From assembly GCF_029537485.1 (NCBI RefSeq), contig NZ_JARPUS010000001.1:248001-312000 (forward strand): DNA of 64,000 nucleotides, read 5' to 3'. Numbering within the stretch: the first letter of the stretch is position 1; each line of letters begins with the position of its first letter. The notes beneath the pieces were generated by a model. The model searched no databases, was not told the origin of the DNA, and saw only the letters and a program-made list of their open reading frames with translations. The position numbers were made by a program, and so were the translations under genes. This document shows, in pieces, positions 1 to 64,000 of the stretch. This DNA is from Pseudomonas sp. GOM6. GTDB lineage: Bacteria; Pseudomonadota; Gammaproteobacteria; Pseudomonadales; Pseudomonadaceae.

Positions 1-36
1 GGCGCCACCGCCCAGGGCGATGCTGAGGAAGCTCAT
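1..36 (-). CDS. N-terminal fragment of an unidentified protein, cut by the window edge
   Basis: Only the first twelve codons lie inside the window; they read MSFLSIALGGGA from an ATG at 36, with a GTG one codon earlier at 39. A GGAGG stretch sits a few bases before this start on the minus strand, and the reading frame begins 19 bases after the cyaA stop, so it is probably cotranscribed with cyaA. The hydrophobic, glycine-rich start suggests a membrane segment. The product cannot be named from so few residues. Confidence 0.4.
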   Translation of the reverse strand, partial: MSFLSIALGGGA

Positions 37-55
37 CACGGCATGTCCTCCAGGT

Positions 56-2911
56 TCAGGCCTGCTGCAGGGCGCTGTTCAGCGCCGCTTCCAGCTCGGC
101 CTTGTAGCGCAGGTAGTGAATGCTCTGCGTATGGCCTTCGCCAAGCACACGCGACAGGTCCAGGTCGGTGATATAGCAGGGATAGCGCTCGGCATCGCGA
201 CGTTGGGCGAGGATATGCCGCGCCACTGCGCTGAACAGCCCGGTGCCGTATTCCAGTTCGGAAAACTCGCGGTGGTTGCAGTACAGACTGACGTGTACGC
301 GCTTGCCCTCGGCCGGCTCGACGATGGCCTGCACATCGTAGAAGGCATGGCTGGCCTGGGCCTGGGGCGGTACGCGGCGCTCGAGATGGCGGGCGCGCTG
401 GTTGCCCGCCGGGAGAACTTCGTAATACAGCACCTCCAGAGCCAGGTTTGGCAGACTGCTGTCCAGCGGCAGAAGGGCGTTGCGCCTATACAGCAGCGAC
501 TGCAGAAAGCGCTGCAGTGGCGTCAGCAGGCTCTGTTCGTCGCGAAACGGCAGGTGCTGTCGCCACAGGGCGTTGTGTTCGTCCAGCACGCTGAGTTCGG
601 CGTTGTCTTCGTTGATGCGATAGAACACCTGAATGCAGTCGGGGCGGCCCTGCGGCAAGATCAGCGCCAGGTCTTCGCCTTCCAGCGCGTGCCGGTCCAG
701 TTGCAGTGGGCTGTAGTGCGGGTGCTCCGTGCCCAGGTGGGCGATCAGGCTGGGCAGGTCCTGCAGGGCGGCATGGCTGACCTGGCCGGGCTGCAGTTCC
801 AGCACGTGGTAGTGCTGCTGCACCTGCAGCAGGTAGCGGCTGCGATTGTCACTGGTCAAGCTGGCCAGGGCGTCGTGGAACAGTTCTTCGACCCGCTGGG
901 CGATGGCCTGGGCGCGGTTGCGGCAGAAGCAGCGCACGTTCAGCTTGGGCTGGCGCCCGACCGGCAGGCTGTTGAGGTAGTCGCGCAGGCAATCGAGTAG
1001 GGCGTGGGGGCCGTCGTAGCGGCTGACCTGTAGCTCGTTCCAGCTGTTCAGGCTGACCTGGTCGAGGGTCAGGACCAGGTTTTCGCGTACCCCGGAGTAG
1101 CCCAGCGAGTCGGTGCGCCCGGTGGTGAGGTGTACGTTGAGCTGGCTGTGGGCCTTCAGCGGGTCGACGCCGACATTCACCAGCAACAGCACCTCGGCTG
1201 GTTCTGCCGCGCGCAGCAGCGCCTCTTCACTGACCGCCGGCAGGGGCAGCGGTACGCTCTGCTGCAGGCAGCCGAGCAGGTTGGACAGCTCGAACTCGGT
1301 AAGGTCGCTGCTGCCCGGGTGCAGCGACAGGCGGGTGCTGGCGTCGATCACGCCGTTGCGGTGGCACCAGGCGAGCAGCTCGATCAGCTGGCGGGTACGC
1401 TTGAGCGGTGCGAAGTCGGGCCACTCCTGGCCGTTCAGGCTGCCGTGGTAGAGCGCCCACTGGGTCTCGCCATGTGCTTCGGGGCTGGGGCAGTGCACCA
1501 GGGTCAGGGTGTCTTCGGCCAGGTCCGGTGCGATGCCTGGGTTGATGAATTCGATCTTGCCCGCCTTGCGTTCGAACGCAGCGTACAGGCGCCGGCCGAG
1601 CACGCCGAGGTCTCGCCTGTTGAGCGGCATGCTGGTCTGTTCGCTGCGGGCGAACTGGGAGAGGAAGCGGTAGCTGTAGGTCAGCTCGTTGACCAGCGCG
1701 CGGCGCTCGGCGCTGACCTGGCGCACCTTCCATTGGCTACGGCTGTCGAGCATGGCCAGCTCGCGCTGGCTCCAGCGCCACTCGCCGGTCAGGCGCTCGA
1801 ACAGCAGGCGCTGCCAACTCTTGGCGCGCTGGCGCGGCGGCACGCTGAGCTTCTTGCCGACCTTGAGGTACAGGCAGCGGCGGATCAGCTCCAGGCGCTC
1901 GCGCTCGCCGCGGCCGGCCAGGTATTCCTCCAGGCGGCGGTAGACCACGATATAGGGGTCGAGCTCGTCCAGGTCGAGACGGCCTTCATACACTGCCTGC
2001 TTGAAGCGCAGGCTCAGGCATTCGACCTGTGGGTGCTCGCTGGCATAGACCTCGGTGAGCAGCAGTTTGAGCACCGACTTGTAGGGCGAGTCGATGCCCT
2101 TGAACAGCTGCCACATGCCGGCGCCGATGAATTCGCCCGGCGGAATGCGCGCCAGGTGGCCGAGGTCGAGTACCTCGTCGGCGCGGACGAAGCGCTTGGA
2201 CAGCAGGGTGTGGGTGTAGCGCGGATAGTTGGCTTCCTCGTACACCGGCACCAGCCACCACAGCGGCGTGCGTCCGCCGAGCCAGATCGCGGTGCGGTAG
2301 AACTCGTCGAGCAGCAGGTAGTGCTGGGTGGTGCCGCAGTCGTCGGAAGTCAGCTGCGCCTCGCGGTCGCCGGAGGTGAAGCGTGCCGGGTCGATCAGGA
2401 AGCAGTGCACCTCGGCGCCCTGGGTGGCGGCCCAGGCTTCCAGCAGGCTGCACTTGCGTTGTAGCTCGGCCACGGCGCTGTCGGGCAGGGCCGGATCATG
2501 GCAGACCCACAGGTCCATGTCGCTCTGCTCGGCCTGGGCCACGGTACCCAGGCTGCCCATCAGGAACAGGCCGTGGATCGGCGCTGGCGGTTTGCTGCTG
2601 CCGGCGCGGCGGGGCTTGTAGGCGAAGGAGCGGGTCAGGCGCTGGGCCTCGGCGAGAATCTCGTCGCTCGGCTCGAATCCGGCCAGTCCGGCGGGGGTGG
2701 CCGCCGAGACATAACCCGGCAGCAGCGGATGATTGACGTGGAACAGCAGCGGCAGCAGCTTGAGCACCAGCTGCTGGCGGCTCGACAGCGCCTGGGTGGC
2801 CCGTTCGAGACGGCCGCCGTTGACCTTGAGGAAACGCGCACGCAGCTGCGCCAGAACCTTGCGGTCGATGCCGTCGTCGATGTTGGGGCGGATTTCCTGA
2901 ATGCGCGTCAT
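56..2911 (-). CDS. cyaA: class I adenylate cyclase
   Basis: Makes cyclic AMP from ATP in the cytoplasm, feeding CRP/Vfr-type regulation. The product is about 951 residues from the ATG at 2911. I prefer this start because the sequence MTRIQEIRPNIDDGIDRK resembles the known beginning of Pseudomonas CyaA; the frame is open further upstream to a GTG at 2995. The N-terminal half carries the catalytic nucleotidyltransferase signature of the class I family, a GS motif in LFLMGSLGTVAQAEQSD followed by the acidic pair in DMDLWVC, then the long C-terminal regulatory half typical of gammaproteobacterial CyaA. At about 950 residues it is longer than E. coli CyaA (848), as is usual in Pseudomonas. It is the last complete gene of a leftward group, preceded by a small TIGR02647-type gene. 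Confidence 0.95.
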   Translation of the reverse strand: MTRIQEIRPNIDDGIDRKVLAQLRARFLKVNGGRLERATQALSSRQQLVLKLLPLLFHVNHPLLPGYVSAATPAGLAGFEPSDEILAEAQRLTRSFAYKPRRAGSSKPPAPIHGLFLMGSLGTVAQAEQSDMDLWVCHDPALPDSAVAELQRKCSLLEAWAATQGAEVHCFLIDPARFTSGDREAQLTSDDCGTTQHYLLLDEFYRTAIWLGGRTPLWWLVPVYEEANYPRYTHTLLSKRFVRADEVLDLGHLARIPPGEFIGAGMWQLFKGIDSPYKSVLKLLLTEVYASEHPQVECLSLRFKQAVYEGRLDLDELDPYIVVYRRLEEYLAGRGERERLELIRRCLYLKVGKKLSVPPRQRAKSWQRLLFERLTGEWRWSQRELAMLDSRSQWKVRQVSAERRALVNELTYSYRFLSQFARSEQTSMPLNRRDLGVLGRRLYAAFERKAGKIEFINPGIAPDLAEDTLTLVHCPSPEAHGETQWALYHGSLNGQEWPDFAPLKRTRQLIELLAWCHRNGVIDASTRLSLHPGSSDLTEFELSNLLGCLQQSVPLPLPAVSEEALLRAAEPAEVLLLVNVGVDPLKAHSQLNVHLTTGRTDSLGYSGVRENLVLTLDQVSLNSWNELQVSRYDGPHALLDCLRDYLNSLPVGRQPKLNVRCFCRNRAQAIAQRVEELFHDALASLTSDNRSRYLLQVQQHYHVLELQPGQVSHAALQDLPSLIAHLGTEHPHYSPLQLDRHALEGEDLALILPQGRPDCIQVFYRINEDNAELSVLDEHNALWRQHLPFRDEQSLLTPLQRFLQSLLYRRNALLPLDSSLPNLALEVLYYEVLPAGNQRARHLERRVPPQAQASHAFYDVQAIVEPAEGKRVHVSLYCNHREFSELEYGTGLFSAVARHILAQRRDAERYPCYITDLDLSRVLGEGHTQSIHYLRYKAELEAALNSALQQA

Positions 2912-3049
2912 GTACAGCTCGAAGCCTGTTTGGAGCAAGCCTACCAGCGCCGGATGACGACTGGCAGTAGCGCTTGCCCCGTTTGTATCGACCACTGCAG
3001 GTCGCTTCTGCAGTGTATCGGCGCCCCTCGGCTGCGGCTGTAGGCGGTA

Positions 3050-3292
3050 TCAGGCGGGCTGTGGGCAGAGGATGGTCAGCAGGGCCTGGGCATGCTCGGC
3101 GGCATCGATCCCCAGGCTGGTCAGGTAGCCGCCGTCGGGGGCGGTCACCAGGCCTTTCTCGTGCAGGCGGGTGATGGCCATCTGCGCGCGGGAGGTGGCG
3201 TTGTTGTGCACCTTGAGGCCCTCCTGGTGATTGTCCAGGTTGTATAGGGCAAGGATTTCCAGCTCGGCGATCAGGTTGGGGGTGTAGGCCAT
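3050..3292 (-). CDS. small conserved protein of the TIGR02647 type
   Basis: An 80-residue cytoplasmic protein whose pattern (AELEILALYNLD, then EGLKVH, then DGGYLTSLG and AAEHAQALLTIL) matches my memory of the TIGR02647 family, a group of small helical proteins of unknown role found in Pseudomonas and relatives. The middle part (AQMAITRLHEKGLVTAPDGG) reads like a winged-helix recognition region, so a DNA-binding role is possible but unproven. I start it at the ATG at 3292, which has GGAG seven bases upstream; the open frame extends 20 codons further. It lies 138 bases upstream of cyaA on the same strand. Confidence 0.8.
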   Translation of the reverse strand: MAYTPNLIAELEILALYNLDNHQEGLKVHNNATSRAQMAITRLHEKGLVTAPDGGYLTSLGIDAAEHAQALLTILCPQPA

Positions 3293-3348
3293 GACGAACT
3301 CCGCATTGTTGTTGTAGTCGGGCTGTTGCTCAGTGTAGTTCGCCAGGT

Positions 3349-4119
3349 TCAATGCACCTCGTTGCTGTGCTGCCAGATATCGAGAATCTGCTGGTAGCGG
3401 CCATTGGCGCGGATGGCGCGCATGCCCTGGTCGAATTGCCGGGCCAGTTCGCGGGCCCGCGGATGCTGACGGGAAAAACTGAGGAACAGCTGCGGTTGGT
3501 GGATCACCGCCACCGGCGTGAACTGCCCCGCCAGCTCCGGGTGCTCGCGAAACAGCGCGCGAGCCGTACCACGGTAGGCGATGGTGAAATCCACCCGGCC
3601 ATGCTCCAGCATGCGAAAGCCGCTGAGGTCGCGGCGTACCTCGACACGCTTGAGCTCGGTGAAACTGTCGAATTTCTGACCGTACTCATAGCCCAGGGTC
3701 ACGGCCACCGAACGACCGCTGAGCTGCTCCAGGTCTTTGATTGGGGCTGCTTCATTCTTGCGGCTCCACAGCAGAATCTCGCCGCGGAACAGCGGTTCCT
3801 CGGGCAGCAGGAACTGCTCGGCGATGCGCGCGTCCGGCGAGGTGTTGAAGCAGGCGGGCAGGCGTCCCTGACGGACCAGCTCCATGCAGCGCGCGTAGGG
3901 GTAAGGGCGCAGTTCGACCGGTACGCCGCTAGCGGCAAAGGCGGCCTGCACGATATCCACCGACATGCCTACGATGCGCCCGTCACGATAGGCGGTGAAA
4001 GGATACCAGTCATCCTCGGCGCCAATTTCCACGGCGCTTGCCGGAATCAGGAACAGGCACAGTACGATGAGGGCTAGCAGCCGCCCGGGGTAAGCCGCAG
4101 TAAGAGCCGGTAAATGCAT
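3349..4119 (-). CDS. orphan periplasmic amino-acid-type solute-binding protein (SBP family 3)
   Basis: Predicted exported protein of about 256 residues from the ATG at 4119. It has a hydrophobic signal segment (LLALIVLCLFLIPASA) with cleavage likely after ASA, followed by the family 3 binding-protein fold: DDWYPFTAYRDGRIVGMSVD near the start, the hinge regions and a C-terminal RANGRYQQILDIW. This family normally delivers amino acids to an ABC importer, but no permease or ATPase gene lies nearby. Stand-alone members in Pseudomonas may act as sensors or scavengers; that is inference. No good ribosome-binding site is visible before 4119, and a TTG at 4167 in the same frame is an alternative start. 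Neighbours on both sides are small genes on the same strand. Confidence 0.8.
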   Translation of the reverse strand: MHLPALTAAYPGRLLALIVLCLFLIPASAVEIGAEDDWYPFTAYRDGRIVGMSVDIVQAAFAASGVPVELRPYPYARCMELVRQGRLPACFNTSPDARIAEQFLLPEEPLFRGEILLWSRKNEAAPIKDLEQLSGRSVAVTLGYEYGQKFDSFTELKRVEVRRDLSGFRMLEHGRVDFTIAYRGTARALFREHPELAGQFTPVAVIHQPQLFLSFSRQHPRARELARQFDQGMRAIRANGRYQQILDIWQHSNEVH

Positions 4120-4176
4120 AGCTTGCACGATAGCAGGCTGTGCCTGGCGGCGGCTGACCTGGGTCAAAACGCTCGG

Positions 4177-4461
4177 TCAGTCGTCTTCGGCTTGTTCAGG
4201 CAGCTCGGGCAGCGCCCGCAGCGCCTGCTCGTACCAGGCCGAGTCGAAGGGGCGGTCGGCATCGAGCATGGCGTCGATCTCGTGGGCCAGCACCAGGGCC
4301 ATCAGCTCGAGAATTTCCTCGCGGGCGTAGCCGACCAGGGTCAGCTTGTTGTAGACGGCCTGGGCGGCCGGCGGGTTGCCGGTTTCCAGCTGGTTCTCGA
4401 TGGCCTGGATCAGGGTTGCCTCGGCGAAGGCTTCATCGTCGGTGTCGTCGTGTTCGGTCAT
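4177..4461 (-). CDS. conserved small acidic protein, function unknown
   Basis: Ninety-four residues, strongly acidic at both ends (MTEHDDTDDE at the start, PEQAEDD at the end) with a helical centre (ATLIQAIENQLETGN, then EEILELMALVLAHEIDAML). The start at 4461 has a GAGGA motif seven bases upstream. I do not recognise a named domain. It has no signal peptide and no membrane segment, so it is presumably cytoplasmic. It is the first gene of the leftward group that leads through the solute-binding protein to cyaA, and it is divergent from the glutathione S-transferase gene with 129 bases between the starts. Confidence 0.7.
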   Translation of the reverse strand: MTEHDDTDDEAFAEATLIQAIENQLETGNPPAAQAVYNKLTLVGYAREEILELMALVLAHEIDAMLDADRPFDSAWYEQALRALPELPEQAEDD

Positions 4462-4590
4462 GGTGGTTCCTCGGGAGTTCGCGTGCAGTGTGCCATGCCG
4501 AGGCTGATCGGCGGCATTCGTTGGGGTGATAACGCTGTGTGTCGTGGCGCTGGGCAGCTATAACTGTGGCTTTCCTGCCCGGAGGTTCAC

Positions 4591-5247
4591 ATGCTCAAGC
4601 TTCATGGTTTTGCCGTCAGCAACTACTACAACATGGTGCATCTGGCGCTGCTGGAAAAGGGCCTGCCGTTCGAAACGGTGAAAGTCTATGGCTCCCAGGA
4701 CGCGGCCTTCCTGGCCATCAGCCCGCGCGGCAAGGTGCCGGTGCTGCAGACCGAGCAGGGCTACATCAGTGAAACCAGTGTGATTCTGGAGTACCTGGAA
4801 ACCTGCGGTGGTCGCCCGCTGCTGCCGGAAGATCCCTATGCCCGCGCTCAGGTCCTGAGCCTGGCTCGGGAGATCGAGCTGTATATCGAGTTGCCGGCGC
4901 GCAGCTGCTATCCGGAAGCGTTCTTCGGCATGAAGCTGGATGAGGTCATCAAGGACAAGGCGCGTCTCGAATTGCAGGCCGGGATCGCCGCGCTCAAGCG
5001 CCATGGCCGTTTTGCGCCCTATGTGGCGGGCGAGCAGCTGAGCATTGCCGATCTGTATTTCCTTTACAGCATCGATCTGGCTGCCGTGGTGGCCAAGCGC
5101 GTACTGGGCTTCGACCTGCTGGCCGACTTCCTCGGTGCCCAGGCCTTGCTTGAACGCCTGCAGCAGAACCCGCATGTGCAGGCCATTGCCGCTGAGAAGG
5201 ACGCCGGCATGGCCGAGTTCATCGCCCATATCAGCCAGAAGCGCTGA
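4591..5247 (+). CDS. glutathione S-transferase family protein
   Basis: A 218-residue cytoplasmic protein with the two-domain GST layout. The thioredoxin-like N-terminal domain (about residues 1-80) carries the glutathione-site pattern with RGKVPVLQ containing the cis-proline and the following ETSVILEYLE; the helical C-terminal domain follows and contains the N-capping motif SIADLYFLY. The likely catalytic residue near the start is a serine or tyrosine in AVSNYYNMV. A GGAGG motif sits seven bases before the ATG. It ends three bases from the convergent acetyltransferase gene. The substrate cannot be deduced. Confidence 0.9.
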   Translation: MLKLHGFAVSNYYNMVHLALLEKGLPFETVKVYGSQDAAFLAISPRGKVPVLQTEQGYISETSVILEYLETCGGRPLLPEDPYARAQVLSLAREIELYIELPARSCYPEAFFGMKLDEVIKDKARLELQAGIAALKRHGRFAPYVAGEQLSIADLYFLYSIDLAAVVAKRVLGFDLLADFLGAQALLERLQQNPHVQAIAAEKDAGMAEFIAHISQKR

Positions 5248-5250
5248 GGC

Positions 5251-5730
5251 TTAGCTGGCGGCGAAGTCCAGCAGCGCCTGGCCGGTGAGACGGTAGGTGG
5301 TCCACTCGTCCTGTGGGCGGGCGCCGAAGGATTGGTAGAAGTCGATGGCCGGCTGGTTCCAGTCCAGCACCGACCACTCGAAACGCCCGCAGCCCCTGTC
5401 CACGGCAATCCGCGCCAGATGCTGCAGCAGTGCCTTGCCGGCGCCACAGCCGCGAGCCTCGGGGCTGACGTAGAGGTCTTCCAGATACAGACCGTGCTTG
5501 CCCAGCCAGGTGGAGTAGTTGAAGAAGTACACGGCGTAGCCGATCGGCACGCCGTCCTGCTCGCAGATCAGCGCATGGCTGCTGCTGCCCTCGCCGAACA
5601 GGCTGTCACGCAGGCCGGCGGCGTCGGTTTTCACCTCGTGCTCGGCCTTTTCGTAGATCGCCAGCTCGATGATGAAACGCAGGATCAACTCGGCGTCTTC
5701 GGGGTTGGCGGGGCGGATGTGTAGGGGCAT
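5251..5730 (-). CDS. GNAT family N-acetyltransferase (diamine acetyltransferase-like)
   Basis: About 159 residues from the ATG at 5730. The acetyl-CoA binding motif A is clear: LEDLYVSPEARGCGAGKALL, containing R-x-x-G-x-G/A. The downstream WSVLDWNQPAIDFYQSFGA is the motif B region. The overall pattern (IRPANPEDAELILRFIIELA, then a YFFNYSTWLGKHGLYLEDL stretch) resembles the spermidine/spermine or thialysine acetyltransferase branch of GNATs, but the actual substrate is not provable here. The gene lies 68 bases downstream of argH on the same strand, separated from it by a REP-like palindrome. Confidence 0.88.
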   Translation of the reverse strand: MPLHIRPANPEDAELILRFIIELAIYEKAEHEVKTDAAGLRDSLFGEGSSSHALICEQDGVPIGYAVYFFNYSTWLGKHGLYLEDLYVSPEARGCGAGKALLQHLARIAVDRGCGRFEWSVLDWNQPAIDFYQSFGARPQDEWTTYRLTGQALLDFAAS

Positions 5731-5761
5731 GGAAAGCTCGGTTGTAGATTGGGCTGGATCA

Positions 5762-5793
5762 CGTAGGTTGAGCTCAGCGAAGCCCAACCTACG
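5762..5793. repeat. REP-like palindrome between argH and the GNAT gene
   Basis: Perfect 9-base arms, CGTAGGTTG at 5762-5770 and CAACCTACG at 5785-5793, around AGCTCAGCGAAGCC. The same core words (GTAGGTTG, CGAAGCCCAAC) recur at 57088-57180, so this is a dispersed element, not a local accident. Its position just after the argH stop could let it act as a mRNA-stabilising or terminating hairpin. Confidence 0.75.
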
Positions 5794-5798
5794 GATGA

Positions 5799-7193
5799 TT
5801 AGCGCTTGGCCAACAACTCCTTGCCGCGCGCGACGGCGGCGCGAACCTGGTTCGGTGCGGTGCCGCCGATGTGGTCGCGGGCGCTGACCGAGCCTTCCAA
5901 GGTCAGTACGGCGAACACGTCGTCGCCGATCTGGTCGCTGAACTGGCGCAGCTCGTCCAGGCTCATTTCGGCCAGGTCCTTGCCGGTCTGTACGCCGTAT
6001 TTCACCGCGTGGCCGACGATCTCGTGGCAGTCGCGGAAGGGCAGGCCCTTGCGTACCAGATAGTCGGCCAGGTCGGTGGCGGTGGAGAAGCCGCGCAGCG
6101 CCGCTTCGCGCATCATGTCCTTCTTCGGCTTGATCGCCGGGACCATGTCGGCGAAGGCGCGCAGGCTGTCACGCAGCGTGTCGGCGGCGTCGAACAGCGG
6201 TTCCTTGTCTTCTTGGTTGTCCTTGTTGTAGGCCAGCGGCTGGCCCTTCATCAGGGTCAGCAGGCCGGTCAGGGCGCCGAACACGCGGCCGGATTTGCCG
6301 CGCACCAGTTCCGGCACGTCCGGGTTCTTCTTCTGCGGCATGATCGAGGAGCCGGTGCAGAAGCGATCCGGCAGGTCGATGAACTGGAACTGCGCCGAGG
6401 TCCACAGCACCAACTCTTCGGAGAAGCGTGACAGGTGCATCATCGCCAGCGAGGCGGCGGCGCAGAATTCGATGGCGAAGTCGCGATCCGAGACGCCGTC
6501 CAGCGAGTTGCCGCCGATGGCCTCGAAGCCGAGCAGCTGGCAGGTGATCTCGCGCTGGATCGGGTAGGTGGTGCCGGCCAGTGCGGCCGAGCCCAGCGGC
6601 ATGCGGTTGGTGCGCTTGCGGCAGTCGACCAGGCGCTCGTAGTCACGGCTGAGCATCTCGAACCAGGCCAGCAGATGGTGGCCGAAGGTCACCGGCTGCG
6701 CGGTCTGCAGGTGGGTGAAGCCGGGCATGATGGTGTCCGCTTCGGCCTCGGCCAGGCCGAGCAGACCCTGCTGCAGGCGGGTGATTTCGGCGAGGATGAT
6801 GTCGATCTCGTCGCGCAGCCACAGGCGGATGTCGGTGGCGACCTGGTCGTTGCGGCTGCGCCCGGTGTGCAGTTTCTTGCCGGTCACGCCGATGCGGTCG
6901 GTCAGGCGTGCCTCGATATTCATGTGCACGTCTTCCAGGTCGACGCGCCAGTCGAACTGGCCGGCCTCGATCTCGGCCTGGATCTGCTTGAGACCGTCGA
7001 TGATCGCGTCGCGCTCGGCGGCGCTGAGCACGCCGGCCTGCTCCAGCATGGTGGCGTGGGCAATGGAGCCCATGATGTCGTGGCGGTACAGGCGCTTGTC
7101 GAAATCGACGGAGGCGGTGAAGCGGGCGACGAAGGCGTCGACAGGCTCGCTGAAGCGGCCGCCCCAGGACTGGTTGGTTTTTTCGCTGCTCAT
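5799..7193 (-). CDS. argH: argininosuccinate lyase
   Basis: Last step of arginine synthesis: splits argininosuccinate into arginine and fumarate, in the cytoplasm as a homotetramer. The 464-residue product starts at the ATG at 7193 ([14 protein letters not shown]), the usual ArgH beginning; the frame stays open upstream but that part has no family match. The fumarase/aspartase superfamily signature [12 protein letters not shown] is intact, as are the [12 protein letters not shown] and [17 protein letters not shown] regions that build the active site. It is divergent from algZ, with 210 bases between the starts; an extended TATTAT on the minus strand near 7255 is a possible -10 box for argH. 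Confidence 0.97.
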
Positions 7194-7403
7194 GGCTGGA
7201 CTCGCGGGCAGGGCAGGCACGGCGGGCGCCTGCGAAACGGACAAAGTGCGCCGATAATAACAGCCTTGCCGGGAATTCCGAGGCTGTGCCCATCTGTTGG
7301 CCCCGTCACAGTTTTGTGCAGGCGGATGCATTTGGGGTTCTCTTTTAGCCCGGCTGGAGTGCTCTGGCTTGCTGCCTGGGTGGCACACAAGGAAACTGCG
7401 CGG

Positions 7404-8486
7404 ATGAAAATCCACTGGTTCAACAAGGGGCGTAGCGTTGCCCCGGATGATGATTTCTTCCTGCCGGAACTGTGCGAGCCCGAGGCGCTGCTCAGCCTGG
7501 TGCTGCTGGCCGAGTTGCTGGTGCTGGTACTGGTGCTGTCCGAGCCGATGCTGCCGGGCTTCAACTGGGTACGCCTGGCGCTGACCTCGCTGTTCGTGCA
7601 GTGGATCGTGCTGCTCTCCGCCGCGCTGCTGTGCCGGCTGCGCCCGCTGCTGGCGCGTTTGCGCGCCTCCCTGGCGGGCTTATTGTGTTGCGCCCTGGTG
7701 ATCGGCCTGACGCTGGGGTGCACGCGGGTGGCCGACTATTTCGAATTGGGTGGGCCGTTGCCGCGTGATGGCGAGGTCAACCTGTACCTGCGCCACGCCC
7801 TGATCAGTCTGATCATGTCGGCGCTGCTGTTGCGTTATTTCTATCTGCAGAGCCAATGGCGCCGCCAGCAGCAGGCGGAGCTGCGTGCGCGCATCGAGTC
7901 GCTGCAGGCGCGCATTCGCCCGCACTTTCTGTTCAACAGCCTGAACAGCATCGCCAGTCTGGTAGCGGTCGACCCGTACAAGGCCGAGCAGGCCGTGCTC
8001 GATCTGTCCGATCTGTTCCGCGCCAGCCTGGCCAAGCCCGGCAGCCTGGTGCCCTGGGCCGATGAGCTGGCGCTGGCGAAACGATATTTGTCGATCGAGC
8101 ACTATCGGCTCGGTGAGCGGCTACAGTTGGAGTGGCAGGTAGAAAATGTGCCGGCGGATTTACCGATTCCTCAGTTGACCTTGCAGCCGCTGCTGGAGAA
8201 TGCCCTGATCTACGGCATCCAGCCGCGTATCGAGGGCGGGCTGGTGCGAGTTGAGGCGGACTATCGGGATGGGGTGTTCCAGTTGTGCGTCAGCAATCCC
8301 TTCCAGGAAAGCGCCGAACCGCAGGAGTCACGGGGGACTCACCAGGCATTGAGCAATATCGACGCGCGTCTGGCGGCACTTTTCGGCCCCGGCGCCAGTC
8401 TCAGCGTGGACCGCCGTGACGGACGCCACTACACATGTCTACGCTATCCTTGTTCGAGACTCACGCAGGAAGCCCGAGCAATATGA
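7404..8486 (+). CDS. algZ: sensor histidine kinase AlgZ/FimS
   Basis: Membrane partner of the response regulator AlgR, controlling alginate and type IV pilus functions in P. aeruginosa. Starting from the ATG at 7404 the product has 360 residues. Four hydrophobic segments lie between about residues 28 and 145. The LytS/YehU-type kinase core follows, with the phospho-acceptor histidine H174 in [12 protein letters not shown] and the N-box asparagine N266 in [13 protein letters not shown]. The C-terminal G-box is degenerate ([15 protein letters not shown]), which is characteristic of this atypical kinase. An AAGGA motif lies about nine bases upstream. The stop overlaps the algR start in ATGA, so the two proteins are probably translationally coupled. 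Confidence 0.94.
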
Positions 8487-9232
8487 ATGTGCTGATCGTC
8501 GATGACGAACCTCTTGCCCGCGAGCGCCTGGCCCGCATGGTCGGCGACCTCGATGGGTATCGCGTGCTCGAGCCTGCTGCCAGCAATGGCGAGGAGGCTC
8601 TGGCGCTGATCGAAAGCCTGCGGCCGGATGTGGTGCTGCTGGATATCCGTATGCCTGGCCTGGACGGCCTGCAGGTTGCCGCCAAACTGTGCGAGCGCGA
8701 GGCGCCGCCGGCGGTGATCTTCTGCACGGCCCATGATGAGTTCGCCCTGGAGGCCTTCGACGTCAGTGCCGTCGGTTATCTGGTCAAGCCGGTGCGTCCC
8801 GAGTCCCTGGCGGCGGCCTTGAAAAAGGCTGAGCGACCCAATCGTGTGCAACTCGCCGCACTCACCCGCCCGGCTGCCGCCGGTAATGGTGCCGGCCCGC
8901 GCAGCCACATCAGCGCACGTACCCGCAAAGGTATCGAGCTGATCCCGCTGGAGCAGGTGATCTTCTTTATCGCCGATCACAAGTACGTGACCCTGCGTCA
9001 TGAAGGCGGCGAAGTGTTGCTCGACGAGCCGCTGAAGGCGCTGGAGGATGAATTCGGCGAGCGCTTCGTGCGCATCCATCGCAACGCTCTGGTGGCCCGC
9101 GAGCGTATCGAGCGTCTGCAACGCACGCCGCTGGGGCACTTCCAGCTCTACCTCAAGGGCCTGGGGGGCGATGCCCTGACCGTCAGCCGGCGCCATGTGG
9201 CCGGAGTGCGCAAGCTGATGCACAACCTCTGA
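8483..9232 (+). CDS. algR: LytTR response regulator AlgR
   Basis: Transcription factor of the AlgZ/AlgR pair, 249 residues. The receiver domain occupies roughly residues 1-120 with the acidic pocket (VDDEP) and phospho-acceptor D54 in LLDIRMPGLDG; the conserved lysine is in YLVKPVRPESL. A LytTR DNA-binding domain fills residues about 140-245 (IELIPLEQVIFFIADHKYV ... FVRIHRNALVAR). I place the start at the ATG at 8483, which overlaps the algZ stop; an AGGAAG motif precedes it. It is followed 93 bases later by hemC, the same arrangement as in P. aeruginosa. Confidence 0.96.
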   Translation: MNVLIVDDEPLARERLARMVGDLDGYRVLEPAASNGEEALALIESLRPDVVLLDIRMPGLDGLQVAAKLCEREAPPAVIFCTAHDEFALEAFDVSAVGYLVKPVRPESLAAALKKAERPNRVQLAALTRPAAAGNGAGPRSHISARTRKGIELIPLEQVIFFIADHKYVTLRHEGGEVLLDEPLKALEDEFGERFVRIHRNALVARERIERLQRTPLGHFQLYLKGLGGDALTVSRRHVAGVRKLMHNL

Positions 9233-9325
9233 GCCGGTAGCGCGACGCCCTGCGGCGTTAGCGTCTGCCGGCTTGCGCCGGCCATCCTGTTATCATCCCC
9301 GGCAGTTCTTCTTTTGGAATTGCCC

Positions 9326-10258
9326 ATGTCCCGCGAAATCCGCATTGCCACCCGTAAGAGCGCCCTGGCCCTGTGGCAGGCCGAGTACGTCAAAGCCCGC
9401 CTGGAACAGGCCCATCCTGGTCTGACAGTCAGCCTGGTGCCGATGGTCAGTCGTGGTGACAAGCTGCTCGACGCGCCGCTGGCGAAGATTGGCGGCAAGG
9501 GCCTGTTCGTCAAGGAGTTGGAAACCGCCCTGCTGGAGAACGAGGCCGATATCGCCGTGCACTCCATGAAGGACGTGCCGATGGATTTTCCCGCAGGGCT
9601 CGGCCTGTTCTGCATCTGCGAGCGCGAAGACCCGCGCGACGCCTTTGTCTCCAATACCTATGACAGTCTCGATGCGTTGCCCGCCGGCAGCGTGGTCGGC
9701 ACCTCCAGCCTGCGCCGTCAGGCCCAGTTGCTGGCGCGTCGGCCGGATCTGAAAATCCAGTTTCTGCGCGGCAACGTGAACACGCGCCTGGCGAAGCTGG
9801 ACGCCGGCGAGTACGACGCCATCATTCTCGCGGCAGCAGGCCTGATTCGCCTGGGTTTCGAGGCGCGCATCCGCAGCTCAATCAGTGTCGATGACAGCCT
9901 GCCAGCGGGTGGCCAGGGCGCGGTGGGCATCGAGTGTCGCAGCGCCGATGCCGAGATCCATGCCCTGCTGGCGCCGCTGCACCATGCCGAGACGGCGGCC
10001 CGAGTTACCGCCGAGCGTGCGCTGAACAAGCACCTCAATGGCGGTTGCCAGGTACCCATTGCCTGCTACGCCCTGCTTGAAGGCGAGCAGCTGTGGCTGC
10101 GCGGCCTGGTCGGCCAGCCCGACGGCAGCCTGCTGTTGCGGGCCGAGGGCCGCGGTCGCGATGCCGAGGCACTCGGCGTGCAGGTGGCCGAGCAGCTGTT
10201 GGCCCAGGGCGCGGCCGCGATTCTCGATGCCGTGTATGGCGGGGCCAATCCGGCGTGA
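9326..10258 (+). CDS. hemC: porphobilinogen deaminase (hydroxymethylbilane synthase)
   Basis: Condenses four porphobilinogen units into hydroxymethylbilane in haem and sirohaem synthesis. The 310-residue protein begins [18 protein letters not shown], the classic start. The dipyrromethane cofactor cysteine is C241 in [13 protein letters not shown], and the substrate-binding arginines lie in [11 protein letters not shown] and [17 protein letters not shown] -10-like word at about 9290, after a small GC hairpin, is a candidate promoter between algR and hemC. The stop overlaps the hemD GTG start in GTGA. Confidence 0.97.
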
Positions 10259-11037
10259 CCGGCTGGCGCCTGCTGCTGACCCGGCCGGCGGCCGAGAGCG
10301 CGGCACTGGCCGAAACCTTGGCGGCGGCTGGCGTGTTCAGCCGCAGCCTGCCGCTGCTGGCCACCGAAGCTCTTGAGGAAACACCCGAGCAGCGCGCCAT
10401 GCTGCTCAACCTGACGAGCTACAGCGCAGTGATCGTGGTGAGCAAGCCGGCCGCGCGACATGCCCTGCAGCGCCTGGCGCTGGCAGAGGTGACACCACCA
10501 GCGGGGCAGCTCTGGTTCACTGTGGGTGGGGCGACGGCGCAGCTTCTCGCGCCCTACCTGCAGGCCCAGGGCCTGGGCGTCGTTTACCCGCCGGCAGGCG
10601 ATGACAGCGAAGCGCTACTGGCACTGCCCCAGCTGGCCAGTGTCTTGGCGCAACCCGCGCCACGGGTGCTGATCATGCGTGGCGAGGGCGGTCGCGAGCT
10701 GTTGGCCGAGACGCTGCGCGCCCACGGCGCCGTGGTCGACTATCTTGAGCTTTACCGGCGGGTGATGCCGGCTCATGCACCCGGTGCCCTGACGCAGCTC
10801 ATTCAGGCGGAACGGCTGAACGCCGTGCTGGTCAGTAGCGGGCAGGGGCTGGCCAATCTGCGCGAGCTGGCGGGTGCTGCCTGGCCGCAGCTGAGTCGGC
10901 TACCCTTGTTGGTGCCCAGCGTGCGCGTCGCCGAGCAGGCACGCCTGGCCGGGGCACAGCAGATTATTGATTGTCGCGGCGCCAGTGCTGCGGCTGTTCT
11001 GGCGGCGCTGCACAGCCATGCGGCGCCGAGTCTCTGA
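10255..11037 (+). CDS. hemD: uroporphyrinogen-III synthase
   Basis: Cyclises and inverts ring D of hydroxymethylbilane to give uroporphyrinogen III. The 260-residue product starts at a GTG that overlaps the hemC stop, giving (V/M)[14 protein letters not shown]; the frame is open further upstream inside hemC but that part has no family match. The two-lobed HemD fold is recognisable by low-complexity conservation: LLLTRPAAE at the start, [11 protein letters not shown], and the C-terminal [13 protein letters not shown]. HemD sequences diverge strongly, so position between hemC and hemX is an important part of the evidence. Confidence 0.94.
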
Positions 11038-11053
11038 AACAAAGGAAGGACAC

Positions 11054-12163
11054 GTGAGCGAAACAGCCCCGCAGATCAGCGATCAGACCCCGCAGGCCAA
11101 ACCCGAGCAGCCGTCGCGGCCGGTCGCGGCCAAGTCCAAGGGCAGCGGCCCGGCCTGGTTGGCCCTGCTACTGGCACTGGCCGCGCTGGGGGCGGGAGGC
11201 TGGAGCAGCTGGCAGCTCTATCAGCAACGCGAGCAGGCTCAGCAGCAGTTGGCGCAGATGGCCCAGGCTGCCGCTGCGGCGCGCGAGGAGTTGCAGCAGA
11301 GCAAGAGCGACATCAATCAGCGTCTGCAGGGCTTGCCTACGGCCAATGCCATCGCCGAGCAGCACGACCTGCTGGTGAGCCTGCAGGGCGAGCAGCAGCG
11401 CCTGGCCCAGAGCCTTGCCGGCCTGCTCGGCAAAAGTCGCGAGGACTGGCGCCTGGCTGAGGCCGAACACCTGCTGCGTCTGGCCATGCTGCGGATTTCC
11501 GCACTGCAGGACGTGGACAGCGCCATCGCGCTGGTGCAAGGCGCCGACGATATCCTGCGTGCGCAGAACGATCCGCAGGCCTTCGCTGCCCGTGGCGAGC
11601 TGATCAAGGTGCTGGAGGCCCTGCGCAGCTTGCCGCAGGTCGACCGCAGCGGCTTGTTCCTGCAATTGGCGGCTCTGCGCGGGCAACTCGATCAACTGCA
11701 GATGCTGACGCCCGAATACATCCTGCCGGCTGATGCACCCAGCATTGCCAGCGCCAGCGATGGCAGCCGCTGGGATGAGCTGTGGCAGCAGCTGTCGCGC
11801 TATGTGCGCCTCGACCTGCATGCCGATCAGGATATCCGCCCGCTACTGGCCGGGCAGAGCCTGGCACAGGTGCGCCTGACCCTGGCGCTGGCCCTGGAAC
11901 AGGCCCAGTGGGGTGCACTCAATGGTGAACCGGAGGTCTATCGTCAGGCCCTGGCGGCGGCGAGCGATGTACTGGAGACCTATTTCGATCGCGACAATCA
12001 GGCCGTGCAGCGCATGCAGACGCGCATTGGTGAACTGAGCGGCCAGGCGGTGGTGGCTGGCATGCCCCCACTGGACGAGGCGCTGCGCAGTCTGCAGGCC
12101 TACCTCAAACAGCGCGAAAACGGCGAGCGCCTGCCGCCAGCAGTTGAGGAGGGCGACCAATGA
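11054..12163 (+). CDS. hemX: HemX-like membrane protein of the haem operon
   Basis: A 369-residue inner-membrane protein with a short cytoplasmic tail rich in Pro, Gln and Lys, one membrane helix (LALLLALAALGAGGWSSW, about residues 36-53), then a long coiled-coil and helical periplasmic domain (QQREQAQQQLAQMAQAAAAA onward). Annotated in E. coli as an uroporphyrinogen III methyltransferase homologue, but this protein has no SAM-binding methyltransferase domain, so that label should not be trusted; its role in haem synthesis is unknown. The GTG at 11054 is preceded by a strong AAGGAAGGA site, 16 bases after hemD. It overlaps hemY by four bases. Confidence 0.88.
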   Translation: MSETAPQISDQTPQAKPEQPSRPVAAKSKGSGPAWLALLLALAALGAGGWSSWQLYQQREQAQQQLAQMAQAAAAAREELQQSKSDINQRLQGLPTANAIAEQHDLLVSLQGEQQRLAQSLAGLLGKSREDWRLAEAEHLLRLAMLRISALQDVDSAIALVQGADDILRAQNDPQAFAARGELIKVLEALRSLPQVDRSGLFLQLAALRGQLDQLQMLTPEYILPADAPSIASASDGSRWDELWQQLSRYVRLDLHADQDIRPLLAGQSLAQVRLTLALALEQAQWGALNGEPEVYRQALAAASDVLETYFDRDNQAVQRMQTRIGELSGQAVVAGMPPLDEALRSLQAYLKQRENGERLPPAVEEGDQ

Positions 12164-13392
12164 TCCGGGTCGTCCTGTTGCTGGTGGCGGTGGTGGTGGC
12201 TGCCACACTGCTCGGCCTGGCGATTCAGGCGCACAGCGGTTATGTGCTGATCGCCTGGAAAGGGCTGCGCTACGAGTCCAGCCTGTGGGTGTTTGCGTTG
12301 TTGATCGCGCTGCTATGGCTGGCCGTGCGTCTGCTGCGCTGGCTGTGGCGAGGCATGCGCTTTTCCGGTGGTGTGCTCAATCCCTGGTCGCGGCGTAACC
12401 ATGGCAAGCGCGCGCAATTGGCCGCCGATAAAGGTCTGCTGGACCTGCTCGAAGGCCGCTGGGATCGCGCTGTGCGTCATCTGCAGCGCGCCGCCGAAGG
12501 CGAACGCCAGCCGCTGATGCATTACCTGGGCGCTGCCCGCGCTGCACACAAGCTGGGGCAGTACGAAGAGAGCGAGGCGTTGCTCGAGCGTGCCCTGCAG
12601 CGCCAGCCGCAGGCCGAGCTGGCCATCGCCCTGACGCATGCTGATCTGCAGAAGAGTCGCGGCGATCTGGATGGCGCGCTGACCACTTTGCAGGCCATGC
12701 GCGAGCGCCATCCACAGCACCGCCAGGTACTGCGTCAGCTGTACCAGCTGCGCTTGGTGCGTGCGGAGTGGGCGGAGCTGGTGCAGTTGCTGCCGGAGCT
12801 GCGCAAGGCCAAGGTACTCGAAGGCGATGAGCTGAGTGCGCTGGAGCGGCAGGTCTGGGCTGCGCGCCTGCAGGCTGCCGGTGAGCAGGGGCTTGACCAG
12901 GGTGAGGCAGCTCTGCAGCCGCTGACTGCGACTTGGCAGCAGTTGTCCGCTAGCCAGCGCCAGTCCGCCGAGCTGATCGCAGTCTATGCCGAGCAGCTGA
13001 TGGCCTTGGGCGCCCCGGAAGAAGCCGAGGAAGTGCTGCGCAAGGCGCTCAAGCGAGGCTACGACCCGCGCCTGATCCGTCTCTATGGTCTGCTCCGTGG
13101 GCGTGACCCGGCGCGCCAGCTGCAAGTGGCCGAGGAGCTGCTCAAGCAGCATCCGCAGGATGCCACGTTGCTGCTTGGCCTTGGGCGCCTGTGCCTGATC
13201 AACGGGCTGTGGGGCAAGGCCCGTGAGTACTTCGAGATCAGCCTGGAGTTCGAGCGCAGTGCTGAGGCCTGCGCCGAACTGGCCCGTCTGCTGGCCAGCC
13301 AGGGCGAGGTCGAGCGTAGTAACCAACTGCTGTACGAGGTGTTGGTGCAGCAGGGGCAGCGCTTGCCGAGCCTGCCGCAACCTGCCGCATGA
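12160..13392 (+). CDS. hemY: HemY-like TPR membrane protein of the haem operon
   Basis: A 410-residue protein with two N-terminal membrane helices (VVLLLVAVVVAATLLGLAI and SLWVFALLIALLWLAVRLL) that form the HemY N-terminal domain, followed by tetratricopeptide-type helical repeats to the end (for example LHLL-like RWDRAVRHLQRAAEG and AELAIALTHADLQKSRGDLDGA). It is probably an inner-membrane scaffold associated with late haem synthesis; the name is shared with an unrelated protoporphyrinogen oxidase of Gram-positive bacteria. The start overlaps the hemX stop in ATGA. A perfect 8-base stem (13382-13389 with 13400-13407) straddles its stop codon. Confidence 0.9.
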   Translation: MIRVVLLLVAVVVAATLLGLAIQAHSGYVLIAWKGLRYESSLWVFALLIALLWLAVRLLRWLWRGMRFSGGVLNPWSRRNHGKRAQLAADKGLLDLLEGRWDRAVRHLQRAAEGERQPLMHYLGAARAAHKLGQYEESEALLERALQRQPQAELAIALTHADLQKSRGDLDGALTTLQAMRERHPQHRQVLRQLYQLRLVRAEWAELVQLLPELRKAKVLEGDELSALERQVWAARLQAAGEQGLDQGEAALQPLTATWQQLSASQRQSAELIAVYAEQLMALGAPEEAEEVLRKALKRGYDPRLIRLYGLLRGRDPARQLQVAEELLKQHPQDATLLLGLGRLCLINGLWGKAREYFEISLEFERSAEACAELARLLASQGEVERSNQLLYEVLVQQGQRLPSLPQPAA

Positions 13393-13500
13393 GGCGACCT
13401 GCGGCAGCCTGTCTCTGACCGGCTGCCGCGCGGCGCCTTGAAAGGCCGCTCAGCTTTCCTCTACCGTAGGCGCCTTTCTCGCCCCCGCAACGGAGTTCTC

Positions 13501-13992
13501 ATGGCGCTGGCCAATCCGCGTTCGCTGTTCCTGCTCGCTTTTCTAGGCTGCCTGGCTCTGATGGGCGGTGCGCTGTATCTGGAACATGGGGTGGGGCTGA
13601 ATCCCTGTCCGCTGTGCATCGTACAGCGGGTTTTTGTCATCCTCTTCGGCCTGGTCTGCCTGGTCGCTGCTATCCACGCACCGCAGCGCACCGGGCAGCG
13701 TGTCTACAGCGTGCTGGCCCTGTTGTTCGCCATCGGTGGTGGCGCTACGGCGGCGCGCCAGGTCTGGCTGCAGAGCGTGCCCCCCGAGCAGCTGGAAGCC
13801 TGCCTGCCGAGCCTGGAATTCATGATGGAAGCGCTGCCGCTGCAGGAAATCGTCAGCCTGGTATTCCATGGCACCGCCGATTGCGCGGAAGTCACCTGGA
13901 CCCTGTTCGGCCTCAGTCTGCCAGAGTGGAGCCTGCTGGCTTTCGTCGGCATGGGACTGTTCGCGCTGTTCCAGTTGCTGCGCCGGCGCTGA
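13501..13992 (+). CDS. dsbB: disulfide bond formation protein DsbB
   Basis: Inner-membrane quinone reductase that reoxidises DsbA. The 163-residue protein has four membrane helices and both redox pairs: C36-x-x-C39 in NPCPLCIVQR on the first periplasmic loop, and C101/C128 on the second loop (EACLPSLEF and TADCAEV). The arginine after the first pair (QR) is the usual quinone-site residue. GGAG lies seven bases before the ATG. Pseudomonas has more than one DsbB; this one occupies the position next to the hem block, corresponding to the paralogue sometimes called DsbH/DsbB2. Confidence 0.94.
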   Translation: MALANPRSLFLLAFLGCLALMGGALYLEHGVGLNPCPLCIVQRVFVILFGLVCLVAAIHAPQRTGQRVYSVLALLFAIGGGATAARQVWLQSVPPEQLEACLPSLEFMMEALPLQEIVSLVFHGTADCAEVTWTLFGLSLPEWSLLAFVGMGLFALFQLLRRR

Positions 13993-14025
13993 TTGCGGTG
14001 TGACACTTTTCCCGATCAGCATGAC

Positions 14026-14054
14026 TTGATGCCCGCGCCGAGTGGGCATACTCT
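14026..14054 (+). promoter_or_regulatory. candidate sigma-70 promoter of algQ
   Basis: TTGATG at 14026-14031 and TACTCT at 14049-14054 are separated by exactly 17 bases, about 115 bases upstream of the algQ start. This is a match by eye only; the 177-base gap between dsbB and algQ has no gene. Confidence 0.4.
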
Positions 14055-14169
14055 GGCCCAACGGTTCGCCAGTAAACCGGCGAGTCGTTCCCCGAGAACC
14101 CGCGAGCTGACAATAAAATGTCTCGGGGCTGGCGTATTCAGCATTCACCAGTAGGGAAGTGAGGACATC

Positions 14170-14643
14170 ATGCTCGAGACCTGCCAGAACGCCCAGGAGC
14201 GCTGGGGTGGAGTGCACCAGTTGATCGACCGCTGGCTGCAGGAGCGTCATGAACTGGTCAGCGCCTTTGTCGCGCTGAACGATGCACCACAGGCTGTGGC
14301 GAACAACTCGGCCGATGTGCAGCGTTTCTGCGAAATCCTGGTCGACTACGTCTCGGCCGGGCACTTCGAGGTTTACGAACAGCTCAATGGCGAGGCCAAG
14401 GCCTTCGGCGATCAGCGCGGCCTGGAGTTGGCCAAGCAGATCTATCCGCGGATCGAGGCCATCACTGAAGTGGCACTGGCATTCAACGACCGCTGCGACA
14501 ACGGCGATTGCCGCGATGGTGCTTCGCTCAATGCCGAATTGAAACGTCTCGGGCAACTGCTGCATGAGCGCTTTGAGCTGGAAGACTGTCTGATCGAAGT
14601 GCTGCACAACTCTCATCAGCAAGCAGCGGCCACGCCACTGTGA
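14170..14643 (+). CDS. algQ: Rsd/AlgQ family sigma-70 binding regulator
   Basis: A 157-residue all-helical cytoplasmic protein of the Rsd/AlgQ family, which binds the housekeeping sigma factor and affects alginate, siderophore and virulence gene expression in Pseudomonas. Family marks are the start [30 protein letters not shown] cut here into its two parts, [11 protein letters not shown]-like and [13 protein letters not shown], the central [17 protein letters not shown], and the C-terminal [21 protein letters not shown] site precedes the ATG. It is followed by a 220-base gap and then algP. Confidence 0.95.
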
Positions 14644-14650
14644 TGTCTGT

Positions 14651-14680
14651 CCTGAGCCCGTTCTCTGGAAGGGGCTCAGG
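14651..14680 (+). terminator. stem-loop downstream of algQ
   Basis: Perfect 9-base arms CCTGAGCCC (14651-14659) and GGGCTCAGG (14672-14680) with a 12-base loop, eight bases after the algQ stop. There is no T-run behind it, so it may be a Rho-dependent or mRNA-stabilising hairpin. The rest of the 220-base gap before algP shows no gene; TAGTAT at 14827-14832 could be the algP -10 box. Confidence 0.5.
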
Positions 14681-14863
14681 TCACCGCAAGCATTCCTTCT
14701 CACGCGTTAGCGTGCCACTGCCTGTTCGGGCTGATGTATCACCTGCCTGCGCGTGTCCGGCCTCATCGGTTCAGGTCGGTCAATGTGCTCGTGGCGAGGT
14801 GGCTAGCGACCGGTGATTCGGGCGTCTAGTATGGGGTCACCAACGTCCGTTAGGAGGCACATC

Positions 14864-15904
14864 ATGCCGGCCAACAACAAGAAGTCCGTTACTACCCCTT
14901 TGCACCTGCTGCAGCAACTTTCCCACAGCCTGCTTGAGCATCTGGAAAAGGCCTGTGCTCAGGCGCTGGCGGATGCGGAGCAGATGCTCGCCAAGTTGGA
15001 AAAGCAACGTGGCAAGGCTCAGGAAAAACTGCACGAGGCGCGCGCCAAGCTGCAGGACGCAGCCAAAGCCGGTAAGGCCAAGGCGCAGCAGAAGGCCAAG
15101 GCGGCGGCCAACGAGTTGGAAGAATTGCTGGAAGGTCTGAAAGAGCGGCAGAGCGAAACCCGCAGCTACATCGCACAACTCAAGCGCGATGCTCAGGAAA
15201 GTCTGAAACTGGCCCAGGGCGTTGGCAAGGTGCGCGAGGCTGCGGGCAAGGCTCTCGACAACCGCGCCGCCAAGCCGGCGGACAAACCGGTCAAGAAGGT
15301 GGCCGCCAAACCGGTAGCGAAGACCCCGGCGGCCAAACCGGCGACCAAGGCCGTTGCTAAGCCAGCAGCCAAGAAGCCGGCGGCAAAGCCAGCTGCCAAA
15401 CCGGTCGCGAGCAAGGTTGCCAGTGCCGCCAAACCGGCTGCGAAACCGGCCGCCAAACCTGCTGCTAAAAAAGCGGCTGCACCGGCCAAGCCTGCTGCCA
15501 AACCCGCCGCGAGAGCCGCCAGCAAACCCGCGGCCAAGCCGGCCACCCAAGCTGCGGCGAAGCCCGTCGCCGCCAAGCCGACGGCCGCCAAAGCTCCGGC
15601 CAAACCTGCTGCCAAGGCACCCGCCAAGTCAGCTGCCAAACTCGCAACCAAGCCTACAGCCAAGGCTCCCGCCAAGACTGTCGTCAAGCCGGCCGCGGCC
15701 AAGGCACCGGCTAAGCCAGCGGCGGCTAAAGCGCCGGCCAAGACTGTGGCCAAACCCGCTGCCAAGCCAGCAGCTAAACCTGTTGCGAAGAAGCCGGCTG
15801 CCAAGCCTGTTGCCGCCCCGGTGACTGCTGCGCCGACGCCTGCACCTGCAGCCACTGCAGCCACGTCGCCCAGCGGCAATGGCAGTACCCCGCCGAACGC
15901 TTAA
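14864..15904 (+). CDS. algP: histone H1-like alginate regulatory protein AlgP
   Basis: A 346-residue, very basic protein. Residues 1 to about 130 are helical and coiled-coil-like (LLQQLSHSLLEHLEKACAQ, KLEKQRGKAQEKLHEARAKL). The remainder is a long tail of KPAA, KPVA, KAPA and AKPAAK repeats resembling eukaryotic histone H1 tails, ending in a short P/A/T-rich tip (PSGNGSTPPNA). In P. aeruginosa AlgP (AlgR3) is a nucleoid-associated activator of algD. The ATG at 14864 has TAGGAGG eight bases upstream. Its stop overlaps the 3' end of the convergent TIGR02444 gene by four bases. Confidence 0.93.
   Translation: MPANNKKSVTTPLHLLQQLSHSLLEHLEKACAQALADAEQMLAKLEKQRGKAQEKLHEARAKLQDAAKAGKAKAQQKAKAAANELEELLEGLKERQSETRSYIAQLKRDAQESLKLAQGVGKVREAAGKALDNRAAKPADKPVKKVAAKPVAKTPAAKPATKAVAKPAAKKPAAKPAAKPVASKVASAAKPAAKPAAKPAAKKAAAPAKPAAKPAARAASKPAAKPATQAAAKPVAAKPTAAKAPAKPAAKAPAKSAAKLATKPTAKAPAKTVVKPAAAKAPAKPAAAKAPAKTVAKPAAKPAAKPVAKKPAAKPVAAPVTAAPTPAPAATAATSPSGNGSTPPNA
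15268..15820 (+). repeat. degenerate tandem repeat encoding the AlgP KPAA tail
   Basis: About 550 bases built of 12-base units close to GCCAAACCGGCT, encoding AKPA/AKPV-type tetrapeptides. Units are not identical at the DNA level, but the short period makes slippage or recombination, and so length differences between strains, likely. Confidence 0.85.
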
Positions 15905-16350
15905 AGGTCGCTAGCGGCGGCGCGCAGCTCCTGTTGTGCGTCGCCGTCCTGGCAGAGTTGATCCAGCCAGCGGCTGTCTCGGCCCGTTTCTGCAGCAGGC
16001 CAGCGTTGCGTCAAGTCTTCCAACCGCTCCAGCAACTCACGCTCGGCCGCCAGCTCAGTGGTCTTGAGCTGTTCGCGCAACTGCGCCAACACCGGGTCAA
16101 CTGTGGCCCTATCGCGCCAGCGCTGGCGTAATTCGCGCAGCGGCTGCACCACGTCTCCTTGCCAGGCCTGGCTGATGCCCTGCAGTTGTTGCAGCCGTGC
16201 GGAGCTGTAGGCAATGCGCCGCCGCTCCAGCCACAGTGCGCAGAGCAGCAGGCACACATCCTGGCCTTGTTGCTGCAGGCGCAGGCAGGTGGCCTCGACC
16301 CCGGAACGGGCATAGCAGGTGCAGGCGAAACTCCATAGATCAGACGGCAT
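15901..16350 (-). CDS. TIGR02444 family protein, function unknown
   Basis: A 149-residue cytoplasmic, helix-rich protein. The start (SDLWSFACTCYARSGVEATCLRLQ), the QGQDVCLLLCALWLERR stretch and the later WRDRATVDPVLAQLREQLKTTELAAE segment match my memory of the TIGR02444 family of uncharacterised proteobacterial proteins. Five cysteines lie in the first 40 residues. It is convergent with algP (four shared bases) and divergent from the ABC-F gene with only 39 bases between the starts, the conserved Pseudomonas arrangement. Confidence 0.85.
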   Translation of the reverse strand: MPSDLWSFACTCYARSGVEATCLRLQQQGQDVCLLLCALWLERRRIAYSSARLQQLQGISQAWQGDVVQPLRELRQRWRDRATVDPVLAQLREQLKTTELAAERELLERLEDLTQRWPAAETGRDSRWLDQLCQDGDAQQELRAAASDL

Positions 16351-16389
16351 GCGGCGCTCCTGGCGAAGCTGGTAGACTCCGCCGCCATT

Positions 16390-18300
<1,911 letters not shown>

Positions 18301-18320
18301 GCATCACTGGATCGAGGGTA

Positions 18321-18338
18321 TGAGCCTGCAAAGAGGCT
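18321..18338 (+). terminator. weak stem-loop after the ABC-F gene
   Basis: GAGCCT and AGGCTC form a 6-base stem around a 6-base loop about 20 bases after the stop. It is followed by only TTC and no T-run, so termination is uncertain. Confidence 0.3.
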
Positions 18339-18403
18339 CTTCGACTAGGCCGAATCTGACCGAGGGGTTAGGCTAGGCAACCATCTGTCTGAGGTATCGC
18401 GGC

Positions 18404-19036
18404 ATGACTCTGGAAACCTGGCTCGCCTTCTTCGTCGCCTGTTGGGTGATCAGCCTGTCGCCGGGGGCAGGAGCAATTGCCTCCATGTCCTGTGGTCTGC
18501 AGTACGGCTTCTGGCGCGGCTACTGGAATGCCATTGGTCTGCAGTTGGCCCTGCTGATGCAGATCGCCGTGGTCGCCGCCGGTCTGGGGGCTGTGCTGGC
18601 CACCTCGGAGCTGGCGTTCAGCCTGATCAAATGGTTCGGTGTGGCCTATCTGGTCTACCTTGGCTGGAGGCAGTGGGTCGCCGTTCCTGGCCAAATCGCC
18701 GCCGGCGAGGGCGAGCGCCCACTGGGGCGGCCGCTGACCCTGGTATTGCGCGGCTTTCTGGTCAATGCCAGCAACCCCAAGGCCATCATCTTCATTCTGG
18801 CGGTGCTGCCGCAGTTCCTTGATCCCAAGGCGCCGCTGCTGGGGCAGTACCTGCTGATGGCGGCAACCATGGTGGCGGTCGATCTGCTGGTGATGGCCGG
18901 CTATACCGGCCTGGCCGCGCGGGTGCTGCGGGCATTGCGTTCGCCGCGTCAGCAACGGCTGCTCAATCGCACCTTCGGTGGCTTGTTCATCGCTGCTGCT
19001 GCGCTGTTGGCCATGGTGCGCCGCACGCCGGCCTGA
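18404..19036 (+). CDS. LysE/RhtB family amino-acid exporter
   Basis: A 210-residue inner-membrane protein with about six hydrophobic segments. The family hallmark is the N-terminal SLSPGAGAIASMSCGLQYGFWRG, containing the P-G-P-like turn and the glycine-rich repeat, and FGVAYLVYLGWRQW, followed by LVNASNPKAIIFILAVLPQF in the second half. It is expected to export a small amino acid or homoserine-lactone-like compound; the substrate cannot be told. GAGG is eight bases before the ATG. It stands alone between the ABC-F gene and the iron permease. Confidence 0.92.
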   Translation: MTLETWLAFFVACWVISLSPGAGAIASMSCGLQYGFWRGYWNAIGLQLALLMQIAVVAAGLGAVLATSELAFSLIKWFGVAYLVYLGWRQWVAVPGQIAAGEGERPLGRPLTLVLRGFLVNASNPKAIIFILAVLPQFLDPKAPLLGQYLLMAATMVAVDLLVMAGYTGLAARVLRALRSPRQQRLLNRTFGGLFIAAAALLAMVRRTPA

Positions 19037-19081
19037 GTCGCGAAAGGCTAGCCAGCCGATCCAGAACAGACTGTTCGGCGG

Positions 19082-19137
19082 ATTGTTACCAGGTATTTCA
19101 GGTTTTCCTTGAGCTGAATCGTTAGGAAGGTAACAAT
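19082..19137. promoter_or_regulatory. inverted repeat upstream of the FTR1 iron permease
   Basis: ATTGTTACC at 19082-19090 and GGTAACAAT at 19129-19137 are perfect 9-base inverted copies, 38 bases apart, ending 32 bases before the permease start. It could be a split operator or a long hairpin in the leader. It does not resemble the Fur consensus. Confidence 0.4.
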
Positions 19138-19169
19138 TAATGCCACCCATTCTTGTTTGGGATTGATTG

Positions 19170-21056
19170 ATGTCTGTCATGCGCTCTTCCCTGTCCTGGC
19201 TGTTTCTCCCCCTGTTCGCCCTGCTCAGTCTGTCGGCCATGGCTGAGCCGGAGGGCGCCGCCCAGGCCCTGCACCTGCTCAGTTATGTGGCGGCCGATTA
19301 CCCGGCAACCGTCGCCTCGGGCGAGGTGATCGATAGTGGCGAGTACGCCGAACAGCTGGAGTTCCTCGGTGTGCTGCAAGGGCTGGTCGTGGCCCTGCCG
19401 GCCAAGGCGGGTCGCGATGAGCTGGCCAGCGGTGTCGAAGCGCTGCGCCTAGCGGTACAACAGCGCCAGCCTGGCCAGCAGGTCGCCGATGCGGCGCGCC
19501 GCCTGGGCGGGCAGTTGGTGCAGCTATACCGGCTGAGCCTGACGCCAGCCATCACGCCGGACCCGGCGCGTGGCGCGCCGCTGTTCGCCCAGCACTGCGC
19601 CATTTGCCATGGCGACAGGGGGGCTGGCGACGGCCCGGCAGGGCTGGGACTGGAGCCGCCGCCGGCAAACCTGCGCGATGTTTCACGGCTCGATCAGCTG
19701 AGCCTGTATGACCTGTACAACACCCTGGGGCTGGGCATCGAAGGCACCGATATGCCGGCGTTCGCCGACCAGCTGGATGAGCGTCAGCGCTGGGATCTGG
19801 CCAGCTATATCGCTGGGCTCAGCTCCGCACCCAGCGACAGTGCTGCCCCCTTCAGCCTGGCTGAGCTGGCCGGCAAGACTCCGGCCGAAGTGGCGGCCGA
19901 GGGTGGTGATGCCGCGGCATTCCGTGCCCAGCGCGCCAAGCCGCCGCTGCAGCAGCGTGGCCCCCAAGAGCTGATCGACTACACCCGCAGCACCCTGGAG
20001 CGCAGCCTGCAGGCCTACCGCGCGGGCAACCACGAACAGGCGTATGACCTGTCGGTGGGCGCCTATCTGGAGGGGTTCGAGCTGGTGGAAAGTGCCCTCG
20101 ACAACCTCGATGCCGATCAGCGCAAGACCACCGAGCGTGCCCTGATGGCCTACCGCCAGGCGGTACAGGATGGTGCCAGTATCGCCCAGGCAGCACAGGC
20201 GTTGGAGCTGGCCAAGCGTGAGCTGGGCAAGTCGGCCGAGCTGCTCGGCTCCGGCGCGATGAATGCGTCGCTGACCTTTGTTTCCAGTTTGCTGATCCTC
20301 CTGCGTGAAGGTCTGGAGGCGATTCTGGTGCTGGCGGCGATCCTCGCTTTCCTACGCAACACCGGCCAGCAACAGGCGGTGCGCAGTGTGCACGTCGGTT
20401 GGGGGTTGGCGATTGTGGCCGGTTTCGGCACCTGGGCGCTGGCCGCCTACCTGATTGATGTCAGCGGTGCCCAGCGCGAGTTGCTGGAAGGCGCGACCGC
20501 GCTGTTCGCCAGCGTGATGGTGCTGTGGCTCGGCGTGTGGATGCACGACCGTCGCCACGCCGCCGCCTGGCAGGACTACATCAAGAGCAGTCTGGTCGGC
20601 GGCGGTGGCCGCTTTGGCTTCGCCGTGCTGGCCTTCTTCTCGGTCTACCGCGAGCTGTTCGAGGTCATCCTGTTCTATGAAACCCTGTGGCTGCAGGCCG
20701 GCCCGCAAGGTCACGGCATGGTGATCGGCGGTGCGGGCGCCGCGCTGCTGCTGTTGCTGGGGCTGGCCTGGGTGATCCTGCGGGGCTCGCGCAAGCTGCC
20801 GTTGGCGACCTTCTTCAGCGCCAACGCCGTACTGCTTTGCGTGCTCTCGGTGGTCTTCGCCGGGCATGGCGTGGCCGCGCTGCAAGAGGCGGGCGTGCTT
20901 GGCACCCGGCCGGTGGCCTTCTTCGAGTTCGATTGGCTGGGTATCCATCCGGACGCCTACAGCCTCTCGGCGCAGGGGCTGGCGCTGCTGGCCATCACGG
21001 TGCTCTATGGGCGCAGTTGGCTAGGTGAACGACGTCGCCTGATGGAGGCCAAATGA
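19170..21056 (+). CDS. cytochrome c / FTR1-type iron permease fusion
   Basis: A 628-residue exported membrane protein. After a signal segment (residues 1-25, ending SAMA) comes a helical periplasmic region, then a c-type cytochrome domain with the haem motif C143-A-I-C146-H147 and a probable methionine ligand in GTDMPAFADQL. The C-terminal half, from about residue 365, is an FTR1 permease with seven hydrophobic segments and both iron-channel motifs: REGLE at 379-383 and RELFE at 494-498. The haem domain probably oxidises ferrous iron before transport, replacing the multicopper oxidase of yeast FTR1; that is inference from the fusion. The ATG at 19170 follows a TTG in frame. Its stop overlaps the next start in ATGA. 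Confidence 0.92.
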   Translation: MSVMRSSLSWLFLPLFALLSLSAMAEPEGAAQALHLLSYVAADYPATVASGEVIDSGEYAEQLEFLGVLQGLVVALPAKAGRDELASGVEALRLAVQQRQPGQQVADAARRLGGQLVQLYRLSLTPAITPDPARGAPLFAQHCAICHGDRGAGDGPAGLGLEPPPANLRDVSRLDQLSLYDLYNTLGLGIEGTDMPAFADQLDERQRWDLASYIAGLSSAPSDSAAPFSLAELAGKTPAEVAAEGGDAAAFRAQRAKPPLQQRGPQELIDYTRSTLERSLQAYRAGNHEQAYDLSVGAYLEGFELVESALDNLDADQRKTTERALMAYRQAVQDGASIAQAAQALELAKRELGKSAELLGSGAMNASLTFVSSLLILLREGLEAILVLAAILAFLRNTGQQQAVRSVHVGWGLAIVAGFGTWALAAYLIDVSGAQRELLEGATALFASVMVLWLGVWMHDRRHAAAWQDYIKSSLVGGGGRFGFAVLAFFSVYRELFEVILFYETLWLQAGPQGHGMVIGGAGAALLLLLGLAWVILRGSRKLPLATFFSANAVLLCVLSVVFAGHGVAALQEAGVLGTRPVAFFEFDWLGIHPDAYSLSAQGLALLAITVLYGRSWLGERRRLMEAK

Positions 21057-21517
21057 GCGAGCGGGCCATGCGGGTGTGGATCGATGCCGACGCCTGCCCG
21101 CGCCTGGCGCGCGATCAGGTGGTGAAATTCGCCCTCAAGCGTGGCTTCGAGGTGGTGCTGGTGGCGGGCCAGGCCGTGGCCCGCCCCAACTTCGCCTGCG
21201 TGAAGCTGGTCGTCGTGCCCAGCGGCCCGGACGCGGCCGACGATCATCTGGTCGAGCATGCCGTGCCCGGTGAGCTGGTGATCTGCAGCGACATCCCGCT
21301 GGCCGACCGCCTGATCAAGAAGGGCGTGGCCGCCCTCGACCCGCGCGGGCGCGAGTTCGACGAGCGCAACATGGGTGACAAGCTGGCCACCCGTAACCTG
21401 TTCGCTGATCTGCGCGATCAGGGGCAGATGGGCGGCGGCCAGGCGGCCTACTCGGACAAGGATCGCCAGGCCTTCGCCAACTCGCTGGATCGCATCCTGA
21501 CCCGTCTGATGAAGTAG
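21053..21517 (+). CDS. YaiI/YqxD (UPF0178, DUF188) family protein
   Basis: A 154-residue cytoplasmic protein. Family marks are MRVWIDADACPRLARDQV at the start, SDIPLADRLIKKGVAALDPRGREF in the middle, and ATRNLF with the C-terminal ANSLDRIL. The DxDACP motif and the following conserved aspartates resemble a PIN/NYN-type metal site, so a nuclease activity has been suggested for the family; it is not established. The start overlaps the iron permease stop by four bases, so it is likely cotranslated. Its stop codon lies inside a REP-like inverted repeat. Confidence 0.92.
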   Translation: MSERAMRVWIDADACPRLARDQVVKFALKRGFEVVLVAGQAVARPNFACVKLVVVPSGPDAADDHLVEHAVPGELVICSDIPLADRLIKKGVAALDPRGREFDERNMGDKLATRNLFADLRDQGQMGGGQAAYSDKDRQAFANSLDRILTRLMK

Positions 21518-21572
21518 CCCGGATGTAATCCGGGGATGGCGCTGCCTGCTTCCCGAATTGCATCCGGGCTAC
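21514..21572. repeat. REP-like inverted repeat overlapping the yaiI-type stop codon
   Basis: GTAGCCCGGATGTAATCCGG begins at 21514 and its near-perfect inverse (19 of 21 bases) ends at 21572 with CATCCGGGCTAC. The element includes the TAG stop codon at 21515-21517 of the upstream gene. A second, separate hairpin of perfect 8-base arms (GGAGGCGC and GCGCCTCC, three-base loop) follows at about 21615-21633, flanked by CGTA and CCTACG. Both lie between convergent genes. Confidence 0.75.
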
Positions 21573-21657
21573 TCAAATGGGGCATCCGCGTATCAGTCGC
21601 ACAGATAGCCCGTAGGAGGCGCAAAGCGCCTCCACCCATCCTACGAGCCTGCTAGGG

Positions 21658-22128
21658 CTATCCGCACAGGTAGGTGCCGGTGCCCACGGCCACCAGTACA
21701 TCGTCCTCGTTGTGCAGCTCACTGCGCACCACCGCGACCTTGTTGCCGGAACGCAGCAGCACGGCGGTGGCGGTGAAGACCTGGCCGCGCCCCGGGCGCA
21801 GGTAGTCGATGCGCAGGTCGATGGTGCCCAGCTTGGACAGGCGCTGCATGCGCTCGGCCTGGCTCAGGTGCTGGTGCTTGTCGAAGGCGCCGATCAGCGC
21901 CATGGCGCCGCCAGCGACATCCAGAATCGACGAGATCACCCCGCCATGGAGGATGCCCTGGGTAAAGTTGCCGATCAGCTCCGGTTTCATCGGCAGATCC
22001 ATCACCACCCGCTCGCCGCTTAGCTCGACGATGCGAATGCCCAGGGCCTGATTGAACGGGATGCGCTGGAAAAAGCTTTCCACACCCTGGCGTTGTTCTT
22101 CGGAGAGTTGAAAGACGGACTGGTTCAT
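21658..22128 (-). CDS. PaaI/YiiD-type hotdog thioesterase family protein
   Basis: A 156-residue protein with the hotdog-fold thioesterase pattern: NFTQGILHGGVISSILDVAGGAMAL contains the H-G-G motif and the following helix acidic residue used by the PaaI-type active site, and LRIDYLRPGRGQVFTATAVLLRSGNKVAVVRSEL covers the central strands. Expected to hydrolyse acyl-CoA thioesters, substrate unknown. I choose the ATG at 22128 (MNQSVFQLSEEQRQG); the frame is open 68 codons further but without family similarity. It is downstream of elbB on the same strand with a 169-base gap and convergent with the YaiI-like gene. Confidence 0.88.
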   Translation of the reverse strand: MNQSVFQLSEEQRQGVESFFQRIPFNQALGIRIVELSGERVVMDLPMKPELIGNFTQGILHGGVISSILDVAGGAMALIGAFDKHQHLSQAERMQRLSKLGTIDLRIDYLRPGRGQVFTATAVLLRSGNKVAVVRSELHNEDDVLVAVGTGTYLCG

Positions 22129-22297
22129 GAGGGATTCCGGCGCTGCAGATGCCGCCAAGCTGCCGTAATCGGAATGGCTTGGCCAGTATCGGGGCAGGGC
22201 TGCCCCGAGGTTTGGCCGGATTGGCGTCGGCTGCCAGCGGCACGGCGCCGCTGTGTCGTTGGGCCTCGCGGCGCTCAGCCCAGGCGAGGGCCGCGCA

Positions 22298-22963
22298 TCA
22301 GTGCGGGTGGGCCAGCTCCAGCACCCGGTCAACCAGCTTGTTGATGCCAGAAGCGGCCTCGGCGATGGATTGCGCCAGCATGTAGGCCGGGGTACTTACC
22401 AGCTTGCGCGCCTCATCCTCGACGATGTCTTCGACGGTGCATTCGACATGCTGGCCACCCATGGCGACTAGGGCTTCGGCGGCCGGATCGTCTTCGGCGC
22501 CCAGGGTGCAACTGACGCCTTCGCCAAAGATCTTCACCGCCAGTGCCGGAGCGATGCAGATCAGCCCGATCGGCTTGCCCGCCTGAACGAAGGCCTGGGT
22601 CGCCGCCAGTACGTCGGGCTGCACACTGCAGCCCGCGCCTTCGACGGCGAAGTTGGAGAGGTTCTTGGCCACGCCGAAACCGCCAGGCAGGATCAGCGCA
22701 TCGAACTTGTCGACCTGCAGCTCGCGGACGTCGGCCACATCACCACGGGCGATGCGTGCGGCCTCGGTCAGGACATTGCGGCTTTCCGGCATTTCCTCGC
22801 CGGTGAGGTGGTTGATCACGTGCATCTGCGCGATGTTCGGTGCAAAGCACTGCACCTGGGCGCCGCGCTGATCCAGGCGCAGCAGGGTGATCACGCTTTC
22901 GTGGATTTCCGCGCCGTCATAGACGCCACAGCCGGAGAGGATGACTGCGACTCTTTTCTGCAT
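22298..22963 (-). CDS. elbB: ElbB (DJ-1/PfpI superfamily glyoxalase-like protein)
   Basis: A 221-residue cytoplasmic protein of the class I glutamine amidotransferase-like superfamily. It begins MQKRVAVILSGCGVYDGAEIHE, with the ElbB-specific S-G-C-G-x-x-D-G-x-E motif, and has the nucleophile elbow region KPIGLICIAPALA with the catalytic-type cysteine in ICIAP. ElbB is reported as a weak glyoxalase III and was first named for isoprenoid synthesis links; its true role is unsettled. A TTGGAGAA ribosome site precedes the ATG at 22963. It is divergent from the sterol desaturase family gene. Confidence 0.93.
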   Translation of the reverse strand: MQKRVAVILSGCGVYDGAEIHESVITLLRLDQRGAQVQCFAPNIAQMHVINHLTGEEMPESRNVLTEAARIARGDVADVRELQVDKFDALILPGGFGVAKNLSNFAVEGAGCSVQPDVLAATQAFVQAGKPIGLICIAPALAVKIFGEGVSCTLGAEDDPAAEALVAMGGQHVECTVEDIVEDEARKLVSTPAYMLAQSIAEAASGINKLVDRVLELAHPH

Positions 22964-23126
22964 GCTGTTCTCCAAGGAGTAGTCGGGGGTGTGCTGGCGA
23001 GTTTGACTCGCCGGCCCAGGCGCCGTCGAGTGTCGCCAAATGTCGCCCAGGCTGGCATTGGCTGTCGCGAGCGAGGGGCAGGGCGGGTCTAGGATCAGCA
23101 TAGGTCAAGCCAAGCCGTACCGAACC

Positions 23127-25479
<2,353 letters not shown>

Positions 25480-25498
25480 GGCCCCCAGGACATCTGCG

Positions 25499-27697
25499 AT
25501 GAATACCGAGGGATTGAGCAAAACCGACCTGCAGCAAGCCGCCGAGCAAGCGCTGCCGGTCGAGGTCGTGGTCGAACAGCCGGCGCCGGAGCCCGAGCCG
25601 GCCCCCGCGCCGCCGGCACCGATTCCGGGAGTGGACGACAGCTCCCTGTACATTCATCGCGAGCTGTCGCAGCTGCAGTTCAACATCCGTGTGCTGGAAC
25701 AGGCGCTGGATGAGTCCTACCCGCTGCTGGAAAGGCTCAAGTTTCTGCTGATCTTCTCCAGCAACCTCGACGAGTTCTTCGAGATCCGCGTGGCCGGCCT
25801 GAAGAAGCAGATCAACTTCGCCCGCGAGCAGGCCGGCGCCGATGGCCTGCTGCCGAGCCAGGCGCTGGCGCGGATTTCCGACATCGCCCACGAGCAGGTC
25901 GAGCGCCAGTACGCGCTGCTCAATGACGTGCTGCTGCCGGCCCTGGCCAAGCACCAGATCAACTTCATTCGCCGGCGTTACTGGACCACCAAGCTGAAGG
26001 CCTGGGTGCGTCGCTACTTCCGCGACGAAATCGCACCGATCATCACCCCGATCGGCCTCGACCCGACGCATCCCTTCCCGCTGCTGGTGAACAAGAGCCT
26101 CAACTTCATCGTCGAGCTGGAGGGGGTCGATGCTTTCGGGCGTGACTCCGGCCTGGCGATCATCCCGGCGCCGCGCCTGCTACCGCGCATCATCCGTGTG
26201 CCGGAAGAGATCGGTGGGGCAGGGGACAACTACGTCTTCCTCTCCTCGATGATTCATGCCCACGCCGACGACCTGTTCCAGGGCATGAAGGTCAAGGGCT
26301 GCTACCAGTTCCGCCTGACCCGTAACGCCGACCTGTCGGTCGATACCGAGGATGTCGAAGACCTGGCCCGCGCCCTGCGCGGCGAGCTGTTCAGCCGTCG
26401 CTACGGCGATGCCGTGCGCCTGGAGGTAGTGGACACCTGCCCGAAACACCTGAGTGATCAGCTGCTCAAGCAGTTCAACCTGGGTGAGAGCGAGCTGTAT
26501 CGGGTCAACGGCCCGGTCAACCTGACCCGCCTGTTCAGCATCACCGGCCTGGAAAGCCATCCGGAGCTGCAATACACCCCGTTCACTCCGGTGATTCCCA
26601 AGCTGCTGCAGAACAGCGACAACATCTTCAACGTGGTCGGCAAGCAGGACATCCTCCTGCTGCACCCCTTCGAGTCCTTCACGCCGGTGGTCGACCTGCT
26701 GCGTCAGGCGGCGAAAGACCCGCACGTGCTGGCGATCAAACAGACCCTGTACCGCTCCGGGGCCAACTCGGAGATCGTCGATGCCCTGGTCGAGGCCGCG
26801 CGTAACGGCAAGGAAGTCACCGCGGTGATCGAGCTGCGAGCGCGTTTCGACGAGGAGTCCAACCTGCAGCTGGCCAGTCGCCTGCAACAGGCCGGCGCGG
26901 TGGTGATCTACGGCGTGGTCGGCTTCAAGACCCACGCCAAGATGATGCTGATCCTGCGCCGCGAGAACGGCGAGCTGCGCCGCTACGCGCACCTGGGTAC
27001 CGGCAACTACCACGCAGGCAACGCCAAGCTGTACACCGACTACAGCCTGCTCACCGCCGACGTGGCCTTGGGCGAGGACGTGTCCAAGCTGTTCAACCAG
27101 CTGATCGGCATGGGCAAGACCCTGCGCATGAAGAAGCTGCTGCACGCGCCCTTCACCCTGAAGAAGACCCTGCTCGACCTGATCGCCTTCGAGACCCAGC
27201 AGGCCAGCGAAGGCAAGCCGGCGCAGATCATGGCCAAGTTCAACTCGCTGACCGACCCCAAGGTCATCCGCGCGCTGTACAAGGCCAGCCAGGCCGGGGT
27301 GAAGATCGACCTGGTGGTGCGCGGCATGTGCTGCCTGCGGCCTGGCGTCCCCGGGGTTTCGCACAACATCCAGGTGCGCTCGATCATCGGCCGCTTCCTC
27401 GAACACACCCGGGTGTTCTACTTCCTCAATGGCGGCGACGAGAAGATCTACCTGTCCAGCGCCGACTGGATGGAGCGCAACCTCGACAAGCGCGTGGAGA
27501 CCTGCTTCCCGGTAGAGGGGCGCAAGCTGATCCTGCGGGTGAAGAAGGAGCTGGAAAGCTACCTGAGCGACAACACCCAGGCCTGGGTGCTGCAGCCTGA
27601 CGGCCGCTACCTGCGTACCAGCCCCAGCGGCAATGCCAACCCGCGCAGTGCCCAGGCGGGCCTGCTGGAGAAGCTGACCACGCCACAGGTGCGCTGA
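25499..27697 (+). CDS. ppk1: polyphosphate kinase 1
   Basis: Reversibly makes long-chain polyphosphate from ATP. The 732-residue protein has a 45-residue Pro/Glu/Ala-rich leader ([14 protein letters not shown]) before the conserved N-terminal domain that starts at [15 protein letters not shown]. The PLD-like catalytic core holds the phospho-acceptor histidine H479 in [11 protein letters not shown] and a second histidine in [11 protein letters not shown]. The C-terminal region ends with [10 protein letters not shown]. Transcription is probably shared with hemB (19-base gap). It faces ppx, the enzyme that degrades its product, across a shared terminator. Confidence 0.97.
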
Positions 27698-27713
27698 GCG
27701 GTCAGGTAAATCG

Positions 27714-27740
27714 AAAAGCCCCGCTTTTGCGGGGCTTTTT
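27714..27740. terminator. bidirectional intrinsic terminator between ppk1 and ppx
   Basis: AAAAGCCCCGC, a TTTT loop, then GCGGGGCTTTTT. Symmetric A- and T-runs let it serve both convergent genes. Confidence 0.9.
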
Positions 27741-27745
27741 CATAC

Positions 27746-29245
27746 TCAGCGTACGCTCAGGCTGAAGCCGATACGCGTCAGCCAGGTGGCTTCCTGTTCG
27801 AAGTCCGCCTGGGTCAGCGGATTGGCCTCCAGCCAGCCATCGGGGAAGGTCAGATCCAGGCTCTGCGGGCCCACACTGAACTGCACCTTGGGCATTTCCT
27901 GGGTGCCGCGAATGTGGTGGAAGAGGATGGCGAAGCGCAGCAGTACGCACAGGCGCTGCAGCTGAACGCCATCGTCACCGAAGTCGGCGAACTTGTCCTT
28001 GGGGATATTGCGGCGGTGGCCACGTACCAGCAGGGCCAGCATCAGCTGATCCTTGCGCGAGAAGCCGGCCAGGTCGGAGTGCTCGATCAGGTAGGCACCG
28101 TGCTTGTGGTACTGGTAGTGGGCGATGTCCAGGCCGATTTCGTGTACCCGCGCGCCCCATTGCAGCAGGTCACGGTGCCAATCCTCGTCCAGTTTCCAGG
28201 CCTCGGCCACTTCCTCCAGGACTTGCAGGGCCTTGCGCTCGACGCGCTCGGCCTGCTGCAGATCGACGTGGTAGCGCTCCATCAGCGCGCTCAGCGTGCG
28301 TTCGCGCACGTCTTCGTGATGATGGCGGCCTAGCAGGTCGTAGAGCACGCCTTCGCGCAGGGCGCCTTCGGAGTGATCCATGCGCTGCAGGTCGAGGGCA
28401 TCGAAGATGGCTTCGGCGATGGCCAGGCCGGCGGGGAAGATTTGCCTGCGATCCGGCTTGATGCCGTCGAAGTCGATCTTTTCCACGTCGCCGAGCTTGA
28501 GCAGTTTGCGCTTGAGCCAGGCCAATCCCTCCGGATTGATTTCACCGTTACCCAGGCCTGCGCCCTTGATGGCCAGGCCGACGGCGCGAATGGTCCCGGA
28601 GGCGCCGACCGCTTCCTGCCAGCCGAGGCGCTGCAGGCCCTGCTCGATGTTCATCAGCTCCAGGCGCGCGGCGGTATAGGCCTGGGCGTAGCGGGCTGGG
28701 GTGATCTTGCCGTCCTTGAAATAGCGCTGGGTAAAGCTGACGCAGCCCATCTGCAAGCTCTCGCGCAGCAGTGGCTCGAAGCGTTGGCCGACGATGAATT
28801 CGGTGCTGCCGCCGCCGATATCCGCCACCAGGCGCTTGCCCGGGGTGTCGGCGATGCTGTGCGACACGCCAAGGTAGATCAGGCGTGCTTCTTCACGACC
28901 GGAAATGACTTCTACTTCATGGCCGAGCAGTGCGTCGGCGCGGCGGATGAATTCATTGCGGTTACGGGCCTCGCGCAGGGCGTTGGTGCCGACGATGCGC
29001 ACGGCACCTTGTGGCAGGCCCTGGATCAGCTGGCCGAAGCGGCGCAGGCAGTCCAGGCCACGTTGCATGGCCTCTTCGCTGAGCATGCGTTCTTCGTCGA
29101 GGCCTGCTGCCAGCTGCACCTTTTCACCTAGCCGCTCGAGGATGCGGATCTCGCCATGATCGGCCTTGGCCAGCACCATGTGGAAGCTGTTGGAGCCGAG
29201 GTCGATGGCGGCAATCAGGGGGAACTGCTTGTCGGCATTGGGCAT
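27746..29245 (-). CDS. ppx: exopolyphosphatase
   Basis: Removes phosphate from polyphosphate ends. The 499-residue protein has the sugar kinase/Hsp70-like phosphatase fold: phosphate-binding loops [16 protein letters not shown] near the start and [14 protein letters not shown] around residue 145, and the catalytic-type glutamate in the first domain ([12 protein letters not shown]). The C-terminal HD-like helical domain carries the later histidines ([18 protein letters not shown]-like segment). The start ATG at 29245 is divergent from trxA with 218 bases between them, and its 3' end faces ppk1. Confidence 0.96.
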
Positions 29246-29463
29246 GGTTCGGGGGGTCCCTATTCAAAACGCAGGCAGCCTGCCTCTCGCGGGCAAGCAC
29301 TCCAATCCCTTCATGTTAACCGCCCTGAGCCAGGATGCCGTAGTCTTTCATCAGTGGTATGAAATCCATTGATAGTGAAGGTCAATGGCGAGCGGCTTTC
29401 GGTGGGGGCGGATGCGGGCTATCATGGCCGCCAGTTTTTCGCTTCCGCACCCGGAGACTATTC

Positions 29464-29790
29464 ATGAGCGAGTTCATCACCAACGTCAGCGACAGCAGTT
29501 TCGAAGACGACGTGATCAAGGCCGACGGTCCGGTCCTGGTCGACTACTGGGCCGAATGGTGCGGTCCGTGCAAGATGATTGCACCGGTTCTGGACGAGAT
29601 CGCCCAGACCTACCAGGGCAAACTGAAGGTGTGCAAGCTGAACATCGACGAGAACCAGGAAACCCCGCCGAAGTATGGCGTGCGTGGCATCCCGACCCTG
29701 ATGCTGTTCAAGAACGGCAATGTCGAAGCCACCAAGGTCGGCGCCCTGTCCAAGTCGCAGCTGGCAGCCTTCCTCGACGCCAACATCTGA
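29464..29790 (+). CDS. trxA: thioredoxin 1
   Basis: General dithiol reductant of the cytoplasm, 108 residues. The redox centre is W32-C33-G-P-C36 and the cis-proline is in RGIPTLML. I start it at the ATG at 29464 ([16 protein letters not shown]), six bases after a CGGAG site; the frame is open upstream but unrelated to thioredoxin. TATCAT near 29420 is a candidate -10 box. It ends at an intrinsic terminator before rho. Confidence 0.97.
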
Positions 29791-29800
29791 GGCGTTGCGC

Positions 29801-29829
29801 AAAAGCCCCGCTACTCGCGGGGCTTTTTT
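29801..29829 (+). terminator. intrinsic terminator after trxA
   Basis: AAAAGCCCCGC and GCGGGGCTTTTTT around a 5-base loop, ten bases after the trxA stop. Confidence 0.92.
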
Positions 29830-29841
29830 CTGGGCGCGGGG

Positions 29842-29870
29842 TGGACGTCGCGCTAAACCCGGTGTTACAT
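29842..29870 (+). promoter_or_regulatory. candidate rho promoter with long pyrimidine-rich leader
   Basis: TGGACG (29842-29847) and TTACAT (29865-29870) are 17 bases apart. Transcription from here would give a leader of about 140 bases. The last 25 bases or so before the rho ATG are almost pure pyrimidine with no Shine-Dalgarno, a composition expected of a Rho-binding (rut) segment. Confidence 0.4.
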
Positions 29871-30019
29871 TCGGGCCTGCAACGGGTTCCTCGTTGCCTC
29901 TCACGCCGTCGCCGACGCACTCTTCCTGATAAGACCGAGCGATCCAGTCGCCTTCCTCGCGGCGCGGCCAGCTAAGCCCAAGTGCTTTTCCTCCCTCCTC
30001 TCATTTCTACGTCATTCCT

Positions 30020-31279
<1,260 letters not shown>

Positions 31280-31294
31280 TCCGAGCGTTGCCAC

Positions 31295-31325
31295 AAAGGC
31301 CGGGGAAACCCGGCCTTTGCGTTTC
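31295..31325 (+). terminator. intrinsic terminator after rho
   Basis: AAAGGCCGGG, a GAAA tetraloop, then CCCGGCCTTT followed by GCGTTTCT, 15 bases after the rho stop. Confidence 0.85.
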
Positions 31326-31332
31326 TGTAGCC

Positions 31333-31361
31333 TTCTGAATAACCCAGTTCGGCGCTAAACT
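31333..31361 (+). promoter_or_regulatory. candidate ubiD promoter
   Basis: TTCTGA (31333-31338) and TAAACT (31356-31361) with 17 bases between them, 28 bases before the ubiD ATG and just after the rho terminator. Confidence 0.45.
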
Positions 31362-31388
31362 TTGCGCCCCGACCTGTGAGGCCCAAGC

Positions 31389-32855
31389 ATGCAGTACCGC
31401 GACCTGCGCGACTTCATCCGTGAGCTGGAAAGCCGCGGTGAGCTCAAGCGCATCCAGACCCCGGTTTCTCCCGTGCTGGAGATGACCGAAATCTGTGACC
31501 GTACCCTGCGCAAGGGTGGCCCGGCGCTGCTGTTCGAAAACCCCACGGGCTTCGACGTGCCGGTGCTCGGCAACCTGTTCGGCACGCCCAAGCGGGTGGC
31601 GCTGGGTATGGGCGCCGAGGATGTCGGCGAGCTGCGCGAAATCGGCAAGCTGCTGGCCTTTCTCAAGGAGCCGGAGCCGCCCAAGGGGCTGAAGGACGCC
31701 TGGAGCAAGCTGCCGATCTATAAGAAGGTCATCAGCATGGCGCCCAAGGTACTCAAGGATGCACCGTGCCATGAGCTGATCGAGGAAGGTGACGACGTCG
31801 ACCTGTCCAAGCTGCCGATCCAGCACTGCTGGCCGGGCGACGTGGCGCCGCTGATCACCTGGGGCCTGACCATCACTCGCGGGCCGAACAAGGAGCGGCA
31901 GAACCTCGGCATCTATCGTCAGCAGGTGATCGGCCGCAACAAGGTGATCATGCGCTGGCTCAGCCACCGTGGCGGCGCGCTGGATTACCGCGAGTGGTGT
32001 CAGAAGCATCCCGATAAGCCCTACCCGGTCTGCGTGGCCCTGGGCGCCGACCCGGCGACCATCCTCGGCGCCGTCACCCCGGTGCCCGACACGCTTTCCG
32101 AGTACGCCTTCGCCGGCCTGCTGCGCGGCCACCGCACCGAGCTGGTCAAGGCCATCGGCTCCGACCTGCAGGTGCCGGCCAGCGCCGAGATCGTCCTCGA
32201 AGGCGTGATCCATCCGGGCGAAACTGCGCCGGAAGGCCCCTATGGTGACCATACCGGCTACTACAACGAGGTCGACACCTTCCCGGTGTTCACCGTCGAA
32301 CGCATCACCCGCCGTCGCGAGCCGATCTACCACAGTACCTACACCGGCCGTCCGCCGGATGAGCCGGCGATTCTCGGCGTGGCGCTGAACGAAGTGTTCG
32401 TGCCGATCCTGCAGAAGCAGTTCCCGGAGATCACCGACTTCTACCTGCCGCCGGAAGGTTGTTCCTACCGCATGGCGGTGGTAACCATGAAGAAGCAGTA
32501 CCCGGGCCACGCCAAGCGCGTAATGCTTGGTGTGTGGTCGTTCCTGCGACAGTTCATGTACACCAAGTTCGTTATCGTCACCGACGACGACATCAATGCA
32601 CGGGACTGGAATGACGTGATCTGGGCCATTACTACGCGCATGGACCCTAAGCGCGACACGGTGATGATCGACAACACGCCGATCGACTACCTCGACTTCG
32701 CCTCGCCGGTTTCCGGCCTGGGCTCGAAGATGGGTCTCGACGCCACCCACAAATGGCCGGGTGAGACCAGTCGCGAGTGGGGGCGGGTGATCGAGAAGGA
32801 CCCGGCGGTGACGGCGCGGGTCGATGAGCTATGGAAAGAGCTGGGCATCGATTGA
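31389..32855 (+). CDS. ubiD: 4-hydroxy-3-polyprenylbenzoate decarboxylase
   Basis: Ubiquinone pathway decarboxylase that uses prenylated FMN made by UbiX. The 488-residue length and start [22 protein letters not shown] are those of UbiD. The prenyl-FMN and metal-binding region is in [20 protein letters not shown] and HRGGALDY, and the catalytic E-x-R-x-x-E type region lies in [23 protein letters not shown]. The last base of the stop codon is the first base of the next gene's ATG, so the downstream flavin reductase is translationally coupled. Confidence 0.96.
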
Positions 32856-33823
32856 TGAAGGTCACCCTGCAACCCTCTGGTGCCGTACTCGACGTGCACG
32901 GTGGTGAGCGCATCCTCGATGCCGCGCGCCGGCTTGGCTATGACTGTCCGCAGAGCTGCCGCAACGGCAACTGCCATATCTGCTCGGCGCTGTTGGTCGA
33001 GGGACGGGTACTGCAGGCCGGTGCCGAGCTGGATCACGGCGAGCTGTTCACCTGCCTGGCCGAACCGTTGGAAGACTGCGTGCTGCACTGGGATGGCGTG
33101 CTGGCGCCCGGTGAGCTGCCGGTGCGCACCTTCGGCTGCCAGGTGATCGAATGTCTGGAGGTTGGTGGTGATGTCTGCCGCGTGCGGCTGCGCGCACCGG
33201 CGGGCAAGACGCCGCGTTATCACGCCGGGCAGTACCTGCTGCTGCAGCGCGACGACGGTGAGTGGTCGGCCTTCTCCCTGGCCTCGGCACCGCATCAGGG
33301 GCGCGAGCTGGAGCTGCATATCCTCACCCGTGAGGAGAGCACGCAGCAGCTGGTGGCGCAGTTGAGCCGCTCGCCGCTGGTGCGGGTGCAGATGCCGTTT
33401 GGCGATACCCACCTGGCTGAGCTGCCGGACGGCCCGCTGGTGCTGATCGCCGCCGGTACCGGCATGGCGCAGATGCACAGCCTGATCGAGCACTGTCGCG
33501 CCACCGGCTTCAGCCACCCACTGCACCTGTACTGGGGCGTGCGCGAGGCCGAGGACTTCTATCAGCTGGAGCATTGGCAGGCGTGGCAGTCGCAGCCTGG
33601 CTTGCATCTGCATCAGGTGGTCAGCGAACCAGAGGGTTGGCCAGGCCGCAGCGGCATGTTGCACGAGGCGGTATGCCAGGACTTCCCTGATCTCAAGACC
33701 TTGCATGTGTATGCCAGTGGCTCGCCGGCGATGGTCTACGGCACCCTGGATGCGCTGGTCGAGGCGGGTATGGATGCGCATCAGATGCGCGCCGATGTGT
33801 TCGCCTACGCCCCGCGCGAATAA
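32855..33823 (+). CDS. 2Fe-2S ferredoxin-NAD(P)H flavin reductase family protein
   Basis: A 322-residue cytoplasmic electron-transfer protein of the type often annotated CDP-6-deoxy-delta-3,4-glucoseen reductase. It has an N-terminal plant-type ferredoxin domain (about residues 1-90) with the cluster cysteines in CRNGNCHIC and FTCLAEP, then an FAD-binding barrel (RYHAGQYLLLQ, and SLASAP as the R-x-Y-S-like motif variant) and a NAD(P) domain (VLIAAGTGMAQMHSLIEHC). The sugar-reductase name is probably not meaningful here. Coupling to ubiD suggests supply of reduced flavin for prenyl-FMN formation, as proposed for Fre in E. coli; this is inference. Confidence 0.9.
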   Translation: MKVTLQPSGAVLDVHGGERILDAARRLGYDCPQSCRNGNCHICSALLVEGRVLQAGAELDHGELFTCLAEPLEDCVLHWDGVLAPGELPVRTFGCQVIECLEVGGDVCRVRLRAPAGKTPRYHAGQYLLLQRDDGEWSAFSLASAPHQGRELELHILTREESTQQLVAQLSRSPLVRVQMPFGDTHLAELPDGPLVLIAAGTGMAQMHSLIEHCRATGFSHPLHLYWGVREAEDFYQLEHWQAWQSQPGLHLHQVVSEPEGWPGRSGMLHEAVCQDFPDLKTLHVYASGSPAMVYGTLDALVEAGMDAHQMRADVFAYAPRE

Positions 33824-33836
33824 GATCGCAGGCACG

Positions 33837-33863
33837 AAAAAGCCGCCCTTGGGCGGCTTTTTT
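33837..33863. terminator. bidirectional intrinsic terminator
   Basis: AAAAAGCCGCCC, TT, GGGCGGCTTTTTT, placed between the convergent flavin reductase and quinone reductase genes, with A- and T-runs on both sides. Confidence 0.92.
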
Positions 33864-33874
33864 CATGAGGGCGC

Positions 33875-34855
33875 TTAGCGCACCTGCACCACCACCTTGC
33901 CGACGGCCTTGCGTTGGCCCAGGTAGTCGATGGCCTCGCCACCACGCTCTAGCGGGAAGGTCTGCGACACCAGCGGCTTGAGCTTGCCCTCGGCATGCCA
34001 GGCGAACAGTTGCTGGAAGTTGGCGGCGTTGTCCTGCGGCTGGCGCTGGGCGAAGGAGCCCCAGAACACGCCGATCAGCGCGGCACCCTTGAGCAGCGGC
34101 AGGTTGGCCGGCAGGGCGGGGATGCCGCCACCGGCGGCGAAGCCGACCACCAGGAAGCGGCCGTTCCAGGCCATCGAACGGAAGGCTTCCTCGAAGAAGC
34201 TGCCGCCGACCGGGTCGTAGATCACGTCCACGCCCTGGCCGTTGGTGAGCTTCTTCAGCTCTTCCTTCAGGCTTTGCTCGCTGTAGTTGATCAGGTGGTC
34301 GGCGCCGGCCTTGCGCGCCACGTCCAGCTTCTCGGCGGTGCTGGCGGCGGCAATTACCTTAGCGCCCATGGCCTTGCCGATTTCCACGGCCGCCAGGCCG
34401 ACACCCCCGGAGGCGCCGAGCACCAGCAGGGTTTCGCCCGGCTGCAGGTTGGCGCGTTGTTTCAGGGCGTGCATCGAGGTGCCGTAGGTCATGCCGAAGC
34501 CGGCTGCGCTGGTCAGGTCCATGCTTGGCGGTACCGGCAGCACGTTGTAGGCGCCGACCGCCACTTCCTCGGCGAAGCTGCCCCAACCGGTCAGGGCCAT
34601 GACCCGGTCGCCCGCCTTGAACTGGCTGACCTTCTCGCCAACGGCCTTGACCACGCCAGCGGCTTCACCGCCTGGGGAAAAGGGGAAGGGCGGTTTGAAC
34701 TGGTACTTGCCTTCGATGATTAGCGTGTCGGGAAAGTTGACCCCGGCGGCGTGTACCTCGATCAGCACTTCATTGGGCTTGGGTTGCGGGCTGGCGGTCT
34801 CCTCCAGCACCAGGCTGGAGGCCGGGCCGAAGGCTTTGCAGAGCAGGGCTTTCAT
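33875..34855 (-). CDS. NADPH:quinone oxidoreductase (zinc-independent MDR family)
   Basis: A 326-residue cytoplasmic enzyme of the medium-chain dehydrogenase/reductase superfamily. It begins MKALLCKAFGPASSLVLEE and contains AAGVNFPDTLIIEGKYQ and the Rossmann loop VLGASGGVGLAAVEIGKAMGAKV. The zinc-binding cysteines of alcohol dehydrogenases are missing, placing it with quinone reductases and enoyl reductases. The ATG at 34855 lies in an otherwise open frame reaching 34906. It is convergent with the flavin reductase and divergent from the FliL-like gene. Confidence 0.92.
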   Translation of the reverse strand: MKALLCKAFGPASSLVLEETASPQPKPNEVLIEVHAAGVNFPDTLIIEGKYQFKPPFPFSPGGEAAGVVKAVGEKVSQFKAGDRVMALTGWGSFAEEVAVGAYNVLPVPPSMDLTSAAGFGMTYGTSMHALKQRANLQPGETLLVLGASGGVGLAAVEIGKAMGAKVIAAASTAEKLDVARKAGADHLINYSEQSLKEELKKLTNGQGVDVIYDPVGGSFFEEAFRSMAWNGRFLVVGFAAGGGIPALPANLPLLKGAALIGVFWGSFAQRQPQDNAANFQQLFAWHAEGKLKPLVSQTFPLERGGEAIDYLGQRKAVGKVVVQVR

Positions 34856-34957
34856 CGCGGTGTTCCTTGGGTTCGGGGACTGTCCGGCAGTGTAGGTGGC
34901 AGGCATACCCGGTCAACGAGCATGGCCCAGTCTGATGCCTGGCCATAAGCGTTGGGC

Positions 34958-34986
34958 TTGGGTACGTGCACCGCTGTGGCTATGCT
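34958..34986 (+). promoter_or_regulatory. candidate promoter of the FliL-like gene
   Basis: TTGGGT (34958-34963), 17 bases, TATGCT (34981-34986), ending 31 bases before the GTG start. Confidence 0.45.
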
Positions 34987-35017
34987 AGGCGGCATCCGTT
35001 ACTGAGGAACTGCCCCC

Positions 35018-35425
35018 GTGAAGAAGACCATTGCCTTGCTGCTGTCCCTGACTCTGCCCTGCCTTGCTTGGGCCAGCGGCGGGGGGGAAGAGGAAAGCGC
35101 CGAGCCCAAGGTAGCCTATGTCAGCCTGGTGCCGGCTCTGGTGGGCAATTTCGGCGAAGGCCCCAAGCTGAAGTTCTACAAGGCCGATATCGCCCTGCGC
35201 GTCATGGGCAGCGAGGCCGAGGAGAAGGTCGAGCACCACGAGCCGCTGATCCGCAACCAGCTGGTGATGCTGTTCTCCCAGCAGACCGAGGCCAGCATGG
35301 CGGACGAGAATGCCAAGGAAATCCTGCGTCAGGAGGCGCTCAAGCAGGTGCAGACGGTACTTGAGCAGGAGGAGGGCAAGCCGCTGGTCGAGGACTTGCT
35401 GTTCAACAACCTGATCATCCAGTAG
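35018..35425 (+). CDS. exported FliL-like protein
   Basis: A 135-residue protein starting at GTG 35018, with GAGGA ten bases upstream. Residues 1-19 (MKKTIALLLSLTLPCLAWA) are a clear signal peptide, followed by SGGGEEESAEPKVAYVSLVPALVGNF and the core of a FliL-type domain (LKFYKADIALRVMG, PLIRNQLVMLFSQQT, LRQEALKQVQTVLEQEEG, and the end VEDLLFNNLIIQ). True FliL is anchored in the inner membrane at the flagellar base; this one is away from any flagellar gene and seems cleaved, so a different periplasmic role is likely. It is convergent with the yhhJ-like gene, 29 bases away. Confidence 0.88.
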   Translation: MKKTIALLLSLTLPCLAWASGGGEEESAEPKVAYVSLVPALVGNFGEGPKLKFYKADIALRVMGSEAEEKVEHHEPLIRNQLVMLFSQQTEASMADENAKEILRQEALKQVQTVLEQEEGKPLVEDLLFNNLIIQ

Positions 35426-35454
35426 CGGCGAATCCCTGGCGCGTTCGGTTTGGG

Positions 35455-36579
35455 CTACGCCATCTGCGCCAGGGTCTTGCGAAAGCGGGTCAGCGCGGCG
35501 AGGAAGAACAGCGTGCCGATGCCGACGATGGCCAGCAGGTTCGGCCAGACGATGGCCAGCCCGGCGCCGCGATAGAGAATCGCCTGGGCCAGGTCGACGA
35601 AGTGGGTGGTCGGCGCCGCCAGCATGATCTGCTGCACCAGCTCGGGCATGCTCTCGCGCGGTGTGGTGCCGCCGGAGAGAATCTGCAGCGGCAGCAGCAC
35701 CAGGATGATCAGCAGGCCCAGCTGCGGCATCGAGCGTGCCACGGTGCCGAAGAAGATGCCCATCGAGGTGGTGGCGAACAGGTGCAGCGCCGCGCCCGCC
35801 AGAAACAGTGCCAGCGAGCCTTCGATTGGCACCTGCAGCCAGCCCTGCACCACCAGTAGCAGTGACAGCGCTGCCGCCGTCAGCACCACCAGGCCCATCG
35901 ACCAGACCTTGGCCAGCATGATTTCCAGCGGCGTCACCGGCATCACCAGCAGGTGTTCGACGGTGCCGTGTTCGCGTTCGCGGATCAGCGCGGCGCCGGT
36001 GAGAATGATCGACAGCATGGTGATCTGGTTGATTACCTCCATCACCGAACCGAACCAGGCGCGGGTCAGGTTCGGGTTGAACTGCACGCGTAATACCAGA
36101 TCGGCGGGCTGCTGCAGGTCGCCCCGGTAGCGACGGACGAACTCGGCGACTTCGCTGGTGCCAATGTTCTGGATGTAGCCGGCCCCGGTGAAGGCCATGC
36201 TCACCTGGGTGGCATCGACGTTGAGCTGGATCGCCGGGCTGCGCCCGGCCAGCACGTCACGCTGGAAGTTCGGCGGTATGTTCAGGGTGAAGGTGTAGCG
36301 GCCGGAGTCCATGCCACGGTCCATCTGGCTCAGGTCGATGCGCTCCGGCGTGCGGAAGTAGGGTTGCTGGAAGGCCTGGATCAGCCTTTCGGAGAGCTGC
36401 GACTGGTCTTCGTCGACCACGGCGATGGCGGCGTTGTGCAGGCTTTCCGGCAGGCTGGTGGCGGCCGAATAGACGCCCATGCTGAAGGCCCAGAGGATCA
36501 GGATCACCAGCGCCAGGTCGTGCTGCAGGCTGCGCAGCTCCTTGATACCAAGGTGGAAAATGTTGGCCAGGCGTTCCAT
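35455..36579 (-). CDS. yhhJ: ABC exporter permease (YhhJ-like)
   Basis: A 374-residue ABC-2 type permease. One N-terminal membrane helix (LALVILILWAFSMGVYSAA), a periplasmic domain of about 140 residues, then five helices from about residue 175 (ITMLSIILTGAALIREREHGTVEHLL carries the ABC-2 signature; LLIILVLLPLQILSGGTTP near 290). Its ATG shares one base with the rbbA stop. It is the last gene of the yhiI-rbbA-yhhJ unit and probably pairs with the permease half of RbbA to form the channel. Confidence 0.92.
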   Translation of the reverse strand: MERLANIFHLGIKELRSLQHDLALVILILWAFSMGVYSAATSLPESLHNAAIAVVDEDQSQLSERLIQAFQQPYFRTPERIDLSQMDRGMDSGRYTFTLNIPPNFQRDVLAGRSPAIQLNVDATQVSMAFTGAGYIQNIGTSEVAEFVRRYRGDLQQPADLVLRVQFNPNLTRAWFGSVMEVINQITMLSIILTGAALIREREHGTVEHLLVMPVTPLEIMLAKVWSMGLVVLTAAALSLLLVVQGWLQVPIEGSLALFLAGAALHLFATTSMGIFFGTVARSMPQLGLLIILVLLPLQILSGGTTPRESMPELVQQIMLAAPTTHFVDLAQAILYRGAGLAIVWPNLLAIVGIGTLFFLAALTRFRKTLAQMA

Positions 36580-39284
36580 CAGGCCTCCTGTTTGCGCAGC
36601 AAGCTGGCGCTGAGCAGGGTCAACATCGGCACGGTCAGTGCCAGGGCGAGGAAATAGCCGGCCAGATCACGCAGCTCCAGCGCCTTGGAGAACAGGCCAC
36701 GGCTGATCACCAGGAACTGCGAGGTCGGGTAGAGCTGGCCGACCAGCGCGCCAAAGCCTTCCAGCGAAGCCACCGGGTAGATCAGCCCGGAGAACTGGAT
36801 GGCGGGCAGCAGAGTGGCGATGGCGGTGCCGAACACGGCGGCGATCTGGCTCTTGGTGAAAGTCGACATGAGCAGGCCGAGGCCGGTGGCGCAGGCCAGG
36901 TAGAGCAGGGCGCCGGACAGCAGGGTCAGCGGGTTGCCCTTGAGCGGCACGTCAAACACGGTGATCGCCAGCAGCACCAGCAGGACGAAGTTGAACAGGC
37001 CCAGGGCGATGTAGGGCAGCTGCTTGCCGAGAAGGAATTCCAGGCGCGTGACCGGGGTGACGTAGAGGTTGATGATTGAGCCCAGCTCCTTCTCGCGCAC
37101 CACGCCGAGTGCCGTAAGCATGGCCGGGATCAGCATCAGCAGCAGCGGGATCACCGCCGGCACCATGGCCTTCAGGCTCTCCACGTCCGGATTGTAGCGG
37201 TAGCGCACTTCCAGTTCGGCGGCGCTGCTGGCTTGTGGCTGCGGCGAGCGTCGGGCCAGCTCGGCCAGGTAGTGCTGGTGCAGGCCGCTGACGTAGCCCT
37301 TGATGGTTTCGGCGCGGGTCGGCATGGCGCCGTCGATCCACATGCCGATCTGCGGGCTGGCGCCGCGCTTGAGGTCGCGGCCGAAGTGAGGCGGGATCTC
37401 CACGGCCAGGCTGATATCGCCATTGCGCAGGCGCCGCTCCAGGTCGGCGTAGTCGCGCAGCGCCGGTTTCTCCAGGAAGTAGCGTGAGCCGGACAGGTTG
37501 CGGTGGTACTCCTGGCTGGTGGTGGTCTGGTCGCGGTCGAGCACGGCGAAGGTCAGGTCCTCGACGTCCAGGCTGATGCCGTAACCGATGATGAACAGCA
37601 GCAATACCGTGCCGAGCAGGGCCATGCCGCCGCGGATCGGGTCGCGACGCAGCTCCAGCGCTTCGCGGCGGGCGTAGCTGAACAGGCGGCGCAGGCTGAA
37701 GCGCTGGCGCTGCGGTGGCGGCGCCTTTTGCAGCGGCGGTGCTTCGCTGGCCGGCTGCTCGCCGACCGCCTCCTGCAGGTAGGCGATGAAGGTCGCTTCC
37801 AGGCTGTCCAGCCCGCGCTTGGCCATCAGCCCCTGCGGCGTGTCGCTGTCCAGCACCTTGCCGGCGTGCATCAGCGAGATGCGGTCGCAGCGCTGCGCCT
37901 CGTTCATGAAGTGGGTGGAGATGAAGATGGTCACGCCGTCCTGGCGCGACAGGTCGAGCATCAGCTGCCAGAAGCCGTCGCGCGCCACCGGGTCGACGCC
38001 CGAGGTGGGCTCGTCGAGGATCAGGATCTCCGGCTGGTGGATCACCGCTACGGCCAGCGACAGGCGTTGGCGAATGCCCAGCGGCAAGCGCTCGGGAAGC
38101 ATGTCCATGACCGCGTCGAGGTCGAAACGACGGGCCATCGCGGCGACGCGATCGTCGATCTGCGCGGCCGGTACATGGAACAGACGGGCGTGCAGTTCCA
38201 GGTTCTGGCGTACCGTCAGTTCGCTGTAGAGGGAGAAGGCCTGCGACATGTAGCCGACCCGCTTGCGCGTAGCCATGTCGCGCGGGTCCACCGTCTGGCC
38301 GAACAGCAGCGCCTCGCCTTCGCTGGCCGGCAGCAGGCCGGTGAGCATCTTCATGGTGGTGCTCTTGCCGCAGCCGTTGGAGCCGAGGAAACCGAAGATC
38401 TCGCCACGGCGGATGCGGAACGACACCGCGTCGACCGCGACGAAGTCGCCGAAGCGCATGGTCAGGCCCTTGGCCTCGATGGCGATATCGCTGTGCTCCT
38501 GCAGGGGCTGGATCGCCACCTCGCGGTGGCCGCGACGCTTTTCCTCCGGTAGCAGGGCGATGAAGGCCTGCTCCAGGCTGGCGCAGCCGGTGCGCGTGCG
38601 CAGTTCGGCCGGGCTGCCTTCGGCCAGCACGCGGCCGGCATCCATCGCCACCAGGTGGTCGAAGCGCTCGGCCTCCTCCATATAGGCGGTGGCCACCAGC
38701 ACGCTCATCTGCGGGCGCTGCGCGCGGATGCGCGCGATCAGCTCCCAGAACTGGTTGCGCGACAGCGGGTCGACGCCGGTGGTCGGCTCGTCGAGGATCA
38801 GCAGGTCAGGGTCATGGATCAGCGCGCAGCACAGCCCGAGTTTCTGCTTCATGCCGCCGGACAGCTTGCCCGCCGGGCGTTCGCGAAACGCTGACATACC
38901 GGTGCTGCGCAGCAGGTCGTCGATGCGCCGCTCGCGCTCGGCAGCGTCCTGACCGAACAGGCGGCCGAAGAAGTCGAGGTTCTCGAACACCGACAGCGTG
39001 GGGTAGAGGTTCTTGCCCAGGCCCTGGGGCATGTAGGCGATATGCGGGCAGACACGGCGGCGGTGGCGCGTGTCGGCCATGTCGCCGTCGAGTACCTCGA
39101 CCTTGCCGGCCTGGATCTGCCGCGCTCCGGCGATCAGCGCCAGCAGGCTGGACTTGCCAACACCGTCCGGGCCGATCAGGCCGACCATGCGCTGCGCCGG
39201 CAGCTCCAGGTCGATAGCCTCGAGGGCGCGGGTCACGCCATAGCGCAGGCCGACGCCGCTGAGGCGGGCGACCGCCGGGTTCAT
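36579..39284 (-). CDS. rbbA: RbbA-type double ATPase fused to an ABC-2 permease
   Basis: A 901-residue fusion. ATPase 1 (about residues 8-240): Walker [10 protein letters not shown], signature LSGGMKQK, Walker [13 protein letters not shown]. ATPase 2 (about 275-510): Walker [10 protein letters not shown], Walker [13 protein letters not shown], but the signature reads LPLGIRQR, a departure from LSGGQ, so the two sites are not equal. The C-terminal 370 residues form an ABC-2 permease with an N-terminal helix ([20 protein letters not shown]) and five further helices. E. coli RbbA was described as ribosome-associated, but the operon with an HlyD-type adaptor and a second permease argues for an exporter. 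Overlaps both neighbours (ATGA with yhiI, one base with yhhJ). Confidence 0.94.
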
Positions 39285-40348
39285 TGCGGAACCTTGATCG
39301 CCAGGTGTGCCGGCCATTCGGCCTCGGGATCAAGGCGCAGGTAGGCCATGCCGGGGACGCCGGTCTTCACCTGCTGCAGGTGCTTGCTCAGCAGCTCGGG
39401 GTCGATGCGCGCCTTGACCCGGAACATCAGCTTCTCGCGCTCGCTGGCGGTTTCCACGGTCTTCGGGGTGAACTGGGCGACGCTGGCCACGTAGCTGACC
39501 TTGGCCGGAATCACATACTGCGGCGCGGCGTCGATCACCAGGCGCACTTCGCTGCCGAGGGCGACGCGGCCGGCCTGGCGCTCGGGCAGGAAGAAGGTCA
39601 TGTAGACGTCGGTGAGGTCCACCAGGTTGAGCACCTTGCCGCCCGCGCCAAGCACTTCACCCGGCTGGGTCACGCGGTACTGCACGCGCCCGGCGCGCGG
39701 CGCCTTGAGCTGGCTGTCGTCGATGTCCGCCTGCAGGCGTTCGACGCTGGCCTGCGCGGCTTGAGTGGCCGACTCTGCCTCGACCGCCTGTGACTGGGCT
39801 GCAGCGATGCCGGCATCGGCCGAGCTGACTTGCGCGCGAGCCGCCGCCAGCGCGGCCTCTGCACTCTGCAGGCGGGCCAGATCGTCATCCAGTTGCTGCT
39901 GGGCCAGGGCGTTGCGCTTGACCAGCGTGGCGCTGCGCGCATGGCGTTTGCGCGCCGCGTCCAGCTCTGCCTGGCGCTGGCGCACCACCGCTTCGGCGGT
40001 CAGTTTTTCACTCTGTCGCAGGCGGATCTGGCTGGCGGCAGTGATCTGGCCGTTCTCGGCCTGGCGCAGTTGTGCCCTGGCCTGGGCCAGCTGGGCGTCG
40101 AGCACCTGGGTATCCATCTGTGCGAGCAACTGGCCGTGCTGGGCGAAGTCGCCCTCGTCCACGGCGATGCTGGCGATGCGCCCGGCCAGCTTGGTGGCGA
40201 CATCCACCTCGGTGGCTTCGATGCGCCCGTTGCCGCTGGCTAAGCCTTCGCCCAGCTCGTCCGGGCGCAGCTGCCACCAGGCGGCCGCCGCCAGCAGGGC
40301 GAGGCCGGCGGCGATCAGGTAGGGCAGGGGGCGTTGCGCGTTCATCAT
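39281..40348 (-). CDS. HlyD-type membrane fusion protein (YhiI-like)
   Basis: A 355-residue periplasmic adaptor with one N-terminal anchor helix ([17 protein letters not shown]). It has the biotinyl-lipoyl half-motifs ([29 protein letters not shown] and [23 protein letters not shown]) either side of a long coiled-coil hairpin rich in Ala, Gln and Arg (residues about 85-210). The C-terminal barrel domain ends in [17 protein letters not shown]. Two consecutive ATGs exist (40348 and 40345); a GGGAAG site supports either. It is the first gene of the exporter unit and its stop overlaps the rbbA start. The substrate is not known. Confidence 0.92.
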
Positions 40349-40435
40349 CAGGGCTTCCCTTCTGCGCCCCGCTCGGGGCAATGCTTAGCAGGCTTCCATT
40401 TTCTGCCGTTGGTCGCCTGCGCGGTTTGATGCAGG

Positions 40436-42295
40436 TCAAACGGGAGGATCAATCTTCACGCCGTTGGGGCTCCAGATGCAAGTGCGGTTGCGCCCTTCGT
40501 GCTTGGCCCGGTACAGGGCCTGGTCGCTCCGGGCAATCAGGCCCGCCGGCGACTCTTCGCCGACCGGCTCGGCCACGGCCAGGCCGATGCTCAGGGTCAG
40601 GCGTCCGTCCGGGCTGCCGGGGTGGACGATAGCCAGGCTGGCGACCAGTTCATGGACGCGCGCGGCCACATGCTCGCCGCCGTCCAGGCCGGTGTTGGCG
40701 AGGATGATGGCGAATTCTTCGCCGCCATAGCGGCAGGCCACGTCGCCTTCACGCTGCAGGCTTTCCTGGAGCAGGCTGGCCACCTGGCGCAAGGCATCGT
40801 CGCCCGCGAGGTGACCGAGTTTGTCGTTGAAGGCCTTGAAGTGGTCGATATCCAGCATCAGCAGGGTCAGCGGCGCGCCAATACGGCGCAGGCGGCGCCA
40901 CTCGCTTTTCAGCTGGTGATCGAAGAAGCGGCGGTTATATAGGCCGGTCAGGCCATCCAGCTGCGACAGGCGCTGCAGGCGTGCCTCCAGTGCCAGGCGC
41001 TCGCTGTTGTCGCGCGATACGGCAATCAGGTACTCGCGTGCGCCCTGATGCACCAGTTGAGTATTGATTTCGGCGGGCTGGCGGCTGCCGTCGCGGCGAC
41101 ACATCTCGCGCTGGAAAATACGCGACTGGTTGTCGCGCTGGGCTTTGCGCACTTGTTCCAGCCAGTCGTGGAAGCCCGGCAGTAGCTGTTCGGGGTTGTC
41201 ACGCAGCAGCTGCGCGAACTGTTCGGCGCGGTAGCCCAGGGAGGCATAGCTGGCCTGGTTCATGTGCAGCAGCTCGCGGCTGCGGGTATCGAAGATGAAC
41301 AGGCCGTCGTGGCTGGAGTCGGTCAGGTCGATGATCAGCTGCAGGCGTTCACGGCTGTCACGCAGGTTCTGCTCGATGGCCTCGCGGCGTGTGGCTTCCA
41401 CCTCCAGGCGGCGGTTGGCTCTCTGCAGGGCACTGGCACGGCGTGCGTTCTCCTGGGCCAGCGCCAGGGCGGCAACCAGCAGCAGGCTGATGGCCAGGCC
41501 GGCCCCCAGTACGACCTGTGGCAGTGGCGTGGAGAGCTGCTGCAGGAGTGTGTGGGTCGGGCTGAGCTGCAGTGTGAAGCTGTCGTTGTTGAGCAAGCGC
41601 ACGGGCACGTCCACAGCCATGTCCGGCAGGGTCCCTGAGCGTTCGCGGCTGTACAGGCTGTGGCCGTTTTCCAGCAGGCGCAGGCTGAATTCGTCGCTGT
41701 CGATCTGGTCGAGCAGTTCGTTCATCAGCGGTTCGACACGGAATACGCCCTGTAGGAAGCCGTCGAACTGCCGGTCGCCTCGGGCGTTGCGCAGATACAG
41801 CGGGGTGTAGAGCACGAAGCCGCGGCCGCCTTGCACCAGTAGCACGCTGTTGGAGAAGCGTTGCTCGCCGCTCTCCTTGGCTTGCATGGCCAGTGGGTAG
41901 TTGGGGTGGTCAGTCGGGAGGCGAAAGTCGCGGGCCGCCTCGTTGCCCTGCAGGGGGCGCAGCCAGCGCATTTTCAGGTCAGGGCCGACCCACTGGATCG
42001 ACTGGTAGGCGGGAAAGCCGCGCAAGGCTAGGTCGGCCTCGGTTTCCCAGTCTTCCTGGTAGAGCCGGCCGAGGTTGTTCCACAGCCGCGCGATGCGCGC
42101 TAGGCTGCCGACCTCGCTTTGCAGCGTGCTTTCCAGCTGCCGTGTCAGCGCACTCGCCTGATAGCTCACGCGCTCATGCAGGCGTTCTTGCTGGCTCTGC
42201 TCCAGTTGCTGCCAGAGCATCAGACTGGCACCGCTCAGTGCCAGAAATAGAAAAACCAGCGCGAGGCGCGCCGGCCAGGCGGAGGGTGCGCGCAT
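40436..42295 (-). CDS. CHASE-PAS-GGDEF membrane diguanylate cyclase
   Basis: A 619-residue inner-membrane enzyme expected to make cyclic di-GMP. Two membrane helices (about residues 10-30 and 265-285, QVVLGAGLAISLLLVAALAL) bracket a periplasmic CHASE-type sensor domain (LARIARLWNNLG, AYQSIQWVGPDLKMRWL). A coiled linker leads to a PAS domain (SSHDGLFIFDTRSRELLHMNQA, about residues 320-440). The GGDEF domain has the active form GGEEF at 524-528 and an intact inhibitory site R-E-G-D five residues before it, so product feedback is expected. No EAL domain. It is 87 bases downstream of the exporter start, on the same strand but as a separate unit. Confidence 0.95.
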   Translation of the reverse strand: MRAPSAWPARLALVFLFLALSGASLMLWQQLEQSQQERLHERVSYQASALTRQLESTLQSEVGSLARIARLWNNLGRLYQEDWETEADLALRGFPAYQSIQWVGPDLKMRWLRPLQGNEAARDFRLPTDHPNYPLAMQAKESGEQRFSNSVLLVQGGRGFVLYTPLYLRNARGDRQFDGFLQGVFRVEPLMNELLDQIDSDEFSLRLLENGHSLYSRERSGTLPDMAVDVPVRLLNNDSFTLQLSPTHTLLQQLSTPLPQVVLGAGLAISLLLVAALALAQENARRASALQRANRRLEVEATRREAIEQNLRDSRERLQLIIDLTDSSHDGLFIFDTRSRELLHMNQASYASLGYRAEQFAQLLRDNPEQLLPGFHDWLEQVRKAQRDNQSRIFQREMCRRDGSRQPAEINTQLVHQGAREYLIAVSRDNSERLALEARLQRLSQLDGLTGLYNRRFFDHQLKSEWRRLRRIGAPLTLLMLDIDHFKAFNDKLGHLAGDDALRQVASLLQESLQREGDVACRYGGEEFAIILANTGLDGGEHVAARVHELVASLAIVHPGSPDGRLTLSIGLAVAEPVGEESPAGLIARSDQALYRAKHEGRNRTCIWSPNGVKIDPPV

Positions 42296-42346
42296 CGATG
42301 GGCTCCACAGGCTGTGCCTTGGTCATAGCACAGTGCATGCCGGCGC

Positions 42347-42796
42347 TCAACGCATGGCCAGAATCGCCTGCCATTCTTCGTCACTGACCGGCATCACTGA
42401 CAGGCGACTGCCACGTTGCACCAAGGCGAGGCCGGAGAGTGCCGCCGTTGCCTTGAGACGGGTCAGCGACAGCACCTGGGGAAAGGCCTCGACGAACTCC
42501 ACATCCAGCGCGCTCCACGGGTTTTTCTCTGCGCTGGCCTTGGCATCGAAGTAGTGACTCTGTGGATCCAGGGCCGTGGGGTCCGGATAGACCGGGCTGG
42601 CGATGCGGGCGATGCCGGCGATGCCGGGCTCCGGACAGCTGGAGTGATAGAAGAAGAACAGATCACCCTCGCTCATGCTGCGCATGAAGTTGCGGGCCTG
42701 GTAGTTGCGCACCCCATCCCAGCGTGCGCGGCCGAGGTGGCGCAGGTGCTTGATGGACAGTTCGTCGGGTTCCGACTTCATCAACCAATAAGGCAT
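42347..42796 (-). CDS. EVE domain protein
   Basis: A 149-residue cytoplasmic protein consisting only of an EVE domain, the PUA-like fold that binds modified bases in DNA or RNA. The family start MPYWLMKSEPDELSI, the VRNYQARNFMRSM segment and the LFFFYHSS strand are clear, as in bacterial THYN1 relatives. Proteins of this kind have been linked to modified cytosine recognition; the target here is unknown. It starts at 42796, divergent from the 42-residue membrane protein gene, and ends 51 bases from the diguanylate cyclase start. Confidence 0.92.
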   Translation of the reverse strand: MPYWLMKSEPDELSIKHLRHLGRARWDGVRNYQARNFMRSMSEGDLFFFYHSSCPEPGIAGIARIASPVYPDPTALDPQSHYFDAKASAEKNPWSALDVEFVEAFPQVLSLTRLKATAALSGLALVQRGSRLSVMPVSDEEWQAILAMR

Positions 42797-42997
42797 GAAC
42801 TTTGCTCCTGTCTGCCGGTCTTTGCGACGGGCATGAAAATCGTTCCCGACGCGGGCGGCCTGTTGGCGTCAGAAACTGTGTGGGCTCGTATGACCCCGAA
42901 GAGGGTTGCGATCCAGGCTGGACGCCGTCGTAACGGCCAATAACAACACCACTACCGGACAAGCCACGCAGTGTGCCGAAAAGGGGGAGGCAACTCG

Positions 42998-43126
42998 ATG
43001 AAACGCAAGCCAGATATATTGTGGGTCCTGGTCATTCTGTTCAGCCTGGGCATGGTTACCACAGGTTACACCCAGAGCCTCTGGGATCGTCAGGGTGACC
43101 TGCCAATCAGTCAGAGCGAACGCTGA
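42998..43126 (+). CDS. 42-residue single-pass membrane microprotein, function unknown
   Basis: ATG at 42998 preceded seven bases upstream by a very strong AGGGGGAGG ribosome site. The product has a basic tip (MKRKPD), one hydrophobic segment (ILWVLVILFSLGMVTTG, about residues 7-23), and a short hydrophilic tail ending in QSER. The positive N-terminus predicts the tail in the periplasm. It is a clean short frame in a 380-base gap between two leftward genes, with nothing on the other strand that looks real. I know no family for it. Codon choice is ordinary for this genome apart from one ATA. Confidence 0.7.
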   Translation: MKRKPDILWVLVILFSLGMVTTGYTQSLWDRQGDLPISQSER

Positions 43127-43177
43127 TCCACAGTCGACGTCTGCCGCAGGGAGCGCGGCGGCCTCGAACCTTCCGCC

Positions 43178-43777
43178 TCAAACGTACCAGGCCTTATCCG
43201 TCACGACGCCCGTCAGTCTGACATCCCAGCTGGCCAGGGGCAGTCTGTCTACCCGCTGACCCTCATGGGCGACTCCCAAAAGCGTCGGCTTGTGCCAATT
43301 TTTGCGCATGTTGCGATAGGCCAGGCAGCGATCATAGAAACCGCCGCCCATGCCGAGGCGCCCGCCATAGCTGTCGAAGCCGACCAGTGGCAGCAGGATC
43401 AGATCCAGCGCCCAAGGCGCGCGCTGGCGTGCGCGGCAGACGACTGGCTCGGCGATGCGGAAGCGATTGCGCAGCATCTTTTCGCCTGTGCGTACGCGCT
43501 GGAAGCGCATGCCGGAGTGTGGCCAGCGTTCGAGTACCGGTAGATAGGTGGCTTTGCCGCGCTTTTGGGCTTCGCGCAGCAAGGGGCGCGGATCGATCTC
43601 GCCGTCGCTGGGCAGGTACAGGGCAATGTGGCGGGCGCGGCGAAACAGCGGATGCTGGGCCAGCTGGCGCCGTAGGGCACGGGCGGCCTGCCGTTGCTGC
43701 AGGGGAGAGAGGGCGCGACGCGCCTGGCGCAGCTGCCGGCGCAGGGCTGCGCGGGACAGGTCAGAAGCCAGGATCAT
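43178..43777 (-). CDS. fau: 5-formyltetrahydrofolate cyclo-ligase
   Basis: Converts 5-formyl-THF to 5,10-methenyl-THF with ATP. A 199-residue protein from the ATG at 43777 (MILASDLSRAALRRQLRQAR); the frame is open upstream into the 6S RNA gene but the extra residues are not family-like. Marks: IALYLPSDGEIDPRPLLREA, the arginine-rich centre, and LILLPLVGFDSYGGRLGMGGGFYDRCL with the glycine-rich ATP and folate loop. It is the classical neighbour of the 6S RNA gene (ssrS-ygfA/fau), and is likely produced from the same transcript. Confidence 0.94.
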   Translation of the reverse strand: MILASDLSRAALRRQLRQARRALSPLQQRQAARALRRQLAQHPLFRRARHIALYLPSDGEIDPRPLLREAQKRGKATYLPVLERWPHSGMRFQRVRTGEKMLRNRFRIAEPVVCRARQRAPWALDLILLPLVGFDSYGGRLGMGGGFYDRCLAYRNMRKNWHKPTLLGVAHEGQRVDRLPLASWDVRLTGVVTDKAWYV

Positions 43778-43783
43778 GGAATT

Positions 43784-43962
43784 CGGGACTCCCCGGCGGT
43801 GCCGCTGTCGGGTTAGCCCTTGAACCCGAAAGTTCAAGGTGGAGATTGCAGGAGGCGTTAAGGCTTTCCGTCAGGCGGACATGCACACCGGCCCCACTGG
43901 CAACCCCCGTGGTTGTGCGTATCGGCTCAGGGACATCACCGACTGGCCAACACTCCAGGGAG
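43784..43962 (-). ncRNA. ssrS: 6S RNA
   Basis: Read on the minus strand, this stretch begins CTCCCTGGAGTGTTGGCC and ends with CACCGCCGGGGAGTCCC, containing the features I remember from Pseudomonas 6S RNA: CCTGAGCCGATACGCACAAC and TGCATGTCCGCCTGACGG, then TTAACGCCTCCTGCAATCTCC. The two ends pair to form the closing stem around a large central bulge that mimics an open promoter and binds sigma-70 RNA polymerase. Position between zapA and fau is the conserved location. The end points are approximate to within a few bases. Confidence 0.92.
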
Positions 43963-43998
43963 CTGGCCGGCAGTATACCCCATAAGCCTGGCGCGAGG

Positions 43999-44313
43999 TC
44001 AGAGCAGACCACCATCCGGATCGGCGGCCAGGGCGCTGTCGACCCGGTCCAGCAAGTCGCGTACGCGCTCGCGGGTGTGGTCGGCTTCCTGGTCCAGGCG
44101 CTGCTGCTTGTGCAGCAGGTCATGCGTAATGTTCAGTGCTGCCATCACGGCGATGCGGTCGGCGCCAATGACTTTGCCGCCGGAGCGGATCTCACGCATC
44201 TTGCCGTCAAGATAGCGGGCGGCGCTTTCCAGGTTGGCGCGCTCTTCCGCCGGGCAGGCGATGCAGTAGTCCTTGTCGAGGATGTGCACGGTTACGGTGT
44301 TCGGCTGGGTCAT
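43999..44313 (-). CDS. zapA: cell division protein ZapA
   Basis: A 104-residue protein that bundles FtsZ filaments at midcell. The N-terminal globular part has NTVTVHILDKDYCIACPAEE, the family start; ESAARYLDGKMREIRSGGKVIGADRIAVMAALNITHDLL covers the dimer core; the C-terminal coiled coil follows (QQRLDQEADHTRERVRDLLDRVDSAL). Its start overlaps the stop of the upstream ZapB-like gene, and 6S RNA follows after about 36 bases. Confidence 0.94.
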   Translation of the reverse strand: MTQPNTVTVHILDKDYCIACPAEERANLESAARYLDGKMREIRSGGKVIGADRIAVMAALNITHDLLHKQQRLDQEADHTRERVRDLLDRVDSALAADPDGGLL

Positions 44314-44519
44314 GTGTCCTGCTCCAGGGCTTTCAGGCGCGAAATCATCGCTTCGACCTTGAGCCGGGCCATTTCGTTCTTTTCGATTAGATGGGCGCGT
44401 TCCTCGCGCCAGGCCTTCTCACTGGCCAGCAGGGCACGGTTCTGCGACTTGAGCTGCTCGACGCGCTGAATCAAGAGTTCAAGCTTGCGTGTGAGGGCTT
44501 GCAGTTCGGCGTCTTCCAT
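44310..44519 (-). CDS. TIGR02449 family ZapB-like coiled-coil protein
   Basis: A 69-residue, almost entirely coiled-coil protein ([18 protein letters not shown], then [18 protein letters not shown] and EEVAL-like [16 protein letters not shown]). Sequence and position upstream of zapA match the TIGR02449 family, which resembles the division factor ZapB; a role in division is plausible but inferred. I start at the ATG at 44519; an in-frame start ten codons earlier is possible. Stop and zapA start overlap in ATGA. Confidence 0.88.
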
Positions 44520-44675
44520 TGGCTCCACCAGGGCTATGAGTCTCGGCACTATATAGGAATGCGGGGAGGGGGCGACAAGCGGGGCGCGACAACACGACGG
44601 TGGAAACCCTCGCGCTCAGGCCCTACGATACGAGGCCTCCACTCTAGAGATTGCGCGGTTCAGCGCCTAGTTGCC

Positions 44676-45227
44676 ATGTCTACAGCGAATTCCCCTTACG
44701 CCGCCTTTGCCGCCCTGCTGGCGAGCAACGGCAAACCCGTTTCCCCGGCCGAGCTGCACGGCCTGTTGCTGGGCCGCAGCTGTGCCGGTGCCGGCTTCGA
44801 AGCCGACGCCTGGCTGGCCGACGCGGCTGAACTGCTCGGCGGCGAGCCGGCCGACAACGTGCGCCAGGCCCTGGTCGGCCTGCAGGAGATGGTCAAGGGC
44901 GAGCTCGGTGGCCAGGATGTCACCGTGGTGCTGTTGTTGCCGGCGGACGATGCGCCGCTGGCCGAGCGGGCCAAGGCCCTGGGGCAGTGGTGCCAGGGTT
45001 TCCTTGATGGTTTCGGCATGGTGCTCGGCAACGCCGCGCTCAGCGCAGAGGCCATGGAGGTGCTGCAGGACCTGTCTGCCATCGCCCAGGTGCAGAGTGC
45101 CCTGGAAGAGTCCGAGGATGGCGAGAACGACTACATGGAAGTGATGGAATACCTGCGCGTTGCGCCGCTGCTGCTGTTCGCCGAGTGCGGCAAGGCCGCG
45201 CCCGCCGCCAAACCTTCCCTGCATTAA
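44676..45227 (+). CDS. UPF0149 (YgfB/YecA) family protein
   Basis: A 183-residue acidic cytoplasmic protein. Family features: [26 protein letters not shown] at the start, [14 protein letters not shown] in the centre and the acidic [25 protein letters not shown] near the end. YgfB proteins are found upstream of pepP and the ubiquinone hydroxylases in many gammaproteobacteria; in P. aeruginosa YgfB has been linked to beta-lactam resistance control. It is the first gene of the pepP-ubiH operon, 13 bases before pepP. Confidence 0.92.
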
Positions 45228-45240
45228 GGTAGCAATCGCC

Positions 45241-46575
<1,335 letters not shown>

Positions 46576-46579
46576 CGTC

Positions 46580-47764
46580 ATGAGCCGAGTACAGCTGGCC
46601 ATTGTCGGAGGGGGGCTGGTCGGTGCCAGTCTGGCCCTGGCCCTGCAAGCCGGTGCCCGGGCGCGTGGCTGGAAGATCGTGCTGGTCGAGCCCTTTGCGC
46701 CGGGGGATGCCTACCAGCCCAGTTACGACGCCCGTTCCAGCGCGCTGTCCTACGGCAGCCGGCAGATTTTTGAACGCCTTGGCCTGTGGCCGGCGCTGGC
46801 CGAGCGGGCCGAGGCGATCAGCCAGATTCAGGTGTCTGATCAGGGCCGCTTCGGCGCGACCCGCCTGAGTGCCGAGGACGAAGGCGTGCCGGCGCTGGGC
46901 TATGTGCTGGAGAACGCCTGGATGGGCCACTGCCTGTGGCGTGCTCTCGACCCTGCGGTGGTCGAGTGGCGTTGCCCGGCCGAGGTCGTTCGCATGGAGG
47001 CGCTGGGCGATGGCTATCGCCTGCACCTGGGCGATGACAGCGTCATGGACTGTGACCTGGCCGTGCTGGCTGACGGTGGTCGTTCCGGCCTGCGTGAGCA
47101 GCTGGGCATCGCCGTGCGCCATACGCCTTATGAACAGTGCGCACTCATTGCCAATATCACCCCGGCCGAGGCTCATGGTGGCCAGGCCTTCGAGCGCTTC
47201 ACCGCGCAGGGCCCGCTGGCGCTGTTGCCGCTGTCGGAGCAACGTTGCGCGCTGGTCTGGACGCGTCCGCCGGTGGATGCCGAGCGCCTGCAGGCTCTGC
47301 CGGACGCCGAGTTTCTCGCTGAGCTGCAGCAGGCTTTTGGTTATCGCCTGGGCAGCCTGCGCCAAGTCGGCACCCGGCACGTCTACCCGCTGGCCCTGGT
47401 GGAAGCCGCCGAGCAGGTGCGCCCGAACCTGGTCATTCTCGGCAATGCCGCACACAGCCTGCACCCGGTGGCGGGGCAGGGCTTCAACCTGTCGTTGCGC
47501 GATACCCAGGCGCTGGCCGAGACCCTGTTGGCCAGCGACCAGGCGCTAGGCGACTTTGCCGTCCTGCAGCGTTACCTGCAGCGGCAGCAGCAGGACCAGG
47601 CGCTGACCGTCAGCTTTTCCGATCGCGTCACGCGCCTGTTTGGCCGCGGCGAATCGCTGCTGGTCGCCGGCCGCACGCTCGGCCTGCTCGGCCTCGATCT
47701 GTTGCCGCCGGCCAAGCGCTGGTTTGCCCGCCAGGCCATGGGCCTGGGAACTCGTAGTCTGTGA
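46580..47764 (+). CDS. ubiH: 2-octaprenyl-6-methoxyphenol hydroxylase
   Basis: FAD monooxygenase of aerobic ubiquinone synthesis, 394 residues. FAD motifs: the GxGxxG loop in IVGGGLVGASLALAL, the DG motif around VLADGGRSGLREQ, and the second FAD site GNAAHSLHPVAGQGFNLSLRD. UbiH and UbiI are close paralogues; I assign UbiH by position directly after pepP and by the ALSYGSRQIFERLGLW segment. Gap to the following small hotdog gene is nine bases. Confidence 0.92.
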   Translation: MSRVQLAIVGGGLVGASLALALQAGARARGWKIVLVEPFAPGDAYQPSYDARSSALSYGSRQIFERLGLWPALAERAEAISQIQVSDQGRFGATRLSAEDEGVPALGYVLENAWMGHCLWRALDPAVVEWRCPAEVVRMEALGDGYRLHLGDDSVMDCDLAVLADGGRSGLREQLGIAVRHTPYEQCALIANITPAEAHGGQAFERFTAQGPLALLPLSEQRCALVWTRPPVDAERLQALPDAEFLAELQQAFGYRLGSLRQVGTRHVYPLALVEAAEQVRPNLVILGNAAHSLHPVAGQGFNLSLRDTQALAETLLASDQALGDFAVLQRYLQRQQQDQALTVSFSDRVTRLFGRGESLLVAGRTLGLLGLDLLPPAKRWFARQAMGLGTRSL

Positions 47765-47773
47765 GTCTGCTCG

Positions 47774-48256
47774 ATGAGTGAGAAGAAACTGGCGCGCCGT
47801 GCCCGCCTGCTGCGCCTTGGTCTGAACTTCTATCCGCCGTACGTGGGCGCCGGGATTCGCGTGCGCGCAATCAGCTCGGACTTTCGTCATGTGCGAGTGC
47901 GCATGGGCCTCGGCTGGTACAACCGCAACTATGTGCGCACCCAGTTTGGCGGCTCGCTGTATAGCATGACCGACCCGTTCTTCATGCTCATGCTGATGCA
48001 GCTGCTGGGGCGCGATTACATCGTCTGGGACAAGGCCGCCAGCATCGACTTCGTCAGTCCGGGCAAAGGTCCGGTGTATGCCGATTTTCATATCGACGAT
48101 GCCTTGCTGACGGACATCCGCACTCATACCGCCGGTGGCGACAAGTACCTGCCCCAGTTGCACGTCGAGATTCGCGACGGTAGTGGCACCCTGGTCGCCA
48201 CCGTGCACAAGACCCTCTATGTTCGCCTCAAGCCGCGTGCCCGCCAGGCCGCCTAA
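47774..48256 (+). CDS. DUF4442/hotdog-fold protein inside the ubiquinone operon
   Basis: A 160-residue basic cytoplasmic protein. Regions FYPPYVGAGIRVRAISSDF, WYNRNYVRTQFGGSLYSMTDPFFMLMLM and KYLPQLHVEIRD match the DUF4442 group of hotdog-fold proteins; the helix after the G-G turn is where thioesterases hold their catalytic acid, here an aspartate in SMTDPFF. It has no assigned reaction. Nine bases separate it from both ubiH and ubiI, so it is cotranscribed with them. Confidence 0.88.
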   Translation: MSEKKLARRARLLRLGLNFYPPYVGAGIRVRAISSDFRHVRVRMGLGWYNRNYVRTQFGGSLYSMTDPFFMLMLMQLLGRDYIVWDKAASIDFVSPGKGPVYADFHIDDALLTDIRTHTAGGDKYLPQLHVEIRDGSGTLVATVHKTLYVRLKPRARQAA

Positions 48257-48265
48257 GGACAGCAG

Positions 48266-49483
48266 ATGCAAGCGGACCTGATCATCGTGGGCGCCGGCAT
48301 GGTCGGCAGTGCCCTGGCCCTGGCCCTGGAGCACAGCGGCCTGGAGATTCTCGTGGTTGACGGCAGCCCGCTCAGCGTCAAGCCGTTCGATGCGCAAGGT
48401 GCATTCGAGCCGCGGGTCAGCGCCTTGTCCGCCGCCAGCCAGCGCATCCTCGAGCGTCTCGGCGTGTGGGGAGGCGTTGCTGCGCGGCGTGCCACGCCCT
48501 ACCGCGACATGCGTGTGTGGGACGGCTCCGGCACCGGCAGCGTGCATTTCTCCGCTGCCAGCGTGCATGCCGATAGCCTCGGTCATATCGTCGAGAATCG
48601 CGTGGTCCAGGACGCCCTGCTGGATCGTTTGCACGACAGCCAGATCGGTTTGCTCGGCAATGCCCGCCTGGAGCAGCTGCGCCGCTCCGGTGATGGTTGG
48701 CTGCTCAGCCTGGCCGACGGCCGCGAGCTGCGCGCGCCGCTGCTGGTCGCCGCCGATGGTGCCAATTCGGCGGTGCGCCGCCTGGCCGGGTGTGCGACGC
48801 GTGAGTGGGATTACCTGCACCACGCCATCGTCACCAGTGTGCGTTGCGCGCGCCCGCACCAGGCAACTGCCTGGCAGCGTTTCACCGATGATGGCCCGCT
48901 GGCCTTCCTGCCGCTGCAGCGCGGCGATGATTCGCACTGGTGCTCGATCGTCTGGTCCACCGTGCCGGCCGAGGCCGAGCGGCTGATGGCGCTGGATGAT
49001 GAGGCGTTTCGTCATGAACTGGGCAAGGCGTTCGAGTGGCGCCTGGGCGAGGTCGGCCAGGTCGACCCGCGCGTTTGCATCCCGTTGCGTCAGCGCCATG
49101 CCAAGCGCTATGTCGAGAGTGGTCTGGCACTGATCGGCGATGCCGCGCACAGCATTCATCCGTTGGCCGGGCAGGGCGTCAATCTTGGCTTCCTCGATGC
49201 GGCGGTGCTGGCCGAAGTGCTGCTGCATGCACTGGAGCGCGGCGAGCAGCCCAACGATGTGCGCGTGCTCAGCCGTTACGAGCGCCGGCGCATGCCGCAC
49301 AACCTGGCGATGATGGCGGCCATGGAGGGCTTCGAACGCCTGTTCCAGGCCGATCCGTTGCCGATTCGCCTGTTGCGCAACAGCGGCCTCAACTGGGTCG
49401 ACGAGCTGCCGGATGCCAAGGCTCTGTTTGTGCGTCGTGCCCTTGGTCTGGCCGGGGATCTGCCGGCGCTGGCGCAGGCTTAA
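48266..49483 (+). CDS. ubiI: UbiI/VisC-type FAD hydroxylase of ubiquinone synthesis
   Basis: A 405-residue paralogue of UbiH. FAD motifs: IIVGAGMVGSALALALEHSG, VAADGANSAVRRLAG, and IGDAAHSIHPLAGQGVNLGFLDAAV. Expected to hydroxylate C5 of the ubiquinone ring precursor. The third-gene position of this operon and the signature ALSAASQRILERLGVW fit the VisC/UbiI branch, but the exact regiospecificity cannot be read from sequence. It ends the operon; iron-binding gene fbpA follows after 99 bases with its own promoter. Confidence 0.9.
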   Translation: MQADLIIVGAGMVGSALALALEHSGLEILVVDGSPLSVKPFDAQGAFEPRVSALSAASQRILERLGVWGGVAARRATPYRDMRVWDGSGTGSVHFSAASVHADSLGHIVENRVVQDALLDRLHDSQIGLLGNARLEQLRRSGDGWLLSLADGRELRAPLLVAADGANSAVRRLAGCATREWDYLHHAIVTSVRCARPHQATAWQRFTDDGPLAFLPLQRGDDSHWCSIVWSTVPAEAERLMALDDEAFRHELGKAFEWRLGEVGQVDPRVCIPLRQRHAKRYVESGLALIGDAAHSIHPLAGQGVNLGFLDAAVLAEVLLHALERGEQPNDVRVLSRYERRRMPHNLAMMAAMEGFERLFQADPLPIRLLRNSGLNWVDELPDAKALFVRRALGLAGDLPALAQA

Positions 49484-49523
49484 GGAGCTGCAACATTCGG
49501 TTACGGAGCGGCTAAGTGCCACA

Positions 49524-49553
49524 TTGAGAAGCTAAATAGCATTCACTACTATT
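49524..49553 (+). promoter_or_regulatory. promoter of the iron-binding gene with an overlapping palindrome
   Basis: TTGAGA (49524-49529), 17 bases, TACTAT (49547-49552). A 19-base interrupted palindrome with arms AATAG (49535-49539) and CTATT (49549-49553) overlaps the spacer and -10 box. It matches the Fur consensus at only about nine of 19 positions, so a Fur site is possible but weak. Confidence 0.5.
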
Positions 49554-49554
49554 C

Positions 49555-49575
49555 GCCTCTCGACAAATAAGAGGC
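49555..49575 (+). promoter_or_regulatory. hairpin masking the ribosome-binding site of the iron-binding gene
   Basis: GCCTCT (49555-49560) pairs perfectly with AGAGGC (49570-49575). The right arm contains the AAGAGG Shine-Dalgarno sequence of the gene starting at 49583, so the hairpin could limit translation. Confidence 0.45.
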
Positions 49576-49582
49576 AGCACCC

Positions 49583-50584
49583 ATGCAGCTCCGCTCCGGT
49601 TTCCTGGCCACTCTGGCCCTTTCTGCTCTGGCCGGCACCGCCCAGGCCGCCGATGAAATCGTGGTGTACTCCGCGCGCATCGACGAACTGATCAAGCCCG
49701 TGTTCGATGCCTACACCGCCAAGACCGGCACGCCGATCAAATTCATCACCGACAAGGAAGCCCCGCTGCTGGCGCGCCTCAAGGCCGAAGGTGAAAACAC
49801 TCCGGCGGATCTGCTGATCACCGTCGACGCCGGCAACCTCTGGCAGGCCGAGCAGGAAGGCGTGCTCAAGCCGCTAAAGTCCTCCGTGATCGAAGCCAAC
49901 ATCCCGGCCCAGTACCGCGCCAGCAATGGAGCCTGGACCGGCCTGTCGCTGCGTGCGCGGACCATCTTCTACTCCACCGAGCGGGTCAAGCCGGAAGAGC
50001 TGAGCACCTACGAGGCGCTGGCCGACAAGAACTGGGAAGGTCGCCTGTGCCTGCGCACCAGCAAGAAGGTCTACAACCAGTCGCTGACCGCCACCCTGAT
50101 CGAGGCCCATGGCGCGGCCAAGACCGAGGAGATCATCAAGGGCTGGGTGAACAATCTGGCTACCGACGTGTTTGCCGATGACACCGCGCTGCTGCAGGCC
50201 ATCGACGCCGGCCAGTGCGACGTGGGTATCACCAACACCTACTACTACGGCCGCCTGCACAAGCAGAACCCGGCGCTCAAGGTGAAGCCGTTCTGGCCGA
50301 ACCAGGCGGATCGCGGTGTGCACGTCAACCTGTCCGGTGCCGGCGTGACCCAGCATGCCCCGCATGCCGAGGCCGCCCAGCAGCTGCTGGAGTGGATGAC
50401 CGGCCCGGAGGCGCAGAACCTGTTCGCCGACATCAACCAGGAATACCCGGCCAACCCGGCGGTCAAGCCGTCCGCGGAAGTGGCGGCCTGGGGTGAGTTC
50501 AAGGCTGACAGCGTGCCGGTGGAAGTGGCCGGCAAGCGTCAGGCCGAGGCCACCATGCTGATGGACCGCGCCGGCTGGAACTAA
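49583..50584 (+). CDS. fbpA: periplasmic ferric-iron-binding protein of an ABC importer
   Basis: A 333-residue transferrin-like binding protein. Residues 1-22 are a signal peptide ending AQA. The mature part begins [19 protein letters not shown], the standard Fbp start, with [17 protein letters not shown] and the iron-coordinating tyrosine cluster Y220-Y222 in [13 protein letters not shown]. It delivers iron to the permease encoded next. The family name FbpA/HitA/FutA varies between genera. Its upstream region has a good promoter and a palindrome, and an intrinsic hairpin separates it from the permease gene. Confidence 0.94.
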
Positions 50585-50635
50585 GCCGCGACGGGCTGCG
50601 CGTCGCTCAACCGCGACGCGACACCGTTATACTCG

Positions 50636-50662
50636 ACGCCCCGGCCAGTCCGGGGCGTTTCG
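50636..50662 (+). terminator. stem-loop between the iron-binding and permease genes
   Basis: ACGCCCCGG (50636-50644) and CCGGGGCGT (50650-50658) form a perfect 9-base stem with a 5-base loop followed by TTCGTTT. It probably reduces read-through, giving more binding protein than permease. TATACT at 50628-50633 could be a -10 box. Confidence 0.65.
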
Positions 50663-50684
50663 TTTCCGCCTGTCAGGAGTCTGT

Positions 50685-52304
50685 GTGAGCCATCCCGTCC
50701 AGCGTCGTTGGTACCCCATTGCTTTTGCCATCGCCGCGCTGGTGCTACTGCCGCTGTCGGTGTTGCTGCTGTCCTGGCATGAGGTGGATGGACAGATCTG
50801 GGCGCACTTGTGGGACACCCAGATGCCGCGCCTGATCGGCAATACTCTGCTGCTGGTCAGTGGTGTTGGCGCCGGCGTGCTGCTGTTGGGTGTCAGCCTG
50901 GCCTGGCTCACCAGCCTCTGCGAGTTTCCCGGACGGCGCTGGCTGGACTGGGCACTGATGCTGCCCTTCGCCATTCCCGCTTATGTGCTGGCCTTCGTCT
51001 TCGTCGGTTTGCTGGATTTCGCCGGGCCGCTGCAAAGCCTGGCCCGCGACTGGTTCGGTACAGGTATCCGCTTCCCTCGGGTGCGCTCTACCGGCGGGGT
51101 GATCATCGTGCTGGTGCTGGTGTTCTACCCCTATGTTTATCTGCTCGCCCGCGGCGCCTTTCTGGCTCAGGGCAAGGGGTTGATGGAGGCCGCACGGGTG
51201 CTCGGCTTGTCGCCCTGGCAGGCCTTCTGGCGCGTGGCCCTGCCAATGGCATGGCCGGCGATTGGTGCCGGCCTGGCGCTGGCCATCATGGAAACCCTGG
51301 CCGACTTCGGCGCCGTCTCGGTGTTCAACTTCGACACCTTCACCACTGCCATCTACAAGACCTGGTACAGCTTCTACAGCCTGTCCAGCGCTACTCAGCT
51401 GGCCAGCCTGCTGCTGCTCGCCGTGCTGCTGGTGCTGTACGGTGAACGCCGCGCGCGAGGCGCCGCCCGCCCGGCCAACGAGCGGCCGCGGGGTAAACCC
51501 CTCTACCACCTGCAGGGCTGGAAGGCCGTGGCGGCCTCGGGATGGTGCTGTCTGGTGTTCGCCTGCGCCTTCGTCGTGCCCATGCTGCAGCTGCTCGTGT
51601 GGTTCTGGCAGCGCGGCCGCTTCGACCTGGACGAGCGCTACGTCGGCCTGATCCTGCATACCCTCTACCTGGGCGGTCTGGCGGCGCTGATCACCGTGGC
51701 GGTGGCCCTGCTGTTGGCCTTCGCCCGCCGCCAGGCGCCGACCCGACCGATGCGCACCTTGGTCAGCACCGCCAACCTGGGCTACGCCTTGCCCGGCTCG
51801 GTGCTGGCGGTGGCGATCATGCTGGCTTTCAGTTACCTCGACCGGCAGCTGGTGATCCCGCTGTCGAGCTGGCTCGGCGGCGCCGGCAAGCCGCTGCTGC
51901 TCGGTAGTCTGTTTGCCTTGCTGCTGGCCTATCTGGTGCGTTTTATGGCGGTGGCGTACGGCCCTCTCGAGAGCAGCCTGGCGCGCATCCGCCCGTCGCT
52001 GCCGCAGGCGGCGCGCAGCCTCGGCGTCGGTGGCCCGGCGCTGTTCCTGCGGGTTTACCTGCCGCTGCTGGTGCCGGGGGCGCTGTCCGCCGCGCTCTTG
52101 GTGTTCGTCGATGTGCTCAAGGAAATGCCGGCCACCCTGCTGATGCGCCCCTTCGGCTGGGACACCCTGTCGGTGCGCATTTTCGAGATGACCAGCGAAG
52201 GCGAGTGGGCGCGTGCGGCCCTGCCGGCGCTGACCCTGGTACTGGTCGGCCTGCTGCCGGTGATCGGTCTGATCCGGCGTTCCGCCCACCAGCCCGGTCA
52301 TTGA
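50685..52304 (+). CDS. fbpB: iron(III) ABC transporter permease
   Basis: A 539-residue inner-membrane protein with about twelve helices, made of two similar permease halves. Each half carries an EAA loop for ATPase contact: MEAARVLGLSPWQAFWRVALPMAWPAI in the first, and QAARSLGVGGPALFLRVYLPLLVPGA in the second. The GTG at 50685 follows a CAGGAG site. It works with the preceding binding protein. No ATPase gene lies next to it; in this family the ATPase is often encoded elsewhere. Confidence 0.93.
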   Translation: MSHPVQRRWYPIAFAIAALVLLPLSVLLLSWHEVDGQIWAHLWDTQMPRLIGNTLLLVSGVGAGVLLLGVSLAWLTSLCEFPGRRWLDWALMLPFAIPAYVLAFVFVGLLDFAGPLQSLARDWFGTGIRFPRVRSTGGVIIVLVLVFYPYVYLLARGAFLAQGKGLMEAARVLGLSPWQAFWRVALPMAWPAIGAGLALAIMETLADFGAVSVFNFDTFTTAIYKTWYSFYSLSSATQLASLLLLAVLLVLYGERRARGAARPANERPRGKPLYHLQGWKAVAASGWCCLVFACAFVVPMLQLLVWFWQRGRFDLDERYVGLILHTLYLGGLAALITVAVALLLAFARRQAPTRPMRTLVSTANLGYALPGSVLAVAIMLAFSYLDRQLVIPLSSWLGGAGKPLLLGSLFALLLAYLVRFMAVAYGPLESSLARIRPSLPQAARSLGVGGPALFLRVYLPLLVPGALSAALLVFVDVLKEMPATLLMRPFGWDTLSVRIFEMTSEGEWARAALPALTLVLVGLLPVIGLIRRSAHQPGH

Positions 52305-52339
52305 GCTGGCTTGTCCCGAAAGTCAGGAAATCCGGGCAT

Positions 52340-52390
52340 GACCAATTGGTCTGAGTGTGGCGTGACCAGTCACATTAGCGGGGCTACAAT
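52340..52390 (+). promoter_or_regulatory. gcvT promoter with two palindromes
   Basis: GTGACC (52362-52367), 17 bases, TACAAT (52385-52390) form the likely promoter. The -35 lies inside GTGACCAGTCAC (52362-52373), arms GTGAC/GTCAC. Eleven bases upstream is a perfect 12-base palindrome GACCAATTGGTC (52340-52351). Both share the GACCA word, suggesting paired binding sites for one regulator. Confidence 0.5.
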
Positions 52391-52422
52391 GCGCGCCTGC
52401 TTACGCAGCCGTCCATGATTCC

Positions 52423-52461
52423 CGGGCCCTTTTTGCCAACGTCTGGCTGGGGCCGGGCCCG
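52423..52461 (+). promoter_or_regulatory. leader hairpin before gcvT
   Basis: CGGGCCC (52423-52429) pairs with GGGCCCG (52455-52461), with an inner GCCA/TGGC stem, ending two bases before the AAGGAG ribosome site. It lacks the conserved elements of a glycine riboswitch. Confidence 0.4.
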
Positions 52462-52476
52462 CACAAGGAGCTCTCC

Positions 52477-53559
52477 ATGGGACAGCGTACACCTCTGTAT
52501 GAACAGCATCTGGCGCTGGGCGCCAAGATGGTCGATTTCGGCGGCTGGGACATGCCGCTGCACTACGGCTCCCAGGTCGAGGAGCACCATCAGGTACGTC
52601 GCGATTGCGGCGTGTTCGATGTGTCCCACATGACCGTGGTCGACATCACCGGCGCCCAGGCCAAGGCCTGGCTGCAGCACCTGCTGGCCAACGATGTCGA
52701 GCGTCTGAAAACGCCGGGCAAGGCCCTCTACAGCGGCATGCTCAACGAGCGCGGCGGCGTGGTCGACGATCTCATCGTCTACCTCACCGACTGGGGCTAT
52801 CGCATGGTGGTCAACGCCGCCACCCGCGACAAGGACCTGGCCTGGATGCAGGCGCACACCGCCGGCTTCGACGTCACCCTGAGCGAGCGCCCCGAGCTGG
52901 CCATGCTGGCCATCCAGGGCCCGCATGCCCGCGCCAAGACCGCCGAGCTGGTGACCCCCGCGCGCGCTGCGCTGATCAACGAACTCAAGGTGTTCCAGGG
53001 CCTGCCGGAAGGCGACTGGTTCATCGCCCGTACCGGTTACACCGGCGAGGACGGTCTGGAGATCATGCTACCGGCCGCCGAAGCTCCCACCTTCCTCAGT
53101 GAACTGGTTGGCGCCGGCATTGCCCCGATCGGCCTGGGCGCGCGCGACACCCTGCGCCTGGAAGCCGGCATGAACCTGTATGGCCAGGACATGACCGACG
53201 ACGTCTCCCCGCTGGCCGCCAACATGGGCTGGACCATCGCCTGGGAGCCGGCCGAGCGTGACTTCATCGGCCGCAGCGCCCTGGAAAGCCAGCGTGCCGC
53301 CGGCGACCAGCCCAAGCTGGTCGGCCTGGTGCTGGAGGAGCGCGGCGTGCTGCGTGCCCACCAGGTGGTGCGCGTGGAAGGTGCGGGCGAAGGTGAAATC
53401 ACCAGCGGCAGCTTCTCGCCGACCCTGAACAAGTCCATCGCCCTGGCCCGCGTGCCGGCCGCCACCGGCGACCGCGCCGAGGTGGAGATCCGCGGCAAGT
53501 GGTACCCGGTACGCGTCGTGCAGGCGAACTTCGTCCGCAACGGCAAGGCCGTTATCTGA
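52477..53559 (+). CDS. gcvT: glycine cleavage system T protein (aminomethyltransferase)
   Basis: Transfers the methylene group from lipoyl-H protein to tetrahydrofolate, releasing ammonia. A 360-residue protein with the start [28 protein letters not shown] and the folate-site aspartate region in [10 protein letters not shown], plus [20 protein letters not shown]. An AAGGAG site precedes the ATG. First gene of the gcvT-gcvH-gcvP unit, with unusually long 86- and 102-base gaps that hold strong hairpins. Confidence 0.96.
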
Positions 53560-53565
53560 TTTGTC

Positions 53566-53590
53566 GGGGCGAGGCGCCAGCGCCCGCCCC
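53566..53590 (+). other. intercistronic hairpin between gcvT and gcvH
   Basis: GGGGCG-A-GGCGC pairs with GCGCC-CGCCCC across a two-base loop with one bulged A. No T-run follows immediately, although TTTT occurs 10 bases later. It probably stabilises or partly attenuates the transcript. Confidence 0.6.
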
Positions 53591-53645
53591 ACCTGCTAAA
53601 TTTTCCGGGCGGCCGATCCGCCCCATCGATTCCGAGGAAGACACC

Positions 53646-54035
53646 ATGAGCAATATCCCCGCCGATCTGCGTTACGTCGACAGCCACGAGTGGATCCGCC
53701 TGGAGGCCGACGGTTCGGTCACCATCGGCATTACCGACCACGCTCAGGAAGCCCTGGGTGACGTGGTCTACGTCGAGCTGCCGGAAGTCGGCAAGCAGCT
53801 GGCCACCGGTCAGGAAGCCGGCGTGGTGGAGTCGGTGAAGGCCGCTTCCGACATCTACGCGCCTATCGCCGGTGAAGTGCTGGCCGTCAACGAAGCCCTG
53901 GCCGACGCTCCCGAGCAGGTCAACGGCGAGCCCTACGCCGCCTGGTTCTTCAAACTGCAGCCGAGCAACCCGGCCGAGCTGGAAGGCCTGCTCGACGCCG
54001 CCGGCTACCAGGCCGTCTGCTCCGCCGATGCCTAA
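53646..54035 (+). CDS. gcvH: glycine cleavage system H protein
   Basis: Lipoyl carrier of the glycine cleavage complex, 129 residues from the ATG at 53646. The lipoylated lysine is K65 in [14 protein letters not shown]. Start [20 protein letters not shown] and end [22 protein letters not shown] are typical. GAGGAAG lies upstream. It follows gcvT by 86 bases and precedes gcvP by 102. Confidence 0.97.
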
Positions 54036-54042
54036 GGTGCAG

Positions 54043-54114
54043 GGCCGCGTCTAGCACGCGGCCTGTCGCCCGCAATCACGAATTTCGCTTGCGAGCCTCG
54101 ATCCGTCGAGGCTC
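54043..54114 (+). other. two hairpins between gcvH and gcvP
   Basis: The first has perfect 8-base arms GGCCGCGT (54043-54050) and ACGCGGCC (54056-54063). The second has perfect 9-base arms GAGCCTCGA (54093-54101) and TCGAGGCTC (54106-54114) with a TCCG loop, followed by TGTCATTTT, close to an intrinsic terminator. Together they may lower gcvP relative to gcvH. Confidence 0.65.
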
Positions 54115-54137
54115 TGTCATTTTCCGAGAGCCTCACC

Positions 54138-57014
<2,877 letters not shown>

Positions 57015-57031
57015 GTCCTGCAGCCGCCATG

Positions 57032-57060
57032 AAAAAGCCGCCTTCGGGCGGCTTTTTCTT
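57032..57060 (+). terminator. intrinsic terminator after gcvP
   Basis: AAAAAGCCGCC, TTCG tetraloop, GGCGGCTTTTT, 17 bases after the stop. Confidence 0.95.
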
Positions 57061-57087
57061 TGGGCTGCGTGGCATGCGGGGGTTGGG

Positions 57088-57180
57088 GTAGGTTGGGTTG
57101 AGTTGCTGAGCAACGAAGCCCAACAGCTACGGTGGCCAATAGTTCGCACGTTGGGCTTCGCAGGGCTCAACCCAACCTAC
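57088..57180. repeat. paired inverted REP element (REPIN-like)
   Basis: GTAGGTTGGGTTGAG (57088-57102) and its perfect inverse CTCAACCCAACCTAC (57166-57180) flank a second inverted pair CGAAGCCCAAC / GTTGGGCTTCG. The 93-base unit is therefore a nested palindrome, with the same words as the element at 5762. Confidence 0.8.
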
Positions 57181-57233
57181 TTCTGGCAAATGTGCTCATC
57201 TGGCGAGTTGTAGAAGGCGCAAGGCCGGCTTTT

Positions 57234-57297
57234 GTGGGAGCGACTTCAGTCACGATGATGCCAGTGCAAGAGCATCGCGGCTAAAGCCGCTCCCACC
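57234..57297. repeat. second REP pair, GTGGGAGCGGCT type
   Basis: Left copy starts GTGGGAGCGACTTCAGTC at 57234 and right copy ends with the inverse AAAGCCGCTCCCAC at 57297. The right copy fits the widespread Pseudomonas REP word GTGGGAGCGGCTTTAGCC; the left one has several changes. The bases from about 57300 to 57507 hold no gene or motif that I recognise. Confidence 0.8.
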
Positions 57298-57507
57298 AGT
57301 GTCCGGGCATGGCTCTGTGGGCTCTAGCCGCGACCGGTAGGGCCCTGATCTAGACAGTTCTCCCACACCGGGTGGGTTGAGCGCGGCGATGCCTAACAGC
57401 TCCCCCTTCACGGTACTTCCACTCGGCCTTCTGGCGGGACTCGGGGAAAGTCCGTTGGCGCTTCTACGCCAGCCTACATGGCATAGGTATCCGCCGCCGC
57501 GCTTCGC

Positions 57508-57816
57508 TCAGGGCGTGTCGCTGAGCAGAATCGCCTGGGCCAGTTGCGCATCACTGGCTCGCAGCTGCGGGTTTTCGGTACGCAGCTGCTGCAGGGCTGC
57601 CTCCAGGTGCGCGCCGCGGATGGCGCCGTCGCTGGCGATGAAGGCGCTGGCATCTTCCCGGGCCGGCTGCAGCAGCTTGTGATCCTTGAAGGTGGAGTAG
57701 GTCGAGGCCGTGGTCGCGCCCGAGGAGAGGATCTGGCGCAGGGTGTCGTCGGCGCTGGCGGGCAGGCTGGCCAGACCGAGCAGGGCAAGGCTGGTGATGG
57801 TCAGTAGGCGGGGCAT
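57508..57816 (-). CDS. exported DUF2388 family protein
   Basis: A 102-residue periplasmic protein. Residues 1-22 (MPRLLTITSLALLGLASLPASA) are a signal peptide, and the mature part TLRQILSSGATTASTYSTF ... AREDASAFIASDGAIRGAHLEAALQQLR ... SDAQLAQAIL matches the DUF2388 (TIGR02448) group, which occurs in several copies in Pseudomonas genomes and has no known role. AGGAGG lies eight bases before the ATG at 57816. It is divergent from potE (187-base gap) and is followed by the REP region. Confidence 0.88.
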   Translation of the reverse strand: MPRLLTITSLALLGLASLPASADDTLRQILSSGATTASTYSTFKDHKLLQPAREDASAFIASDGAIRGAHLEAALQQLRTENPQLRASDAQLAQAILLSDTP

Positions 57817-58003
57817 GGCGAGAACCTCCTGGGCAATGGGTGTGTTGCTTGGAGGTGCGGCGCTCGTACAGGGTTCCAGCGGGATGCGCCACAGCGCAGC
57901 CAGGCACGCTCCGACTATTGGCAGAAGCGCTGCTAGGCTGATGAACTGAACCCCGCGCAAGGGGCCAAGGCCGCGCGGTTGACCGTCACAGGAGGGGCCT
58001 TCG

Positions 58004-59347
58004 ATGGCTGGATCGGGCAAGAAGATGAGCCTGGTTGGGCTCACCACGCTGGTGGCGGTGAACATGATGGGTTCCGGCATCATCATGCTGCCGTCGAGCA
58101 TGGCGCAGCTGGGGGCGGTGTCGCTGCTGTCGTGGCTGATCACCGCCGTGGGCTCCATGGCCATCGCCTATTGCTTCGCCCAGTGCGGCATCTACTGCCC
58201 GCGCTCTGGCGGCATGTCGGCCTACAGCGAGGAGGCGCACGGCAAGTCGGCGTTCTTCCTCTGTTCGTTCCTCTACTTCCTGTCGCTGGCGATCGGCAAC
58301 GTGGCCATCGGCATCTCCGCAGTGGGGTATCTCACGCCCTTTTTTCCCTGGCTGGGCAGCGGCGCGATCCCGCTGTTCGTCGGTACGCTGGGGCTGATCT
58401 GGCTGACCACGGTGGCCAATTTCGGTGGCCCGCGCATCACCGGCAAGATCGGTGCGATCACGGTCTGGGGGGTGATCATCCCGGTGGCCGGGCTCAGTGT
58501 GATCGGCTGGTTCTGGTTCGAGCCGGATATCTTCATCGCGGCCTGGAACCCGCACGACCTGGCGATCAGCAGCGCCATCGAGCAGAGTATTCCGCTGACC
58601 CTGTGGGCCTTCCTCGGCATGGAATCGGCGGCGCAGAATTTCGATGCCGTCGAGGAGCCCAAGCGCAACGTACCGCTGGCCTGCCTGTTCGGCACCCTGG
58701 GCGCTGCGGTGGTCTACGTGCTGTCGACCACGGTGATCCAGGGCATCGTGCCCAACGCCGAGCTAGCCAATTCGACGGCGCCGTTCGCCTTCGTCTACGC
58801 GCAGATGTTCAACCCGTTGGTGGGGCAGGTGATCATGGTGTTGGCGGTAATGGCCTGCGTCGGTTCACTGCTGGGCTGGCAATTTACCCTGGCGCAGACG
58901 GCCAAGAGCGCCGCCGACCAGGGCATGTTCCCAAGGCTCTTTTCCCGTATGACCGCGCGCAACGCCCCGGTGATCGGCCTGGTGGTGTGTGCCGCACTGC
59001 AGACGCTGATGGCCTTATCGACCATTTCGCCGAATGCCAGCGAGCAGTTTGGCAAGCTGGTCAACCTGGCGGCGGTGACCAACCTGATTCCCTACGTGAC
59101 GGCCCTCACCGGGCTGCTGGTGATCATGTACAAGGCCAGGGTCGATGCACGCATCTTCGCCCGCAATGGCGTGCTGCTGCTGATTGCCATGCTCTACTCC
59201 TACTACGCCCTGTACGCTTCCGGCAAGGATGCGGTGTTCGGCGGCCTGTTGGTGATGGCCTTCGGTTACCTGCTGTACGGCTCCATCGCCAAGAACTTCG
59301 TCGAGCGATCCCGCGTACAGCCGGACGATGCGAGGGGCTGGCTATGA
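58004..59347 (+). CDS. potE: PotE-like putrescine-ornithine antiporter (APC family)
   Basis: A 447-residue membrane transporter with twelve helices. It matches E. coli PotE closely from memory: VNMMGSGIIMLPSSMAQLG at the start, VANFGGPRITGKIGAITVWGVIIPV, LWAFLGMESAAQNFDAVEEPKRNVPLA, and GIVPNAELANSTAPFAFVYAQMFNP. PotE exchanges putrescine for ornithine or imports it with protons. No ornithine decarboxylase (speF) gene lies beside it, unlike in E. coli. Its stop overlaps the start of a periplasmic binding protein gene in ATGA, an unusual partner for a secondary transporter. Confidence 0.9.
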   Translation: MAGSGKKMSLVGLTTLVAVNMMGSGIIMLPSSMAQLGAVSLLSWLITAVGSMAIAYCFAQCGIYCPRSGGMSAYSEEAHGKSAFFLCSFLYFLSLAIGNVAIGISAVGYLTPFFPWLGSGAIPLFVGTLGLIWLTTVANFGGPRITGKIGAITVWGVIIPVAGLSVIGWFWFEPDIFIAAWNPHDLAISSAIEQSIPLTLWAFLGMESAAQNFDAVEEPKRNVPLACLFGTLGAAVVYVLSTTVIQGIVPNAELANSTAPFAFVYAQMFNPLVGQVIMVLAVMACVGSLLGWQFTLAQTAKSAADQGMFPRLFSRMTARNAPVIGLVVCAALQTLMALSTISPNASEQFGKLVNLAAVTNLIPYVTALTGLLVIMYKARVDARIFARNGVLLLIAMLYSYYALYASGKDAVFGGLLVMAFGYLLYGSIAKNFVERSRVQPDDARGWL

Positions 59348-60243
59348 AACTGAGAGCACTCCTGGGCCTGGTGCTGGCCCTGTCGCTGCCGAACGGAGCG
59401 GGCGCCGATACGCTGGAGCGGATACGCAGCAGCGCCACGCTCAACCTGGGCTATCAGACGAACACGGCGCCGTTTAGCAGCCAGCAGGGCGAGCGGGTCG
59501 ATGGCTACAGCATCGAGCTGTGCCGTCTGCTGGCTGGCCAGCTCAAGAATGCCCTGGAACTGGACGACCTGCAGTTGCACTTCCACGCGCTGGCCCATGA
59601 CCAGTGGCCGGCCGCGCTGAAGGCTGGCCAGATCGATCTGTTCTGCACGCCGGCAGCGGCCACTGGCACGCTGCGCCAGGCGGTGAGTTTCTCCGTGCCG
59701 GTCTATACCGGCGGGCTGGGTGTATTGGTGTCGCGGGATGCGCCGTCTTCGCTGCTCAGCGTGCTCAATGGCCAGGCGGCCCACAGCGGCCCGACCTGGC
59801 GGGCTACCATCAACCACGGCCTGAGCCGACAACGTTTCGCGGTGGTCGAGGGTGGCGTCAGCGAGGCCTGGGTCCGTGAACAGTTGAGCCGACTCGGGGT
59901 GATCGCCAGCGTTCTGACTGTGCCGACCTACACCGAGGGCGTGCAGTGGGTCCTGGAGGGCAAGGCCGACGCCTTCTTTAGCGAGCGTATGCTGCTCAAG
60001 CAGTACCTGAGCCAGTTGGCCGGCGGTGAGCGCTTGCAGGTGCTCGACCGGGTCTTCGAGTTCGTGCCGGTCAGCCTGGCCATGGCCCGTGGCGACGAAG
60101 ACCTGCGCCTGCAAGTGGATAGGGCCCTGAGCGAGCTGTATCGCTCCGGTGCATTGCTGCAGGCTTACCGGCGCTACCTCGGTGAGCCGGGTGAAACGGA
60201 ACGCCTGCTGTTCAAGGTCTATGCCCTGCCGCGCGACCGCTAG
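59344..60243 (+). CDS. periplasmic solute-binding protein family 3, coupled to PotE
   Basis: A 299-residue exported protein. Signal segment MKLRALLGLVLALSLPNGAGA, then the family 3 binding-protein pattern LERIRSSATLNLGYQTNTAPFSS, VDGYSIELCRLLAGQL, and the AGQIDLFCTPAAATGTLRQAVSFSVPV acidic-ligand region; two cysteines (in ELCRLL and DLFCTP). It is the size of an amino-acid ABC importer binding protein, but the upstream gene is an antiporter and no ABC genes are present. ATGA overlap implies coordinated production with potE. The ligand is likely an amino acid or polyamine, by inference. Confidence 0.88.
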   Translation: MKLRALLGLVLALSLPNGAGADTLERIRSSATLNLGYQTNTAPFSSQQGERVDGYSIELCRLLAGQLKNALELDDLQLHFHALAHDQWPAALKAGQIDLFCTPAAATGTLRQAVSFSVPVYTGGLGVLVSRDAPSSLLSVLNGQAAHSGPTWRATINHGLSRQRFAVVEGGVSEAWVREQLSRLGVIASVLTVPTYTEGVQWVLEGKADAFFSERMLLKQYLSQLAGGERLQVLDRVFEFVPVSLAMARGDEDLRLQVDRALSELYRSGALLQAYRRYLGEPGETERLLFKVYALPRDR

Positions 60244-60855
60244 ACCTGCGGCCGGTAGCGTATCTGTCGGCCAGTGGCAGTGTGTAGCAGGCCGCCTTGG
60301 CGCTGATTGATGGGCGGCTGCGCGTGACGGGCGAATGCCCCGGTGCTGTCCCGGCGCAGCGTAGCGTGTTGCGCGCCGTGCTTGATGATCTCCCCGGGCT
60401 GTTGCGCCGGCGCCTAGCCATGGTTGACCTGGCCAAGGGTGCTGGAGCATTGCCCATGGTTTTTTGTGCGCCCAGGCCCGGCTGTATCGGGTGGATGTTT
60501 CTGCAGTTGGCCCTGCGCTGACGCCGTGCGCGTCGACGCACCGTCCATCGGCCACGGCATCGCCGAGTGCCCGCGGGCGAGCAACGATCATCCTGCCTTA
60601 TCACCTAGTCCCACAGCCGCTGTCTGTGGGGGCTGGGGGGATTGAGCGGTGGGAGCCAGATGGTTTTTTTATTCCAATATCGCTTTTCAATTAATTTATT
60701 CAGACGAATTGGGTATTTCTGATTCCTGGCTATTTCGACGACTTCTCTTATACCTAACTGGGTGGCCGGAATGGACGCAGCGCTCAAGTTGTCCGGCTGC
60801 GGCTTTTTGCGCGCCTTGGCACGCGACCAGTTGGACGTCAGATAGGAAGTCACTC
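60244..60855. other. 612-base gap before sdsA: no recognised gene; AT-rich right part
   Basis: The left 400 bases are GC-rich and contain a 74-codon open frame (60297-60521, plus strand) with no ribosome site and no family match, which I do not call. From about 60655 to 60770 the sequence becomes distinctly AT-rich (for example TTTTCAATTAATTTATT), unlike the surroundings. A weak dyad TCAGA (60700-60704) / TCTGA (60718-60722) lies in it. This is probably the sdsA control region. No sdsB-like LysR gene is present in the window. Confidence 0.6.
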
Positions 60856-62835
60856 ATGCTCACTGCATTAAAGAAATTCACCACTTTTGCTTTGCTTGGA
60901 ACCCTGATTTCCAACAGTGCAATGGCTCTCGCCGAGCCGGTTCCCCCCAAACCAGCCACCGAGGCCACCAAGGCGGCCAATGCGGCCGTACTCAAGGAAT
61001 TACCCTTTAGTGATAAATCCGATTTCGAGGATGCTCAGCGTGGCTTTATCGCCAAGCCAGACACCCTGACCATTACGAGTGCCGCAGGTACCCCGGTGTG
61101 GGATCTGGAGAGCTACAAGCAATACATCAGTCTGGACAAGGAATCTCCGGACACCATCAACCCCAGCCTGTACCGCAACGCGCAACTGAGCATGCAGTAC
61201 GGCCTGTTCAAGGTCACCGATCGTATCTACCAGGTTCGTGGCTACGACCTCTCCAACATCACCTTCGTCCAGGGCGATACCGGCTGGATCGTTTTCGATC
61301 CGTTGATCTCGACCGAAACCGCCAAGGCCGCCTACGACCTGGTTACCGCCAACCTCGGCGAGCGTCCGGTTGTGGCGCTGGTCTACAGCCACTCGCATAT
61401 CGACCATTACGGCGGCGGGCGCGGCCTGGGCAGCGATGAGGATTTTGCCTCCGGCAAGATCAAGGTGTTCGCCCCTGAAGGCTTCAGCGAGCACGCCATC
61501 AGCGAGAACGTGATCGCCGGTAACGCCATGAGTCGCCGCGCCATCTTCATGTATGGTGCGATGCTGCCACGCAATGCGCAGGGCGGAGTCAACGGTGGCC
61601 TCGGTCAGACCACCTCCACCGGCACCACTACCCTGGTATTGCCGAGCGACTTCATCACCAAGACCGGTGAAGTCGTGACGGTGGACGGTGTCGAGATGGA
61701 GTTCCAGATGACGCCGGGCACCGAGGCCCCGGCCGAAATGAATACCTACTTCCCGCAGTTCAAGGCCATGTGGATGGCTGAGAACACCACCAACACCATG
61801 CACAACATCCTGACCCTGCGCGGTGCACAGGTGCGCGATGCGTTGAAGTGGTCGAGCTTCCTCAACGAAACCATCGACCGTTACGGCGACAAGGTTGAGG
61901 TCAAGTTCCAGAGTCACCACTGGCCGCAGTGGGGCCAGGCCAAGATCAACGACTACTGGAAGAAACAGCGCGACATGTACAAGTACACCCACGACCAGTC
62001 AGTGAACCTGATGAACAAGGGGTACAACGGCGAAGAAATCTCGGAGATGATCAAGTTGCCGCCCGAACTGGACCAGTTCTGGCCCAACCGTGGCTACTAC
62101 GGCACCCTGCGCCACAACTCTCGTGCGGTCTACCAGCGCTACATGGGTTGGTACAACGGCAACCCCTCCGACCTCAACAACCTGCCACCGGAAGACGCGG
62201 CGAAGAAATATGTCGCTTACATGGGTGGTGAAGAGGCCGTGCTGAAGCTGGCCAAGGCCGACTTTGACAAGGGTGAGTACCGTTGGGTGGCCGAAGTACT
62301 CAAGCACGTGGTCTTCGCCAATCCGGAAAGCTCCGTTGGCAAGGATCTCCTGGCGGATACCTACGAGCAGCTGGGCTACCAGGCCGAGAGCGGTCCGTGG
62401 CGCGGTGTTTACCTGCAGGGCGCTTATGAGCTGCGCAATGGCGTGCCAAGTGCGGGTGGTATCAACACTGCAGGCCCGGACGTAATCAAGGCCATGCCAC
62501 CGGAAATGCTCTTCGACTACCTGTCCGTACGCCTCAACGGGCCGAAGGCGGCTGGCAAGAAGATCTTCCTCAACATCGACTTCACCGACCTGAAGAAAGA
62601 GTACGGCTTGTCTGTGGAGAACGCTGTGCTTAATTACGGCAAGCCGCTGGAGAAGCCGGACGTGACCCTGACCTTGTCCAAGGCCACGCTCGATGCCATT
62701 CAGCTGAAGCAAACCACCCTGGAAGACGCGATTACCAAGGGCAACCTCAAGGTCGATGGCAAACGTGAAGCGCTGACCGAGTTCCTGGGGCTGCTCGACA
62801 CCTTCCCGTTCTGGTTCAACATCGTTACGCCATGA
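60856..62835 (+). CDS. sdsA: SdsA-type alkylsulfatase (metallo-beta-lactamase fold)
   Basis: Secreted zinc enzyme that hydrolyses primary alkyl sulfates such as SDS; 659 residues, close to P. aeruginosa SdsA1 (658). A signal peptide fills residues 1-26 (ending ALA). The metallo-beta-lactamase domain has the zinc motif H179-S-H181-I-D183-H184 followed by YGGG, preceded by TGWIVFDPLISTETA. An alpha-helical dimerisation domain follows (DAAKKYVAYMGGEEAVLKLAK), then a C-terminal SCP2-like domain from about residue 530 (LSVRLNGPKAAGKKIFLNIDF). AGGAAG precedes the ATG. The stop overlaps the next start in ATGA. Confidence 0.95.
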   Translation: MLTALKKFTTFALLGTLISNSAMALAEPVPPKPATEATKAANAAVLKELPFSDKSDFEDAQRGFIAKPDTLTITSAAGTPVWDLESYKQYISLDKESPDTINPSLYRNAQLSMQYGLFKVTDRIYQVRGYDLSNITFVQGDTGWIVFDPLISTETAKAAYDLVTANLGERPVVALVYSHSHIDHYGGGRGLGSDEDFASGKIKVFAPEGFSEHAISENVIAGNAMSRRAIFMYGAMLPRNAQGGVNGGLGQTTSTGTTTLVLPSDFITKTGEVVTVDGVEMEFQMTPGTEAPAEMNTYFPQFKAMWMAENTTNTMHNILTLRGAQVRDALKWSSFLNETIDRYGDKVEVKFQSHHWPQWGQAKINDYWKKQRDMYKYTHDQSVNLMNKGYNGEEISEMIKLPPELDQFWPNRGYYGTLRHNSRAVYQRYMGWYNGNPSDLNNLPPEDAAKKYVAYMGGEEAVLKLAKADFDKGEYRWVAEVLKHVVFANPESSVGKDLLADTYEQLGYQAESGPWRGVYLQGAYELRNGVPSAGGINTAGPDVIKAMPPEMLFDYLSVRLNGPKAAGKKIFLNIDFTDLKKEYGLSVENAVLNYGKPLEKPDVTLTLSKATLDAIQLKQTTLEDAITKGNLKVDGKREALTEFLGLLDTFPFWFNIVTP

Positions 62836-63377
62836 AGCAGTCGTTGCTGAAGGCTGCTGGGCTTGCGCTGCTAGTCAGTAGCGCAAGTCCGATGGCTACC
62901 GCCTGTGGTTATGACAATCCGTTGGCTGATTTCGCGCCGGCTCACCCAGAATCCCTGGGTGTGGCGCTAGCGATCTACGATGCCTATGAAAGTAAACAGC
63001 TGCGCAGACCTGCTCCCCTGCCCGGTGGGTTTGGTATGCGCCGCGCACTTAACATCGTAGAGAAGCTGGAGGCCTCTCTTGCACCGGATACCGGTAGCGG
63101 AGGGTTTTATCTGCTGATGGTCGAGTCAGGGCTGTGGACTTCTTATCAAGCGGTCGACGGCACCTGGGTTGCGACGGCACATGTGGCCGAACCAGCAGTC
63201 GGTGAGCCAGTAGTGATTACTGGAGAAGGGGTGCTCATAGCGTTGCAGGGCGGCAAGCTCAACTTCAACCAGGCTATGGAGTCCGGCCTACTGAGGGTCG
63301 AAGCTTCAACCATGGAAAGCGCCGGCATCAAGCAATCATGGCAGCAGGCGGCGTTCTCGGTGGCGCAAGTCAATTGA
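62832..63377 (+). CDS. small exported, possibly lipid-anchored partner of SdsA
   Basis: A 181-residue protein I cannot assign to a named family. Residues 1-24 (MKQSLLKAAGLALLVSSASPMATA) form a signal peptide, and the only cysteine of the protein, C25, lies at its end, as in lipoproteins, although the box (MATAC) lacks the usual leucine at -3. The mature part begins CGYDNPLADFAPAHPESLGVALAIYDAYE. The later segment VLIALQGGKLNFNQAMESGLLRVEAS resembles the SCP2-type lipid-binding motif also found at the C-terminus of SdsA (TLEDAITKGNLKVDG). It is translationally coupled to sdsA and followed by a strong terminator. Confidence 0.82.
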   Translation: MKQSLLKAAGLALLVSSASPMATACGYDNPLADFAPAHPESLGVALAIYDAYESKQLRRPAPLPGGFGMRRALNIVEKLEASLAPDTGSGGFYLLMVESGLWTSYQAVDGTWVATAHVAEPAVGEPVVITGEGVLIALQGGKLNFNQAMESGLLRVEASTMESAGIKQSWQQAAFSVAQVN

Positions 63378-63431
63378 GTTAGGGCGCCACGTTCCTGTTG
63401 CCGAACTCCCCCTGACTAACCCCCGCCCAAG

Positions 63432-63479
63432 ACCCAGCCACGCATGAGTGATTGAACAATCATGCGTGGCTGGGTTTTG
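63432..63479 (+). terminator. long perfect stem-loop after the sdsA unit
   Basis: ACCCAGCCACGCATGA (63432-63447) and its exact 16-base inverse (63460-63475) flank a 12-base loop, followed by TTTT. The loop itself can form a smaller TGATT/AATCA pair. The remainder of the 325-base gap to 63702 has no gene that I can support. Confidence 0.85.
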
Positions 63480-63651
63480 GGGTGTCGGTTTTTCAGCGGC
63501 CTTGCAGTGGGGCGTCTTTGAAATTCCTCGGTCGAGGGCGGGAGGTGGCTGTATGCGCTCGCCATCACCGGCCTGCGCCCGTTGGCCAATTTGCTCCGTG
63601 ATGCCTGGGTAGGGGCGCTCGGCAGCGCACTGTGGTGCGGTATGCCGCCGG

Positions 63652-63684
63652 ATGAGCCATGCCTCCATCTGGCTGGTGGCTCAT
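63652..63684 (-). other. hairpin downstream of the ProQ/FinO-type gene
   Basis: ATGAGCCA (63652-63659) and TGGCTCAT (63677-63684) are perfect 8-base inverted words 19 bases after the leftward gene's stop. No T-run follows on the minus strand, so termination is uncertain. Confidence 0.4.
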
Positions 63685-63702
63685 TGCTCGGTCGTGGCGA
63701 CG

Positions 63703-64000
63703 TTAATCTGCCGGCTGTTCAGCTGCTTCAGTTGCGGTTTCGGCAGGCGCTTTCTTTTTGGCTTCGGCGCGTCGTGCTTGCGCACGTTGACGTTTGGCCT
63801 GCTGCTTGGCATGCAATGCCTGTGCGGCCGTCACCGTCCCGGCTGTTTGGCCGTTCAGGTCCAGTCGCGGCGCATTTTCGGTCATGCTTGACCAGTAACG
63901 GCTGCCCCGGCACCAGGTTGCAAGGCCCTGCTTGAGTTGTTCGCGAGTGATGCCGAGCAGCTCCAAGTGTTGCTCGGCATCCTGAAGGATGCCTTCCTTA
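63703..64000 (-). CDS. ProQ/FinO family RNA chaperone, C-terminal part (cut by window edge)
   Basis: The reading frame is open to the end of the window, giving about 98 residues of the C-terminal part: KEGILQDAEQHLELLGITRE, then LKQGLATWCRGSRYWSSM and the family signature APRLDLNGQTAGTVTAAQALHA, ending in a lysine/arginine/alanine-rich tail (KRQRAQARRAEAKKKAPAE). These are the last helices of a ProQ/FinO domain followed by a short basic extension. Such proteins bind structured RNA and affect sRNA-mRNA pairing. The apparent TTG start at 63966 is an artefact of the window edge; the true start lies beyond 64000. Confidence 0.88.
   Translation of the reverse strand, partial: KEGILQDAEQHLELLGITREQLKQGLATWCRGSRYWSSMTENAPRLDLNGQTAGTVTAAQALHAKQQAKRQRAQARRAEAKKKAPAETATEAAEQPAD

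Follow-up and report, generated by a model that had tools for sequence, protein, structure and literature searches.

An sdsA-type alkylsulfatase gene is coupled to a gene for a small, probably exported protein with a predicted SCP2-type fold

The window, the whole stretch of 64,000 nucleotides of Pseudomonas sp. GOM6 DNA that was analysed, contains an sdsA gene followed on the same strand by a small gene of an unnamed family (Table 1). By its domains and metal ligands, the sdsA product is assigned to the type III alkylsulfatases. Pfam recognizes Lactamase_B, Alkyl_sulf_dimr (2.8e-60) and Alkyl_sulf_C (9.7e-43) domains, and among PDB sequences the enzyme matches SdsAP (E 4e-223) and SdsA1 (E 3e-199), as well as YjcS and Pisa1. 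Its metal ligands are intact and comprise H179, H181, D183 and H184 of the HxHxDH motif, two glutamates (E290 and E309) and a histidine (H354), the last three presumably corresponding to SdsA1 residues by their spacing. The HxHxDH motif used for this comparison is the one given in the accessible part of PMC3346939.

Table 1. Positions of the two genes and their associated features in the window
Feature	Position	Strand	Basis
sdsA, type III alkylsulfatase of metallo-beta-lactamase fold, 659 aa	60856..62835	+	Pfam, PDB sequence matches
HSHIDHYGG metal-binding motif of SdsA, residues 179-187	61390..61416	+	motif comparison
C-terminal Alkyl_sulf_C / SCP2-like domain of SdsA, residues 537-659	62464..62832	+	Pfam
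ATGA, overlap of sdsA stop and small-gene start	62832..62835	+	sequence
Small gene of unnamed family, 181 aa, for a probably exported SCP2-like partner	62832..63377	+	ORF, alignments, predicted fold
Probable signal peptide, residues 1-24, A-T-A ahead of Cys	62832..62903	+	by eye and signal peptidase rule
Cys25 codon, predicted first mature residue	62904..62906	+	alignments A1-A4
Predicted SCP2-type domain of the small protein, residues 67-172	63030..63347	+	AlphaFold model, Foldseek, VIA-align
Strong hairpin, 46 nt 3′ of the small gene	63424..63484	+	-49.8 kcal/mol for 63415-63490, z -8.2

The stop codon of sdsA and the start codon of the small gene share an ATGA, as the first-pass annotation had claimed and as the sequence confirms. 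The possibility that the small ORF is an artefact was rejected because nine relatives retain it at 41-48% identity. A promoter scan found no promoter. The hairpin beyond the small gene perhaps marks where transcription ends; it has a poor T tail and is missing from the output of the terminator scan. This copy of sdsA has neither an AraC-type regulator nor a GMC oxidoreductase nearby. Window positions 58004-60240 hold a PotE-like antiporter gene and a family 3 solute-binding protein gene, with an ATGA overlap of their own at 59344; locus L020 also has an ORF that begins like this antiporter.

The SCP2-like segment that had been read from the small protein at first pass is faint in the window sequence, which gives no match to Pfam and none to NCBIfam at E<=1. 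It becomes visible in relatives: the Pfam SCP2 family is matched at E<=1 by 5 of 10 Pseudomonadaceae members (best 4e-5) and by 2 of 16 members of a second, more varied set, which overlaps those ten. Two NCBIfam matches among 16 relatives (E 0.06-0.08) were judged to be due to chance. When small-protein profiles were compared with a profile built from 13 SdsA rows, the same C-terminal motif aligned with the SdsA C-terminal domain at E 0.0046, 0.0017 and 5.8e-4 for alignments A1, A2 and A3, respectively (probability 8-29%). Two other SdsA domains, compared as controls, gave E 0.086-0.26 and 0.36-0.6. The similarity to the SdsA C-terminal domain is weak but specific, and it is confined to this one motif. 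A catalytic role for the small protein was considered and dropped because a Glu/His pair that is invariant in a narrower set loses its invariance in the wider one. Outside Cys25, no cysteine or histidine is invariant in the wide set (16-row alignment A3).

The AlphaFold2 model of the window protein (pLDDT 80.3, pTM 0.73, from a 10-row alignment) has a predicted SCP2-type fold. In a Foldseek search of the PDB, the first 33 rows are all alkylsulfatases or SCP2-type proteins (E 1.5e-5 to 1e-3; 32 matches at E<=0.001), with Pisa1, SdsA1 and sterol carrier proteins in the top ranks; the query-normalised TM-scores are modest (0.30-0.43). VIA-align of residues 67-174 yields Z-scores of 9.5 to 3bdq and 9.2 to Pisa1, a range that is non-specific because proteins of unrelated fold come close, methyltransferases reaching Z 8.2 and Eis about 7. 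The fold assignment is accordingly drawn from the Foldseek ranking and two models rather than from the VIA-align scores. The second model is that of the L088 small protein, which is about 23% identical to the window's; it has a pLDDT of 82.7 and the same order of elements, and Foldseek places SCP2 proteins at its top (best E 1.9e-4, three matches at E<=0.001). It is not fully independent of the first, because its 13-row alignment included the window protein and other family members. A viral fold library gave no match at E<=0.001. As far as the predicted fold goes, the SCP2 idea is therefore correct, and the models are stronger evidence for it than the sequence comparisons.

Likeness to the enzyme's own C-terminal domain also invites a regulatory explanation, in which the free SCP2-like protein would compete with the SdsA C-terminal domain or cap the active site and so limit hydrolysis. 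Such an inhibitor would fit the presence of SdsA-type C-terminal domains among the best structural matches, and the start/stop overlap suggests matched synthesis of the two proteins. However, sequence similarity to the domain it would compete with extends to one motif, and the relatives that stand beside DUF3604 genes (discussed below) would need another explanation. A role as inhibitor is considered very unlikely.

The N-terminus of the small protein carries a probable signal peptide, and the expectation of a single cysteine exactly at its end was borne out by eye, by rule and by sequence. Cys25 is the sole cysteine of the window protein and is invariant in alignments A1-A4, including all 16 rows of A3; with A1 and A3 pooled (19 rows), no later cysteine occurs. 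Lipoprotein signals are typified by a leucine at position -3 of the lipobox, and both the lipobox and the signal peptidase I rules applied here are general patterns of this kind. The first-pass annotation had allowed for a lipid anchor. In such a reading, Cys25 would be lipidated after a cut by signal peptidase II, giving a membrane-anchored receptor for the alkyl chain. Consistent with this, the invariant Cys sits at the signal end with G or S at +2, and a loose PROSITE-type lipobox is matched by 9 of the 19 members, the window protein among them. The residues ahead of the Cys argue otherwise. Among the 19, many of which are close relatives, position -3 holds S, A, V, T or G, in no case Leu, position -2 is R, N, W or Q in six, position -1 is A in 18 and G in one, and a Pro lies at -7 to -4 in 16; a small residue or Val at -3, Ala or Gly at -1 and the preceding Pro are features of signal peptidase I sites, and a permissive signal peptidase I rule is matched by 19 of 19. 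In a Vibrio member outside this group (L112), a Leu does occupy -3, but -2 is Arg. Because of these residues, an exported protein that is soluble and begins with Cys is favoured over a lipoprotein; the lipid anchor is doubtful, and a membrane-anchored receptor is judged improbable.

The small protein occurs in 9 of 298 Pseudomonadaceae genomes, in 10 copies, two of which belong to the genome of the window. A profile search with A1 through the contigs of the named genome collection yielded 8 loci, of which three were new, whereas a scan of genome contigs with the single window protein gave no match. Among 398 Pseudomonadota genomes, four from other families carry the protein in addition to the genome of the window. 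A tblastn search of plasmids with the window protein returned two Cupriavidus, one Paraburkholderia and 13 rhizobial records; the same kind of search with the L088 small protein gave no match. Altogether, 20 different gamma- and betaproteobacterial loci were found through the small protein, and 19 of them have an sdsA on the same strand, upstream of the small gene. Seventeen of these have the small gene directly after an intact sdsA, one has a ligase in between (L015) and one has a remnant of sdsA (L023), while an in-frame ATG at -4, giving the ATGA overlap, is present in 13. Recurrence of the pairing in 19 of 20 loci makes chance implausible. The exception to adjacency is L041, the lone Paraburkholderia member, which has neither sdsA nor DUF3604 nearby; the ORF read there (6001-6573) has no evident signal peptide. 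In L087 and L088, whose SdsA is very distant (27% identical in L088), the partner gene is nonetheless present, 167-181 nt beyond sdsA. At L023 (7686-9401), sdsA is cut to its 3′ part behind an ORF that resembles a transposase by eye, and the small gene is intact.

The pairing was also approached from the side of sdsA. Seven plasmid records carry an SdsA of more than 60% identity; five were inspected, and the partner was present in two Cupriavidus and two Vibrio. Plasmid records from Vibrio with 69-71% SdsA identity number four; the two that were inspected both have the partner, beginning 3-30 nt past sdsA according to which start codon is chosen. An Agrobacterium pusense plasmid, whose record ends 433 nt after sdsA, was left unjudged. 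Because the Vibrio partners were missing from the plasmid tblastn list and were spotted only beside sdsA, negative searches may miss diverged members. The first-pass annotation had staked its proposal on an SCP2-type fold and on co-occurrence with sdsA outside very close relatives. The fold is predicted, and the co-occurrence reaches far beyond close relatives, to 19 of the 20 loci and the two from Vibrio.

In 10 of the 19 sdsA-linked loci, a GMC oxidoreductase gene precedes sdsA and an AraC-type regulator gene is divergent, so the lack of SdsB is not telling. The second operon of the same genome (L015, 5892-12450) is of this kind, with a divergent AraC-type regulator, GMC oxidoreductase, SdsA, AMP-dependent ligase and the small protein; its SdsA is 68% and its small protein 48% identical to those of the window. 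After the small gene of L015, on the opposite strand, lies an ORF that by eye resembles a short-chain dehydrogenase. Identities of the two proteins do not run in parallel across the family. Compared with Cupriavidus (L036, L037), the window SdsA is 80% identical and the small proteins only 39-40%; compared with Pseudomonas (L018, L015), SdsA is 68% and the small proteins 48-49% identical. This mismatch may reflect either gene exchange or uneven rates.

The link between the two genes is one-way, as most sampled sdsA genes have no partner. Among the 298 Pseudomonadaceae genomes, 100 have sdsA at E<=1e-100, versus nine with the partner. The 16 closest sdsA copies (at least 66% identity) divide into nine with the partner and seven without; a match at E 0.012 among the seven (L079) was judged to be due to chance. 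The genome of the window has a third SdsA (L025), about 30% identical to that of the window, and the surrounding 15 kb contain no partner; no credible match was found near the SdsA proteins of about 50% identity from Psychrobacter pP62BP1 and Cupriavidus metallidurans. In a class-wide sample of 274 genomes, sdsA (E<=1e-50) is present in 17 and the partner in one, the genome of the window itself. Since the order-wide search with A1 (1 of 390) and the class-wide search with A3 (1 of 274) returned this genome only, the family is rare and patchy. In a tree of 56 SdsA sequences, a single clade of 23 (SH-aLRT 99) contains 16 of the 18 partnered ones, and the remaining two belong to a distant clade; the partner label changes six times, versus 15.5 in shuffles, with none of 500 as low. 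The tree predates the Vibrio finds. It shows clustering and not the number of gains, because it was built quickly and its branches are long, the sequence of some loci stops only about 1.5 kb past sdsA, and relatives would be expected to cluster.

In rhizobia, the family has a different genomic context. The rhizobial homologue was reached by tblastn from the window protein (E 3e-11), and rhizobial records make up 20 of the 21 plasmid matches of a rhizobial query, the other being from Cupriavidus. All eight loci inspected (L038, L039, L040, L042 and L116-L119) carry genes for DUF3604 (one or two each), a PPIC-type PPIase and HupE_UreJ on the same strand, and sdsA was not found within the stretch examined around the homologue in any of the eight. 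The motif HxHTxxSxDA or a close variant, which we take to recall that of PHP hydrolases, is present in five of five DUF3604 proteins looked at. Three DUF3604 proteins gave only DUF3604 in Pfam at E<=10, and no PDB sequence matched DUF3604 at E<=1. A purely alkylsulfate role of the small protein does not account for the company of its rhizobial relatives, which stand with DUF3604, PPIase and HupE/UreJ.

This context is relevant to a maturation factor, whereby the small protein would fold or metallate a secreted metallohydrolase through its N-terminal Cys, with the SCP2 fold serving as a mere scaffold. In rhizobia it would provide the same service for DUF3604, alongside the PPIase and HupE/UreJ. 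Such a factor would account for the rhizobial context at least as well as a carrier would: the PPIase and HupE_UreJ are present in all eight loci inspected, the single N-terminal Cys is invariant, and SdsA and DUF3604 are both probable metal-dependent hydrolases, the latter by likeness of motif. It is harder to reconcile with the many sdsA genes, most of those sampled, that have no partner, and with the wide set, where Cys25 has no invariant Cys or His to accompany it. Related sulfatases, moreover, are active when expressed alone in E. coli, according to the accessible part of PMC6107682. Taken together, a maturation role seems unlikely. A broader and tentative possibility, clearly less likely than not, is that the exported lone-Cys SCP2-fold family may be a general module, encoded by its own gene, that handles chains or aids maturation for exported metallohydrolases of unrelated families, namely type III alkylsulfatases in gamma- and betaproteobacteria and the uncharacterised DUF3604 proteins in rhizobia. 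In that case, DUF3604 would become a candidate hydrolase of amphiphiles.

The preferred reading, to which we give about an even chance, is that the small protein may be a co-expressed, soluble, exported SCP2-type carrier for the alkyl chain of SdsA, more probably for the released alcohol than for the substrate. Its basis is the coupling of the genes over several bacterial families and the predicted SCP2 fold, from which we infer export and chain binding. In this model, sdsA and the small gene would be co-expressed to produce an exported pair, and cleavage by signal peptidase I would yield a soluble carrier starting with the lone Cys. Outside the cytoplasm, the carrier would bind the alkyl chain handled by SdsA. 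The free carrier would take over the long-chain alcohol, a poorly soluble product, as hydrolysis sets it free and hand it on to the membrane and the enzymes that oxidise it, thereby relieving product inhibition and toxicity. Delivery of substrate by the carrier is a second possibility, and the first-pass idea of a division of labour, with one protein catching the alkyl chain and the other cleaving the sulfate, may hold; a role as acceptor of the alcohol is likelier because SdsA has an SCP2-like domain of its own. The accessible part of PMC6107682 stresses the importance of the SCP-2-like domain for long-chain substrates and postulates that it binds substrate. The pathway context may be counted for the carrier, with the GMC oxidoreductase and AraC-type regulator of the 10 of 19 loci and the AMP-dependent ligase of L015. 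In the slf pathway, as described in the accessible part of PMC3346939, the alcohol enters the cell by an unspecified transport before it is oxidised; a carrier could act at an entry of this type.

Several observations weaken the carrier reading. Most sampled sdsA genes are partnerless, the rhizobial relatives stand with genes other than sdsA, the TM-scores are modest and unrelated folds reach a VIA-align Z of 8.2. The activity of alkylsulfatases of this class when expressed alone in E. coli (the same part of PMC6107682) also counts against it.

If the carrier reading is correct, a conserved exported partner with the same type of lipid-binding fold would supply a component that has been missing from the alkylsulfatase system. 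The parts of the papers examined treat the type III alkylsulfatases of detergent breakdown as stand-alone enzymes. Such a partner would bear on the route by which an insoluble alcohol product reaches the oxidising enzymes. It would also link the DUF3604 family to a possible function. As far as searched, the fold and the enzyme are of known kinds and the free exported partner is undescribed: no description of a free exported SCP2-like alkylsulfatase partner was found in the titles and abstract openings searched, among which few subscription papers were covered.

Among known systems, the slf operon of Psychrobacter pP62BP1, as presented in the accessible part of PMC3346939, combines an AraC regulator, a GMC oxidoreductase, an alkylsulfatase and a CoA ligase, as found around several relatives of the small protein. 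It differs in that pP62BP1 also encodes an aldehyde dehydrogenase, and a six-frame search there gave nothing credible for the small protein (best E 0.23). The rhizobial cluster of DUF3604, Rotamase_2 and HupE_UreJ_2 resembles the window in possessing a homologue of the small protein with the same Cys; unlike the window, it has no sdsA beside that homologue in the eight loci. With the Pfam family PF02036 (SCP2), which includes bacterial UbiJ, the small protein shares the predicted fold and a C-terminal motif like GKL...A...G. It differs from this family in its probable export, in an extra conserved N-terminal segment with the invariant Cys, and in a similarity that lies mostly below Pfam detection. 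A further comparison is with SdsA1, SdsAP and Pisa1, whose domains and metal ligands are shared by the window SdsA and whose C-terminal domain is resembled by the small-protein model. In the characterised alkylsulfatases, the SCP2-like domain belongs to the enzyme itself, and its presence in SdsAP is stated in the accessible part of PMC5426288; in the window, a second, free copy of the predicted fold is encoded downstream.
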